Part shown: one piece after another, positions 1-52,888 of the stretch
Layout of the letters: the number at the start of each line of letters is the position of its first letter
Numbering within the stretch: position 1 is the first letter of the stretch
NCBI GenBank assembly: GCA_031260285.1
Contig: JAIRKD010000003.1
Location: 1-52,888 of the forward strand
Reading direction: 5' to 3'
DNA: 52,888 bases
Source of the DNA: Gemmatimonadota bacterium
Lineage (GTDB): Bacteria; Gemmatimonadota; Gemmatimonadetes; Longimicrobiales; Longimicrobiaceae
Notes under the pieces: generated by a model
Databases searched by the model: none
Seen by the model: only the letters and a program-made list of their open reading frames with translations
Told to the model about the DNA's origin: nothing
Made by a program: the position numbers and the translations under genes

Positions 1-26
1 CCGACTCTGTGCGCCGGAAGATTCCG

Positions 27-57
27 GGTAGAGGCGGGTTTCAAACCCGCCTCTACC
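27..57. repeat. 31-bp palindrome next to yggT stop
   Basis: Two perfect 15-base arms (left arm GGTAGAGGCGGGTTT) surround a single central base. The element directly abuts the yggT stop codon. No T-run follows on either strand, so it is not a textbook terminator, although a transcript could fold into a strong hairpin. A related but less perfect GGCGGGTTT palindrome lies at 8253-8277, which suggests a dispersed intergenic repeat family. Confidence 0.7.
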
Positions 58-291
58 TCAGAAAATCAGCCGCTGGAGCAGTGTAAGCGCGACGTACGCA
101 ACCAGTGGCGAGAGGTCCAGCCCTCCCATCACCGGAATAACCCGCGAGATCGGCTGAAGGATCGGATCCGTGACCTTCCCGAGAAGATCCAGCACGGGGT
201 TCCTGGTGCCCGGTGAGATGAACCAGGAGACAACCGCCCTGATGACGATCAGCCACTTGAACACTTCAATGATCGAAAAGATGATCCTCAT
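58..291 (-). CDS. yggT: YggT family membrane protein
   Basis: A 77-residue protein with two hydrophobic segments (about residues 3-25 and 55-75) around a loop with the family-typical pattern NPVLDLLGKVTDPILQPISR. YggT proteins are small inner-membrane proteins of poorly defined role, linked in other bacteria to osmotic tolerance and, near cell-division genes, to division or photosystem assembly. The length suits a single YggT repeat; E. coli YggT carries two. It is the last gene of a long minus-strand block and is separated from the upstream M16-like gene by the 11-bp repeat array at 317-426. The ATG at 291 is the only sensible start. Confidence 0.85.
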   Translation of the reverse strand: MRIIFSIIEVFKWLIVIRAVVSWFISPGTRNPVLDLLGKVTDPILQPISRVIPVMGGLDLSPLVAYVALTLLQRLIF

Positions 292-316
292 CTGAACCCT
301 CCGTTGATTCCCCTGA

Positions 317-426
317 TGAATCTCCCGCTGATCTCCCGCTGATCTCCCGCTGATCTCCCGCTGATCTCCCGCTGATCTCCCGCCGATCTCCCGCTGATCT
401 CCCGCTGATCTCCCGCTGATCTCCCG
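317..426. repeat. 11-bp tandem repeat array (about 10 units)
   Basis: Nine consecutive 11-base units (consensus CTGATCTCCCG) run from 328 to 426. One unit (383-393) carries a T-to-C change, and a degenerate unit precedes at 317-327. The array lies wholly between the stop of the M16-like gene (433) and the start of yggT (291). Eleven bases is close to one helical turn and is not a multiple of three, so this is not a protein-coding repeat. There are no spacers, so it is not CRISPR. The copy number is likely unstable. Confidence 0.9.
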
Positions 427-432
427 CGCGGG

Positions 433-1674
433 TCAGTCCTGGTCGGAAATGGGCCCGAGAACAACAAGTACGGGCGGTCCGAGGTGATCCGCCGCCGCAT
501 GAAGGCGGGAGAGCGTCATCTCCTCCATCTCCGGCACCAGAGCCTCCCTGTCCGGAGCTCCGACAAGAAGAGCCCGGGCCGCCGCATGCGCCCTTGCTTC
601 GGGGGTGATCAGAGCCATCGTCCGCTCTCCCCGGAACCGTCGCAGCCCGGATTCAAACTCGTCATCATGCATGTCGATTGCCCGCAGATTGGCGACAAAC
701 CCGATCAGCCGTTCGGCCCAGTCGATCGCCTCCTCCGGCGGCACCACGATCTGGATGCGCATTTCTCCTCCCTCCGCCCGGGGTACAACCTCGCTCTGGA
801 GGTTGTAGATGGAGCGCTGCCGGGGAGAGTAGGAGAGCGCGTCAGCCGTGAGGAAGGTTGCGAAGCGGATTGCTTCCTCATCCGCTGAGGCACTGAACGG
901 ATAACTCACCGAAACCCAGCTGGTGACCGAGTTGTAGCTCCGGATCACCGGCTCCTTTTCCGGATCAAAGGCATCAACCGCTGTTCTGTTTCCGCGGGCG
1001 AGACTGATCGCCCGGGGCAGGCGCGCGCGGGCATCCTGGATCTCCACCGGACCCACAATGGCGACCGAAGCCCGGGCGGGCACAAAGAACTCATCCGTAA
1101 ACGTCTGAACCTGGTTTGCGGTCAGCCGGCCGACGGACTCCACGGTTCCTACCTCCGGCCTTCCCCAGGGGTGATCCGCACCAAAAACAGCCCGATCGAG
1201 CTCCCGGGTGGCGGCATCCGCCGGATTTGCGACCCGGCCCCGCAGTTCCGCGAGAATCGCTGCCCGTTCCTGCAACACCGCACTCGATGGAGGAGGTGCC
1301 TCAAACAGCCCCTTCAGCGTCAGATCCATCGCCTTTTCCCAGACATCGGGGGCGGCGATGATGGAGATGGAAAACGCATCCTTGTCCACCACCAGGCCGG
1401 CGCGGACCCCCAGCGAATCGAGGGACGGACGGATGGCTGCAAGAACGGATCGACCCGCGAGATGCGTGATCCCCGCGTTCCCTTCTTCGTCTGCTGCTCC
1501 CACCTGCATCAGAATCTCGGCGGCCACAACCGGGGTCCCTGATTCCGTGATCACGGTGAGTCTCTCCTGACTCATCGCGGGGGAAACTCCGAACGCCGGG
1601 AGAGCCATCCCGATGACCAACCCCATGACCAGCACCAGAAGCGCGCGACGGATCAGCAGAAGCCGGTTTGTCAT
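433..1674 (-). CDS. M16-like (insulinase family) protein, catalytic motif lost
   Basis: A 413-residue exported protein with a hydrophobic signal segment (about residues 8-34) followed by an M16-type N-terminal domain and a C-terminal peptidase_M16_C-like domain (about 190-400). Where active M16 enzymes have HxxEH, this protein has H71-L-A-G74-R75, so both the catalytic glutamate and the second zinc-binding histidine are missing. It should not hydrolyse peptides itself. Its ATG overlaps the stop of the upstream M16-like gene by four bases (ATGA at 1671-1674), which indicates translational coupling and probably a heterodimer. In known two-gene M16B pairs one subunit carries zinc and the other supplies substrate-binding residues. 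This protein fits the second role, but its partner is also altered. Confidence 0.8.
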   Translation of the reverse strand: MTNRLLLIRRALLVLVMGLVIGMALPAFGVSPAMSQERLTVITESGTPVVAAEILMQVGAADEEGNAGITHLAGRSVLAAIRPSLDSLGVRAGLVVDKDAFSISIIAAPDVWEKAMDLTLKGLFEAPPPSSAVLQERAAILAELRGRVANPADAATRELDRAVFGADHPWGRPEVGTVESVGRLTANQVQTFTDEFFVPARASVAIVGPVEIQDARARLPRAISLARGNRTAVDAFDPEKEPVIRSYNSVTSWVSVSYPFSASADEEAIRFATFLTADALSYSPRQRSIYNLQSEVVPRAEGGEMRIQIVVPPEEAIDWAERLIGFVANLRAIDMHDDEFESGLRRFRGERTMALITPEARAHAAARALLVGAPDREALVPEMEEMTLSRLHAAADHLGPPVLVVLGPISDQD

Positions 1675-2963
1675 CGTGGGGGCAGCAGCTGCTGAGGGGG
1701 AATCTCCGCGCTTGCGGGGGTCCGCTCCCGGAGTGCGGCAAGCACCTTCCTCACGTCATCAACACCCACCTGGTCCAGCTCCCGGTAGAACTGCTCGGTC
1801 CCCGCGGAGTTGCCGTCACGGTCGATGAACTGGCCGATGACATCCGCCATCCCATCCGGGGTGCGCGAATAGAAGAGCATCTCATGGCGGACGGCGCGGG
1901 CCGTGGCGGTGATCCGGGTCGCGTCGAGTCTTGAGCTCATTGTGGTTACAGCCCGATCCAGTTCCGTCCGCGCCCGGGTCCCGTCCCGGGCCGGCGCGGC
2001 GACCACCAGAACAATCGCCTGCCCGAACCGGGTCCACCAATGCTCCACATCAACCTGGGTGGTGGGCAGGGTGGTTCTCAGCAGATCGCCAAGCAGACGG
2101 GCGGTGACGGTTACTGCCGCCGGAGACAGATCCGACGTCTGCCAGGCGCGTCCGTACCAGCTTCGTGTGGCTTCAGCGGGGGCCAGTGACCGGAGAGATA
2201 CACTGTCTCGGGCAGCCGCCGGGAGCAGGAGCTGGTTCACCCCTGGCAGACTGGCGAACTGCTCTTCAACATCCGCCAGGAATACGTCACCTACCGCAAC
2301 AATCGAAACCCGGTCAGGCCGGTACATCTCAGCCCAGTTTGCGCGGATGATCGCGCCGCTCATCCGCTTTGCGGACTGCTCAGTCCCCGCGGCGGATAGA
2401 TCTCCCGGGAAGAGCTGGGCACGCAGAAGGGATCGGGTATGGGACGGCGCGGTCTCCCATTCAGCCAGGCGTTCTTCCTCCAGATCGCGCTCGGCGCGCA
2501 GGAGGGCATCCACCGGTGTCTCGGGTGGCTGCAACGTCTGGATCAGCAGCCGGGCAAGTGCTGGAAGCTCCTCAGCCGGGCCGGTAGCGGTATAGATGAT
2601 TGCGTCGGACGTTCTCTGCATGGATACCTTCGCCCCGATCCGGCTCGCCCGGTCCTCAAGGGAAGGATAGATGATATGCTGGATCAGATGCCCGACGCCG
2701 GCGTACCCGGCCGGGTCCGCCGCGAGAATCGAAAGGCGCAGGGAAATCACCGGCACCCCGGGCTGACGGTGGACCGCAATCGCGGGCCCGTCCTCCCGAA
2801 AGGAGCTCTCTGGAAAGGAGCTCTCCCGAAAGGAACTGTATTCCAGCGGTTCAGACTCCCGTGTACGGGGAATCAGAACCGGGGGAGCGGCGTGAGGTGG
2901 TTGTCCGGGAGAGTTTCCCCACCCCGCAATGAATCCCGCGATGAAGACAATGCCCGCGATCAT
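1671..2963 (-). CDS. M16-like protein with E-to-Q change in the zinc motif
   Basis: With the ATG at 2963 the protein has 430 residues and a hydrophobic export or anchor segment at residues 1-16. An in-frame GTG at 3152 would add 63 Glu/Pro-rich residues of no recognisable kind, so the start is uncertain. The zinc motif reads H92-L-I-Q95-H96. Both histidines and a downstream acidic cluster (about 159-170) that could give the third ligand remain, but the general-base glutamate is glutamine (codon CAG). Such a change usually abolishes M16 activity while zinc can still bind. Residues 43-57 hold three SSFxE-like pentads from a 15-bp tandem repeat. It overlaps the second M16-like gene and lies downstream of an M23 peptidase gene, so an envelope role is plausible. 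Confidence 0.78.
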   Translation of the reverse strand: MIAGIVFIAGFIAGWGNSPGQPPHAAPPVLIPRTRESEPLEYSSFRESSFPESSFREDGPAIAVHRQPGVPVISLRLSILAADPAGYAGVGHLIQHIIYPSLEDRASRIGAKVSMQRTSDAIIYTATGPAEELPALARLLIQTLQPPETPVDALLRAERDLEEERLAEWETAPSHTRSLLRAQLFPGDLSAAGTEQSAKRMSGAIIRANWAEMYRPDRVSIVAVGDVFLADVEEQFASLPGVNQLLLPAAARDSVSLRSLAPAEATRSWYGRAWQTSDLSPAAVTVTARLLGDLLRTTLPTTQVDVEHWWTRFGQAIVLVVAAPARDGTRARTELDRAVTTMSSRLDATRITATARAVRHEMLFYSRTPDGMADVIGQFIDRDGNSAGTEQFYRELDQVGVDDVRKVLAALRERTPASAEIPPQQLLPPR

Positions 2964-3169
2964 CGTCTGATTGTTCTTCAGGGTTGCCGGATGTGATCGG
3001 GAAACATGGGTACCCCGGGGGATGACCGGAGTTGCGGGAAACGCAAAGGGAGCGCCCGTCCACCGCGCTCCCTCCTCGTTGCTCTCTTCCTGTTGGCCTT
3101 CTGTTGAATCCGCCGGTTCTGCGCCACCGCCCGGAGATCCCGCTTTCCGCACCCCCGACGCCCCGGTCC

Positions 3170-4108
3170 TTATTCCGGAAGCGCGTCGTCGCTGATGATG
3201 AAGTTGAGCGGATCCATGGAGACCCCGTTCAACTCAACCTCGTAGTGCAGGTGCGGCCCTGTGGTGAGGCCGGTGGATCCCACCTCCGCGATGGTCTGCC
3301 CGCGCTCCACCTTCTCTCCTTCACGCACCAGAATGCGGGAGATGTGAGCAAAGCGGGTCACGTACCCATGGCCGTGATCGATCTCCACCGTATTTCCGTA
3401 GCCACCGGACTGATTCCGGGCGAAGATGACCCTGCCCGCGGCCGGCGCCAGAATCGGCTCACCCACCGGGGCGGCGATATCGATCCCCTGATGTGGCCGG
3501 GAGATCTTGAGTACCGGGTGCCGCCGGCTGTTGGAGAAGAGGCTGGACAGATAACCGGTGGAAGGAGAGATCGTCGGCATCGCGGCGAGGCGGTCTTTAT
3601 TCTCCTCCAGCGTCCGCAGTGCCTCATCCATGCTGGAGCCAAGCAGATTCGCCCGCCGGAGAAGTGTGGCGAGGTCGTAGGAGGCCGCAAAGACCTGCTC
3701 ACCCAGCTGAGGATCATCCGAGTTGGCGACAAACGACTCCAGCGTCGGCGTCCCCGGTCCACCTACTCCGACCAGCTGGATCTGCTCATCAATCTCGTCC
3801 AGCCCCGCAATCGCCCGGTACCGCTCGCTCTTCGCGGAAAGGTCCTCAATCGAGGTGGACAGCTCTGCCATCTGAGAACGGAGCTCCGTTACCTCGTCGG
3901 AGAGCCGTACGCGTTCACGCTCCAGCCGCTGGGCGCGTGCATCACCCGCCCGGCTCCCGATGATCACCACTGATACCCCGGCAAACCCGAGCGCAAAGAG
4001 AAGCACGCTCGCGACCACCGTGCGGACCTTGGCTCCCGTTACCTGCAACGACCGCACGGGGTCGTCGCTGTGCGGGACCAGCATCACTGTCCACTTCGAT
4101 CTTGTCAT
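3170..4108 (-). CDS. M23 family (LytM-type) metallopeptidase
   Basis: A 312-residue inner-membrane-anchored protein. A short basic N-terminus is followed by one membrane segment (about 28-51), a coiled coil (about 57-100), a linker, and a C-terminal LytM domain. The zinc ligands are visible: H206xxxD210 in RPHQGID and H286-L-H288 in GPHLHYE. Enzymes of this type cut peptide cross-links in peptidoglycan; the intact motif suggests an active endopeptidase rather than a NlpD/EnvC-like activator. I chose the ATG at 4108, giving MTRSKWTVML, because upstream in-frame ATGs would place the terminator hairpin at 4133-4162 inside the coding sequence. Two M16-like genes follow on the same strand. Confidence 0.85.
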   Translation of the reverse strand: MTRSKWTVMLVPHSDDPVRSLQVTGAKVRTVVASVLLFALGFAGVSVVIIGSRAGDARAQRLERERVRLSDEVTELRSQMAELSTSIEDLSAKSERYRAIAGLDEIDEQIQLVGVGGPGTPTLESFVANSDDPQLGEQVFAASYDLATLLRRANLLGSSMDEALRTLEENKDRLAAMPTISPSTGYLSSLFSNSRRHPVLKISRPHQGIDIAAPVGEPILAPAAGRVIFARNQSGGYGNTVEIDHGHGYVTRFAHISRILVREGEKVERGQTIAEVGSTGLTTGPHLHYEVELNGVSMDPLNFIISDDALPE

Positions 4109-4132
4109 GCCGGAAATCGCCGATAGGGACGC

Positions 4133-4162
4133 AAAAAAACCCGGGCGGCACTTCACCGCCCG
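4133..4162 (-). terminator. Rho-independent terminator between metG and the M23 gene
   Basis: Read on the minus strand, a 7-bp stem (CGGGCGG/CCGCCCG) with a 7-base loop is followed after two bases by seven T residues. It lies 280 bases past the metG stop but only 25 bases before the M23 start codon. It should end the dnaE-accA-ricT-metG transcript, or act as an attenuator of M23 expression if the promoter lies upstream of it. Confidence 0.85.
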
Positions 4163-4442
4163 TCGGCTCATGATCATAAATGCTGACGCAGGATAATACG
4201 CCATGCGCGAGGGTGTCAAGCAAAATAACGACCGCTCCGCGTGATCAATTCACGATCAGACACCCCGGCCGCGCACGCATCTTCCTGCCTTTCAAACGCT
4301 TGTCCCACAGAGCTCAGAGGAATTCGAAGCTTCCGGACGATCCACTCATCAATGGAATCACCCGGTCACTTTTTCCTTCTTCCCCCCGCTTTTCCTTCTG
4401 CCTTCCCGCGATCAGGAGTGCCTGACCAGCAGTCGGGTGGTA

Positions 4443-5948
4443 TTACTTCGCCAGCTCCGGCCGCGGGAAGAGAACCGCTCCCATGCTCACCGTCCGCCCG
4501 GTCAGATCCAGCGAAGCCAGATCCTCAAACGGGGGGATGGTTTCACTCGTGCCGAGGCTCGTCCAGAGCTCTCCCATCCGCCCGGGCATGAAGGGGTGAA
4601 GCAGTCCGGAGACTACCCCGAGAGCGCGGGCGAGTGAAGCCAGCGTTTCGTCCAGCGATCCGGCATTGGCGGGGTCCCTGGCGAGCTTCCAGGGCGCCCG
4701 GCTCTCCACAAAGCTGTTGGCTCTGGAGACCAGCTCGAAAACGGCAGCAGCCGCTTCATGGAGCGCAAGCCGATCCATTCGCTCTAGGTACTTCTCCACG
4801 GTCTCCTTCGCGATCTGATCCAGCTCGGTGGTCGCGGGAGCCTCCGGCACCACTCCGCCCCGGTATCGATGGATCATCGAAAGCGTCCGGTTGGCCAGGT
4901 TCCCCAGATCGTTGGCCAGCTCCGAGGTGTCCCGCTCAGCCAAACGGTCCCAGCTGAAGTTGCCGTCAGAGTCCCAGGGGACTTCCCGGAGCACAAAGTA
5001 GCGGAACGCATCCGCGCCATGGCGCTCCACCGCGGCCGGGATCCCGATTGTGCCGCCCTCCGACTTCGAGATCTTCCCGCCGCTCATCGTCATCCAGCCG
5101 TGGGCCCACACACCGCGCGGCGTCTCAACACCCGCGGACATCAGCATCGCCGGCCAGTAGACGCAGTGGAAACGGATGATGTCCTTCCCTACAACATGCA
5201 GGTCTGCGGGCCAGAGCCGCTCATATCCCTCCGCGGGGAAGCCCGTGGCGGAGAGGTAGTTGGTAAGCGCATCCAGCCAGACATACACCGCTGTTTCCGG
5301 TTCGTCGGGCCAGCGGATCCCCCACTTCAGTCCCGCCCGGGAGACGGAGATATCCTTGATCTCGTCGATCATCCGGAGCACCTCGTTACGCCGTGATTCG
5401 GGGCGCACGAAGTCGCTCTCCGTCACCAGGGCGCGGAGACGGTCGCGGTACGCGGAGAGGCGGAAGAACCAGTTCTCCTCTTCCAGCCACTGGATCTCGC
5501 GGGACGGGTGTTCCGGGCAGTGCCCGTCCACCAGATCGTCCTCGGATTTGTACGCCTCGCAGCCGACGCAGTAGAAACCCGCGTAGGTCGCCTGGTAGAG
5601 ATCTCCATTCTCGCGGATGCGGCGGATCATCTCATAGACGCCCACCGCGTGACGCGGCTCCGTGGTGCGGATGAAGTCGTCGTAAGAGATATCCAGGAGT
5701 TGCCAGGCGGCGCGCCACTCCCCGGCAAGTCGCGTGGTCCACTCGATGGGGCTTACACCCGCGGCGGCGGCGCTCTGGGCGATTTTCAGCCCATGTTCGT
5801 CCATCCCCATCAGGAAATGAACGGAGTCGCCGCGATGACGGCGGTAACGGGCGATGGTATCCGCCCCGATCTTCTCAAGCGCATGGCCGATGTGGGGCAG
5901 GCCATTCGCGTAGTCGATCGCGGTGGTGATGAAGAACCTGTTATTCAA
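4443..5948 (-). CDS. metG: Methionyl-tRNA synthetase
   Basis: Charges tRNA-Met with methionine in the cytoplasm. The 501-residue protein is a class I synthetase. It has the HIGH motif at residues 19-22, one zinc knuckle of the CxxC...CxxH kind (C127, C130, C144, H147) and a KMSKS-type loop written KISKS at 292-296. An anticodon-binding helical domain follows (about 365-480). The protein stops at FPRPELAK, so it lacks the C-terminal Trbp111-like dimerisation domain that some MetRS carry. The ATG at 5948 lies 19 bases from the end of ricT, so the two are very probably co-transcribed; the same ricT-metG proximity is known in other bacteria. The terminator at 4133-4162 probably ends this transcript. 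Confidence 0.97.
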   Translation of the reverse strand: MNNRFFITTAIDYANGLPHIGHALEKIGADTIARYRRHRGDSVHFLMGMDEHGLKIAQSAAAAGVSPIEWTTRLAGEWRAAWQLLDISYDDFIRTTEPRHAVGVYEMIRRIRENGDLYQATYAGFYCVGCEAYKSEDDLVDGHCPEHPSREIQWLEEENWFFRLSAYRDRLRALVTESDFVRPESRRNEVLRMIDEIKDISVSRAGLKWGIRWPDEPETAVYVWLDALTNYLSATGFPAEGYERLWPADLHVVGKDIIRFHCVYWPAMLMSAGVETPRGVWAHGWMTMSGGKISKSEGGTIGIPAAVERHGADAFRYFVLREVPWDSDGNFSWDRLAERDTSELANDLGNLANRTLSMIHRYRGGVVPEAPATTELDQIAKETVEKYLERMDRLALHEAAAAVFELVSRANSFVESRAPWKLARDPANAGSLDETLASLARALGVVSGLLHPFMPGRMGELWTSLGTSETIPPFEDLASLDLTGRTVSMGAVLFPRPELAK

Positions 5949-5967
5949 GCTGGTTTCCGTCGATGGG

Positions 5968-6990
5968 TCAGGAGTCCGACGTCTTCAGGTCGAGAGCTGG
6001 CTGCCCTCGCACGGGTCGGCGGGGGTCACGACGGCGGCCACCTTCAGCGGCGGCTTTCCCGCCACCCGGCAGACCCGACGGATCACTCGCCTGGGTTGCG
6101 GTCATCTCGGCGCGCAGGGCATCAAGCTTCAGGATACGCCGCTGCTTCGCTTCATCCAGAAGCGTTACCTGGTCGTGCCAGATATCGATGGCGATCACCT
6201 TCTCGGCGCCCTGTGTGGTGCGGATCACCTTTCCCTCACGGGGGAAGCGCTTGCGGGCCGCCAGATACGAGTCGTGCTCGTAGGTGAGGCAGCACATCAG
6301 CCGTCCACAGGTTCCGGAGATCTGCGCGGGGTTCAGCGAGAGGTTCTGGTCCTTGGCGAGCTGGAGAGAGATCGGCTTGATCTCCCGCAGCCAGGTGGAG
6401 CAGCAGAGCTCCCGGCCGCAGCGGCCTACGCCGCCCAGAAGAGACGCTTCGTCCCGCACACCGATCTGGCGCAGGTCGATCCGCGTGCGGAAGGTGCGGG
6501 CCAGGTCACGGACAAGCTGACGGAAGTCCACCCGCCGCTCAGCCGTGAAGAAGAGGGTAAGCTTGTTGCGGTCCCACTGCCACTCTGCTTCGGTCACCTT
6601 CATCCGCAGCTGGTGTTCTTCCACAAGCTCGCGGGCCTTGCGGCGTACGCGCTCCTCGTCTGCGCGCAGCGTATGAAGCTGGCTGATCTCCTCCGGCCCG
6701 GCCCGGCGGATGACGGTGCGCACGATGTTGGGCTCCGCTTCGCCCTCCACACCCGTTGTGCAGGAGACGCAGCGCTTCGCCGCGATCCCGCCGATTGTCA
6801 TCACCCGGCCGAGGTCTTCGCCCCGTTCCGCGTCGACAACCAGCCAGTCACCAACGCGCAGCGTATCGTCGTCCGTCGTGAAATATCCACGACGGGTGCC
6901 CTTGAACCCGACTTCGACAACCTGACTGGAGTTATCGAGGTGTGAGGTGGAGGGGAGGACGGGCAGAGACAGAATGGATTGTGCCTCCAC
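5968..6990 (-). CDS. ricT: PSP1-domain protein RicT (YaaT)
   Basis: A 340-residue protein of the PSP1/RicT family. The signature cysteines are present: C191, C196-C197 (GRCGRELCC) and C228, C233-C234 (GTCGRLMCC). A further pair, C74 and C77, lies in the N-terminal part. In Bacillus subtilis RicT acts with RicA and RicF in an iron-sulfur complex that helps RNase Y mature mRNAs. No RicA or RicF gene is visible here. The C-terminal 50 residues are basic, glycine-rich and probably disordered. The start is GTG at 6990, preceded by the strong ribosome binding stretch AGAGGTGGAG. Function in this organism is inferred from the family. Confidence 0.88.
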   Translation of the reverse strand: MEAQSILSLPVLPSTSHLDNSSQVVEVGFKGTRRGYFTTDDDTLRVGDWLVVDAERGEDLGRVMTIGGIAAKRCVSCTTGVEGEAEPNIVRTVIRRAGPEEISQLHTLRADEERVRRKARELVEEHQLRMKVTEAEWQWDRNKLTLFFTAERRVDFRQLVRDLARTFRTRIDLRQIGVRDEASLLGGVGRCGRELCCSTWLREIKPISLQLAKDQNLSLNPAQISGTCGRLMCCLTYEHDSYLAARKRFPREGKVIRTTQGAEKVIAIDIWHDQVTLLDEAKQRRILKLDALRAEMTATQASDPSGLPGGGKAAAEGGRRRDPRRPVRGQPALDLKTSDS

Positions 6991-7063
6991 GGGTCAACTC
7001 CACCTCTGACCGGGAACGCCGGGAACCCTGCCGGGGGCAAGGTCCCTCACTACCGGGAGTACA

Positions 7064-8029
7064 TCAGGCATCCGGGCACCACTTTCCTATACGCAGGTAC
7101 TTCTCGCTCCGCTGTTCCAGGAGCTGATCAGGAGAGAGGGTGCGAAGCTCTGCCAGCTGGGTGATGAGCGCCTGCTTCAGCCGTGACGCGGTTTCATCCC
7201 AGTCGGAGTGGGCTCCACCTGTCGGTTCAGGGACAACCACGTCCGCGATTCCCAGGCCACGCAGGTCTGTTGCCGTCATCTTCAGCGCCGCCGCCGCACG
7301 ATCCCGCTCCGTGCCGGACTTCCAGAGAATCGCCGCGCAGCCTTCGGGGGAGATCACTGAATAGACGCTGTTCTCCAGCATCAGCAGCCGGTCCGCAACT
7401 CCGATGGCGAGCGCTCCACCCGACCCACCCTCGCCGATCACCGTAGCGACAATCGGAACGGGCAGTGCGGCCATTGAGCGCAGATTCCGGGCGATCGCCT
7501 CCGCCTGCCCGCGTTCCTCCGCTCCCAGACCGGGGTAGGCCCCCGGGGTATCAATCAATGTGACCACCGGCCGGCCGAACTTCCCCGCCTGTTCCATCAG
7601 ACGAAGAGCTTTCCGGTACCCTTCCGGGTGGGGCATTCCGAAGTTGCGGCGAAGGTTCTCCTTCATGTCACGCCCCTTCTGGTGCCCGATCACCATCACC
7701 GACTCGCCGTCCAGACGGGCCCATCCGCCCACAATCGACTCGTCTTCCCGGTAGAGCCGGTCGCCATGCAGCTCCACGAAGTCCGTGAAGATGAGGTTCA
7801 GATAGTCGAGTGTGTACGGCCGACGCGGGTGGCGTGCAACCTGGACACGCTCGATGGGTGACAGGTTCTCGAAGACGTCACGCTTCAGTGAGTGAAGCTT
7901 GCGCTCAAGGGACCGGAGCTCCGCGGAAACATCCAGCCCGCGTTCACGGGCGAGACTCTGGAGACGATCAATCTGGCCCTCGACTTCCGAGATGGCCTTC
8001 TCAAAGTCGAGATGGGCGATCGTAGCCAA
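7064..8029 (-). CDS. accA: Acetyl-CoA carboxylase carboxyltransferase subunit alpha
   Basis: With AccD this subunit transfers the carboxyl group from carboxybiotin to acetyl-CoA to form malonyl-CoA, the first committed step of fatty-acid synthesis. The protein has 321 residues, close to E. coli AccA (319). Recognisable stretches include LDFEKAISEVEGQI near the N-terminus, the crotonase-like core with RRPYTLDY, IDTPGAYPGLGAEERGQAEA and GEGGSGGALAIG, and SVISPEGCAAILWK. The frame stays open 106 codons upstream, but the homology begins exactly at a TTG at 8029 preceded by TTGAGGATATA, a good Shine-Dalgarno context, so that start is preferred. accD is not in the window. Confidence 0.96.
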   Translation of the reverse strand: MATIAHLDFEKAISEVEGQIDRLQSLARERGLDVSAELRSLERKLHSLKRDVFENLSPIERVQVARHPRRPYTLDYLNLIFTDFVELHGDRLYREDESIVGGWARLDGESVMVIGHQKGRDMKENLRRNFGMPHPEGYRKALRLMEQAGKFGRPVVTLIDTPGAYPGLGAEERGQAEAIARNLRSMAALPVPIVATVIGEGGSGGALAIGVADRLLMLENSVYSVISPEGCAAILWKSGTERDRAAAALKMTATDLRGLGIADVVVPEPTGGAHSDWDETASRLKQALITQLAELRTLSPDQLLEQRSEKYLRIGKWCPDA

Positions 8030-8138
8030 TATATCCTCAACGCGAGGCGGTGAATTCAGTAGAAGCAGAGTAAAATCGGGCACTCCGGCCCGGCCTGCCG
8101 TGGGGATGGGACTCCTTTTCTGCCGGAGTTCGCCACCC

Positions 8139-8152
8139 ATATATAATAACGG
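8139..8152 (-). promoter_or_regulatory. Possible accA promoter -10 region
   Basis: On the minus strand this reads GTTATTATATATGG, the most AT-rich patch of the intergenic region, about 110 bases upstream of the accA TTG start. A matching -35 hexamer at 16-18 bases spacing is not evident, so the call is tentative. Confidence 0.3.
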
Positions 8153-8252
8153 TAACCTTCCAAAAATGGCATGGTTCCCTAACGGACTGTCAGGCAAGCA
8201 CTTCCGCGATGCCGGGGTGAGAGCCCCAGCGCAGAACACCTGGATAATACCA

Positions 8253-8277
8253 GGGGGCGGGTTTGAAACCCACCCGC
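8253..8277. repeat. Degenerate GGCGGGTTT palindrome
   Basis: The core GGCGGGTTTGAAACCCACC resembles the perfect palindrome at 27-57, with mismatches in the right arm. It lies between dnaE and accA. It is probably a second, decayed copy of the same dispersed repeat. Confidence 0.5.
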
Positions 8278-8364
8278 ACACGTAAGTATCAGGGGCATGC
8301 CTGGCCCAACCGGCCCAACCCAGCCAATCCGCACCCGCACCCAACACCTAGCCCTTCTGACGCC

Positions 8365-11300
8365 TCAGCCGCGTTTGAGGCGGATGCGCTGTTCGCCGAA
8401 CACCTCGCGGAGTTCGCGTACAAGTGCCTCGGTGGGGGCCAGCCGGGTTGTGCGTGACCGGAGGAGTGCCTCACGTGGGCCGCTGCCTCCGTTTTCATCC
8501 CCCGAAGACGACCAGTGGATGAACAGGGGAGACTGCCCCGGGAAGGCGGCGATCAGAGCGTTTGCCCGACTCAGCACCGCCGGGTCCCCTGATTCGGGGG
8601 AGAGATCAATCCGGAGCCCCACGTCCTGCATCTCGCGGACCTTTCCCAGACCGCTGACTCCGTCGAGGAAGACAGGTGGGTCCTCCTCGTCACGTTCCCG
8701 TCCAGAGATGGAGCCGCGGATCAGCATCGGCGCGTCCTTTTTAAGCTGCTCCCGGTTGGCCATCCAGCTTTCCCCGAAGGCAAGGATGGTGGCGGTTCCG
8801 ACAAAGTCCTCCACCGTGATCCGCGCCCATTCCGCGCCGTCGCGCTTTGAGAGCTGGGTTGCCACGGCGGTGACCACACAGGCCAGCTCCACCTTCTGGT
8901 CGCGGAATTCCCGCAGGTTCGCGGTGTTCACCCGGTCGAAGAGCGACATCTCATCCCGGAAGTTGTCGAGCGGATGGCCGGAGATGAAGAAGCCGAGAAT
9001 CTCCTTCTCGCGGCGGAGTCGCTCGCTTTCCGGCCAGGGCTCAACCTCGGGCAGGGCAGGGGCGACAACCCCGGCGGCGGAGCTGGTATCTCCGAGCAGA
9101 TCGCCGAACATGTTTTCCTGTGCGCTCTCCCGGTCGCGCTGGGCCTGCTGTGCTGCGGCCAGTGCTGCGTCGAGCCCGGCAAGGAGCTGCGGACGACCAC
9201 CCCGCGGGGCAAATCCGTCCATCGCTCCCGCGCAGATCAGCGCTTCGATCACCCGCTTGTTGCAGAGCCGGAGATCGATCCGGTTGAGCAGATCAAACAT
9301 CGACTGGAAGGGGCCTTCCGCCTCCCGGGCCGCGAGAATCGACCGGACGGCTCCTTCCCCCACACCACGGATCGCACCGAGTCCAAAACGGATCTGGCCG
9401 TTGTTGTCACCCACCACGGTGAACTTCAGGTTGGACTCGTTTACATGGGGCGGGAGCACCTCGAGCCCTGTGACGAACTTCTCCGGGAGCGACCTTCCGA
9501 TCTCGCGGCAGTCGGCGATGTACTTCACCACGTCGTCCGCCTTGTCGACCACCGAGCTGAGGAGCGCGGCCATGAACTCGGCCGGATAGTGGCAGCGCAG
9601 CCAGGCCGTCCGGTACGAGAGCAGCCCGTAGGCGGCGGAGTGTGACTTGTTGAAGCCGTAACGACCAAACGCCTCGATCTGCTCCGCCAGTTCCTTCACC
9701 ATTCGCGCGTCGTGGTTCCGGGCCACGGCCTTGTCCACAAACTTCCCGAGCTCGGCCGCGATCAGCGCCGCGTCCTTCTTCCCCACCGCCTTGCGCAGTA
9801 CGTCGGCCTCAGCGAGCGACAGCCCGCCAAGCACCTGCGCGATCCGCATCACCTGCTCCTGGTAGACGATCACTCCGTAGGTCGGCTCCAGAACCTCTTC
9901 CAGGTCGGCGTGCGGGTAGCGGACCTCTTCCTGGCCCGCCTTCCGGCGCATATAGACCATGTCCATGCCCATATCCAGCGGGCCGGGGCGGATCAGGGCG
10001 CTGGCGGCGATCAGGTCGTCGAAGCGGTCTGCCTTCATCGCGCGGATCTTGTCGGTCGCCAGCGCGGATTCAAACTGGAAGACGCCGCTTGTACCACCGC
10101 GTGCCAGCATCCGGTAGACCGACGGATCGTTGAGAGGAACGTCCTCCATCCGGGGGTACTCCACTCCCGTCAGCGGGTGCCTGAGCGCGCCGAACCGCCG
10201 TCGGATCGTCTCCACGGCGTCGTGGATCACGGTCAGCGTCTTGAGCCCCAGGAAGTCCATCTTCAGCATGCCCGCCTTCTCCAGGCAGGTCATGTCGTAC
10301 TGGGTGACGATGATCGACTCGCTGTCTCCCGCGCCGGCGCCCTTTGTGGACTGCGTGCAGATCGGGACGTACTCGTCGAGCGGGCCGGGCGCGATCACAA
10401 CCCCGGCGGCGTGTACGCTGGAGTGACGGGAAAGACCTTCCAGAGTGGTTGAATAATCGAGCAGCTTCCGGTACCGGTCCTCGTTGGCGTACAGCTCCCG
10501 GATCTCGGAGATCTTCTCTATCGCTTCTTCCACCGTCAGTGAGTACGCCGGTCCGTTCGGGATCAGCTTCGCGAGCCGGTCGGTCTCCGCGGGAAGGAAG
10601 CCGAGTGCCCGACCAACGTCCTTCACAACCGCCCGCGACTTCATCGTTCCGAAGGTGATGATCTGCCCCACCGCATCCCGCCCGTACTTCTCGCGGACGT
10701 ACTCGATCACCTCTCCCCGCCGCTCGTAACAGAAGTCGACGTCGATATCGGGCATCGACACACGTTCGGGGTTCAGGAACCGTTCAAAGAGAAGGTCGAA
10801 CTCCAGCGGGCAGAGGTCGGTGATGCCGGTTGTGTACGCCACAATCGATCCCGCCGCGGAGCCACGTCCCGGCCCGACAGGGATCCCGTGATCACGCGCC
10901 CAGCGGATGAAGTCCGCGGTGATCAGGAAGTACCCGGCGTAGCCGAGCCGTGAAATCACCTCCAGCTCGTATTCGATCCGCTCACGGACGGTGTCGGAAA
11001 GCTCACTGCCGGGGGTGGGAGCGTAGCGCTCCCTTGCGCCCTTCCACACCCAGTCCGCAAGAAGATCCGCCTCGCTCAGAACGCCCGTGGGCAGGGGGAA
11101 CTCCGGTACGTAGTACTTCTTCTCGAACTGTACATTCACTTCGCTCGCGATGCGCAGTGTATTTTCAAGAACATCCGGCCGATCGGGGAACCGCTCCGCC
11201 ATCTCCGGCCCGCTCTTGAAGTACAGTCCTCCGTCATAACGCATCCGGTCGGGGTCCTTCAGATCCTTCCCGAGTCCGATGCAGAGCAGCACGTCGTGCG

Positions 11301-11946
11301 CTTCATGGTCGCCGGAGCGCAGGAAGTGTGCATCGTTGGTCGCCACAACGGGAAGACCGAGGTCGTCCGCGAGGCGGAAAATTCCCTTGTTCAGCTCACG
11401 CTGGCCCTCGGAGTCGTGGGCCTGGACCTCCAGGTAGTAGCGGTCCCTGAAGAGCTCGGCGTACCAGGCAGCGGTCTCGCGCGCCTCGTTGTACCGGTCC
11501 TCCATCAGATGCCGCGCAACTTCGCCGGCCAGACAGGCGCTTGAAGCGATCAGCCCCGAGGAATACTTCGCCAGCACCTCCCGATCGATCCGCGGCTTGA
11601 AGTAGAACCCTTCCTTGAACCCGATCGAAGAAAGCTTCGCCAGATTCCCGTACCCCTCGCGGTCGCGCGCAAGCAGGACGAGGTGGTAGTAGCCGCGTTC
11701 ACCTTTGGTCTTCCCCCGGTCATGACGGCTACCTGTTGCGACATAGGCCTCCATCCCGATGATCGGTTTGATTCCACCCTTTCTGGCGCTCTCCTGGAAG
11801 AGCCAGGCGCCGTGCATCACCCCATGGTCCGTAATGGCCAGGGCGGGCTGCTCAAACTCCACCGCCCGCCGAACAAGGTCGTTCAGGCGGTTGGCGCCGT
11901 CGAGAAGGGAATACTCCGAATGACAGTGGAGATGGACAAATGACAT
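8365..11946 (-). CDS. dnaE: DNA polymerase III subunit alpha
   Basis: The catalytic subunit of the replicative polymerase. With the ATG at 11946 it has 1193 residues, a normal DnaE1 length. The PHP domain begins at once (HLHCHSEYSLLDG, residues 5-17) and includes TNDAHF near 203-208. The polymerase core shows GPGRGSAAGS (358-367) and the catalytic PDIDVDF (399-405). A helix-hairpin-helix stretch and an OB-fold domain lie towards the C-terminus. The frame runs 125 codons further upstream, but that part has no homology and covers the dyad at 11981-12005, so it was excluded. This is DnaE1 rather than the mutagenic DnaE2, judged by length and context. It is first in a block continuing with accA, ricT and metG. 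Confidence 0.97.
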   Translation of the reverse strand: MSFVHLHCHSEYSLLDGANRLNDLVRRAVEFEQPALAITDHGVMHGAWLFQESARKGGIKPIIGMEAYVATGSRHDRGKTKGERGYYHLVLLARDREGYGNLAKLSSIGFKEGFYFKPRIDREVLAKYSSGLIASSACLAGEVARHLMEDRYNEARETAAWYAELFRDRYYLEVQAHDSEGQRELNKGIFRLADDLGLPVVATNDAHFLRSGDHEAHDVLLCIGLGKDLKDPDRMRYDGGLYFKSGPEMAERFPDRPDVLENTLRIASEVNVQFEKKYYVPEFPLPTGVLSEADLLADWVWKGARERYAPTPGSELSDTVRERIEYELEVISRLGYAGYFLITADFIRWARDHGIPVGPGRGSAAGSIVAYTTGITDLCPLEFDLLFERFLNPERVSMPDIDVDFCYERRGEVIEYVREKYGRDAVGQIITFGTMKSRAVVKDVGRALGFLPAETDRLAKLIPNGPAYSLTVEEAIEKISEIRELYANEDRYRKLLDYSTTLEGLSRHSSVHAAGVVIAPGPLDEYVPICTQSTKGAGAGDSESIIVTQYDMTCLEKAGMLKMDFLGLKTLTVIHDAVETIRRRFGALRHPLTGVEYPRMEDVPLNDPSVYRMLARGGTSGVFQFESALATDKIRAMKADRFDDLIAASALIRPGPLDMGMDMVYMRRKAGQEEVRYPHADLEEVLEPTYGVIVYQEQVMRIAQVLGGLSLAEADVLRKAVGKKDAALIAAELGKFVDKAVARNHDARMVKELAEQIEAFGRYGFNKSHSAAYGLLSYRTAWLRCHYPAEFMAALLSSVVDKADDVVKYIADCREIGRSLPEKFVTGLEVLPPHVNESNLKFTVVGDNNGQIRFGLGAIRGVGEGAVRSILAAREAEGPFQSMFDLLNRIDLRLCNKRVIEALICAGAMDGFAPRGGRPQLLAGLDAALAAAQQAQRDRESAQENMFGDLLGDTSSAAGVVAPALPEVEPWPESERLRREKEILGFFISGHPLDNFRDEMSLFDRVNTANLREFRDQKVELACVVTAVATQLSKRDGAEWARITVEDFVGTATILAFGESWMANREQLKKDAPMLIRGSISGRERDEEDPPVFLDGVSGLGKVREMQDVGLRIDLSPESGDPAVLSRANALIAAFPGQSPLFIHWSSSGDENGGSGPREALLRSRTTRLAPTEALVRELREVFGEQRIRLKRG

Positions 11947-11980
11947 CGAGACGCGGGTCTGACTCGGTGGAGATAATTGA

Positions 11981-12005
11981 TAACACGTTCTGGAGTAACG
12001 TGTTA
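11981..12005. promoter_or_regulatory. 25-bp dyad upstream of dnaE
   Basis: A perfect inverted repeat, TAACACGTT and AACGTGTTA, is separated by seven bases. It is centred about 47 bases upstream of the dnaE ATG, beside an AT-rich stretch (TTATCAATTATC on the minus strand) that could be a -10 region. The position and symmetry suit an operator. A weak terminator is less likely because no T-run follows on the minus strand. Confidence 0.5.
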
Positions 12006-12082
12006 CGGTATTTTTGAGGCGATTTCTGTTCCCCGGGAATATGCCGGAAAACGTGCGGTTTGGAAAGGAGGAGAACCCCTGA

Positions 12083-12120
12083 TCCGCGGGCGCCGGAGGG
12101 TATCTCCCGACGCCCGCGGA
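12083..12120 (-). terminator. GC-rich hairpin after the DUF5916 gene
   Basis: Ten-base perfect arms (TCCGCGGGCG/CGCCCGCGGA) enclose a second short stem (GGAG/CTCC). It lies about 70 bases past the stop of the DUF5916 gene. It has no T-run, so it is either a Rho-assisted or intrinsic terminator without a U-tract, or an mRNA-stabilising 3' hairpin. Confidence 0.5.
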
Positions 12121-12191
12121 TTGTACGGCCTGAAATGGCACGAACTGCGTTATGATCCCATAAACGGGGTCACGCGGTTCGCCGGTCCGGG

Positions 12192-14492
12192 TTACGGCCG
12201 GATCAGCCGTGTGACCTTGACCACCAGACCGCGGTTCGAGAGCTCCGACCACCGGTTGTCCAGTACATCCGTGTTCCGGTCTTCCGTGTAGACCACAAAA
12301 AGCTCGCTCCCCGGGGCCCACTCCCAGCGGAAACGGAAGTTCCCGCTCACGTTGTTGGTGCCGGCGTTGTACTGCATATAACTGCTCAGGTAGGCGCGTG
12401 GAGTCAGTGTATATGTGAGCCGGGTCCGGGCAACATGCTGGTTGTACTGTACCGTTCCATTCGCTTCGGGAACGTTGATCCAGTTGAATTCGAAACTCGG
12501 TTCCAGCGAAATCTGCGGTGTGACCTCCATGCGTCCGCTGGAAAGCCGGAACAGCCTGTGCTCACCGGTATAGAAGCCGCCCCAGAGAAAGCTCACGTTC
12601 CCCTGATAGGGGCGCTGCGGACCGAACTGGTAGCTCAGCTGATACTCCATCCAGGAGTAACTGCCTGCCCCGAACCTGATCCCGGAGAATCGCCCCCCAT
12701 TGGGAAGGAATTCGTAGTTGTTGGTGGTGATGAACCGGAACCAGTCGCCACGCTTCATATCGAGCTGGACGCGTCCACCCCGATCCCGGCTCTCTACAAA
12801 GCCGGACTTGTCGTTCTCGAAGTAGTTGAGGTCACCCTGGAAGGTGATCTGCCGGAGCCAGGACGACTGCGGACGGGGGCTGTACCTTGCGCTTCCCGCG
12901 GTCTGCCGGAAGCCGGAGCGACGCACGGAGCCGATCTCGGGGTTGAAGTCATCCCCCACCACCAGGTAATCAAACTCACCTCCGAGAAGATCTCCATCGA
13001 ACAACAGTCGGCCACGGTAGCTCTGGTCGTTGCCGTCCAGACCGGGGGTATTGGACCGGGTATAATAGGAAGTGAGATAGAGGTCGCTGCTCAGACCGAA
13101 CGCGCCATCCACCCCCCAGGCGCGGTTCTGCTCTCCGGGCGCCCGGACGGACTCAGTGCGGTTCTGAAGCAGGACGCCCACATTGCTGCGGCCGAACAGA
13201 TCCCGCTTTACGCGCAGCACGGAGAAGTTGGTGTTCGGAGCCCCGACCTGCCGATCCTCAGCCGTCTGGACGCTGAGCAGGCCGACATCAAAGGAGCCGA
13301 CCTTCCCGGTAAGCCGTCCGCCTCCGAGAACCTTGAGAGGGGTGCTCCCCTGAAGGCCGATCCGCCGGGAGTAGAAGAGCGTTGGTCCGCTCCCTGTGCC
13401 TCCGGTTCCCGGGCCCGTACCACCGGTGCCGAAGTTGAAGATCCCCTGGCCTTCCAGGAAGAAGTCCCGTTTTTCGGGGAGCTGGAGGTTGAACCGGGTC
13501 AGGTTGACCTGCTGTTCATCCACTTCCACCTGGGCGAAGTCAGTGTTGGCCGTCAGCGCCAGGGAGAGGTTCTGCGTAACGGCGTACTTCAGATCCACCC
13601 CCGCATCCGCCCCGAAGTCGTTATTGATGCTGGGGTCGACAACACGGTCCGTGGTGAGCCGAGATGTGACAAACGGCTTGATCTCGATATTGCGACCGGC
13701 CGGTGGCGCCTCAATGCCAACCAGCTTGGCGTACATGGAAACGCGGAACACCCCGTTGGAGCCACCACCCGTCACCTGGATCGGCAGAGGGGTCAGGTAA
13801 TCCCACTCACTCAGGCGGAGAACCGAGCGGCGGAACTGGATGCCCCACACCTGATCCTGACCCGGCCGATAGCGCAGAGACTTGAACGGGATCGCCATTT
13901 CCACGATGTATCCACCATCAAACTGACTGGTGCCCAGATCCCAGATCGGGTTCCAGTCGAAGTTGGGGGATGATTCGTTGGTGATCTGTACATCCGCGAA
14001 GCCCCCGATCGGATTGACGAAGAAGCCAACCGAGTTGCGCCCGTCGTTGAAGGTGTCCAGGTAGACGCCGAAAGAGTCATTTGAACGGAGCTGGGCTGCG
14101 TCGCGGCGCATTTCGTTGGCGACCCACCCCGCTTTGCCTGCCGTATCCCAGACCTTTGCGGCGACATACAGATTATCGTCGTCATAAGCGATCCAGACTT
14201 CGGTGCGCTGGGTCGGTGCGGCACCCTCGTTCGGGAACCCCTGGATCAGCTGGTCGATCGGCTGGGTTACCGCATAGTGCTGCTCATCAAGATGGCCATC
14301 TGCGTGAATCGCGGAGGCGGCCCGGAAGGCCCGGACGGTGGTGTTACCGTTCGCATCCCGGCTGAGCGGGGTGGAGGGAAGCTGCGCGGTTGCCGTCCCG
14401 GCTCCGAACAGCGCAAGCGCCACCACGGTTGAGATCGCCAGAAACGGCTTACCGTTCCGGACGGGCGTCCGGAATTGAAGAATGTCCCGCAT
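12192..14492 (-). CDS. DUF5916 outer-membrane protein with CBM9-like N-terminal domain
   Basis: A 766-residue exported protein. The signal peptide covers about residues 1-37 and ends in TATAQ. A carbohydrate-binding-9-like domain follows (about 55-250, with IHADGHLDE, VWIAYDDDNLYVAAKVWD, GYIVEMAIPFKSLRY). The rest is beta-rich with many aromatic strand ends, as expected for the DUF5916 outer-membrane barrel. A Gly/Thr-rich low-complexity loop occurs near GTGGTGPGTGGTGSG. The ATG at 14492 is chosen because the signal peptide starts there; the 83 upstream in-frame residues look non-coding. The family is common in Bacteroidota and Gemmatimonadota and has no established substrate. It appears monocistronic. 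Confidence 0.85.
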   Translation of the reverse strand: MRDILQFRTPVRNGKPFLAISTVVALALFGAGTATAQLPSTPLSRDANGNTTVRAFRAASAIHADGHLDEQHYAVTQPIDQLIQGFPNEGAAPTQRTEVWIAYDDDNLYVAAKVWDTAGKAGWVANEMRRDAAQLRSNDSFGVYLDTFNDGRNSVGFFVNPIGGFADVQITNESSPNFDWNPIWDLGTSQFDGGYIVEMAIPFKSLRYRPGQDQVWGIQFRRSVLRLSEWDYLTPLPIQVTGGGSNGVFRVSMYAKLVGIEAPPAGRNIEIKPFVTSRLTTDRVVDPSINNDFGADAGVDLKYAVTQNLSLALTANTDFAQVEVDEQQVNLTRFNLQLPEKRDFFLEGQGIFNFGTGGTGPGTGGTGSGPTLFYSRRIGLQGSTPLKVLGGGRLTGKVGSFDVGLLSVQTAEDRQVGAPNTNFSVLRVKRDLFGRSNVGVLLQNRTESVRAPGEQNRAWGVDGAFGLSSDLYLTSYYTRSNTPGLDGNDQSYRGRLLFDGDLLGGEFDYLVVGDDFNPEIGSVRRSGFRQTAGSARYSPRPQSSWLRQITFQGDLNYFENDKSGFVESRDRGGRVQLDMKRGDWFRFITTNNYEFLPNGGRFSGIRFGAGSYSWMEYQLSYQFGPQRPYQGNVSFLWGGFYTGEHRLFRLSSGRMEVTPQISLEPSFEFNWINVPEANGTVQYNQHVARTRLTYTLTPRAYLSSYMQYNAGTNNVSGNFRFRWEWAPGSELFVVYTEDRNTDVLDNRWSELSNRGLVVKVTRLIRP

Positions 14493-15002
14493 TTTGAATT
14501 GAACTCCGCGCCAGAGGAGGGGCACTGTCTCTGAGAGTTGACGTTGCGAAACTATGGGGGCGACTTCAGCTTCACAAGCGAGCCGCGGTTTGTCGGGCAG
14601 GGCGCGCTTCCTGCCAGCCCTGCCGGGGCCCGGGGAAGGACCGTTCACAACTCTTCCGCGACAGCTGATCTGCCCGGGGGAAGGCCGTTGCACAGACAGC
14701 TTTCCACCATCGTCGAAGTCCGTCCGTCCACGCTTGTACATTCCGCGAGGGCCAGGATAGATTCGCGATCGTTGTCACCCGGACAGGCACTCTGCGGAAG
14801 AGCCCCGGATCCGGAAACCCCCGGATTCATTCCCGGAGATTGCTCTGACAATGGATCGGGCAGCGTTATCCTGAGAGTTGAGTGGAAGAGCTTTCCGGGG
14901 GTTCCCGGGATGTGATGAAGGGGTTCCGGAAGTTGATCGCAAGCGCCCGTTCCGGGAGCGGATCCTGAAACTGTTCTGATGATTCCAGATTATTCCAGAA
15001 AT
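14493..15002. other. Divergent intergenic region, DUF5916 gene and lipoprotein-exporter operon
   Basis: About 510 bases between two divergently transcribed units. Several frames are open through it, but none shows recognisable protein features. A short motif, CTGAGAGTTGA, occurs twice with small differences, near 14531 and 14870. The promoters of both units should lie here. No confident -10/-35 pair was found. Confidence 0.5.
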
Positions 15003-15749
15003 ATGATCTCCTGGCCATCCCGTATTGCCGCACCGCTGATTCTCGCGGGGTTTGTGATTCTCACTCCGGGCTGTGGCGACCGGAAACCTGCCGCTGAACC
15101 TGTCGAGGAACAGCCGGCCGCCATTGCCGAGCCCACCCCCGGGGAGCGCCTCCAGAATGCGGTTGACGTCTGGAGTGCCACAAGCGCCTTCCACTTCCGC
15201 CTGGCTCTGGAGAACCGGGTGATTCCGCTTGATGCCGGTGGCCTGCTGACCTACACAACCGCGGAGGGGGATGTCGTGACCCCGGACCGCATGCAGGCGC
15301 AGACGACCGTACGGACTCCGGTGGGGAACGCCCAGGTCGCGTTCATCTCGATCGGCGATCGCCAGTGGATCACCAACCCGCTGAGCCGTCAGTGGGAAGC
15401 GGCCCCGGCGGGAACAGCCGGCGCAGTTGCCAGCGCCTTTGATTCCCGGACGGGCATCGGAGCAACTCTCTCGGGGCTGGCCGAGCTTCAGTACACTCCG
15501 GATGAGCGGCTTGACGGGACGCCTGTCTACCGGCTGAGCGGGATCCTGCCGGGCACGGTGCTGGCGGGGTTCGCGGCGGATCTGTCCGCCGTCCCCACGC
15601 TGCAGGTCGACCTGTTCATCACCCCCGCTGACAACCGTATCCGCCGGATTGTGGTGCGCCAGCCGGCCACACCGGAGGGCGCGGTTCCCAGCTGGACGTT
15701 CGACTTCTCGAACTTCGATGTGCCCGTTCCGATCGAGCCTCCCCTGTGA
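15003..15749 (+). CDS. LppX/LprAFG-family lipoprotein (LprG-like)
   Basis: A 248-residue lipoprotein with a signal peptide at residues 1-23 and a probable lipidation cysteine at C24 (ILTPGC, a slightly atypical lipobox). The mature part matches the general pattern of the mycobacterial LppX/LprG fold. It has beta strands with conserved tryptophans (RQWITNPLSRQW), a central TPVYRLSGILPG stretch, and the family-typical closing segment FDFSNFDVPVPIEPP. These proteins hold lipids in a hydrophobic cavity; LprG works with the MFS exporter P55 (Rv1410c) in triacylglyceride and lipoglycan traffic. Its stop overlaps the GTG of an MFS transporter by four bases (GTGA at 15746), which repeats that operon. 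An alternative ATG at 14979 adds eight residues. The family assignment rests on pattern memory, not a search. Confidence 0.78.
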   Translation: MISWPSRIAAPLILAGFVILTPGCGDRKPAAEPVEEQPAAIAEPTPGERLQNAVDVWSATSAFHFRLALENRVIPLDAGGLLTYTTAEGDVVTPDRMQAQTTVRTPVGNAQVAFISIGDRQWITNPLSRQWEAAPAGTAGAVASAFDSRTGIGATLSGLAELQYTPDERLDGTPVYRLSGILPGTVLAGFAADLSAVPTLQVDLFITPADNRIRRIVVRQPATPEGAVPSWTFDFSNFDVPVPIEPPL

Positions 15750-17278
15750 GATCTTCCCGGGCAGGTTGGCTGGCGCTGCTTGCTGTCAGTATCAACGTCT
15801 TCACCGCGGCTCTTGACCTTACCGTCATGGCCGCGGTGCTTCCCGGCCTTATCCGTGACTTCGGAATCCCCATCCCCGGTGGTCTCGCTGACGCCTCCTG
15901 GATCGTAAACGGCTACCTCATCGCCTATGTGGTGACGATGCCGATCATGGGGAAGGTGAGCGATCTCTACGGCCGGCGGCTGGTTTTCCTCGCGTGTCTG
16001 GTACTGTTTTCCGTGGGGTCGGTCTGGGCCGCGCTGACAAACGGTCTCTGGATGATGGTTGCCGCCCGTGTGCTCCAGGCACTTGGAGGCGGGGCGATGG
16101 TCCCCGTGGCGCTGGCGGCGGTGAGTGATGCGGTTTCGGACCGGCGCCGGCCGCTTGCGATCGCGGCGGTTGTCGCCGTTGACACTGCCGGGTGGGTCGC
16201 CGGGTCAGCCTACGGCGCCTGGATCACCACCTGGCTCGGATGGCGCTGGGTCTTCTGGCTCAACCTCCCGGCCGCCCTGCTGGGAATTGTGCTGGTTGCC
16301 GCCGCGCTCCCCCGTCACGAACGCACCCAGCACCGGCTCGACATCCCCGGCGCTGCGCTGCTTACGGTCTTTCTCTTCGCCATCACCATGGTGCTGTACC
16401 TCGTGGCGCCGGCGAGCCCCGAGATGGGGCTGCTGCCCTCCAGCGCACCTGTGCAGCGCTCTCCCTGGTTCTGGCCGCTGGCCGGTGTTTCCATCGCCGC
16501 GCTTGCGGGCTTCATCTACCAGGAAAAGCGGACCCCCGAGCCGGTGATCGACTTGCGCCTGCTCTCCGAACGGGTGTTTGCGGCGGCCAACGGGGTGAGC
16601 CTGCTGACCGGTGTGATCCTCATGTCGATCATGGTGGAGATCCCCGTCCTGCTTCAGGCCGTGACCGGCTCGGTGGATGAGGGAACCCGGATGAGTGGTC
16701 TCCTCCTGGGAACCTTCGCCGCAGGGATGATGGTAGGAGCCTTTGCGGCCGGACCCATCGTCCGTCGGGTATCTGTGCGGCTGCTGACGCTGCTCGGGCT
16801 CTCGGGACTGGTGATCGCTCTCTGGCGGATGTCGAGCTGGGAGTTTACTCACCCCCCGCAGACTCTGCTGATCCCGCTTTTCGCGGCAGGTCTCGGCCTC
16901 GGGTTTGTGACAACGCCGCTTGCGACAGCTGTGCTTGAACGGGTTCGGGAGGCGGATCGGGGAATCGCGGCGTCCATCCTTCTTGTTGCCCGTCTGAGCG
17001 GGATGACCATCGGGCTCTCCGTTCTGGTCACCTGGGCGCTCCGTCGGTTTGATGCGCTGGTGGCGGCTGTTCCACCTCCTCCCGGCGGACTTTTTGACCC
17101 GGGTGCCGCCGCTTACATCGCGGAACAGGCAGCCCGCGTTATGACAACGGTCATTACGGACCTGTTCACCGCCACGACTATCATCGGTCTTCTGGCGATT
17201 GTCCCCGCTCTTTTCCTCCAGGGCGGGGGAAGATCAACCGACCGGAAGATGCCTGATGCGGCGGACAACGGTCTGTAG
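15746..17278 (+). CDS. MFS transporter of the DHA2/P55 type
   Basis: A 510-residue polytopic membrane protein with about 14 predicted membrane segments. TM1 carries an acidic residue (D24 in ALDLTVM). Motif A is GKVSDLYGRR at 69-78. An acidic residue, D146, sits in TM5 before the G-rich stretch GWVAGSAYG. A long periplasmic stretch lies between the last two helices (about 430-475, PPPPGGLFDPG). Related proteins are drug or lipid exporters powered by protons. Coupling to an LprG-like lipoprotein gene points to lipid or glycolipid export, as for P55, rather than plain drug efflux; this is inferred from context. The start is GTG at 15746, overlapping the upstream stop. Confidence 0.85.
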   Translation: MRSSRAGWLALLAVSINVFTAALDLTVMAAVLPGLIRDFGIPIPGGLADASWIVNGYLIAYVVTMPIMGKVSDLYGRRLVFLACLVLFSVGSVWAALTNGLWMMVAARVLQALGGGAMVPVALAAVSDAVSDRRRPLAIAAVVAVDTAGWVAGSAYGAWITTWLGWRWVFWLNLPAALLGIVLVAAALPRHERTQHRLDIPGAALLTVFLFAITMVLYLVAPASPEMGLLPSSAPVQRSPWFWPLAGVSIAALAGFIYQEKRTPEPVIDLRLLSERVFAAANGVSLLTGVILMSIMVEIPVLLQAVTGSVDEGTRMSGLLLGTFAAGMMVGAFAAGPIVRRVSVRLLTLLGLSGLVIALWRMSSWEFTHPPQTLLIPLFAAGLGLGFVTTPLATAVLERVREADRGIAASILLVARLSGMTIGLSVLVTWALRRFDALVAAVPPPPGGLFDPGAAAYIAEQAARVMTTVITDLFTATTIIGLLAIVPALFLQGGGRSTDRKMPDAADNGL

Positions 17279-17336
17279 CCTCCTCCGGAAGACCGGAAAG
17301 AGGATGTTGAAACCAGATGCCGGAAAGAATGGACAT

Positions 17337-17816
17337 ATGATTTCTGAAATGCAGCGGGATACCGCCCGGACGATCAGCAGAGCCCCGCGCCTTGCTCTCC
17401 GGCAGGGGACCTCGGCTCTTCAGCAGAGAAAAATCAACAACTCCGGGTTTGATGGCCGCCTTCCCCGCACGGCCTCTTCCCGCAGCCTCCGGTACGGAGC
17501 GCTGGCGCTCCTGGCCCTGCTGATGCTCACCGGATGCTCAACAACACTTACGATCAACCAGCTTCTGTCCTCTCCGCAGCGTTATGAGGGGCAGACGGTC
17601 CGGGTTCAGGGGAGTGTGACCCGCGGCATGGGCGTGCTCGGCATGGGCGGCTATGAGCTGGACGATGGAACCGGCCGGATCCTTGTTGTTGCCCGAAGCG
17701 GAGGCGTGCCTCTGCAAGGCGCTCGTACACAGGTAGTCGGGCGCTTCCAGTCAGTGCTGAATATGCCCGGGCTGAATGTGGCCGCGATCCTTCAGGAGGC
17801 CCGCAAGCCTCGCTGA
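17337..17816 (+). CDS. Small OB-fold lipoprotein
   Basis: The clear part of this product is a hydrophobic segment ending in a good lipobox (LLMLTGC) and a mature domain of about 95 residues. That domain has the pattern of a small OB fold (LLSSPQRYEGQTVRVQGSVTR, then YELDDGTGRILVVARSG). Such domains occur in exported proteins that bind nucleic acid, sugars or protein partners; the ligand here is unknown. The start is uncertain. The ATG at 17337 gives 159 residues with an unusually long 60-residue leader before the hydrophobic segment, and an ATG at 17304 also exists. It begins about 60 bases after the MFS gene on the same strand and may belong to that operon. Confidence 0.65.
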   Translation: MISEMQRDTARTISRAPRLALRQGTSALQQRKINNSGFDGRLPRTASSRSLRYGALALLALLMLTGCSTTLTINQLLSSPQRYEGQTVRVQGSVTRGMGVLGMGGYELDDGTGRILVVARSGGVPLQGARTQVVGRFQSVLNMPGLNVAAILQEARKPR

Positions 17817-18182
17817 ATCCCGGAACCGTCAGAAGCTGGTGATCACTTCAGAGCCCGGTGGCCGGTCAGAGGCCTGATGAGGGGCGCACTCCCGGCTCTC
17901 CGGCGAGAAGACCGTGCTTCTCCTCTCTGCCGGCGCTGTTATCGCGGATCAGGAAGAGGTCTCCATCAGTCAGGGGGGAACTGACGCTTCCCGTGAAGGA
18001 ACTGTTCTTCCCCCCCCCGGAACCCGTCTTTACCGTGACCAATCTGGGAGGTGCACGCAACTGTTCTTTCCCCCCGGAGAAAACCTCTCGCGACTGGTAT
18101 GCGAATCGCGAGAGAGCCGTGAACTTCGGGGGAATCCCGTTTCCCATTACAGTTTTTTTGATACATACACACCCGGACACGG
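17817..18182. other. Intergenic region before dcp
   Basis: About 365 bases with no credible gene; overlapping open frames on both strands have poor composition. It contains a perfect hairpin at 18085-18114 and, further on, a run of seven T residues at about 18152-18158 that is too far from the hairpin for a classic terminator. The dcp promoter should lie here. Confidence 0.5.
18085..18114. repeat. Hairpin CTCTCGCGA / TCGCGAGAG
   Basis: Nine-base perfect arms with a 12-base loop, between the OB-fold lipoprotein gene and dcp. It could be a terminator without a U-tract or an operator for dcp. Nothing in the sequence decides between these. Confidence 0.45.
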
Positions 18183-20300
18183 ATGACACCTGACCAGAGT
18201 ACCTTGAGCGCTCATACGCCGGGATTTGTTCACGCAGACCCCGGCGCTTCGTTTTCCGGGCATCTCACGGAAAACCCGCTTCTCGCGGAATGGACGGGTG
18301 ACTATGGAGGGCTTCCGCCCTTCGACCGGATCCAGGTTGAGATGATGCTTCCCGCGGTGGAAGCAGGGATCGCGCTGATGCTTGAGGATGTGGCGCGGAT
18401 CGCGGAGAACCCCGAGCCTCCAACCTTTGCCAATACACTGGAGGCCTTTGAACGCGCAGGCGCCCCGCTCCGGCGCGCCCGGCTGTTGATCAGTGTCTGG
18501 CGTCTGGCCATGAACGATCCGGCCTTCCGGGAGGTGGAAGGTGAGATCATGGTCCGGCTCACGGAGCTGGCGGACCTGATCGTCCAGAACTCAGCTCTCT
18601 TCCAGCGGATCAGAGTCATCCATGAACAGCTCGACTCTCTGGATCTCGCTCCGGAGCAGCGGCGCCTGGTCTGGTATCATTACTCGGAGTTTGCGCGTGA
18701 AGGTGCTGAACTGGTGGGGAAGGATCGGGAGCGCCTGGCGTCCATCAACCAGCGGCTTGCTGAACTGGCAACAGCCTTCGACCAGAATCTGTTAGGGGAC
18801 GAGAGCGAGTATTCTGTTGTCATTGAGGACGAAGCCGGGCTGGCGGGGCTGCCTGATTCTGAACGGGAAGCTGCCGCCTCGTCCGCTGAACGCCTGGGGC
18901 TGACCGGGAAGTGGGTGATCTCCAACACCCGTTCCGCGGTGGAGCCATTCCTCACCTGTGCCCGTCGTCGTGATCTCCGGGAGAAGGTCTGGCGGATGTT
19001 CATCGCCCGGGGAAGCGGGGTTGAGCGCGACAACCGCCCGGTGATCTCGGAGATGCTCGCACTGCGTGCGGAGCGCGCGAAGCTGCTTGGGTTCCGGAGC
19101 CACGCACACTGGGCGGCGCAGCCTCAGATGACGCGGGTCCCGGAGCGCGCGGTTGAACTGATGGAAGCGGTCTGGCCCGCTGCCGTCCGGCGTGTCCTGG
19201 ATGAGGTGGAGCTGATGCTTCCGATCGCGAGGCAGGACGGGGTGGAGCGCATCGAGCCCTGGGACTACCGGTTCTACGCGGAGAAGGTACGTCAGCCGAT
19301 TGCTGATCTGGACTGGGACGAGGTGACGCCATACCTCGGGCTGGACCGCCTCCGGGATGGGATGTTCTGGGTTGCCGGTGAACTTTTCGGGCTGGATTTC
19401 CGCCCCGTTCAGGTACCCGTCTACCACCCGGATCTGCTGGCGTGGGAGGTGTCTGACCGGGAGAATGATCAGCATGTGGGGCTCTTCTACTTCGATCCGT
19501 TTGCCCGACCGGGGAAGAAGTCCGGCGCGTGGATGGACAACTACCGCGAGCAGGAGCGGCTGGGCCCTTCATCCCCCATTGTTTCCAACAACTGCAACTA
19601 CCTTCCGGGCCGGCCGGGTGAACCGGTGACTCTTTCCTGGTCTGACGCCCGAACACTTTTCCATGAGTTCGGGCACGCCCTCCACGGGCTGCTTTCCGAG
19701 GCTACCTATCCGTCGCTTTCAGGGACCGCTGTACCGACGGACTACGTGGAGTTCCCGTCTCAGCTCCTGGAACACTGGCTGAGCAACCCCGAGTTTCTGA
19801 GGCGCTTTGCGCTTCACAGCCGGACTGGGGCGGTGATGCCCTCGGACCTGGTGGAGCGGATCGAACTTGCGGCCCGACTCGGCAGGGGCTTCTCAACCGT
19901 TGAGGAGATGGCAAGCGGGATTGTGGATATGCGGCTTCACCTGCTCCCCGAGCCGCTCGCTGATGTGGAGGAGTTCGAGAAGATCACCCTTGAGGCCATC
20001 GGGATGCCCTCCGAAATGGTGATGCGTCATCGTCTTCCGCACTTCAGTCATATCTTCTCCGGTGACTTTTACGCCGCCAGATACTACAGCTACCTCTGGG
20101 CGGATGTCCTTGCTTCGGATGCGGCGGAGGCGTTCCGGGAGGCGGGAGGGATGTATGATCCGGCAACCGCGCAGCGTCTCCGCTCAAACGTGCTTTCACG
20201 CGGCAACACAATTGACCCCGAGCTCGGATGGCTGGGCTTCAGAGGGCGCGCTCCCGATGTGAAGGCGCTGATGCGGAACCGGGGGTTCCCTGCAGGCTGA
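18183..20300 (+). CDS. dcp: M3 family oligopeptidase (peptidyl-dipeptidase Dcp-like)
   Basis: A 705-residue zinc metallopeptidase of family M3A. The zinc motif is H494-E-F-G-H498 in ARTLFHEFGHALHG, and the third ligand is expected in the DYVEFPSQLLEHW stretch about 25 residues later. The whole length matches oligopeptidase A/Dcp enzymes (about 680-700 residues), with the long helical N-terminal half and the C-terminal HFSHIFSGDFYAARYYSY substrate-channel segment. It degrades short peptides, including signal-peptide remnants. No signal peptide or lipobox is visible, so it is probably cytoplasmic. The ATG at 18183 lacks an obvious Shine-Dalgarno sequence. A bidirectional terminator follows at 20352-20390. 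Confidence 0.92.
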   Translation: MTPDQSTLSAHTPGFVHADPGASFSGHLTENPLLAEWTGDYGGLPPFDRIQVEMMLPAVEAGIALMLEDVARIAENPEPPTFANTLEAFERAGAPLRRARLLISVWRLAMNDPAFREVEGEIMVRLTELADLIVQNSALFQRIRVIHEQLDSLDLAPEQRRLVWYHYSEFAREGAELVGKDRERLASINQRLAELATAFDQNLLGDESEYSVVIEDEAGLAGLPDSEREAAASSAERLGLTGKWVISNTRSAVEPFLTCARRRDLREKVWRMFIARGSGVERDNRPVISEMLALRAERAKLLGFRSHAHWAAQPQMTRVPERAVELMEAVWPAAVRRVLDEVELMLPIARQDGVERIEPWDYRFYAEKVRQPIADLDWDEVTPYLGLDRLRDGMFWVAGELFGLDFRPVQVPVYHPDLLAWEVSDRENDQHVGLFYFDPFARPGKKSGAWMDNYREQERLGPSSPIVSNNCNYLPGRPGEPVTLSWSDARTLFHEFGHALHGLLSEATYPSLSGTAVPTDYVEFPSQLLEHWLSNPEFLRRFALHSRTGAVMPSDLVERIELAARLGRGFSTVEEMASGIVDMRLHLLPEPLADVEEFEKITLEAIGMPSEMVMRHRLPHFSHIFSGDFYAARYYSYLWADVLASDAAEAFREAGGMYDPATAQRLRSNVLSRGNTIDPELGWLGFRGRAPDVKALMRNRGFPAG

Positions 20301-20351
20301 TCGTCCTGGATTGATTCTTCCGGGAGATACGGAAGACATAGAAAAAGAAAA

Positions 20352-20390
20352 GAATCGGGGGTCCCGGAACCAGTCCGGGACCCCCGATTC
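20352..20390. terminator. Bidirectional terminator between dcp and the PQQ dehydrogenase
   Basis: Sixteen-base perfect arms (left arm GAATCGGGGGTCCCGG) with a 7-base loop lie between two convergent genes. On the minus strand the stem is followed by a T-rich tract (TTTTCTTTTTC). On the plus strand only TTCT follows. It probably ends both transcripts. Confidence 0.9.
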
Positions 20391-20414
20391 TTCTGCTTCC
20401 GGTCCGGCTCAGCC

Positions 20415-22550
20415 TTACGGCAGCGCCATAGCGGTGTATCCGCCGTTGACCGGGATCACGACATACTGCTTGCCCTGGTGCTGGTACGTCATGATGCCAT
20501 AACCCGGGCTCGGCGACGGAATCGTGACGGAGCCGACGCGCTCACCCGTACGCTTGTCGATCGCGAAGAGCGACGGCGTGTTGTTCGCCGTCATGCCGGT
20601 GGCAATCAGGAAGTTCGGCGTCACGAGCATCGCCGAGTGTCCGGAGCGGCCGGGGTTGGTCTGCACATTCGCCACACCCTGAAGCAGCGGGTGGTTCTTG
20701 ATCAGATCCTGCTGCGCCTGCGGAGCGTCACCGTTCGGGATGACCCACAGGTATTCACCCGTGTTCAGGTCGATCGCCGAGATACGGCCGACCGGGCCCT
20801 TCCAGATCGAAAGACCATCAATCGACTCAGGGTTCGTGCCACGGGCAGCGCCACCGCCACCACCTTCACCGCCTTCACCACCGCCGCCGCCACGCGCCCA
20901 GGCAACAACCGTTGTGCCGGTCTGACGATCGTGATCACGCTCGATCGCCGGAATCAGCAGGTTGTTGGTGCAGCCCGAGTGCGAGGTGATGAAGATCACG
21001 CCTGAGGTCGGGTCAGCCGCTGGCGGACCGGTGATGTTCACACCACCCGTGTCACCCGGGCAGAGACGGGCCGGCTTGTCGCCACCCGGCATGCCCCGGT
21101 ACGTCGGCCCCATGAAGAACGGAGCAAACGAGCCGTTCGCCTGCGCCCGGGCCAGCGCCATGGCGCGAAGCTCCGGCGTGTAATCGATCAGCATGTCCTC
21201 CGTGCGACCCTGAAGGTCGTACGCAGCAGGCTTGGTCGGGAACGGCTGCGTGAGCGCAAGGTGCTCACCCGGTACGATCGAGGCCGGAACCGGACGCTCT
21301 TCCATCGGCCAGATCGGCTCACCTGTCTCGCGGTTGAACGCGTACAGGAACGCCTGCTTTGTGGCCTGGAAGACACCCGGAATGACCTTCCCGTTGACCG
21401 TCACGTCCATCAGGATCGGGGCGGTCGGGGTGTCGTAGTTCCAGATGTCGTGGTGTACGAACTGGAAGTGCCATACGCGCTGACCCGTCTCGATATCAAG
21501 CGCAACCAGGCTGGTCGAGAAGAGGTTGTCACCCGGGCGGAAGCCACCGTAGAAGTCCATGGTGGCGCCGTTGGTCGGCACGTAGACGATTCCGCGCGCA
21601 GGATCCGCCGACATCGGCGCCCACGACGAAACGTCACCCGTCCAGGACCAGGCATCATTCTCCCAGGTCTCATGGCCGAACTCGCCCGGACGGGGGATGA
21701 TGTGGAACTTCCACTTGAACGCGCCGGTGCGCGCGTCGTAGGCAAGGATGTCGCCCGGGATGTTCTCCTGGCGGGTCTGGTTGTACCCCTGCTCCGCAGA
21801 GTTGCCGACAATCACCGTGCCGTTGACGACAAGCGGCGGTGACGACGCCGTCACGTAGCCGAGCGAGAGCGGAATGCCCTGGTACGGATCGTACTCAAGC
21901 TTCGCGTTCTCCCATGGACCCCAGCCGTCGATCATGTCCTTCAGAAGGTCAACCGTGCCGGAGGCAGGGAAGCCCGGGACCGGAACGGCCTGTCCCCAGT
22001 TCTCAAGCGGCTTGCCGGTCTCCGCGTCAAGCGCGTGCAGGAAGAAAGCCGGCGAGGTGGTGAAGACAACACCCTTGCCGTCGATCTCGGCGTAAGCGAT
22101 GCCCTTGCCGTGGTTGTTCCGCATCGAGTACTCCCAACGCGGCGTCTCCGGCTCCTGGAACGTCCAGATCGTCTTGCCGGTGGCGGGATCCAGCGCCACA
22201 ATCGTCCGCTTCGGGCCGGACGTCGTGATCAGCTTGCCACGGGCATAGACCGGCAGAGAACGGGCGTTGACAGATCCGCCAAGATCAATCCCGGCGTCCT
22301 CGCTGCCACGCCACTGCCATGCGACCTGGAGGTTGTTGAAGTTGGTCGCGTCGAGCTGAGTGAGCTCGGAATACCGCGTCGAGGACTGGTTTCCATTGAT
22401 GTTCCACCATTCCTCCCGTGGTGCCGTCACGTTCTCGGCGCCGGCTTGACCAGCTTGACCTGATTCACAACCCGCGAGAGCCACGCCGAGCGCAAGCATC
22501 AGCGTGGTTCCAGCGACGGAACCAGGACGGGAGCGACCCCATCTCATCAT
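20415..22550 (-). CDS. PQQ-dependent dehydrogenase, lipoprotein form
   Basis: A 711-residue quinoprotein dehydrogenase. The signal peptide ends in a good lipobox (LGVALAGC, C28), so the enzyme should be anchored to a membrane and face the periplasm. An eight-bladed propeller with repeated W-docking motifs follows ([47 protein letters not shown]). It resembles the glucose/alcohol dehydrogenase group that passes electrons to quinone or cytochrome; the substrate cannot be told. A glycine-rich insert ([15 protein letters not shown]) lies between two blades near residue 560. No PQQ synthesis genes, cytochrome gene or partner subunit is nearby, so the cofactor comes from elsewhere in the genome or outside. 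It appears monocistronic. Confidence 0.9.
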
Positions 22551-22797
22551 AAATTGTCTCCGAAACCCCGGGGTGAGTAATACAACGGCGGCCGCCAGGC
22601 CCGGGAAGACCTGACTGTCGGAATAGAGGCGATCGCCGCACGCGAAGCAACCCGGATGCGGGTCACCTTCGACCCGCGGAGCGATTCAGTACGGACGTGC
22701 GCCAGCCCCACAAACCACGCAACTGGTCAGTTTACGTGAAATCGCGCCAGAAGGAAAGGGGGTTGATCATATGATCATCGTGATTAACGACGCGATC

Positions 22798-22825
22798 GGT
22801 AGGGGCAAACTGTGTTCGCCCGCTG
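22798..22825 (-). repeat. GGGCGACC hairpin repeat, copy 1 (diverged, inverted)
   Basis: GGTAGGGGCAAACTGTG continues into TTCGCCC. It resembles, in the opposite orientation, the two copies at 22871 and 22945, with changes in the stem. Confidence 0.5.
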
Positions 22826-22870
22826 AATCCCCCCCCAACCCCGTTGAATCCTCCAAATCTGTTAGAGCCC

Positions 22871-22896
22871 AGCGGGCGACCACAGGTCGCCCCTAC
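22871..22896 (+). repeat. GGGCGACC hairpin repeat, copy 2
   Basis: A perfect 8-bp stem GGGCGACC/GGTCGCCC with the loop ACA is followed by CCTAC. Copy 3 lies about 74 bases downstream in the same orientation. Confidence 0.7.
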
Positions 22897-22944
22897 TCCC
22901 CGCGGGTGGAACGACCACAACTCGATCGGCCTCGTCAGAATCAC

Positions 22945-22969
22945 GCGGGTGACCACAGGTCGCCCCTAC
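22945..22969 (+). repeat. GGGCGACC hairpin repeat, copy 3
   Basis: Identical to copy 2 over GACCACAGGTCGCCCCTAC. One stem base differs (GGGTGACC), which still pairs as a G-U wobble in RNA. Confidence 0.7.
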
Positions 22970-23018
22970 GGGTAATCTGCCAGATCCCAACAGCATCTGT
23001 TTGCGAACATCCACGAAA

Positions 23019-24284
23019 TTACTGCGCTCGCGGCCGGGCTGTACGCGGGGTTGATGAAGAGGTGTCGTTATCCCCGGTACGTTCCGGTGTCGTGGGAGTG
23101 GTGGCTCCTCTTGATCCCGACGGACTGGAGTTTCCTGACCCCTGGTTTCCGGGGTTGGCCCGACGGCCCCCGCTTCCCGGCGCTGCCGGCGTCCCGCGGG
23201 AAGTGGCATCTGAAGCCGGTTCTGAGGTCGGGGACGCGGATGACGGCTGGTCCTGGGTGTACCCTTCGCCACGTACAATCCGTGTCCGGGGCGGGGCCTC
23301 ACCCGGGCTCGGCGGCAGAACAATGACCACGGGCGGGCGGGGGTAGTAGTACCCGCCGTACCCCGGGCGACCATATGGTCCGTAGCGACCCCGCCGGCCG
23401 TACCGGTCCATCCACGGATCGTAATAACCTCCCCGCGAGGCTGGCGCGCTTTCGGGCTGTGCGCGGAATTCACCCTCCCGGCTGGTCAGATCGATCGCAA
23501 AGACGCTCGGGTTGGAGAGCGCTACAACGATGTCGATCACCCCTTCCGGGACACCCGCATCAGCCAGGGTAACCAGCTGCCGGGCGGTCACGTGGAAGTT
23601 CTGCTCTGTCTCGATCAGCCACGCTTCCACCACTTCCGGCGAGGCTTCACGTGAGGCCTCGATCACCTCATCAATGGTGACAGGTGCGCGGGCGGTGCTG
23701 CGTGCGGCCCGGATCATCATCTCCTGACCGGCAAGTGACCGGGCGATTCCCGGGTCAACCGATGCAACATCCGAAACGGCGGTGTGGCGGACCACCTGGA
23801 CCTCGGTGTACTCACCGGCCGAAACTCCCTGAACATTCAGCCATTCTCCGGTGGGCAGGAGAGTGAGGATGCCGGAAGTCTTCCGGGAGAACGGTCCCGG
23901 ACAGGAGTACTCGGAACGCTGGTGGATCCGCCGCCCATCATCGGAGATCCAGCTGCTCTCAACGCCCAGGCAGCCATCCCGATCAAATGAGTGCTCAGAG
24001 CCCGATCCATCCACGGACTCCCGGCTGGCAACCGATCCGTCCACAACAGTCACGAGCTGCACGTTCCGCGCGTTATCCCCCGGGGTGATGCAGATCACCC
24101 GGTCTTCGGATGTTGCGCCTGACGTCTCGAAGAGATCCACCGGATCGGGGCGCCAGCATCCCAGCAGGGCGCTCCATCCGGTTCCCGTCTGCGCTGTTGC
24201 GGCGGCGGGAGTGACCAGGCTCCAGGCAAGGAGTCCCGCTATCACCACGCCGGCCCGGATCGGAAGTACTGGATTGGTATTCAT
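23019..24284 (-). CDS. Exported hypothetical protein with disordered C-terminus
   Basis: Not recognised. With the ATG at 24284 (preceded by TGAGG, nine bases away) it has 421 residues and a signal peptide of about 31 residues ending in AATAQ. The first half is a folded-looking domain with four cysteines (LLGCWRP, VICITP, DGCLGVE, EYSCPGP). A helical stretch follows (about 180-250, ITIDEVIEASREASPEVVEAW region). Then comes a Tyr/Gly/Arg-rich segment (GRRGRYGPYGRPGYGGYYYP) and a Ser/Pro/Thr/Gly-rich tail that is probably disordered. The gene starts 10 bases after the upstream barrel-protein gene, so the two form an operon and may act together at the cell envelope. Confidence 0.7.
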   Translation of the reverse strand: MNTNPVLPIRAGVVIAGLLAWSLVTPAAATAQTGTGWSALLGCWRPDPVDLFETSGATSEDRVICITPGDNARNVQLVTVVDGSVASRESVDGSGSEHSFDRDGCLGVESSWISDDGRRIHQRSEYSCPGPFSRKTSGILTLLPTGEWLNVQGVSAGEYTEVQVVRHTAVSDVASVDPGIARSLAGQEMMIRAARSTARAPVTIDEVIEASREASPEVVEAWLIETEQNFHVTARQLVTLADAGVPEGVIDIVVALSNPSVFAIDLTSREGEFRAQPESAPASRGGYYDPWMDRYGRRGRYGPYGRPGYGGYYYPRPPVVIVLPPSPGEAPPRTRIVRGEGYTQDQPSSASPTSEPASDATSRGTPAAPGSGGRRANPGNQGSGNSSPSGSRGATTPTTPERTGDNDTSSSTPRTARPRAQ

Positions 24285-24294
24285 CTGTATAACC

Positions 24295-25062
24295 TCAGAA
24301 CCGGAGGGAGATGCCGACGGTTGCGACAACACTCGAAAGATCAATGGGCTCAAAACCTTCAAACTCCCGGGGAAGGTCGCGGGAAGCCCGGGTATATCCT
24401 GCCTCGCCGGACAGGAGGATACGGGGGGTCAGGCTGTAATCAACCCCTCCCAGGAGCTGTGCCGCCGGGGCCCAGCCGTCTGCCTCGATGGAGTTCGAGA
24501 AGATCGAGAGCTCCGGGTCCGCGAAGTTGATGAAGTCTCCCTCCTGCCGGAACCGGTAGTGTACGGCCCCCGCTCCGGCCCCGATATACGGCGCGAGCTT
24601 TGACGGTACCCACGCAAAACTTCCGATCTGCTGGCCGGTCGGGACCAGATAGAGTTTTGCCTGAGCCATGATCGGTGTCCGGGCGAACCGGGTAGTCTGT
24701 GTTATCGGCAGATCACCAGTTGCGGATTCCTCAACGAAGTTGCGGTACTCGGAGTCAACCGTCCGGCTTGAGTAGCCGAGGGAAGCACCGATGGCTATCC
24801 GGGGGTTGATGTTGAAGAAAAGCGCGGTGTTGACGGCGGCGCCCCGGAAATCGCCGTCATTAATCGTGAGCCGCTCACTGATATCGGTGAACAGGTCGCT
24901 GGAAGCCCGGGGCAGGCCGAGCCCGCCCTGGAGCGACAGGGTGACCAGAGGGGGGCGGAAGAAATATCCGTTGCCTGAACTCTGGGCCGCGCCGGGTGTG
25001 ACTCCGATGACTGTAGTGGTCAGGAGCAAACTGGTAACGGCAAGGATGGATCTGATGCGCAT
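24295..25062 (-). CDS. Outer-membrane beta-barrel protein
   Basis: A 255-residue exported protein with a signal peptide (residues 1-26, ending in GAAQ). The mature part has alternating hydrophobic strands rich in Gly and aromatic residues (VTLSLQGGLGLP, IAIGASLGYSSR, LAPYIGAGAGAVHYRF, ILLSGEAGYTRASR) and ends in ISLRF. A terminal phenylalanine is the usual recognition signal for BAM-inserted barrels. The size fits an 8- to 10-stranded OmpA/OmpX-like barrel, probably structural or adhesive rather than a large-solute channel. It is first in a two-gene operon with the exported protein at 23019-24284. No specific function can be given. Confidence 0.75.
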   Translation of the reverse strand: MRIRSILAVTSLLLTTTVIGVTPGAAQSSGNGYFFRPPLVTLSLQGGLGLPRASSDLFTDISERLTINDGDFRGAAVNTALFFNINPRIAIGASLGYSSRTVDSEYRNFVEESATGDLPITQTTRFARTPIMAQAKLYLVPTGQQIGSFAWVPSKLAPYIGAGAGAVHYRFRQEGDFINFADPELSIFSNSIEADGWAPAAQLLGGVDYSLTPRILLSGEAGYTRASRDLPREFEGFEPIDLSSVVATVGISLRF

Positions 25063-25367
25063 GGTGTCTCTGCGGCCCGAGTCCGCGGAAGATGTTGCGG
25101 CGCCGGGGAATTACCGGTTTCTGTCGTACCTGCGGAGGCGAGCTGGCGTTCCATCGATGACCTTCCGGCCGGAGATGGAAAAGGGAATGTCTCTGGTGGC
25201 GCTTGGCGGTGTGGTGTTGGGTGGGAGCCCGGCGTTTGAGTATTAAAACACCCCGGGGCGCGCCATCAGGCGCGCCCCGGGGGTCAGAATATCCTGCAAC
25301 TATCAGTGTCTACATCTTCCGGTTGATACCGCGGGGGCTCGCCTGCTCCCCCGCAGTATCAGCGAAA
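25063..25367. other. Intergenic region after SusD
   Basis: About 305 bases. It holds the strong terminator at 25243-25282 and presumably the promoter of the barrel-protein operon. No gene is seen. Confidence 0.6.
25243..25282 (-). terminator. Terminator of the SusC-SusD operon
   Basis: Fourteen-base perfect GC arms (CCCCGGGGCGCGCC and its complement) enclose a 4-base loop. On the minus strand the hairpin is followed by TGTTTTAATA. It lies about 85 bases after the SusD stop. Confidence 0.88.
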
Positions 25368-27230
25368 TCAGTTGACCGGAGCGTACTTGGCACTGCCCGC
25401 AAGCGGCTGGCAGGGTTTTGCGGGCGTCCCATCGCAGGACGCATCCACAACGCCACCAAAGGAGTATGGCGCATACGGCTTTTTGTACCAGGTCACGACG
25501 TTACCCGGAACCGGAAGGTGCTGGAATGCGCCGTCCTCCAGCATCCCGAATCCGCGTGAATCCGTGTAGCCACGGAGCACGTCCTGACCGGCAAGCTCAA
25601 GCATACGCTCGTACCGGAGCGCTGTCATCAACGTTCCGCAGCTGCCATCATCCTGCCGCGGAACACAGAAGCCATTGGCATCTGTCGGTACCACGGTGGC
25701 ACCCGCCGGAATATCCGGAAGACCACCCTTTGCCCGTGACTTGTTGAGGAGCGAAATGGCCTCATCAGCCCGACCCAGATGAAGCAGCGCCTCTGCCATG
25801 AGGAGATCATTCTCCCGCGCCGTGATCAGAGCCTGGTCTCCGTTCTGACCGTTTGCCGTACCAGCGGCGATGTTGACAGTGCCAGTGGCGCCTCTACAGG
25901 GGACCTGCTGCTCAAGGCGGTGGCGTCCGAACTGATACGCCGAAAAGAGGTGGCTGCCACGGTCAGCAACAAACCCGTTGTTATCCGCGCGGTAGCAGGT
26001 ATACGTGCCATCGGACGTCGGGTTCGGAATCCCGTTGCGGTACGTCCCTGTAATGCGACGATCAGGGGTTACGATATTAAACCGCTCCCGTGTAGAGAAC
26101 GGCTTGCTGATCCAATCCCGGTAGTTGGAAGTGGTTTTGCTTGTGAGTGTGGAATCTGCCCCAACGGTAAACGGCTGGTCCGCCATACCGATGGTGTGGT
26201 AGTTCCAACGCCCGTTATTGGTGCCACCAGTCGTGTTGCCCTGCATACGGGTAAGCATCCCCGATGCCCGGGAACTCGACAGCTGGATCCGATAATCATT
26301 TCCCTCTCGTACACCCTTTTCCGTATATGCCAGTACCGTGTCCCAGGGAAGCGCAGCCCGCCCGGCAGGGTCACGCGCGCTGAGGACAAGGATACGGGCG
26401 GCAAGGGTGTTCGCCATCTGTGCGAACTTCTCCTTACTGACCGCCGCTGACGTTCCGAACCAGGTGACCTGCCCTTTTTCCTCAGGGAAAGCGAACTTTA
26501 CGGGGTCGGTTGCAGGGTCTTCGGCAATACGGATTGCCTCATCCAAAGCCCAACGCGCGCTATCCACGCCCAACTTCCATTCGACAAGTCTGGTTGCTGA
26601 CCATTCGGTATGGGCTCTGTAATCGCCCTCTCCGCCCGGAACCACATCAAACTCGGTAACGGTATGGATTGAGTCGAAGAACATCGCTGCATACCCCCAC
26701 GCCCAGCCCTGAACAAACTTGGCGAATGCCCGCATCCGCGGAACATACACTCCAGCGGCAGCAAACCTCCCGGAATCGGCATTAAGAGCCATCAAGCCCT
26801 CGCGGGGCAGATAGTTTGCTCCACCGATTTCGTCCCAGAACGTCCGCGGGCCCCACTCACAGACCGCGTTACAGATCAGGGAAGCGTTGTTGATCCTGCG
26901 TCGTGGCGCGGGAAGGTCCCGGGCGTACGCAACGTTACCCCCCTGCAGTGTGGCGGTCTGCTCGGCGGACGCGTATACAAACGAGGCCGTATACCAGGTT
27001 GCTCCCGCCGGATTCCCATTGGTGCTGCCGTTGATGACCGGGTAGAGCATGCTTGTAAAGCTGCCTCCGATCAGTCCCTCAAACTCCTTCGGCTGCTTCC
27101 TGAGCGTTTCAATCGGAGGGTTATTTCTGTTGTCAACGATCAGGTCCTGACAGGCAGTAGCTCCGAGCAGCACCGTCCCAAGCAGGACGCCACTCCAGCC
27201 CCTCCGTCGGGTTGTTGTATTCATAAACAT
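25368..27230 (-). CDS. SusD/RagB-like outer-membrane lipoprotein
   Basis: A 620-residue SusD-family protein. The signal peptide ends in LLGATAC, so C27 is the likely lipidation site. The TPR-like helical SusD core is visible (FAKFVQGWAWGYAAMFFDSI; then the C-terminal LITARENDLLMAEALLHLGRADEAISLLNKSRAKGGLP, which is the classic SusD hallmark; and TALRYERMLELAGQDVLRGYTDSR). SusD proteins form the lid over a SusC TonB-dependent transporter and catch oligosaccharides or peptides. The SusC gene lies 29 bases upstream, so they form an operon. No glycoside hydrolase or peptidase accompanies them, so the nutrient cannot be inferred. A terminator follows. Confidence 0.92.
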   Translation of the reverse strand: MFMNTTTRRRGWSGVLLGTVLLGATACQDLIVDNRNNPPIETLRKQPKEFEGLIGGSFTSMLYPVINGSTNGNPAGATWYTASFVYASAEQTATLQGGNVAYARDLPAPRRRINNASLICNAVCEWGPRTFWDEIGGANYLPREGLMALNADSGRFAAAGVYVPRMRAFAKFVQGWAWGYAAMFFDSIHTVTEFDVVPGGEGDYRAHTEWSATRLVEWKLGVDSARWALDEAIRIAEDPATDPVKFAFPEEKGQVTWFGTSAAVSKEKFAQMANTLAARILVLSARDPAGRAALPWDTVLAYTEKGVREGNDYRIQLSSSRASGMLTRMQGNTTGGTNNGRWNYHTIGMADQPFTVGADSTLTSKTTSNYRDWISKPFSTRERFNIVTPDRRITGTYRNGIPNPTSDGTYTCYRADNNGFVADRGSHLFSAYQFGRHRLEQQVPCRGATGTVNIAAGTANGQNGDQALITARENDLLMAEALLHLGRADEAISLLNKSRAKGGLPDIPAGATVVPTDANGFCVPRQDDGSCGTLMTALRYERMLELAGQDVLRGYTDSRGFGMLEDGAFQHLPVPGNVVTWYKKPYAPYSFGGVVDASCDGTPAKPCQPLAGSAKYAPVN

Positions 27231-27259
27231 AATAAGGCTATCTATCCTTGGTTCCGGGA

Positions 27260-30200
27260 TCAGAAGGTCAGTGTAGCGTCAACAGTCCAGGTCCGGGTCG
27301 ACGGATACCGGGCCACACCCACCGAGCTTTCACGGGTGTTAAGATCTGTCGCCTGTTCCGGGTCGAACCCTCTGTAACCAGTGATTGTGAAGACGTTACG
27401 ACCCGTGAGGCCGATCTGGGCACTCGAGATCCCCAGGCCTTTCAGTCCCCACTGCTCGAACTGCGCCCGGTTGAAGCGGTAACCCGCCGAGAGGGTACGC
27501 ATCTTCAGATAGCTGCCACTCTCCACAATCATGCTGGTACCACCGCTGCCCATAACCGCATAGTAGGCATACGGCTTCTTCAGGCCATCGGCCTTCCCGA
27601 ACTGATCAATCAGGATGTTGTTCCGCTCGTTTGCACCCGTGGGGCTGGTGGTCATCTCCAGCAGCTGGCGGTTGTTCGCAACCGCTCCAAGCGAGGCATG
27701 CAGCTGGGCGCTGAAGTTCCAGTTATGGTAGCGGAGAGTGTTCGTCCAGCCGATGTTCATCGGCAGGGCGTCTCCGAGGTCCTTACGCCAGGCATTACCG
27801 TTCTCGTCAGCCTGGTTGATGGGGAGACCCCACTGATAGACCTGACCACCGATCGACTTTGTTGTTCCCCAGGTGCCCGGCTGGATCTTGCCGTCAATCA
27901 TGCCCTCATTCCAGTGCTTGTCACCAACCCAGACGAGGTAACCATCGTCATTCACTTCGAACTCATTGGCGAGCGCTTCTGCGCTGCCACCGACGTGGTC
28001 AGCAAGATCGGCCTTCGAGGTCATGACATAGTTACCCCATGTGGAGTACGTCTTCTCACCCTGGCAGGTAAGTCGATAGTTCTCCGTCATGCAGGGGATC
28101 GTCCAGGAGTCGATCATTGACGCCGAACGGTCTGCGGTGACCAGGCTGTTCCAGCCGACATTCGGATTCTGGATGATGTTGCCTTCCAGTTGAAGCTCGG
28201 TTGTGTGGCCTCTTACGGATCCGGCGTTTACAACCATTCCGGAGAAACCGTCCCAGTTCGGAAGGACTTTTGCACCCGGAACGATCTGGTCAACAGTGCG
28301 CTGCCAGGCGTGTGTCAGCGTAAGGCCGACTTTCTTGAAGAGAATCGAGTTGAGTGATACCTCGTTCTCAGTCGTCTTGGAGGGCTTGAGGTTGGGGTTC
28401 CCCATCTGTCCAAGCGACGGAACGCCATCCGTATTGAGGTTAAGCGTCTGGTACTGGGCATTGAAGTTCGGACGCCCACCCGCTGTACCCCGCGCGAAGC
28501 TCAGCTTGAACTCGCTGACGTGAGGAACATTGAACCATTTCTCCTGACCCATCCGCCAGGCTGCAGCGGTGCGATAGTAGCTCTGCCAACGTTCATTCAC
28601 ACCGAACAGGGAGCTGCCGTCCCGCCGGCCAAGTGCCGTCAAGGTATACTTGCCGCCGTAGTCCAGTCCGAGGTCCACGAGGTACCCCGACGCACGGATC
28701 TCCGTCTCGGAAGAGGTCACCTGCTCATTGGCACGCGCAACAGCCCCGAAGTTCGGAACGCCAGGCACGGTGAGTCCCTCACCGGTGCGGCTGGACTGAT
28801 TGCGGAAGTCCCGCTCGACGAGTGTCCGACCTGTCAGCCTTGCGTTAAGAGGACCAAAATCTCGACGAAGAGACAGCTGCGCATCAGCGTTGAACGTGTC
28901 GTTGCCGTTATCATCGAAGTTCAGGTACCCGTCATAGTTCGGTGCGGCATTGTCAATCAGCGTAGTGCCCTTTGGTCTGTACTGGCTGGTATGCTGCTCG
29001 CCCCGGTTGTAGCTGACCGTTGAGTTGGCGGTAAGCCAGCGGAAGGGATTCCAGGAGTACTGTCCGCTGATCAGCGTTTGGTTCCGGAGCATATCCGATT
29101 GCCGTACATGCTGTGACCAGAGCGCGCTCTGTGTGGAAATTCCGGACAGCGGGTACTGCGCAAACTCCCCGTTCTCGTCCTTCGCCGCCACATTGATGTA
29201 ACGAGGCGCGAGCAACGCGTTTGTGAAGATCGCATCGCCGTAATCCTCATCACGGCCCTCACGTGCGTGGCTCATCGACATGCTGAGGCTCATCGTCTCA
29301 CGGAACCGGTGGTCCAGATTCATCCGAACCGAATTCCGATAGTATCCTTCGTTGTCAATAACAACGCCCGTTTCCTTCGTCCGGGAGAGACTCACATTGA
29401 AGTTTGTCTCAAGCGTGTTCTGAGCGATTGTGAAGTTGTGAGACTGATAGAGACCAGCACGCGTAATGTTGTCGAGGTTGTTGTAGATCGTCCCCGGGAA
29501 CGGCTGGTCGTAGAACTGCAACGAAGTAGCGCTGTTTGCGATGCTGTTCCCCGCTATTACGGATGTGGGGAGGGCTCCGTTAGCCACAAGCTGGTCAACT
29601 CCGCGCAGGGGATAACCACGCTCAATGGCGCCATTGTTAGAAGTAGATGTAGCCGGGGTATTGAGTGGAACCTCAGCACCAAACTTGTTCAGCCAGCCTC
29701 CGTTTGCGTTGATCGCCCATGGCTGATGGGTCGCCATCTCCAAGTTGAACGGTTCGGTCACACCAACCTCGGTGTGGAGCGAGAACTGTGTCTGGCCCTG
29801 CTGGAGCTGAGAACCGCGCTTGGTGGTGATCGAGATCACACCAGCCGCCGCCCGGGAGCCATACATCGAGGCGGCCGCCGCCCCGCGGATGACTTCCATG
29901 CTCTCAATGTCCAGACCCTCGATCGCGGAGGTTGAAGAGCCCGAGGAGCGGCCGTTACCGCCGTCCGGGGCGCTGAGGATCACGCCGTCAACCACGATCA
30001 GCGGCGCACCGCCACCGAAGAGGCTGGTTGTCGTGCGGAGAACCACGCTTGTGCCTTCACCCGGCTGACCGCTCGCGCGGTTCATCTGGACGCCGGCAAC
30101 GCGTCCCTGGATGTTCTGCACGGCGCCACCCGCGGCGGCAACCGGCATGTTCTCGGAGCTGACCCGCGCAACCGAGATCGGTGAACGAACGCCCTCAACC

Positions 30201-30577
30201 GGATCAACAAGGCCGGTCGCGACAATCGCCTCAAGCGAGAGTGCCGCGGTCGACATGCGCAGGGTGACCGAAGTCGCGCCGGTGGCACCAACAACAACCC
30301 CGTTCTGGGTCAGCTGCTGGTAACCGATGCGCTGCGCAACAATCTGATAGGTGCCGGCCGGAACGCCCGTAAGTGTGAAGGTTCCCGTCGCGCTTGTGAT
30401 CGCGTTGCGGGAGGTCCCTTGCAGATATACCTGCGCGGTGGGGATCGGCTGACCGCTCGACTGATCCACCACCGTACCAGTAACCGTTCCGGTCTGAGCG
30501 TGCCCCGTCGCCGGGAGCGCCGCCGCCGCCACGAGGGCGGCGAGTACTGCGCCCTTCCTCAAACTTTGGCAAAACAT
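27260..30577 (-). CDS. SusC/RagA-like TonB-dependent outer-membrane receptor
   Basis: A 1105-residue protein. The signal peptide is residues 1-28 (ending in GHAQ). A carboxypeptidase-regulatory-like domain follows (about 30-115, GTVTGTVVDQSSGQPIP to GTYQIVAQRIGY). The plug is at about 130-255, with the SusC-type stretch IEGLDIESMEVIRGAAAASM and ITTKRG. A large barrel ends in WTVDATLTF with the terminal aromatic residue. It imports a nutrient bound by the downstream SusD partner, using TonB energy. The ATG at 30577 has an excellent Shine-Dalgarno sequence, AAGGAGG, ten bases upstream. That sequence can pair in a small hairpin (30589-30600), which suggests translational tuning. More than 1 kb of non-coding DNA lies upstream. 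Confidence 0.95.
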   Translation of the reverse strand: MFCQSLRKGAVLAALVAAAALPATGHAQTGTVTGTVVDQSSGQPIPTAQVYLQGTSRNAITSATGTFTLTGVPAGTYQIVAQRIGYQQLTQNGVVVGATGATSVTLRMSTAALSLEAIVATGLVDPVEGVRSPISVARVSSENMPVAAAGGAVQNIQGRVAGVQMNRASGQPGEGTSVVLRTTTSLFGGGAPLIVVDGVILSAPDGGNGRSSGSSTSAIEGLDIESMEVIRGAAAASMYGSRAAAGVISITTKRGSQLQQGQTQFSLHTEVGVTEPFNLEMATHQPWAINANGGWLNKFGAEVPLNTPATSTSNNGAIERGYPLRGVDQLVANGALPTSVIAGNSIANSATSLQFYDQPFPGTIYNNLDNITRAGLYQSHNFTIAQNTLETNFNVSLSRTKETGVVIDNEGYYRNSVRMNLDHRFRETMSLSMSMSHAREGRDEDYGDAIFTNALLAPRYINVAAKDENGEFAQYPLSGISTQSALWSQHVRQSDMLRNQTLISGQYSWNPFRWLTANSTVSYNRGEQHTSQYRPKGTTLIDNAAPNYDGYLNFDDNGNDTFNADAQLSLRRDFGPLNARLTGRTLVERDFRNQSSRTGEGLTVPGVPNFGAVARANEQVTSSETEIRASGYLVDLGLDYGGKYTLTALGRRDGSSLFGVNERWQSYYRTAAAWRMGQEKWFNVPHVSEFKLSFARGTAGGRPNFNAQYQTLNLNTDGVPSLGQMGNPNLKPSKTTENEVSLNSILFKKVGLTLTHAWQRTVDQIVPGAKVLPNWDGFSGMVVNAGSVRGHTTELQLEGNIIQNPNVGWNSLVTADRSASMIDSWTIPCMTENYRLTCQGEKTYSTWGNYVMTSKADLADHVGGSAEALANEFEVNDDGYLVWVGDKHWNEGMIDGKIQPGTWGTTKSIGGQVYQWGLPINQADENGNAWRKDLGDALPMNIGWTNTLRYHNWNFSAQLHASLGAVANNRQLLEMTTSPTGANERNNILIDQFGKADGLKKPYAYYAVMGSGGTSMIVESGSYLKMRTLSAGYRFNRAQFEQWGLKGLGISSAQIGLTGRNVFTITGYRGFDPEQATDLNTRESSVGVARYPSTRTWTVDATLTF

Positions 30578-30587
30578 TGTGTTAAGT

Positions 30588-30594
30588 CCTCCTT
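30588..30594 (-). promoter_or_regulatory. Strong RBS of the SusC gene, partly self-paired
   Basis: On the minus strand AAGGAGG lies ten bases before the ATG. The preceding bases make CTCC-TCAA-GGAG, a 4-bp stem with a tetraloop that covers part of the Shine-Dalgarno sequence. The stem is short, so its effect is uncertain. Confidence 0.6.
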
Positions 30595-31313
30595 GAGGAG
30601 AGTGGTCCCGAACCGTGCTTCTTCACGACCCGGGGCTTCCACAGAAACTGAACTGCCGACGAGAAACATCCTCCCGGTCTGTGGGTGGACAGGAAAACAC
30701 GACCAGCCGGCGGAATCCGGCCCGGTTGCTCCCTGGTGCAGAGATATTGCAGAAAAACAGAAATTCATGGATTAAAGCGACCAGCGTGATGAAGCCAGAC
30801 CCGACGTGCCTCTCCCGGAATCCCGATCGGGTGCAAGGGCTCGAACTGCTGACAGGGCAGAGAGTTACATGCGGATCCAGCTGCTCGCTGTGGTTGGCAT
30901 ACGAGATACCCGCGGATTGCACGCAGACGCCGCCCTCTTTCAGATCAGAAAATCCTCAACAGCCTCATGAAGAAAGTCAGCAGCAGACTACGGCTGGCGG
31001 CTCCTCAACGAACCCGACAAAGTCTCTCCCGAATCAGCAAAACACTACGAATCAAGAACGGCCCTCCCGGAAATGCGGGCCTGCCCGATGAGAATCCTCC
31101 AGTTCTCCACGCGACCGGTGCGAGGATTACGGAGCTTTATGTGCAGCCGGCGGCAAAGTGCGGTCTGAAATACCGTAAATCACGCCGTAGACATCTTTTA
31201 TGTGAAGTGCAAAGAACCACTCTCCGGAGAGAATTGCTCCTCTGGTACTCCGAATGAGGTACATCCAGAACGGAAAAGCGTCTCTGGGAAAAAATTCGGC
31301 GAGACCATATGTT

Positions 31314-31337
31314 AATGCACCGTTAATTTCCCCTTGT
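31314..31337 (-). promoter_or_regulatory. Possible minus-strand promoter
   Basis: On the minus strand TTGACA (31337-31332) is followed 17 bases later by CATTAA, a 3-of-6 match to the -10 hexamer, in a locally AT-rich patch. It would fire towards the SusC gene, 740 bases away, implying a long leader. Weak evidence. Confidence 0.25.
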
Positions 31338-31414
31338 CAAGTTTCGGGGGTCCGGCTGGTCAGGTCCGTTCGGGCTCCTGCGAGCCGGGGAAGCTCTCCC
31401 GGGTCCACGTCGCC

Positions 31415-31434
31415 CATCGGCTGAACCGCCGATG
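31415..31434 (+). repeat. Hairpin 1 with loop TGAACC
   Basis: A perfect 7-bp stem CATCGGC/GCCGATG with the loop TGAACC. It shares the 14-base core CGGCTGAACCGCCG with hairpin 2 at 31492-31507. Confidence 0.65.
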
Positions 31435-31491
31435 TGTTTCATCACTCATCATGGCGGGACCGCCGTTCCGCGGCCTTGCGGATGTATTCAA

Positions 31492-31507
31492 CCGGCTGAA
31501 CCGCCGG
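31492..31507 (+). repeat. Hairpin 2 with loop TGAACC
   Basis: A perfect 5-bp stem CCGGC/GCCGG with the same loop TGAACC, 75 bases after hairpin 1. It lies about 105 bases upstream of the PAS kinase start codon, so both hairpins may be in its mRNA leader. Confidence 0.65.
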
Positions 31508-31612
31508 GGTGCCAGTCCGGTTTGATCCTGCCTTTCAGCCGGGGTGTTTCCGGAACAACCCGATCCATACCACTCTCTGTTTTTGCCGGGCACCAATGAA
31601 TACCTTCGAGGG

Positions 31613-33139
31613 ATGAACAACCTGGAGAAGAAAGACGGAGACACGAGGCATCCGGAAGGGAAACCCGGTGAGCCGGAGTGGCATCTAATCGAGGGACTGC
31701 GTGAGTACGGGATCTTCCTGCTTGATGCGGATGGCGTTGTCCTGAGCTGGAATGCGGGGGCGGAGGTGATTACCGGCTACCCTCCGGCGGAGGTTGTGGG
31801 TCGGCCGGTATCCGTGCTCTGGAAGTCCGTGGAGGAGGGGGAGCTGGTCGGAGTTCTGGAGCAGGCGAGAACGATGGGCTCGGCGCGTCGCGAGGGGTGG
31901 CTGATGCGTCGGGGTGGGGAGGAGTACCATGCGGATGAGACCTTCAGCGTGATCTCCCCGGAGGCTGATGGAGGGGAGGGAGCGTTTGTTGTGGTGCTGC
32001 GTGATGAGACGGAGCGCTGGCGGGAGGCGGAGGCGCTGCGCCTGTCACGGGTGACCTTCGCGGGGATTCTGGAGATCGCTTCGGAGGCGGTTGTTTCGGT
32101 GAATGAGTCGCAGCGGATCACCTTCTTTAATCATGGTGCCGAGGCGATGTTCGGATACGCTCCGGACGAGGTGTTGGGCGAGCCGCTGGCGATGCTTATC
32201 CCCGCCGCGGTCCGGGATGCGCATGGCCAGCGGGTCCGGGACTTCGGTGATTCGGGGGTGACGGCCCGTCATATGGGCGACCGTGGGGAGATCACCGGAA
32301 TGCGCAAGTCGGGGGAGAGCTTCCCCGCGGAGGCGTCGATTTCAAGTCTGGTGGTGGGTGACACCCGCGTCTATACGGCGGTGATGCGTGATGTCTCGGA
32401 GCGCCGGAGGATCGAGGATGCGGTGAAGGCGAACTCGCTGGAGCTGGCGCGGTCCAACGCGGAGCTGGAGCAGTTCGCCTATGTCGCTTCCCATGACCTG
32501 CAGGAGCCGCTGAGGATGGTGGCGAGCTATACCCGGCTGCTCGCCCGCCGGTATGAGGGTCGGCTTGATGCGGACGCGGACGAGTTCATCGGGTATGCGG
32601 TGGACGGAGTCAACCGGATGCAGGAGCTGATCAACGATCTTCTCGCCTACTCCCGGGCGGGGAGCCGGCGGCGGGAACCCGCGGATGTTCCGATGGATGA
32701 GGTTCTGGCTCGGGCGCTCAAGGATCTCGGGCCGGCGATCGAGGAGGCGGGTGCAACGGTGGCAAGCAGTCCGCTGCCGGTGGTATGGGGTGATGCGGGT
32801 CAGCTCGCGCAGCTGCTGCGGAATCTGATAGCCAATGCAATCAAGTTCCGGGGGAAGAAGGCCCCGTGCGTGGAGATCTCCGCCCGGCGGGACGGAGACG
32901 ACTGGGTGTTTTCCGTCTCTGATAACGGGATCGGGATCGCGCCCGAGTTCAGCGAGCGGATCTTTGTGATCTTCCAGCGGCTGCACAGCCGCGCGGAGTA
33001 TCCAGGTACGGGTATCGGCCTCTCCATCTGCCGGAAAATTGTGGAGCGGCACGGGGGAAGGATCTGGGTGGCGTCTGAACCGGGTGAGGGCGCGAGGTTC
33101 TGCTTCTCCCTGCCGGTGGACCGGGAGAGAGGATCATGA
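31613..33139 (+). CDS. PAS-PAS sensor histidine kinase (Cph1-type kinase core)
   Basis: A soluble kinase of 508 residues (ATG at 31613; an in-frame GTG at 31544 would add 23 residues). Two PAS domains (about 18-125 and 130-250) are followed by a HisKA domain with phospho-accepting histidine in YVASHDLQEPLRM. The HATPase_c domain has an N box (LRNLIANAIKF) and G boxes (DNGIGIAPEF, GTGIGLSICRKIVERHGG). The EQFAYVASHDLQEPLR pattern is that of bacteriophytochrome-like kinases, but no phytochrome GAF/PHY domains are present, so the PAS domains must sense something else. No membrane segment is seen. Its stop overlaps the start of a receiver gene by four bases (ATGA), which is the cognate output. 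Confidence 0.92.
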   Translation: MNNLEKKDGDTRHPEGKPGEPEWHLIEGLREYGIFLLDADGVVLSWNAGAEVITGYPPAEVVGRPVSVLWKSVEEGELVGVLEQARTMGSARREGWLMRRGGEEYHADETFSVISPEADGGEGAFVVVLRDETERWREAEALRLSRVTFAGILEIASEAVVSVNESQRITFFNHGAEAMFGYAPDEVLGEPLAMLIPAAVRDAHGQRVRDFGDSGVTARHMGDRGEITGMRKSGESFPAEASISSLVVGDTRVYTAVMRDVSERRRIEDAVKANSLELARSNAELEQFAYVASHDLQEPLRMVASYTRLLARRYEGRLDADADEFIGYAVDGVNRMQELINDLLAYSRAGSRRREPADVPMDEVLARALKDLGPAIEEAGATVASSPLPVVWGDAGQLAQLLRNLIANAIKFRGKKAPCVEISARRDGDDWVFSVSDNGIGIAPEFSERIFVIFQRLHSRAEYPGTGIGLSICRKIVERHGGRIWVASEPGEGARFCFSLPVDRERGS

Positions 33140-33600
33140 AGAGCCGGAAACAACCGTTTACACCCGAGATCCTGCTTGTGGAGGACAACCCGGGGGATGT
33201 GCGTCTGATCCGGGAAGCACTGCGCGAGAGCGGGCGGGGGAGTCATCCGCATGTCGTGGACAACGGGGTGAAGGCGCTGGCGTTCCTCCGGAGGGAGCCG
33301 GGTTTTGAGGATGCGGTGCAGCCGGATCTGATCTTCCTTGATCTGAACCTGCCCCGGATGTCGGGCCGGGAGGTGCTCCAGGAGTTGAAAAGTGACCCCC
33401 GGCTGCGTTCGATTCCCGTTGTGGTGTTCACCAGCTCGGAGGCGGATACGGACGTCGCCCGCGCCTACGATCTGCACGCCAACTGTTACGTGACCAAACC
33501 GGTGGACCTTGATCGTTTCATCGCGGTTGTGCAGGCGGTGGAGAGTTTCTGGCTCGGTGTCGCGCTGTCACCGCCGGTGGAGTGTGGACAGGGGGCATGA
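33136..33600 (+). CDS. Stand-alone response regulator receiver (Rcp1-like)
   Basis: A 154-residue protein consisting of one receiver domain. The acidic pocket is E16-D17, the phospho-accepting aspartate is D69 (LIFLDLNLP), and the conserved Thr and Lys are T99 and K121 (VTKPVD). There is no output domain. The pattern VEDNPGDVRLIREAL and the insertion before the phosphorylation site are typical of Rcp1, the partner of Cph1-type kinases. Such proteins relay phosphate or act by protein binding. It overlaps the kinase gene upstream and the next receiver-kinase gene downstream, each by four bases, so the three are translationally coupled. Confidence 0.92.
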   Translation: MKSRKQPFTPEILLVEDNPGDVRLIREALRESGRGSHPHVVDNGVKALAFLRREPGFEDAVQPDLIFLDLNLPRMSGREVLQELKSDPRLRSIPVVVFTSSEADTDVARAYDLHANCYVTKPVDLDRFIAVVQAVESFWLGVALSPPVECGQGA

Positions 33601-34796
33601 CGGAAGGAAATGATCGAATGACTCTGGAGCCGATCCGGATTCTGCTGGTGGAGGACAACGACGGAGATGCCCGCCTTCTCGCGGAATATCTGCGTGAGGT
33701 GGAGTCGCTGCCCACCACACTGGTGCGGGCGGATCGCTTCTCCCGCGCGCAGGAGTATCTGTCGGATGCTTCTTCTCCTCCGGAGCTGATTCTGCTGGAT
33801 CTCTCTCTTCCGGATGCGCGAGGGATCGGGACGGTGACGCGTGCGCTCGAAGCCGCGCCGGAGACGCCGATCATTGTGCTGACCGGCCTGGACGATGAGG
33901 AGATCGCGGTGCAGGCGGTGCACGCGGGGGCCCAGGATTATCTGGTGAAGGGTCGGGTGGAACCGGTTCTGCTTGCGAGAGCGATCCGGTACGCACTGGA
34001 GCGGCACCGGCTGGAGCGTGAGCGTCGCCGGGCGCTGGCCGAGGAGCAGGCGGCCCGTTCCCGGGCGGAGGCGGCGGTGAAGGCGCGTGATCAGGTGCTG
34101 CGGGTGGTTTCGCATGACTTTGACAACCACCTCTCCGCGATCCGGATCAGTGCGGCGGTGCTGTCGCGGGTGCTTCCGGACGAGAGCGCGTTCAGGGTCG
34201 CGCGGGAGCGGGTGGACGGAATCGCGGACCAGGTGGAGCAGCTCCGCCGTCTGCGGAGGGATCTTCTCGACTCCAGCGCGATCGAGGCGGGGCGTCTCTC
34301 TCTGGACCCTGCTCCCCTGGATCCCGGGGCGTTCCTGGCTGAAGCGCACGAGCAGATGCTGCCGATCGCAACCGAGAAGGGGGTGGATCTGGTCCTTCAC
34401 CCGGCGGAGGAGGTGCTTCCGGCAATCTCCGCGGACCGGTTGCGGCTGTTGCAGACGCTCGGAAATCTGGTGGGGAATGCGATCAAGTTCACACCGGCGG
34501 GCGGGTGTGTGGTGGTTCAGGGGTCAAGGGTGGAGGGCGGCATCTGTATCACCGTTGACGATACCGGCCCGGGGGTTCTTCCTGAGCACCTGCCTCATGT
34601 CTTCGATAGTTTCTGGTACCAACGAATGGACAATCCGAACGGCGCGGGGCTCGGGCTGGGGATTGCCAGGGGGATTGTTGAGGCTCATGGCGGGCGGATC
34701 TGGATGGAAAGCCGGGTGAGGGAGGGGAGTTCGGTGAAGTTTGTCCTGCCGCTGGCCATGGATCCGGCTGAGAACAACGAAGCGGCAGGGGACTGA
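33597..34796 (+). CDS. Receiver-histidine kinase fusion (REC-HisKA-HATPase)
   Basis: A soluble protein of 399 residues with an N-terminal receiver (acidic pocket E19-D20, phospho-acceptor D68 in LLDLSLPDARG, then LVKGRVEP). A helical linker leads to HisKA and HATPase_c domains (LVGNAIKFTPAGG, DDTGPGVLPEHL, GAGLGLGIARGIVEAHGG). The H box reads VVSHDFDNHLSAI. The histidine-aspartate pair is kept, but the usual proline (HDLRNPL) is replaced by histidine. The order receiver-then-kinase suggests that phosphate on the receiver, perhaps from the upstream PAS kinase, controls this second kinase. The ATG at 33597 overlaps the upstream stop; an ATG at 33618 with AAGGAA upstream is an alternative. Confidence 0.9.
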   Translation: MTEGNDRMTLEPIRILLVEDNDGDARLLAEYLREVESLPTTLVRADRFSRAQEYLSDASSPPELILLDLSLPDARGIGTVTRALEAAPETPIIVLTGLDDEEIAVQAVHAGAQDYLVKGRVEPVLLARAIRYALERHRLERERRRALAEEQAARSRAEAAVKARDQVLRVVSHDFDNHLSAIRISAAVLSRVLPDESAFRVARERVDGIADQVEQLRRLRRDLLDSSAIEAGRLSLDPAPLDPGAFLAEAHEQMLPIATEKGVDLVLHPAEEVLPAISADRLRLLQTLGNLVGNAIKFTPAGGCVVVQGSRVEGGICITVDDTGPGVLPEHLPHVFDSFWYQRMDNPNGAGLGLGIARGIVEAHGGRIWMESRVREGSSVKFVLPLAMDPAENNEAAGD

Positions 34797-34866
34797 TCGC
34801 TTTCCTCCCCTTCATATGATGTGCGCTGAGTGAGACCGGCAACCGGAGGAACCGCGGTTCCTCCGG

Positions 34867-35532
34867 CTACTCCTCGCCTTTCGCCTTCAGCAACCCCGCG
34901 CCCAGGGCAAACCGGACGAGCTCTGAGCGGTGGCTGATCCCCAGCTTCCGCATGAGCCGGTAGCGGTAGGTATCCACCGTTTTGGGGGAGAGGAAGAGTT
35001 TCTTCCCGATCTCGGCAGAGCTGAAGCCTTCCGCGGCGAGGGTCAGCACCTCGCGCTCGCGCGCGCTGAGTTCTTCGAGCGGGCTGATCTCTCCATTCTC
35101 CTCCGCACGGCGGAACCCCTGAAGGAGCATCTTGGCCGCGCGGGGATAGAGAAATACCTCATCGCGAGCGACGGTGCGGATCGCTTCGATCACATCCTGC
35201 TCCGCGCTGCTCTTATGGACGTAGCCGCTCCCGCCCGCCTCCAGCACAGGCAGGAGATACTGGTCTTCCGGCTGGGAGGTGAGGACCAGCACCCGGGTGC
35301 GTGATCCCGCTTCCGCCAGGCGCCGGATGGTCGCCAGCCCGCCGGCACCGGGCATGTCGAGGTCCATCACCGCGACGTCCGGACTGGTGAGGCGGATCCG
35401 ATCAAACCCTTCCTCGCCCGAGGAGGCTTCGCCGATCACCTCAAGATCGGGTTCAAGGTCGATGAGGGCCCGAAGCCCCCCGCGGAGAACGGCGTGGTCA
35501 TCAACCAGAACGACACGAATCACATCAGTCAT
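34867..35532 (-). CDS. NarL/LuxR-family response regulator
   Basis: A 221-residue transcription regulator. The receiver domain has D11-D12 and the phospho-acceptor D57 (AVMDLDMPGAGG), and a C-terminal LuxR-type helix-turn-helix lies at about 153-215 (LSAREREVLTLAAEGFSSAEIGKKLFLSPKTVDTY). It is convergent to the receiver-kinase gene, 70 bases away. It is the only DNA-binding output in this cluster, so it is a candidate final target of one of the kinases; the pairing is inferred from position only. No hairpin with a T-run was found between the two convergent genes. Confidence 0.93.
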   Translation of the reverse strand: MTDVIRVVLVDDHAVLRGGLRALIDLEPDLEVIGEASSGEEGFDRIRLTSPDVAVMDLDMPGAGGLATIRRLAEAGSRTRVLVLTSQPEDQYLLPVLEAGGSGYVHKSSAEQDVIEAIRTVARDEVFLYPRAAKMLLQGFRRAEENGEISPLEELSAREREVLTLAAEGFSSAEIGKKLFLSPKTVDTYRYRLMRKLGISHRSELVRFALGAGLLKAKGEE

Positions 35533-35830
35533 GGGAATGGCTGTCCCGGAAGTGGTTTGAGATTGTATTCCGTCTGCGCAGAAGTATCCGACCTCTCACG
35601 GATTCCCCCGAAGCGCTTTTCGAAGCCTTCTGTTCCTGGATGGTGCAATGGTTGCGCGGATCCGTCATGATTACGGGAACAAGGGCTGATACAGCTTCAG
35701 AAAATGGCCCTGTGGCCGGGCTGGCGCCAGCATTCCGGGGTACGGGCGCAAGAGGGGACACATGGACGCTGGATTCTGTACTGAATTGATCCTGCTGTAT
35801 ATCGGGATGGAGCGGGGCCGTCTGTGGCTG

Positions 35831-36343
35831 TCAGAGCCTTCCGTTTCCCGGGAGTCCTGATGCCGGGCCGGTTTTTCCCGTGTCAGGAATGGTAGCCCGA
35901 CCAGAGACTTCCTGGACTGCGATGCGGAATACCACATCCAGTGCAGGCGTCGGATCGTCGGGGGTAAAAGCGGTGGGTACCAGCTGACGCAGCTGCTGGA
36001 TTGCCGCCGCACGCTCTTTCTGTTCCCATTCCGCGCCGTCCTCCGAGAGCGGATAGAAGCCGCCGTGTACAACCACCGTTCGCCAGTCCGAGGCGCTTCT
36101 GATCTCATCCACCTCAAATGCGGCCGGCCAGGGGCTCTCGCCGTTGTGGTCCGGTACAACAGCATGGGTTGAGCGACCGTAAAGCCAGCCACCGGCATAC
36201 AGGTACTGCACGGGCTCCACTTCCAGGTAGTTGCCACGGCAGAATACCATCCTGCCCATCTGGTTCCGCTCCAGAATGGACTGGACTTCCGAGCGATCCA
36301 GTTGCCGGAATATGGGCCGCGTCGGCCAGTTCATCCTGTTCAT
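35831..36343 (-). CDS. Pyridoxamine 5'-phosphate oxidase-like flavin-binding protein
   Basis: A 170-residue protein of the PNPOx-like split-barrel fold (Pyridox_ox_2 type). Recognisable parts are LDRSEVQSILERNQMGRMVFC at the start, YLEVEPVQYLYAGGWLYGRS, and FEVDEIRSASDWRTVVVHGGFYPL. The last is the usual segment close to the FMN or substrate site. Members bind FMN, F420 or haem and act as small reductases or in stress defence; the true ligand cannot be told. The ATG at 36343 is chosen because homology begins about ten residues later; the frame is open 110 codons further but that part is Pro-rich and unlike the family. It lies 298 bases upstream of the NarL-type regulator gene, same strand. 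Confidence 0.8.
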   Translation of the reverse strand: MNRMNWPTRPIFRQLDRSEVQSILERNQMGRMVFCRGNYLEVEPVQYLYAGGWLYGRSTHAVVPDHNGESPWPAAFEVDEIRSASDWRTVVVHGGFYPLSEDGAEWEQKERAAAIQQLRQLVPTAFTPDDPTPALDVVFRIAVQEVSGRATIPDTGKTGPASGLPGNGRL

Positions 36344-36772
36344 CGGGTTGAACGTGAAAAAACGCGCTGGAGTGAGCGCGGCCGATCCGGCCTTTGAGAA
36401 GTATCGCCCGGGCGGGGGGGCGGGAGTCGGTGGGGTGCCGGAGAGTCGTGTAGGGAGGGTTCCCTGATCCCTGCAATCCCGCGTAGTGGAAATCTCGACA
36501 GACGGTGGGTGGCCGAAGGGGTCTGATATCAGGGAACCAGACCACATGGAGGCGGAGTTGTATCCCGGGCTGTCAATACCGGAATCCGGATCGGTCTTTT
36601 GCGGGGAGATCTTCCGGACGATATTCACCGGGTGCGTCAGGGATTCAAAACCGTTCCGGAGCTGTTTCTTCATCGCCTCGGGAGCCTTCCCCTTCCCTCC
36701 AGATCACCGCAGAAAAACTTGAACGAGCGATCCTCCACTTCACAAATCCGGTCTTCTGCTGAGGGGCCTGTG
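36344..36772. other. Divergent intergenic region, flavoprotein and PAS-GAF kinase
   Basis: About 430 bases. Frames stay open from both sides, so the true starts of the two genes are not certain. No operator-like dyad or clear promoter was recognised. Confidence 0.45.
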
Positions 36773-39004
36773 GTGCCGGTTGTGAGGAAATTCGCGCATT
36801 TCACCCTTGATTCCTCAGGGCTGATCACGGGTTGGTGCCCGGGTGCAAGCAAGACGACCCGGTTCCGGGGGGAGGAGGTCTCGGGAAGGTCTCATTCCCT
36901 GTTCTATACTGAGGAAGACCAGCAGTCCGGGAAGCCTGACCGGTTGCTGGATACCGCTATGGAGCAGGGGCATGTTGAGGATATGGGCGTCCGGATGCGT
37001 GGGGATGGAACGCGTTTCATCGCCTACATGACGATCCATCGGCTTGACGGCGGTAGCGGAGCTCCGGTTTTCGCGATGGAAATGACGGACCTCACGGTGG
37101 ATCCGGAGACGGAGAACATGGTTCGGCACCCGGACCGTCTGCTGAAGGGCAGTCCGGCGTTTATCGGGCTCGGCGGCTGGGAGTGGGATATTGTGGCGGA
37201 TACTCTCACCTGGACCCCCGAGATCTATCAGCTCTTCGGTGTGAACCCTGAGGAGTATCCGGTGACCGGGATCTCCTCCTACCTCTCGTTTATTCATCCG
37301 GATGATCGGGAGCGGGTCGTCACTGTGATCGGAGAGGCGTACCGGACGGGTGGGTGGTTTGATCATGAGGAGCGGATTGTTCGATCGGATGGTCGGGAAC
37401 GGGTACTCCGGACTCGAGGGCACGCGATTGCTGAGGAAGGTGGCATAATTCTCCGGATGGCTGGCTCGTGTATCGATATCACCGAATTCCGGGAGGCTCA
37501 CGAGAAAGAGCTTGAGCTGACCCGGGCCCGGACGGCGCGGATGACGGCGGAGAATTTCGCCCGGTCGCTGCGTTTCCTTGTGCGGGTCAGCGAACTCCTG
37601 GTCGCTTCACTGGATCTGGAGGCAGCTCTTATGGAAGTCGCCTGGCTTGTTGTTTCCGAGATCGCGGACTGGTGCGCGGTTGATCTGATTGGGTCGGACG
37701 GGGTGATCCATCGTCTGGTGACGGCGGACCCTGATATGGAGCGGCTGGCGTTGTCCGAGCGGTACCGGAAGGAGTTCCGGCCGGGCGGCCCGATTGATCT
37801 TGTGGTCCAGTCCGGGAAGATGGAAGTCTGGCATCAGCTGACGGACAGTCAGACGCAGAGGATCGTGCGCTCCCCCCGCGAACTGGAGGTGCTCCGGGAG
37901 TTCAGGTTCGACGCGATGGCGGTTGTTCCTCTGCAGGGTCGGCGTGGCCCTATCGGAGCGTTGACACTTGCCCAGTCGGAGTCGGGCCGGGTGTTCTCGG
38001 AGGATGATATCTGGATCGCGCGCGAGCTCGCCCGTCACATCGCTCTCGCGATTGAGAACGCGGGTCTGCACAAGGAGATTGAGGAGCGCAGCGCAGCGCT
38101 GGAAGAGCAGACCATCGCGTTGAAGGCTCGGACCGAGGAGCTTCAGGCCCATGCACTCCAGATCAGAACGGTTGTGGCCGAACTGGAGGCGGTGAACCTC
38201 GCGCTGCGCCAGCGTACCATCGAGGCGGAAGAGGCGAACCGGGCGAAGGCGGAGTTCCTCGCCATGATGAGCCATGAACTGAGGACGCCTCTTAACGCGA
38301 TTGTCGGATATACGGATCTTCTGGACCTCGGCCTGCATGGTCCCATCACCAGCACCCAGCGCGAGACCCTTGCCCGGATCAGGCATAACCAGCGTTCCTT
38401 GCTCGCTCTGATCAACGACGTCCTTCATTTTGCGAAGCTGGAGGCGGGGCATATCAATCTGAAGATCACCCCGGTTCCGATCGGGGAGATCATTCGTGAT
38501 CTGGACGTGGTGATCGAGCCGCAGATGCGAACAAAAGGGCTGCGCTACACGTACCGGCTCTGCACGGGTGATCCGTCCGTGCTCGGGGATCAGGAACGGA
38601 TCGAGCAGATTCTCCTGAACCTGCTCACCAACGCGATCAAGTTCACCGCTCGGGGAGGAGCGATCTCGGTCGCGGTGGAGGTTGAACCAGCGGTGGTGCG
38701 CTTCCATATCAGCGATACCGGCTGCGGAATCCCGTCAGATCGGCTGGATTCCATCTTTGACCCGTTCATCCAGATCAACCGGGTGCCGGAAGAACTGCGG
38801 GAACGGGGGGTGGGGCTGGGGCTCGCGATCAGCCGGGATCTTGCCCAGGCGATGGGTGGATCGGTTTCCGTGGTGAGTCAGCTGAAGGGCGGATCCACCT
38901 TCACACTGACGCTTCCACGGGGGGATGATATCGTTGTCGGGTCGGGTGAAGGAGGTACGGAAACGGTGCCGGTACGTGCGCCCGCTCCCGAGGGGAATGG
39001 TTAA
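36773..39004 (+). CDS. PAS-PAS-GAF sensor histidine kinase
   Basis: A large soluble kinase of about 743 residues. The first PAS domain starts almost at once (FAHFTLDSSGLITGWCPGA). The second has GGWEWDIVADTLTWTPEIYQLFG, the PAS_3 pattern. A GAF domain (about 285-455) follows, then a coiled coil (about 455-525), HisKA with the H box MMSHELRTPLNAIVGY, and HATPase_c with LLNLLTNAIKF, DTGCGIP and GVGLGLAISRDLAQAMGG. The C-terminus is a short acidic/proline tail. The GTG at 36773 has GAGGGG six bases upstream; an ATG at 36599 would add 58 unlike residues. No receiver is attached, so the output must be a separate protein, possibly the nearby NarL-type regulator. Confidence 0.9.
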   Translation: MPVVRKFAHFTLDSSGLITGWCPGASKTTRFRGEEVSGRSHSLFYTEEDQQSGKPDRLLDTAMEQGHVEDMGVRMRGDGTRFIAYMTIHRLDGGSGAPVFAMEMTDLTVDPETENMVRHPDRLLKGSPAFIGLGGWEWDIVADTLTWTPEIYQLFGVNPEEYPVTGISSYLSFIHPDDRERVVTVIGEAYRTGGWFDHEERIVRSDGRERVLRTRGHAIAEEGGIILRMAGSCIDITEFREAHEKELELTRARTARMTAENFARSLRFLVRVSELLVASLDLEAALMEVAWLVVSEIADWCAVDLIGSDGVIHRLVTADPDMERLALSERYRKEFRPGGPIDLVVQSGKMEVWHQLTDSQTQRIVRSPRELEVLREFRFDAMAVVPLQGRRGPIGALTLAQSESGRVFSEDDIWIARELARHIALAIENAGLHKEIEERSAALEEQTIALKARTEELQAHALQIRTVVAELEAVNLALRQRTIEAEEANRAKAEFLAMMSHELRTPLNAIVGYTDLLDLGLHGPITSTQRETLARIRHNQRSLLALINDVLHFAKLEAGHINLKITPVPIGEIIRDLDVVIEPQMRTKGLRYTYRLCTGDPSVLGDQERIEQILLNLLTNAIKFTARGGAISVAVEVEPAVVRFHISDTGCGIPSDRLDSIFDPFIQINRVPEELRERGVGLGLAISRDLAQAMGGSVSVVSQLKGGSTFTLTLPRGDDIVVGSGEGGTETVPVRAPAPEGNG

Positions 39005-39077
39005 TTCGGAGGGATGGGGTGCGGGGAGCGACTGTACGTGATAGATTGGTCGGACCCTCCATGAAAGGAAGAAGCTC

Positions 39078-39287
39078 GTGGTTGAAATTCAACTGGGTGA
39101 GACTGACCGGCTGGATTGGGCGCTGAAGCAGTTCCGGCGTCGGATGATCCGGTCGGGCATGTTCAAGGACATGCGCCGGAAGCGCTTCTATGAGAAGCCG
39201 AGCGAAGCGAAGAAGGCGAAGATGAAGGCTGCTGAACGGCGGCGTCATAAGGATCGGAAGCGCGCGGCACGCATGCGGGACATGTGA
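39078..39287 (+). CDS. rpsU: 30S ribosomal protein S21
   Basis: A 69-residue basic protein matching bacterial S21: an N-terminal VEIQLGETDRLDWALKQFRRRM and a Lys/Arg-rich C-terminal helix (FYEKPSEAKKAKMKAAERRRHKDRK). S21 helps 30S subunits select mRNA during initiation. The start is GTG at 39078, well placed after AAGGAAG. The length is normal. It is followed by a strong terminator at 39329-39380 and appears to be a single-gene unit. Confidence 0.96.
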   Translation: MVEIQLGETDRLDWALKQFRRRMIRSGMFKDMRRKRFYEKPSEAKKAKMKAAERRRHKDRKRAARMRDM

Positions 39288-39328
39288 GACGAGCGGGACC
39301 GGGGGAAGTCCGGAAGTTGAGCAGGATG

Positions 39329-39380
39329 AAAAAGGGGCAGCGTTATCACCGGATCACGGGTGAGAGACGTGCCCCTTTTT
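39329..39380. terminator. Bidirectional terminator between rpsU and the ABC importer
   Basis: The stem AAAAAGGGGCA/TGCCCCTTTTT (11 bp) has a long loop with an inner stem. The T-run on the plus strand ends the rpsU transcript. The mirrored A-run gives a T-run on the minus strand, so the ABC importer transcript can end here too. Confidence 0.88.
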
Positions 39381-39440
39381 TCGTGATGGTGGTTTGTGGT
39401 TGAATGAACTGATCGGCTGCTGAGGGGGGCCTGCTGCTGT

Positions 39441-40334
39441 TCAGCTCTTCTCGCTTCCTCCATTCTTCTCACTTCCTCCATCCGTATGTTCATCCCTGTA
39501 TTCCGCTGCCCCGCCTCTGACCGGCACCAGCTGAACCGCCCCGGCATCCGGCCCCGGTCCGGGGTGGGTTGTGATCTCCAGCGGCCATTCGTAGACGTTC
39601 TCAAGGATATCCTTCCGGAAGACATCCGCCGGCAGGCCGGCAGCGCGGATCCGGCCCTGGTGCATGAGGACGAGAGTGTCTGCGTAACGGGCGGCCAGGT
39701 TCAGATTGTGAGTGGCCATCAGAACAGTTGCGCCGGTGGATGTGAAGTGCCGGGCGAGCTCAAAGATCCGCATCTCGTGGCCGAGATCAAGCGCGATGGT
39801 AGGCTCGTCGAAGGCAAACGCCAGAGGCTCCTGAGCAATGGCGCGGGCGATCCGCGCGCGCTGGCGCTCTCCTCCCGAGAGGGTGCTGATGGGGCGGTCC
39901 GCCAGCGGCAGAACATCACAGCGCTCCATCGCGGACTCCGCAATTATGTGGTCCCGTCTGCCCAGTGCCTGGAGAGCACCCAGATGAGGGTACCGCCCCA
40001 TCAGCACCAATTCGCGGACGGTAAGTGGAAAGGTGATCTCCTCATTCTGCGGAACAACCCCGATGGTGCGGGCGAGGTCGCGGCGTGACCAGTGATCAAG
40101 CCGACGCCCTCCGAACTGAACCAGACCTTCCTCCGCGCGCAGGGCACCCAGAAGCAGACGGAAGAGTGTGGACTTCCCGGATCCGTTGGGTCCGACCAGC
40201 GCTGTGAATTGTCCCGGCCTGATGGATGTGGTTACATGGTCCACTGCCCGGACTGTTGCCGCTGGATACTGGAAGGATACCGTATCCAGCGTCCAGCCGA
40301 CGGATGCGGGTCTGTCAGCGGTGTGCCTGTTCAT
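39441..40334 (-). CDS. ABC transporter ATP-binding protein (BtuD/FhuC type)
   Basis: A 297-residue ATPase of the cobalamin/siderophore importer family. The Walker A motif is GPNGSGKST, the Q-loop lies in VVPQNEE, the signature is LSGGERQR, and Walker B is LAFAFDEPT followed by a switch histidine (ATHNLNLA). The segment TVRELVLMGRYPHLG is typical of FhuC/BtuD. It drives the permease encoded just upstream (four-base overlap ATGA at 40331). The C-terminal 45 residues are an extra Gly/Glu-rich tail. The last gene of a binding protein, permease and ATPase operon. Confidence 0.93.
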   Translation of the reverse strand: MNRHTADRPASVGWTLDTVSFQYPAATVRAVDHVTTSIRPGQFTALVGPNGSGKSTLFRLLLGALRAEEGLVQFGGRRLDHWSRRDLARTIGVVPQNEEITFPLTVRELVLMGRYPHLGALQALGRRDHIIAESAMERCDVLPLADRPISTLSGGERQRARIARAIAQEPLAFAFDEPTIALDLGHEMRIFELARHFTSTGATVLMATHNLNLAARYADTLVLMHQGRIRAAGLPADVFRKDILENVYEWPLEITTHPGPGPDAGAVQLVPVRGGAAEYRDEHTDGGSEKNGGSEKS

Positions 40335-41350
40335 CCGGGCCTTCGGCGGAGCAGCCAGACAAAAAACGGCACACCGACAAACGCCGTGATCACACCAACC
40401 GGCAGCTCCATCGGAGCGGCGGCGGTTCTCGCGAGGGCGTCCGCGCCGGTCAGGAACGCCGCGCCAAGCAGTGCTGACGCAGGGATGAGAAAGCGGAATC
40501 CTCCCCCCCAGACTCTCCGGATGACATGGGGGACAACCAGTCCCACAAACCCGATCACTCCGGATACAGATACAGCCGCGGCGGTGAGCAGGGAGGCGCT
40601 GATATAGGCGATCAGCTTCACCTGTTCCACGCGGGTCCCCAGATAGAGCGCGGTGTCCTCACCGATCGACATCAGGTCAAGAGAGCGGCCAAGGGCGAGA
40701 AGAAGAAGCAGTCCGGGGACAAACCAGAGCAGCAGAACTCCCGCTGTGGACCAGGTGGCGCCGGCAAACCCGCCCATGATCCAGAAGATCGCGGAGCGGA
40801 AGGATTCCGCGTCAGTGAGGGTGAGGACAAGCAGGATGACGGCGTTGAAGAAGGCCCCGACCACTACACCGCCAAGCAGAAGAACCCGGGTATCCAGCGC
40901 CTGACCCGCGCTTGCGGCGATGCGCAGAACCAGCAGAATCGCCCCGATCGCGCCGATGAAGGCCGCAAAGGGAACCGCCCGGCTCACGGTTTCAGACCAG
41001 CCCGCAACCATGGCGATCATGGCGCCAACTGCGGCTCCTCCGGAAACACCCAGGATGTAGGGTTCCGCCAGCGGGTTCCGGAGAAGCGCCTGAAAAGTTG
41101 CCCCGCTCGCCGCGAGCGCCGCGCCAACCAGGGCGGCGACAACAGCGCGGGGAAGTCGGAGCTGGCGAACAATCACAATCGCGGTTGGATCGCCATCTCC
41201 GCGGATGGCGCTGAAGACCTCTCCCGGTGAAAGAGAGACCGCCCCGACCATCACGCTCACCAGAACCGCAATCAGGGCGAGTGCAGCGAGCAGAAGCAGC
41301 TGCGCAGCCGGCTTCCGGAGGGACATGGACTTCCGGGGGCCGCCCGTCAT
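40331..41350 (-). CDS. FecCD/BtuC-family ABC permease
   Basis: A 339-residue inner-membrane permease with about ten hydrophobic segments. It has the family patterns RLPRAVVAALVGAALAASGATFQALLRNPLAEPYILGVSGGAAVGA near the N-terminal third and SVSGVIGFVGLVVPHVIRRVWG near the C-terminal third; the latter contains the coupling-helix region that touches the ATPase. It imports cobalamin, haem or an iron chelate. It overlaps the binding-protein gene upstream by four bases (41347-41350) and the ATPase gene downstream by four. The ATG at 41350 was chosen for that overlap; an ATG eight codons later is possible. Confidence 0.93.
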   Translation of the reverse strand: MTGGPRKSMSLRKPAAQLLLLAALALIAVLVSVMVGAVSLSPGEVFSAIRGDGDPTAIVIVRQLRLPRAVVAALVGAALAASGATFQALLRNPLAEPYILGVSGGAAVGAMIAMVAGWSETVSRAVPFAAFIGAIGAILLVLRIAASAGQALDTRVLLLGGVVVGAFFNAVILLVLTLTDAESFRSAIFWIMGGFAGATWSTAGVLLLWFVPGLLLLLALGRSLDLMSIGEDTALYLGTRVEQVKLIAYISASLLTAAAVSVSGVIGFVGLVVPHVIRRVWGGGFRFLIPASALLGAAFLTGADALARTAAAPMELPVGVITAFVGVPFFVWLLRRRPG

Positions 41351-42300
41351 CGCGGTTCCGGCCTGGCGTGAATCACATTGGCGTGAATCACATCCCGGAT
41401 GCGTTCTGCCGCGGTTACAATCACGGGACCCGGTCGGTGCAGAGTATCCGCTGGCAGAGCGTAGAAACGGGTGCCGTCTGCGGCCAGTTCACGCCATCCG
41501 GGCTGATCAACCAGAGCCTGAACCGTTGTCGTGCCTTCCTTCGGAACGATCACAACATCCGGCTGGCGGCGCACAATCTCCTCCAGTGACAGCTGGGGAG
41601 AGGGGGTGGTTACATCCGCAAAAACATTGCGTCCACCCGCCACGCCGACCAGTTCGCCGATGAAGAGTCCCGGGCCCGCAACCATCGGCGGATCCATGCT
41701 GATCATGTAGAGAACTCCCGGCGGGTCGAGACCGGCGACGGACGTGCGTACAGCTTCCAGTCCGTCTCGAAGCCGGGTGGCCAGTGCATCCGCGTCGGGG
41801 GCCCGGGCGGTGAGCGTCCCCAGCTGGCGGATGGTTGTGAAGATATCTGTGGTATCGATGGTTGTTGCGGCGTACACCGGGATGCCAAGCGATTCCAGTC
41901 GGGACCGGGTTCGTGAGGCGTCCGCCTCTTCCCAGAGGATCACCAGATCCGGATGGAGGGTGAGAATCGTCTCGATGCTCGGGGTGAGGCCGCCGCCCAC
42001 GGAGGGCAGGTACGCAAGTGCCGGATCGTCGTAGTCGGTTCGGCCGACAAGCAGTTCTTCCGCGCCCATTGCCACCAGTGTTTCCGTGGCGGAAGGGACA
42101 AGCGAAACGATGCGGCGCGCGGGTGTGGCCAGACGGACAGCCCGGCCGGCGTCATCCGTCACTTCAACAGGCTGATCCGCGTCGGACAGACTTCCCCTGT
42201 CCGGAGCTGGACGATCCGGCGCGCAAGCCGTGGCCAGCATCGCGAAACACGCGAGTATCCAGTGTGCAGCCCGGAGGTTACGCCGCCCTGAAGATGACAA
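41347..42300 (-). CDS. BtuF-like periplasmic substrate-binding lipoprotein
   Basis: A class III binding protein for cobalamin or metal chelates. With the TTG at 42300 it has 317 residues and starts MSSSGRRNLRAAHWILAC, with a likely lipidation cysteine in AMLATAC. The frame is open 53 codons further and the start is uncertain. The mature part shows VARRIVSLVPSATETLVAMG-like sequence, TDYDDPALAYLPSVGGGLTPSIETILTLHPDLVI (the BtuF hallmark) and LSLEEIVRRQPDVVIV. Cobalamin is the likeliest ligand by pattern, but haem and siderophores cannot be excluded. No B12 riboswitch was recognised upstream and no TonB-dependent receptor is attached. Divergent from the pabB-pabC fusion. Confidence 0.85.
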   Translation of the reverse strand: MSSSGRRNLRAAHWILACFAMLATACAPDRPAPDRGSLSDADQPVEVTDDAGRAVRLATPARRIVSLVPSATETLVAMGAEELLVGRTDYDDPALAYLPSVGGGLTPSIETILTLHPDLVILWEEADASRTRSRLESLGIPVYAATTIDTTDIFTTIRQLGTLTARAPDADALATRLRDGLEAVRTSVAGLDPPGVLYMISMDPPMVAGPGLFIGELVGVAGGRNVFADVTTPSPQLSLEEIVRRQPDVVIVPKEGTTTVQALVDQPGWRELAADGTRFYALPADTLHRPGPVIVTAAERIRDVIHANVIHARPEPR

Positions 42301-42497
42301 ATGAAGCTGTGGACAGGTGTTCCTGAAGCGCTCTCTTCCGGCGCGCACGATTCCGGGGGTGAAGGTAGAGAGCGGGCATACAGGCGGGCAAGGAATCATC
42401 GGGATGGAGCTTGTCGGAGAGAGCCCGGAGGTGGCGGATCCCCGGAAGAGGTACAACATTACCGCTCCCGGTTTCTTATCCCCTGACCCGTTGGCTT

Positions 42498-44315
42498 ATG
42501 CTCTCCCGCTTTGATTCTCTGGACGCAGGAGATCCGTGTTCCTGGGTATTCGAGGAGCTGACGGGAGAGATCACCGCCTGGCGGTCTGATGAGGTTCTTC
42601 CAGCGCTGCGGGAGGTGGAGCGGGCGGTGGCCAGGGGCCGGCATGCCGCGGGTTTTGTGGCGTACGAGGCGGCTCCGGCGTTTGATCCGGCGCTGGCCGC
42701 GGCTGAGCCGGTTGCCGGTCTTCCGCTGCTTTCCTTCCGTCTTTTTGCGAAGAAGACCCGGAGCACCCCCCTCTCGGGGCTGCCGGTGGATGGGGCGGGG
42801 AAGTATGAGCTCGGGCCACTGACCCCCTCCCTTTCTCCGGACGCCTACAATGAGCGTATCACCCGTATTGCGGCTCTGATTGCAGCGGGAGATACCTATC
42901 AGGTGAACCTGACCTTTCGCCTCCGGGGCAGCTTCCGGGGGGATCCCGCGGCTTTCTATGCGGACCTCTGCCGCGCCCAGCGTTCCGGGTACTGCGCGCT
43001 TCTGCCGGCCGGCAACTTTCAGCTGATTTCCGCTTCTCCCGAGCTCTTCTTCCGCTGGCGGAACGGGGTGATCGAGACCCGGCCGATGAAGGGTACCCGG
43101 CCGCGTGGTCGCTGGACGGAAGAAGACGATGCCCTTGCCGCTGAGCTGCTTGCGTCACCCAAGGACCGCGCCGAAAACCTGATGATTGTGGACCTCCTTC
43201 GGAACGATCTCGGCCGGGTGGCGGAGTTCGGTTCGGTGAAGGTCCCCTCGCTCTTCCGGGTGGAGCGGTATCCAACGGTTCATCAGCTGACGTCCACCGT
43301 AACTGCCCGGCCTTCTCCATCCGTGGATCTTGTGGATGTCTTCCGGGCGCTTTTCCCGTCGGGTTCTGTGACCGGAGCGCCCAAGTTCCGGGCGTCGGAG
43401 ATCATCCGTGAGCTGGAGGACTCGCCGCGGGGGGCCTATACCGGCGCAATCGGTTTTATTTCCCCGGATGAAGCAGTGTTCAGCGTGGCGATCCGGACAG
43501 CGATGCTGGAGCCGGAGACCGGTCGGCTGGAGGTGGGGGTTGGCAGCGGGATCACGGCGGACTCCGACGCGCAGGAGGAGTATCGCGAATGTCTCGGGAA
43601 GGGTGCGTTTCTCCGGTACCGGGAGGAAGAATTCCGGTTGATCGAGTCACTTCGGCTGGAGCTTCCCGGCGGGTATCCTCTTCTGGACAGGCATCTCGCG
43701 CGGCTGGCGGGATCCGCACGCTATTACAGCTTTCCGTTTGATGAAGTTGGAGTGCGCGCCGCTCTCACAGAGGCGATCGCAGCCGCAGAGGCTCTCACCC
43801 GGCGTTCAGGGGAAGCGCTCCCTGAGGGGAATCCGCTGATTCCGGCGACGGAAAGGCTCGTTCCAGCGGTGTTCAAGGTCCGTTTGCGCCTTGATCGGGA
43901 GGGGACGGTTACGGTGGACGTTGATCCGATCGCTGCACAGACTCCGCCGTCGCGGATCGCGTTTGCGGCTGCCGCGGTGGATCCCGCCGACCCCTTTCTC
44001 TACCATAAAACGACTCGCCGGGAGCTGTTCGAACAGGTGCTCCAGCTCCGGCCCGATGTGGATGATCTGCTTCTGCTGAATCTGAACGGAGAGGTGACGG
44101 AAACAACGCGGGCGAGCCTGCTGGCAGAGATTGATGGCGAGCTTGTGACTCCACCACTCAGCTGCGGACTGCTTGCCGGTGTCTCCCGCGGGAAGCTGCT
44201 TGCGGATGGGGTGATAACAGAGCGGATCCTGCGCCGGGAGGACCTTCTGCGCGCCAGCCGGATCTGGCTGGTGAATGCGGTTCGGGGAAGATGGGAAGCG
44301 GAGCTTGTGGAATAA
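42498..44315 (+). CDS. pabBC: Bifunctional aminodeoxychorismate synthase component I / ADC lyase
   Basis: A fusion of PabB (about residues 1-425) and PabC (about 430-605), which makes p-aminobenzoate for folate. With the ATG at 42498 it has 605 residues. The PabB part has AGDTYQVNLTFRL, ISASPELFF, the lysine motif PMKGTRPRG that separates PabB from anthranilate synthase (alanine there), RNDLGRV, and GSVTGAPKFRASEII. The PabC part is a fold-type IV PLP enzyme with the probable catalytic lysine in YHKTTRRE and LLNLNGEVTETTRASLL. The ends GLLAGVSRGKLL and NAVRG are typical of ADC lyase. The glutamine amidotransferase PabA is not in the window. The gene is monocistronic, with a terminator at 44365-44400. 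Confidence 0.94.
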   Translation: MLSRFDSLDAGDPCSWVFEELTGEITAWRSDEVLPALREVERAVARGRHAAGFVAYEAAPAFDPALAAAEPVAGLPLLSFRLFAKKTRSTPLSGLPVDGAGKYELGPLTPSLSPDAYNERITRIAALIAAGDTYQVNLTFRLRGSFRGDPAAFYADLCRAQRSGYCALLPAGNFQLISASPELFFRWRNGVIETRPMKGTRPRGRWTEEDDALAAELLASPKDRAENLMIVDLLRNDLGRVAEFGSVKVPSLFRVERYPTVHQLTSTVTARPSPSVDLVDVFRALFPSGSVTGAPKFRASEIIRELEDSPRGAYTGAIGFISPDEAVFSVAIRTAMLEPETGRLEVGVGSGITADSDAQEEYRECLGKGAFLRYREEEFRLIESLRLELPGGYPLLDRHLARLAGSARYYSFPFDEVGVRAALTEAIAAAEALTRRSGEALPEGNPLIPATERLVPAVFKVRLRLDREGTVTVDVDPIAAQTPPSRIAFAAAAVDPADPFLYHKTTRRELFEQVLQLRPDVDDLLLLNLNGEVTETTRASLLAEIDGELVTPPLSCGLLAGVSRGKLLADGVITERILRREDLLRASRIWLVNAVRGRWEAELVE

Positions 44316-44364
44316 CGGAGTTCCTGGACGAGGTCGTGGGTGGAGCCGCTGAAATGAGGCTGGA

Positions 44365-44400
44365 GGGGCCCGGAACTGTTCTGCGATCCGGGCCCCTTCC
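44365..44400. terminator. Terminator between pabBC and the PDZ gene
   Basis: Ten-base perfect arms (GGGGCCCGGA/TCCGGGCCCC) with a 12-base loop, followed on the plus strand by TTCCTTTT. It lies between convergent genes and should end the pabBC transcript. On the minus strand the T-run is missing. Confidence 0.8.
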
Positions 44401-44410
44401 TTTTACATCC

Positions 44411-45355
44411 CTACGCCCCGTTCTCACCCAGAGTGACAGTTCTGCGGGTCTTGTCACGCAGGAGATCCAGCCTGAATTCGCGGACCCCCGGCTGAGAGAG
44501 GTGCCAGCGCAGCTCCGCTACATTTGTGATGGCTTCCCCGTTTACGGAGAGAATCACGTCACCGTCACGCAGCCCGGCCCGAGCCGCGGGGGATTCGGGT
44601 GCAACCCGCACCACAAGTGCCCCTGTGCTGGTGCCGAAGTAGTTGCCGAGCCCCGCCGTTACATCCGCCAGCTCAGCTCCGGCAACAGCGCGTCGTCCGT
44701 TTGCGAGCATCAGGCCGAGAAGGCCGCCATTCTCACGGAAGGCGCGAGGCGGTTCACCGGGGCCTTGGGGTCGGGGCGGTGCATCCGGACGTCCACCCGG
44801 TGTGAAGTTGCGCAGGCTGTCCCGGAAGAAGCCACGCAGCCGCGAGTTCAGGCTGTCCACCTGCAGATCCAGGCGATCGCGATCCGGGCGCGGAGGACCG
44901 TTATCGTCACGGGGCCGGCTGAACCCGCGGGGAGGATCGCCCATGGGAGCTGTCGGACGGGAAGCAACGTCCGCGGGGCGCTCAACGGCCGTGATCGAGA
45001 GCTCCCGCTCGGCCTGGCCGTTCCGCGCCGCCACTGTCAGCCGTACAACCTCACCCGGCGCAACCGGAACCGACCGGATCGCGTTTGCCACATCCGTCCG
45101 GTTGTTCCAGCGGATGATCCGGTCCCCACGCCGGAGGCCTGCCTCGCGGGCGGGGGCGCCGGGAGCCACATCCGCAACCACAATCTCCCTACCCGAGGTG
45201 CCTTCCTGAAAAGACATCCCGATCCAGCCCTTTGAAGCAGCTGATGCGGCCGGAGCAGCCTGCCCGTGAAGAACAGCCGGGACCCCCGATCCCAAGGTAA
45301 GCGCCGCGCCAAGGGCAACCGTAACCAGCCTCCGATTCCTCCTGATATTCTTCAT
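44411..45355 (-). CDS. Exported double-PDZ protein
   Basis: A 314-residue exported protein with a signal peptide (about 1-32, ending in HGQ). Two PDZ domains lie at about 45-125 (VVADVAPGAPAREAGLRRGDRIIRWNN) and 225-312 (VVRVAPESPAARAGLRDGDVILSVNGEAI). A Pro/Arg/Asp-rich linker separates them. There is no trypsin-like protease domain, so unlike DegS or DegP it can only bind peptide ends. It lies 65 bases after the anti-sigma factor gene on the same strand, so it is probably part of the sigma/anti-sigma operon. A role in sensing misfolded envelope proteins is likely, by inference only. Confidence 0.82.
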   Translation of the reverse strand: MKNIRRNRRLVTVALGAALTLGSGVPAVLHGQAAPAASAASKGWIGMSFQEGTSGREIVVADVAPGAPAREAGLRRGDRIIRWNNRTDVANAIRSVPVAPGEVVRLTVAARNGQAERELSITAVERPADVASRPTAPMGDPPRGFSRPRDDNGPPRPDRDRLDLQVDSLNSRLRGFFRDSLRNFTPGGRPDAPPRPQGPGEPPRAFRENGGLLGLMLANGRRAVAGAELADVTAGLGNYFGTSTGALVVRVAPESPAARAGLRDGDVILSVNGEAITNVAELRWHLSQPGVREFRLDLLRDKTRRTVTLGENGA

Positions 45356-45420
45356 GCTAATCCCTCCTGATCTTCCTTCGGTATGTCGTCTTCTGTCACG
45401 CCGTCATGCCGGTTGGTTCA

Positions 45421-46173
45421 TCAGAACCATTCATCCCCGGTATCAGCCTGGATCTGCCTGAGCAGTTCGTCGCGCTGGCTCAGGGCGGTAAGGTGGTAGC
45501 CGTTGATCACCGGATCCGCCGGGGCTTCGCGCAGCGCGGAGCGGGTGGTGAGCACAATTCCCTCAAGAGCTGCCAGACGGTTGACCGGATCGGATCCATC
45601 GTTCTCGTAACGCGTTCTTGCGTAACGGGATAACGCATCCAGATAGTCGGACTCCGCACGGGTCAGCGCCAGGGTTTCCTCGTCGGATGCCGGATCCGCA
45701 GGGTCAGCGGGTCCGGATGCGCGTGTGCCGGTGGAGGCCAGAGCGACCCCGGCATCCACAGTGATCCTCGGTGCGACAACAAACGTCCCCACCGCACCGC
45801 CGAAGACAAAGAGTGCCAGCCCTGCCGCCACCCTGAGCCAGCCGGCGTTGATGAACAGCGACGGGTTGCCGGTTGGCGGGCGTGGATGGTTCGAGTCCCC
45901 CGGGCCTCCGGCGGTGTTGTGCAGGCCGAAGGTACCGGAGTTCAGCGGCTCCTGATCCGGCGTTGTCAGCGGTTCCTCCCGGATTGCGCGGGCGATCCGT
46001 GCCCGGACAAGGTCCGGCATCTCCGGATTCCGCAGCTCGCGGAGAGAGGTTGTGAGCTGCCTCATCTCCTCCAGCTCCGCCGCGCACTTCGTGCACTTCG
46101 CCAGATGAGAGGCTTCAGCGTTGTTCATCGGCTCGTCAACCAGCCGTGCTATATCTTCCCGATTCAGATGCAT
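45421..46173 (-). CDS. Zinc-binding anti-sigma factor
   Basis: A 250-residue single-pass membrane protein. The N-terminal anti-sigma domain has the ZAS motif H23-x3-C27-x2-C30 (HLAKCTKC). A proline-rich linker is followed by one membrane segment (about 112-135, LRVAAGLALFVFGGAVGTFVV) and a periplasmic helical domain of about 110 residues. It should hold the ECF sigma factor at the membrane until a periplasmic or redox signal releases it. Its start overlaps the sigma gene by ten bases, as usual for cognate pairs. Confidence 0.88.
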   Translation of the reverse strand: MHLNREDIARLVDEPMNNAEASHLAKCTKCAAELEEMRQLTTSLRELRNPEMPDLVRARIARAIREEPLTTPDQEPLNSGTFGLHNTAGGPGDSNHPRPPTGNPSLFINAGWLRVAAGLALFVFGGAVGTFVVAPRITVDAGVALASTGTRASGPADPADPASDEETLALTRAESDYLDALSRYARTRYENDGSDPVNRLAALEGIVLTTRSALREAPADPVINGYHLTALSQRDELLRQIQADTGDEWF

Positions 46174-46766
46174 ATGCTTTCTCCATCAACCTTTCCCTCA
46201 ACCCGTCCCTCGATACCCGACGGTTCGAGGATCTCCCGCAGTTTCCCTCTCGCCTTGAAGAGCTGGCTCTTGCATGTACCGGGGTTGATCCCGAGCATCT
46301 GGCCGATCTCCTCGTGCGTGTACCCTTCGATGTCATGCAGAACGATCACCTGCCTCATCCCCGGTGGCAGCCGGTCAACCGCTTCTTCCACCGTAAGCCG
46401 GGTGAGCTGCGAATCCGCCGGAGTGCGAGGCCCCATGGCGATCTCGCCTGCCACCTCGCCCGCCAGTTCGCCCAGCCGGCCACGCCGCCGCTGGTTGGAG
46501 CGGAATCCGTGAAGCACGGTATTAACCGTGATCCGGTAGAGCCATGTGGAGAACCGGGACTCACCGCGGAAGCCGGGGAGCGCCCTGACCACATGGAGCC
46601 AGGTGTCCTGTGCCCAGTCCGCCGCCATCTCGTCGTTCCCCGCGAGGCGGCGTGTGAGGGCGTAGACACGCGAGGCGTGTCGCTCATAGAGCTTCCCGAT
46701 CGCCTCCCTGTCTCCATCACGGGCGCGTCGTACCAGCTCATCGTCGGTGGTGGTCTGGTTCATCAC
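46164..46766 (-). CDS. ECF-family RNA polymerase sigma factor
   Basis: A 200-residue sigma factor with regions 2 (DREAIGKLYERHASRVYALTRR to FRGESRFSTWLYRITVNTVL) and 4 (VDRLPPGMRQVIVLHDIEGYTHEEIGQMLGINPGTCKSQLFKAR), and no region 1 or 3. It is of the RpoE type and directs RNA polymerase to a stress regulon, probably including its own operon with the anti-sigma factor and PDZ protein. The ATG at 46766 is preceded by a 228-base divergent region shared with the mlaE operon, where its promoter should lie. Confidence 0.95.
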   Translation of the reverse strand: MMNQTTTDDELVRRARDGDREAIGKLYERHASRVYALTRRLAGNDEMAADWAQDTWLHVVRALPGFRGESRFSTWLYRITVNTVLHGFRSNQRRRGRLGELAGEVAGEIAMGPRTPADSQLTRLTVEEAVDRLPPGMRQVIVLHDIEGYTHEEIGQMLGINPGTCKSQLFKARGKLREILEPSGIEGRVEGKVDGESICI

Positions 46767-46994
46767 GATAGATAGGATGTCCGGCGTTGATGAAGGGTTG
46801 CCTCATGACGGAGACCCCGCCGGCCCCGCCGGGATCCCGGGGAGGATCGAGGGGCATCAGCGAGGCATTAAGCGGGGCTGAAAAGGGAACCTGAGAGCGT
46901 TTCCGGTTTCATGAATGGGCTGGATTTATGAACGGGATCTTCTGCCGGGAGATTCCCCTGGGGGTCGTCCGGAATCGCGTTGGAGACAAGTGTT

Positions 46995-47834
46995 ATGCGG
47001 GGTGAAGCGGCAACGGGCCCGCGGGTGGGGTCCACATTCGGGGAACGGATAGGCGGCATCCCCCGGCTGTTTGTCGGAGGCGTCGGGCGCCGGGCGGAGG
47101 GAATCGCCCGCGGCACCGGTGAGATGGCGGGGATCTTCTGGGGCACCTTCTCCGCGCTGGTCCGCGGCCAGCTCTCCTTTCGCGAGATCGCCCGGGAAGC
47201 ATATGCCATGGGCGTCCAGAGCCTTCCGATCGTCATGATCGCGGGGGTGCTTTCGGGTGTGGTCACCAGCCAGCAGGGCGGGTACCAGTTCACGGGCAGC
47301 GTACCGCTTTACGTCGTCGGCAGCGTGGTGACCAGCAGCGTGGTGATGGAGCTGGGCCCGGTGCTCACGGCGATTGTATTCATCGGTCGGGTGGGTGCAC
47401 GAATCACCGCTGAGCTGGGGACGATGAAGGTGTCGGAACAGATCGACGCTCTGCACTCGCTGGGGCGCGACCCGATCCGGACCCTCGCCGCGCCGCGGAT
47501 CATCGCGGGGGTGATCACCCTTCCCCTGCTGGTCGCCATCGCCAACGTCATCGGTGTCACCGGGGGAATGCTCACTGCGGGTGCAACGCTGGGGCTGGGG
47601 CGCGAGTCGTTCATGTACGGCGCGCGCCTCTTCTTCCATACCTTCGACCTTTTCTACTCGATTGGTAAGGCGGTTGTGTTCGGCCTGATCGTTCCGCTGA
47701 TCGCTACGCATATGGGCTTCCGTACGTACGGCGGTGCGGAGGGTGTGGGCCGGGCGACAACCACGGCGGTGGTCTACATGATCATGGCGGTGCTTGTCCT
47801 GGACGCCACCTTCCCCATGATCTTCCTCCGATAG
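46995..47834 (+). CDS. mlaE: MlaE-family ABC permease
   Basis: A 279-residue permease with about five or six membrane segments. Family patterns include GVLSGVVTSQQGGYQF, VVMELGPVLTAIVFIGRVGARITAELGTMKVSEQIDAL (the MlaE hallmark) and DPIRTLAAPRIIAG. It moves phospholipids across or out of the inner membrane together with MlaF (ATPase) and MlaD (MCE ring). The ATG at 46995 has GGAG nine bases upstream. It starts a three-gene operon; the next gene is 19 bases downstream. MlaB, MlaC and MlaA genes are not present here. Confidence 0.93.
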   Translation: MRGEAATGPRVGSTFGERIGGIPRLFVGGVGRRAEGIARGTGEMAGIFWGTFSALVRGQLSFREIAREAYAMGVQSLPIVMIAGVLSGVVTSQQGGYQFTGSVPLYVVGSVVTSSVVMELGPVLTAIVFIGRVGARITAELGTMKVSEQIDALHSLGRDPIRTLAAPRIIAGVITLPLLVAIANVIGVTGGMLTAGATLGLGRESFMYGARLFFHTFDLFYSIGKAVVFGLIVPLIATHMGFRTYGGAEGVGRATTTAVVYMIMAVLVLDATFPMIFLR

Positions 47835-47853
47835 AGCAGATTCCATAGAGCCA

Positions 47854-48621
47854 ATGCTGGAATATATCGGAGTTCGGAAAGCCTTTGACGCACCTGTCCT
47901 GACCGACGTCAACCTCCGGATCGAGACCGGAGAGACGATGTCGATTGTCGGTCACTCCGGCACAGGGAAAAGCGTTCTTCTCAAGACAACCATCGGCCTG
48001 ATCATTCCGGACCGCGGGGATGTGCGGATCGACGGGGCGTCGGTATTCCACAGCGACCGTCGCACCATCGAGCGGATCCGGCGGAAGGCGGGTTACGTCT
48101 TCCAGAACGCCGCGCTTTTCGACTCGATGAGTATCTACGAAAACGTCGCCCAGGGGATCCCGGAGGATCAGCTCCGGCGGATGTCCAGACGTGAGACGGT
48201 GGTTCGCGTGGGGGACGCGCTGGAGATGGTGAACCTCGACCCGCGCGCGGTGCTCGCAAAGCTGCCGGCGGAGCTTTCAGGCGGAATGCGGAAGCGGGTT
48301 GGTCTGGCCCGGGCGATCATCGGGCGGCCTGAAATCATTCTCTACGATGAACCGGTAACGGGTCTGGACCCTGTGAACGCCACCATTGTTCACCAGCTGA
48401 TTGAACGGCTGGGGGATGAGCTTGGCGTCACATCAGTTCTGGTTACGCACGATGTGGAAGGGGCACTTCCGATCTCGGATCGGGTGGCGATGCTGGATGG
48501 GGGGAAGTTCCGGTTTGTGGGAACACCGGCGGAGTTCAAAACAAGTGATGATCAGCTGGTGCGCGCGTTCCTGGAGCGGCACGCGCCGACCGGCCCGGAT
48601 AGAGTACTGGAGGCCTTATGA
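47854..48621 (+). CDS. mlaF: MlaF-family ABC ATPase
   Basis: A 255-residue ATPase. The Walker A motif is GHSGTGKS, the Q-loop is in YVFQNAALF, the signature is LSGGMRKRVGLARAI, and Walker B is IILYDEPVTGLDPV. The GGMRKR variant is typical of MlaF/Ttg2A. It powers lipid movement by the MlaE permease. Its stop overlaps the mlaD start by four bases. Confidence 0.94.
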   Translation: MLEYIGVRKAFDAPVLTDVNLRIETGETMSIVGHSGTGKSVLLKTTIGLIIPDRGDVRIDGASVFHSDRRTIERIRRKAGYVFQNAALFDSMSIYENVAQGIPEDQLRRMSRRETVVRVGDALEMVNLDPRAVLAKLPAELSGGMRKRVGLARAIIGRPEIILYDEPVTGLDPVNATIVHQLIERLGDELGVTSVLVTHDVEGALPISDRVAMLDGGKFRFVGTPAEFKTSDDQLVRAFLERHAPTGPDRVLEAL

Positions 48622-49583
48622 GGGGTGCGGGCAGTACGCTGGAACCTCCGCGGAATGGCGCGGATGCAAAGACTCGGGAAGCGGAGCTGCTGGCGGCGCT
48701 GCCGGTGAGCCCGGCGAACCGCGAGATCAAGGTGGGCTTCTTTGTCCTGATCGGGCTGGCGGCGTTCTTCACCTCGCTCTTCACGCTTACGGATGTCGGC
48801 ACCTTCCGGGGCCGGTATTACACTTCGACGGTCATCGAGAGCGCGGGCGGGATGCGCTCCGGCGACCCGGTGCAGATGCGTGGGGTGAATATCGGCCGGG
48901 TCACGGACTTCGATATGGTCTCCAACGGAGTATCCGTCCGGCTGGAGATCTACAACCGGTACGATGTGCCGGAGGATTCGCGGGTGGTGATCCGCTCCGC
49001 GGGGCTTCTGGGCGGGATGTCGGTGGATGTGGTGCCGGGAAGCTCCTCCACACGAGCCAATGAGGCCCATCCGCTGGTGGGTTCGGTGGAGGCGGATCTG
49101 ATGGCAACGGCGTCCGTACTGGGGACGGATGCGCAGACGGTACTGGAGCGCGCAACCCTGCTTCTCTCCGACAGCACCATCAGCTCTGTCGGCGCAAGCG
49201 CGGAGGAGATGCATGCGCTGCTCGCCAATCTGAATGTGATTGCTGTTACCCAGCGTGCTGAACTGGCCCGGCTTTCGGCGAGCCTGCGCCGTTCCGCGGA
49301 AGGGGTGGAGCGCGCAACCACCGGCCCTCAGCTGGAGCGCGCGGTGACCAATATCGACAGCCTTACCTTCCGGCTTGATGAAACCACGCGTACGCTGGGC
49401 TCGGCAAGCGCGTCACTGGAGACGGTGCTCGGGCGGATCGAGCGCGGTGAGGGAACGCTGGGCAAGCTCACGGCGGATGATACGTTGTTCGAGAATATGA
49501 ACGACGCGGTGCTTTCGCTTCAGCGGCTGGTGGATGATGTGCGGGCGAATCCGAAGAGGTATCTGAACGTCAGTGTGTTCTGA
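48618..49583 (+). CDS. mlaD: MCE-domain protein (MlaD-like)
   Basis: A 321-residue protein with a single N-terminal membrane segment (about 37-55, VGFFVLIGLAAFFTSLF). An MCE domain (about 60-140, VIESAGGMRSGDPVQMRGVNIGRV) and a long helical C-terminal part (about 170-300) follow; in MCE proteins such helices build a tunnel or needle. It ends in NPKRYLNVSVF, a common ending in this family. It is longer than E. coli MlaD (183 residues) and closer to the type with a helical extension. It should collect or deliver lipids for the MlaE/F complex. It overlaps mlaF by four bases, and a terminator follows. Confidence 0.92.
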   Translation: MRGAGSTLEPPRNGADAKTREAELLAALPVSPANREIKVGFFVLIGLAAFFTSLFTLTDVGTFRGRYYTSTVIESAGGMRSGDPVQMRGVNIGRVTDFDMVSNGVSVRLEIYNRYDVPEDSRVVIRSAGLLGGMSVDVVPGSSSTRANEAHPLVGSVEADLMATASVLGTDAQTVLERATLLLSDSTISSVGASAEEMHALLANLNVIAVTQRAELARLSASLRRSAEGVERATTGPQLERAVTNIDSLTFRLDETTRTLGSASASLETVLGRIERGEGTLGKLTADDTLFENMNDAVLSLQRLVDDVRANPKRYLNVSVF

Positions 49584-49691
49584 GACGGCGATGCCTTGAG
49601 GAATGATCCGGGATGGGATCACCGCGGCGGGAGGCGGAGGGATGATCAGCCGGGTCGGATTGAAGCGGTATATGGAAGGTGGTACATCGAG

Positions 49692-49723
49692 ACGGTGCCC
49701 CGGTTACGGGGCGCCGTTTTTTT
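49692..49723 (+). terminator. Terminator of the mla operon
   Basis: A 10-bp stem ACGGTGCCCC/GGGGCGCCGT (one G-U pair) with a 6-base loop, followed by seven T residues. It lies 109 bases after the mlaD stop. Confidence 0.92.
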
Positions 49724-49766
49724 GTGAGGCCTGTTTCTGTGGATTCCCGCATCCCCGTCTGTAGCG

Positions 49767-49806
49767 ATAATCGGGTATAATCGGGTATAATCGGGTATAA
49801 TCGGGG
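49767..49806 (+). repeat. 10-bp tandem repeat with TATAAT hexamers upstream of fic
   Basis: Four 10-base units (ATAATCGGGT, the last ending in GGGG) lie 22-61 bases before the fic ATG. Together they present three perfect TATAAT -10 hexamers at one-turn spacing (49776-49781, 49786-49791, 49796-49801). They could act as alternative fic promoters whose use depends on unit number, or as a repressor array. No clear -35 box was identified. Confidence 0.85.
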
Positions 49807-49827
49807 GCGTGAAACAGGGAACTGTAA

Positions 49828-50883
49828 ATGAGAGAGCCAGAGATCGCGGTTGGACCTGATCTTGTAATGCTCATCGCCGAAATTGATGAGTTCAAGGGTC
49901 GGTGGGATTCTCTACGGATGTTGTCGCCTGATCACCTCAGCGCTTTGCGTAAGGTAGCAACAATCGAGAGCGTCGGCTCTTCCACGCGTATTGAGGGGTC
50001 GAAGCTCTCGGATGCCGAGGTTGAGGATCTGCTTTCCCGAGCCCTCTCTTCCCGATCTTTTATGACGCGGGACGAAGAGGAGGTCGCGGGATACGCGGAG
50101 GCGATGGATCTTGTTTTTGAAGCCTGGGCAGATATGCGTCTCACCGAGAACCATATCCGTCAGCTTCACCAGATTCTGCTGCGTCACAGCGGAAAGGATG
50201 AACGCCATCGAGGCTCTTACAAGATGATCTCGAATAACGTGTCGGCGTATGATGCGGATGGGCGGGAGATTGGCGTTGTATTCGCGACAACATCCCCGTT
50301 TGATACACCAGGGGAGATGGCGGCCCTCGTGGCATGGGCACAGAAGGCGCTGGATGAAGCCGGGCTTCACCCACTCCTGACCATCGCTGTTTTTATCGTG
50401 ACGTTTCTGGCGGTTCACCCGTTCCAGGACGGCAATGGGAGACTCTCTCGGGTGCTCACCACCCTGCTTCTGTTGCGGGCGGGATATGCGTACGTACCGT
50501 ACAGTTCGCTGGAGCGGGTGATCGAAGAAAACAAGGATCTCTACTATCTGGCGCTGCGACGGACACAGACGAGCCTCAGAAGCGAGTCGCCTGACTGGAA
50601 CCCCTGGATGGGCTTTTTCCTGCGTGCGCTGAAGCGGCAGAAGGACAGCCTTGCGATGCGAATGGAACAACAGCAGGTCGTGCGGGGCCGGGAAGCTGGG
50701 TTACCGGAACTGTCTGCCAGAATCCTAGAGGCACTGCGGGTGAAGGAGCGCCTGACAATCGCGCAGCTTGCTGTCGTTACCGGGGCAAACCGGAATACGC
50801 TGAAAGTACGGCTGCGCGAACTGGTTGCAGATGGGCGGCTGCGACGGCATGGTCAGGCACGAGCTACATGGTATTCGTTGTGA
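49828..50883 (+). CDS. Fic-domain protein with C-terminal winged helix
   Basis: A 351-residue Fic protein. The active-site motif H197-PFQDGNGRLSR is complete, so it should be able to attach AMP to proteins. An N-terminal inhibitory motif is present (S52-x3-E56-G57 in SSTRIEGSKL), making it a class II, self-inhibited Fic. A Fic_N-like N-terminus and a C-terminal helix-turn-helix (about 293-350, LTIAQLAVVTGANRNTLKVRLRELV) suggest DNA binding or regulation. The architecture matches the common stand-alone Fic/DOC family rather than phage Doc. The ATG at 49828 follows the TATAAT repeat directly. The target is unknown. Confidence 0.9.
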   Translation: MREPEIAVGPDLVMLIAEIDEFKGRWDSLRMLSPDHLSALRKVATIESVGSSTRIEGSKLSDAEVEDLLSRALSSRSFMTRDEEEVAGYAEAMDLVFEAWADMRLTENHIRQLHQILLRHSGKDERHRGSYKMISNNVSAYDADGREIGVVFATTSPFDTPGEMAALVAWAQKALDEAGLHPLLTIAVFIVTFLAVHPFQDGNGRLSRVLTTLLLLRAGYAYVPYSSLERVIEENKDLYYLALRRTQTSLRSESPDWNPWMGFFLRALKRQKDSLAMRMEQQQVVRGREAGLPELSARILEALRVKERLTIAQLAVVTGANRNTLKVRLRELVADGRLRRHGQARATWYSL

Positions 50884-50972
50884 GAGAGTCCGGTGCCCGT
50901 TGTGTTCGTTTTCGAGGTGCTCTGATTGACATTGAGCGGGTTTCTCGCAGCTCACCACCACCATGGGGTCAC

Positions 50973-51332
50973 ATGTTCAGTTTCACTACGGATGACGCAG
51001 CTGGTTATATCGAGATCACTGTTAATGGAGCGATCAGTGAGGATGATTTTGAGGGCGTCGTAAAAGCGATTGATCGTCTGACGGCTGTACATGGTCGCCT
51101 GAACGCACTTGAGATTGTTCGTGGATTGCCTTCGTTGCCGTCGGAGCTCTGGTGGAAGGATCTGAAGTACAGTTTATCAAACCTGGACAGCTTCGGGCGG
51201 TGTGCTGTTGTGTCGGAAATGGGATGGATCGGGCCGGTCACTCGTTTTTTTGCGGCCCTTCTGCGGATGGAGATCCGGGCGTTCCCGCTCGCGGAGCTGG
51301 AAGAGGCGCGGGCCTGGGCGCGAGGTCAGTAG
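50973..51332 (+). CDS. SpoIIAA-like (STAS-fold) protein
   Basis: A 119-residue protein with the pattern of the SpoIIAA-like family (PF11964 type): FSFTTDDAAGYIEITVNGAISEDDFEGVVKAIDRL and a C-terminal FGRCAVVSEMGWIGPVTRFFAALLRMEIRAFP. These proteins have a STAS-like fold and mostly unknown roles. The ATG at 50973 gives this start; the frame is open upstream into the end of fic but without homology. It lies 89 bases after fic on the same strand and may share its transcript. Confidence 0.75.
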   Translation: MFSFTTDDAAGYIEITVNGAISEDDFEGVVKAIDRLTAVHGRLNALEIVRGLPSLPSELWWKDLKYSLSNLDSFGRCAVVSEMGWIGPVTRFFAALLRMEIRAFPLAELEEARAWARGQ

Positions 51333-51349
51333 AGGGGGGCAGCTGGTAT

Positions 51350-51364
51350 CAGGGTTTCACCCTG
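51350..51364. terminator. Small hairpin between convergent genes
   Basis: A perfect 6-bp stem CAGGGT/ACCCTG with a 3-base loop, in the 74-base gap between the SpoIIAA-like gene and the DUF2975 gene. It has no T-run. A weak terminator call. Confidence 0.3.
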
Positions 51365-51406
51365 GCCTGCCTTCCGCAGATGAGGAGGGTGGACTCTGAT
51401 TCCTGC

Positions 51407-51859
51407 TCACAGCCGCCCGTTGCGGACCAGCCGTTCCAGTACCGCGATCACCGCCGCTGCAGCAATCGGAAACGTCCCCGGGAAGGCCCCGATGATAATC
51501 GCGCCCGGGGCGTCATCCGCCTGCGCGAAGAGGAAGATAGCCGGCATCAGCGAGAGAAAGTACAGTACTGCGATCAGCATCGCGCTGTACCGGATGGGCT
51601 GAAGGCGCTTCACTGACAGTCCGTCCCCCTTGTCGATTTCACCCAGCAGGCGCCAGAAATGATAGATCCCGAAGAAGAAGCAGAGCGCCGCCGTATACAA
51701 CCCCGCGAGGATCGGATATCGCCCGAACGCATAGTCGGGGAAGGTTGCCGCGAACTCTCTCCCGAAGGTCGGCAGCCCGAAGATGCAGATCAGGAGTACC
51801 GCGAGAACGGACAGAAACGAGAATGCGCGGAGGATCAGTGTCGGGAGTTTCTCTGTCAT
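51407..51859 (-). CDS. DUF2975-type membrane protein
   Basis: A 150-residue protein with four hydrophobic segments (about 12-30, 48-66, 90-112, 120-142), the layout of the DUF2975 family. The stretch YTAALCFFFGIYHFWRLLGEIDKGDGLSVKRLQPIRY is the typical conserved loop after TM2. In many genomes a small HTH regulator gene follows such a gene; none is seen here. Function unknown. Confidence 0.75.
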   Translation of the reverse strand: MTEKLPTLILRAFSFLSVLAVLLICIFGLPTFGREFAATFPDYAFGRYPILAGLYTAALCFFFGIYHFWRLLGEIDKGDGLSVKRLQPIRYSAMLIAVLYFLSLMPAIFLFAQADDAPGAIIIGAFPGTFPIAAAAVIAVLERLVRNGRL

Positions 51860-51889
51860 CTCAGTGTCGCTTCTGTTGTGGTGAACCCG

Positions 51890-51947
51890 TCAAGGTGCTG
51901 CATGCAACACCCCTGCACAACCCGGCGCAGTACCGGTGTCTTCAGGC
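51890..51947 (+). repeat. Dispersed hairpin repeat, copy A
   Basis: A hairpin (GGTGCTG with CAACACC, one mismatch) is followed by the unpaired tail GCGCAGTACCGGTG. A second copy lies at 52824-52882. The stems differ by compensating changes (GGTG/CACC here, GGCG/CGCC in copy B), so the hairpin itself seems conserved. It lies between the DUF2975 gene and the zeta-like module. Confidence 0.7.
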
Positions 51948-52022
51948 CGCCTGATTCTGTCTGCCGGTGTTGTACATCAATCCAGATTTGACAGCATTGG
52001 TTCATCCATAACAATCAACATG

Positions 52023-52045
52023 AGGCTGATTCCGTTGATCAGCCT
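52023..52045 (-). terminator. Hairpin over the stop of the small partner gene
   Basis: A perfect 8-bp stem AGGCTGAT/ATCAGCCT with a 7-base loop. The 5' arm on the minus strand contains the TGA stop codon of the small gene. No T-run follows, so it is a possible weak terminator. Confidence 0.35.
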
Positions 52046-52221
52046 TTGTGCTCTCGTAACTGTTCCGCTGTAATTCTCACTGTCTTCCCGTCTTTTACAA
52101 TCACAATCGCGGTGTCAGTCTGTATCGCGATCTGGCGGGCCATTGCTGCTGCGCGCTTCATAGCGGCAAGCGAGTTGCGCAGATCGGGATTCCTGGCTTT
52201 GAAAATATCCGGTGGTGTCAT
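52039..52221 (-). CDS. Small partner protein of the zeta-like kinase
   Basis: A 60-residue protein with the ATG at 52221. The N-terminal half is helical and basic (DLRNSLAAMKRAAAMARQIAIQ). The second half is a short beta-like stretch, TDTAIVIVKDGKTVRITAEQL, reminiscent of the first strands of antitoxins such as Phd. Its start overlaps the upstream kinase gene by four bases (ATGA), so the two are coupled. An antitoxin role is plausible, but the toxin-first order and small size are unlike epsilon-zeta; it could also be an adaptor. Similar small genes appear to sit next to zeta-like ATPases elsewhere; this is from memory. Confidence 0.65.
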   Translation of the reverse strand: MTPPDIFKARNPDLRNSLAAMKRAAAMARQIAIQTDTAIVIVKDGKTVRITAEQLREHKG

Positions 52222-52754
52222 TGATTTTCTCCCCATTCCAATATGACGGGTTCGGCTCCAATATTGTCGTATAAAGCCCAATCATCAACGATCTGTCGAT
52301 AATGCTTCTGGAAATTGCTCCAGCCAGCCACAAAACGGCGACGGATGACCCGTTCAGGGATGTCATGCCCTCCCTGACGCACGCGTTCGGCTACGCGGGC
52401 AATCGCGGTTTCAACGTCGGACAGACGCAGAAAGAACAGGCTGACCCGGTATCCATGCGCCTGCCATCGTTGAATATCGCGAAGATAACCGAGGCCGGAA
52501 AGCGTGGTTTCCAGGGAGAAGCTTTCGCCTTGCTCCACACACTGTCTGATCTCGTTCACCATCAACCGTCCTGCCTTGACGGCAACAGTCTCCGGCTCAA
52601 AAGGGGATAGCCCCGCGGCGATCAGATCAGCATTGATGAAGCGTGGACAATGCGCCTCAGCGGGCAGGAACGACCGGGCGAAGGTGGTTTTCCCTGCGCC
52701 GTTGGGGCCTGCGATGATGATGATCTTCCTGTCGCTGTTCTCTTCCGACGCCAT
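52218..52754 (-). CDS. Zeta-toxin-like P-loop kinase
   Basis: A 178-residue protein of the zeta-toxin/AAA_33 type. The Walker A motif is AGPNGAGKTTFA, followed by FINADLIAAGLSPF (the zeta substrate-site pattern), FSLETTLSG, and RQGGHDIPERVIRRRF. Classic zeta kinases phosphorylate UDP-N-acetylglucosamine and poison cell-wall synthesis; whether this one does is unknown. The ATG at 52754 is chosen; an in-frame ATG at 52766 adds four residues. No epsilon antitoxin gene precedes it. It is coupled to a 60-residue protein gene and flanked by two copies of a hairpin repeat. Confidence 0.85.
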   Translation of the reverse strand: MASEENSDRKIIIIAGPNGAGKTTFARSFLPAEAHCPRFINADLIAAGLSPFEPETVAVKAGRLMVNEIRQCVEQGESFSLETTLSGLGYLRDIQRWQAHGYRVSLFFLRLSDVETAIARVAERVRQGGHDIPERVIRRRFVAGWSNFQKHYRQIVDDWALYDNIGAEPVILEWGENQ

Positions 52755-52823
52755 GGTCAGGCCCATTCGAGTTACACGGATATTCCTTCCTCATCTGACT
52801 TTGTGCTACCGCTCAGCCATATA

Positions 52824-52882
52824 CCAAGGGCGTTGCACACAACGCCCTTACACAACCCAGCGCAGTACCGGTGCCTCAGGGA
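52824..52882 (+). repeat. Dispersed hairpin repeat, copy B
   Basis: A perfect 8-bp stem GGGCGTTG/CAACGCCC with the loop CACA, then CACAACCCAGCGCAGTACCG and GTGCCTCAGG, matching copy A at 51890-51947 in the same orientation. It lies upstream of the zeta-like gene, at the window end. Confidence 0.75.
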
Positions 52883-52888
52883 TCTCAC

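Follow-up and report, generated by a model that had tools for sequence, protein, structure and literature searches.

The LprG-P55 system has been studied as a mycobacterial virulence device sealing the mycomembrane with triacylglycerol (TAG). It is encoded by lprG-rv1410c (P27-P55) in Mycobacterium tuberculosis and by MHAS2167/68 in M. hassiacum, and in both cases the gene for an LppX_LprAFG lipoprotein with the LprG fold precedes the gene for an MFS transporter of the DHA2 type. The M. hassiacum homologue of Rv1410/P55, MHAS2168 (PDB 8pnl), has been described as having periplasmic extensions of TM11 and TM12 (PMC10576003). Remm et al. described a Glu (TM5)-Arg (TM11) pair that is shared by 17 mycobacterial homologues and lacking in 46 characterised MFS transporters, mutation of this ion lock impairing or inactivating transport (PMC10576003). 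PIM and lipoglycans are further ligands of LprG (PMC8829022). In LppX-MmpL7 and LolA-LolCDE, described in the literature, a periplasmic LolA-like carrier is likewise served by an inner-membrane transporter, which is of the RND or ABC type rather than an MFS protein.

We analysed a 52,888-nucleotide stretch of a Gemmatimonadota genome (contig JAIRKD010000003.1), hereafter the window, in which an LppX/LprG-type lipoprotein gene lies directly before an MFS gene on the same strand, in the order of the lprG-p55 operon (Table 1). The two genes share the GTGA start/stop overlap described in the original prediction, and their translation is likely to be coupled through it; loci L009, L019, L148, L149, L153, L155, and L159 offer a GTG at this -4 spacing too. 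We conclude, with a probability of about 0.75, that the pair is a horizontally acquired lipid exporter of the LprG-P55 type.

Table 1. Coordinates of the features discussed, numbered from the first nucleotide of the window.
Feature	Position	Strand	Evidence or remark
LppX/LprG-type lipoprotein gene	15003..15749	+	PF07161 match; lipobox ILTPGC, Cys codon 15072
Start/stop overlap GTGA of the lipoprotein and MFS genes	15746..15749	+	four shared bases
P55/Rv1410-type DHA2 MFS exporter gene	15746..17278	+	8pnl match by sequence and fold; LppX-linked clade in trees
Displaced acidic partner of the putative ion lock, codons D146-T147 of TM5	16181..16186	+	DTAGW motif; alignment
Small lipoprotein ORF	17199..17816	+	lipobox LTGC; OB-like by eye; outside the conserved unit
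Large DUF5916/CBM9-like protein gene	12192..14741	-	directly upstream of the pair
Weak OMP beta-barrel match	24298..25062		adjoins the SusC/SusD-like pair
SusD-like and TonB-plug/CarboxypepD_reg (SusC-like) gene pair	25371..30577	-	nutrient-uptake type locus

The lipoprotein ORF extends from 14979 to 15749 (+ strand), with two possible starts, at 14979 or at the ATG in 15003. In an HMM search, its product matched Pfam family LppX_LprAFG (PF07161) with 65.1 bits (E = 1e-17), above the curated cut-off of 24, and it is the only copy of this family in the source genome. The putative lipobox is non-canonical, with Pro at -2, and its Cys is invariant in 17 relatives of the protein. A single-sequence phmmer search against the PDB returned only E = 0.66 to LppX, and a profile built from 17 relatives was needed to reach LprG (E = 4e-14). 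AlphaFold models of the lipoprotein and of the MFS protein were obtained from alignments of window and related-locus proteins. The lipoprotein model (pLDDT 87) displays the LprG fold, with helices against an antiparallel sheet. Its nine best PDB matches were all LprG, LprF, or LppX (TM-scores of 0.64-0.80), headed by LprG in its apo, PIM-bound, and TAG-bound forms (3mh8, 3mha, and 4zra; 0.69-0.80), and LolA and LolB came far behind (0.30-0.54, LolA reaching at most 0.54). The Pfam score and the modelled fold thus confirm the LppX/LprG type that had been assigned to the protein in the original prediction.

The transporter (PF07690) is related by sequence to MHAS2168 (8pnl, 178 bits) more closely than to the other solved proteins EfpA (86), EmrB (70), and QacA (59), and is about 31% identical to its mycobacterial counterpart in structural alignment. 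The model (pLDDT 89) also retrieved 8pnl first with Foldseek (E = 1.3e-22), followed by EfpA (2e-19) and EmrB (1e-17), TM-scores not separating these three. The window protein resembles mycobacterial P55 and MHAS2168 in being a DHA2 transporter with an Asp in TM1, an Arg in TM4, an Arg in TM11, an acid in TM5, and long TM11 and TM12 helices; its TM9-TM10 loop is shorter. The TM1 and TM4 residues, D24 and R108, are found at functional positions of MHAS2168, and both are also common in other DHA2 transporters. The lengths predicted for TM11 (39 residues, 402-440) and TM12 (36 residues, 454-489) are in line with the periplasmic extensions of MHAS2168. As a marker, the length of the TM11-TM12 region was discarded because loop length did not separate the transporters linked to an LppX gene from the unlinked ones.

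The original prediction presented the pair as lying outside actinobacteria; the surveys did not support its being rare there. When 84,980 species genomes were scanned with an MFS alignment, the nearest relatives of the transporter were located in Chloroflexota and in one Gemmatimonadetes MAG from Lake Baikal; the genome scan with the lipoprotein alone as the query gave no match. An LppX gene was located directly upstream in every locus with an MFS score above 480 bits and enough upstream sequence. Using an LppX alignment, LppX-like lipoproteins were detected in 174 of 400 Chloroflexota genomes, and an MFS gene was present directly downstream on the same strand for 57 of the 70 best lipoprotein genes (24/30 and 33/40). 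Chloroflexota LppX-like genes with no adjacent P55-like MFS gene were also observed (L122, L132, L135, L141, L144, L145, L169, L175, L179, L188, L193, L194, and L201), some of them at contig ends. In Gemmatimonadota, the gene-order survey recovered the pair in only 3 of 395 genomes, those of the window, G095, and G333; weak LppX-profile matches (20-24 bits) with no adjacent MFS gene in seven more genomes were excluded from this count. The lprG-p55-type pair is therefore no actinobacterial speciality: Chloroflexota carry it commonly, Gemmatimonadota rarely. Such a pair also occurs on annotated plasmids of actinobacteria, at 1710-3994 of the mobilizable Rhodococcus plasmid pRZP2 (L148, NZ_CP058639.1) and at 1737-4096 of a Tsukamurella plasmid (L149, NZ_LR134454.1). 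The pair is thus able to travel, and these plasmids are a possible vehicle for its spread. Among the papers searched, none named LprG or LppX alongside either Chloroflexi or Chloroflexota, and no biochemical evidence for the LprG-P55 clade outside mycobacteria was found.

The ion lock was examined in the LppX-linked transporters with both columns readable (n = 66) and in unlinked DHA2 transporters (n = 61). An acid was present in all 66 linked proteins, in the Glu column for 53 and one residue earlier for 13, and in none of the 61 unlinked ones (Fisher p of 1e-37, indicative only since related sequences are not independent events). The acid is therefore a mark of the LppX-linked clade. The TM11 Arg (R416 column), present in 64/66 linked and 35/61 unlinked proteins, was dropped as a marker on its own. 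In the window protein, Thr147 occupies the position of the lock Glu, Asp146 lies one residue earlier than the mycobacterial acid (DT for QE), and R416 is present; D146 and R416, as read from the sequence, are thus a putative lock. The displacement by one residue defines a conserved subtype, [DE]TxGW, to which the window transporter belongs. A third variant was seen in the linked transporters L155 and L156 (genomes G766 and G820), in which the lock position reads DD and Gln replaces the TM11 Arg.

In a larger, quick tree of 97 transporters, all LppX-linked proteins fell into one group (SH-aLRT 96), which includes P55 of mycobacteria, Rhodococcus, Tsukamurella, Kribbella, and Pseudonocardia and is neighboured by unlinked Chloroflexota DHA2 proteins. 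The sole member of this group scored as unlinked, L043, belongs to a locus that begins inside the transporter gene, its upstream gene being out of view. A careful tree of 51 transporters separated linked from unlinked proteins (93/85). In this tree, the window protein joined the DTxGW subtype of Chloroflexota (88/91) at the end of a long branch, and the G095 and G333 transporters nested among Dehalococcoidia. The window transporter thus groups with P55, apart from drug-pump-like DHA2 proteins, and the relationship to lprG-Rv1410c proposed from the sequence is upheld by profile, fold, tree, ion-lock residues, and gene order alike. The sister clade of the LppX-linked group, a distinct set of Chloroflexota DHA2 proteins (L011, L015, L018, L021-L023, L026, L030, L032, L033, L035, L040, L041, and L054), has neither an adjacent LppX gene nor the ion-lock acid, and its TM1 motif is LELM, not LDxT.

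The lipoprotein tree repeated both placements independently, the window protein falling among the DTxGW-subtype LppX proteins of Chloroflexota (98/96) and the second placement having 98/90 support. This agreement indicates that lipoprotein and transporter travelled together. A topology uniting the transporters of the three Gemmatimonadota genomes was rejected (AU test, p = 2e-35), and with it a shared acquisition; there were therefore at least two acquisitions in Gemmatimonadota. The pairs of G095 and G333 have the phylum, the order, and the succession of the two genes in common with the window but differ in being of the Glu subtype, in nesting among Dehalococcoidia, in lying beside truB and ribF, and in their separate acquisition. 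The MFS proteins of these two genomes are 73% identical, and infB and ribF 72-78%, which, on these sequences, fits vertical inheritance since acquisition. The Chloroflexota DTxGW pairs (L016, L162, L165, L166, L171, L187, L190, L192, L197, L198, L202, and L203) share with the window the subtype motif, the gene order, and the group in both protein trees but have MFS proteins at most about 39% identical to that of the window and hosts devoid of LPS and of the typical outer-membrane gene set (PMC8871954). The window pair lies inside a Chloroflexota-rich clade, and a Chloroflexota-like source is its apparent origin.

Such a transporter could also be a DHA2 drug or xenobiotic efflux pump, with the lipoprotein acting as an accessory or capturing hydrophobic drugs. 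The DHA2 fold and a match of 168.8 bits to TIGR00711 (EmrB-type DHA2 drug pumps), albeit below the curated cut-off of 230.2, are compatible with this explanation, and P55 entered the literature as a drug pump (PMC8829022), LprG/P55 having long been read as a drug-resistance pair. It is nevertheless unlikely, since the linked transporters form a clade separate from unlinked DHA2 pumps, the lock acid was absent from the 61 unlinked DHA2 proteins, the ion pair is reported to be missing from 46 characterised MFS transporters (PMC10576003), the partner lipoprotein has the fold of a lipid carrier, and a defective envelope is now given as the reason for the drug phenotype of the mycobacterial pair (PMC8829022).

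Concerning the cargo, the original prediction pointed to the mycobacterial arrangement as known for moving TAG and lipoglycans, but TAG is a doubtful cargo here. No copy of WS/DGAT (PF03007), the usual TAG synthase of bacteria, was detected in the source genome, in G001, G095, or G333, or in eight Chloroflexota genomes bearing the pair, most of these genomes being drafts; two actinobacterial genomes tested contained seven and two copies. The window pair thus differs from the mycobacterial pairs both in this respect and in residing in an LPS-type diderm host that has no mycomembrane. Since WS/DGAT alone was searched, and in draft genomes, this result makes TAG a less likely cargo, though still a conceivable one, and the lipid handled by the pair is probably not WS/DGAT-made TAG as judged from gene content. 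A true TAG exporter as in mycobacteria, supplied by an enzyme other than WS/DGAT, would accord with the presence of TAG-bound LprG (4zra) among the closest folds, but is improbable given that the synthase was not found in the pair-bearing Gemmatimonadota and Chloroflexota genomes searched, incomplete as these MAGs are. Because LprG binds PIM and lipoglycans too, some other acylated lipid is the more plausible candidate for the cargo of this exporter.

A small OB-fold lipoprotein gene following on the same strand had been put forward as a possible added third part. An ORF with a lipobox does lie there on the plus strand, its OB fold being a reading of the sequence, but the product matched no Pfam or NCBIfam family and had no relative in 60 related genomes or beside any other pair. 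The neighbours of the pair vary by lineage, with no recurring functional neighbour or third gene. The conserved unit is therefore the pair alone, and the small gene was rejected as a component for lack of conservation. A three-part system is accordingly very improbable, even though the ORF would start only about 58 bases past the MFS stop if its start is 17337, with no terminator pattern between.

The Gram-negative, outer-membrane character expected of the host is supported. Gemmatimonadetes are counted among LPS diderms, and Chloroflexi lack LPS and have an outer-membrane gene pattern as in monoderms, their envelope being debated (PMC8871954). The window contains SusC-like (TonB-plug/CarboxypepD_reg), SusD-like, and MlaD genes, indicating that the host has an outer membrane. 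The large DUF5916/CBM9-like protein encoded next to the pair, on the opposite strand, is probably an outer-membrane barrel. On the evidence of its genes, the contig is native to its Gemmatimonadota host, and this host is a diderm. Bin contamination by a Chloroflexota contig, and hence the lack of a diderm host, is very unlikely despite an estimated contamination of 4.78% and a pair typical of Chloroflexota, since DnaE encoded on this contig shares 76% identity with that of the same genus and 36-43% with those of Chloroflexota, the adjacent M3 peptidase is 57% identical to those of same-family genomes, the contig also carries genes of the SusC/SusD and beta-barrel types, and two further Gemmatimonadota genera bear the pair, in the truB-ribF context.

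Based on the mechanism of the relatives (PMC10576003, PMC4709180), the exporter might operate as follows. The proton-driven DHA2 transporter would draw a lipid that is acylated and mostly apolar out of the inner membrane and into its cavity, coupling being provided by the putative D146-R416 lock together with D24 and R108. The lipid would be handed over at the periplasmic face, beside the long TM11 and TM12 helices, which may shield it during passage into the anchored LprG-fold carrier. The latter would then move the lipid outward, presumably towards the outer membrane. Our tentative proposal, held somewhat short of even odds, is that a Chloroflexota-like donor supplied an LPS-type diderm with an MFS transporter driven by protons and an LprG-type carrier that together move a non-TAG lipid across the periplasm. 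If so, the pair would add to Lpt, Lol, and Mla a further route of lipid export, one that needs no ATP. TAG would then not be the ancestral cargo of the LprG-P55 clade as a whole, and the ion lock used by the DTxGW subtype would be a displaced one.

That the pair, with its unusual ion lock, extends through Chloroflexota and reaches a small number of diderm Gemmatimonadota indicates that the basic function of LprG-P55 predates the mycomembrane or is independent of it, and is probably independent of WS/DGAT-made TAG. The pair also offers new non-pathogenic, partly thermophilic homologues for structural work, and the DTxGW motif provides a natural lock variant with which the proton-coupling model may be tested.
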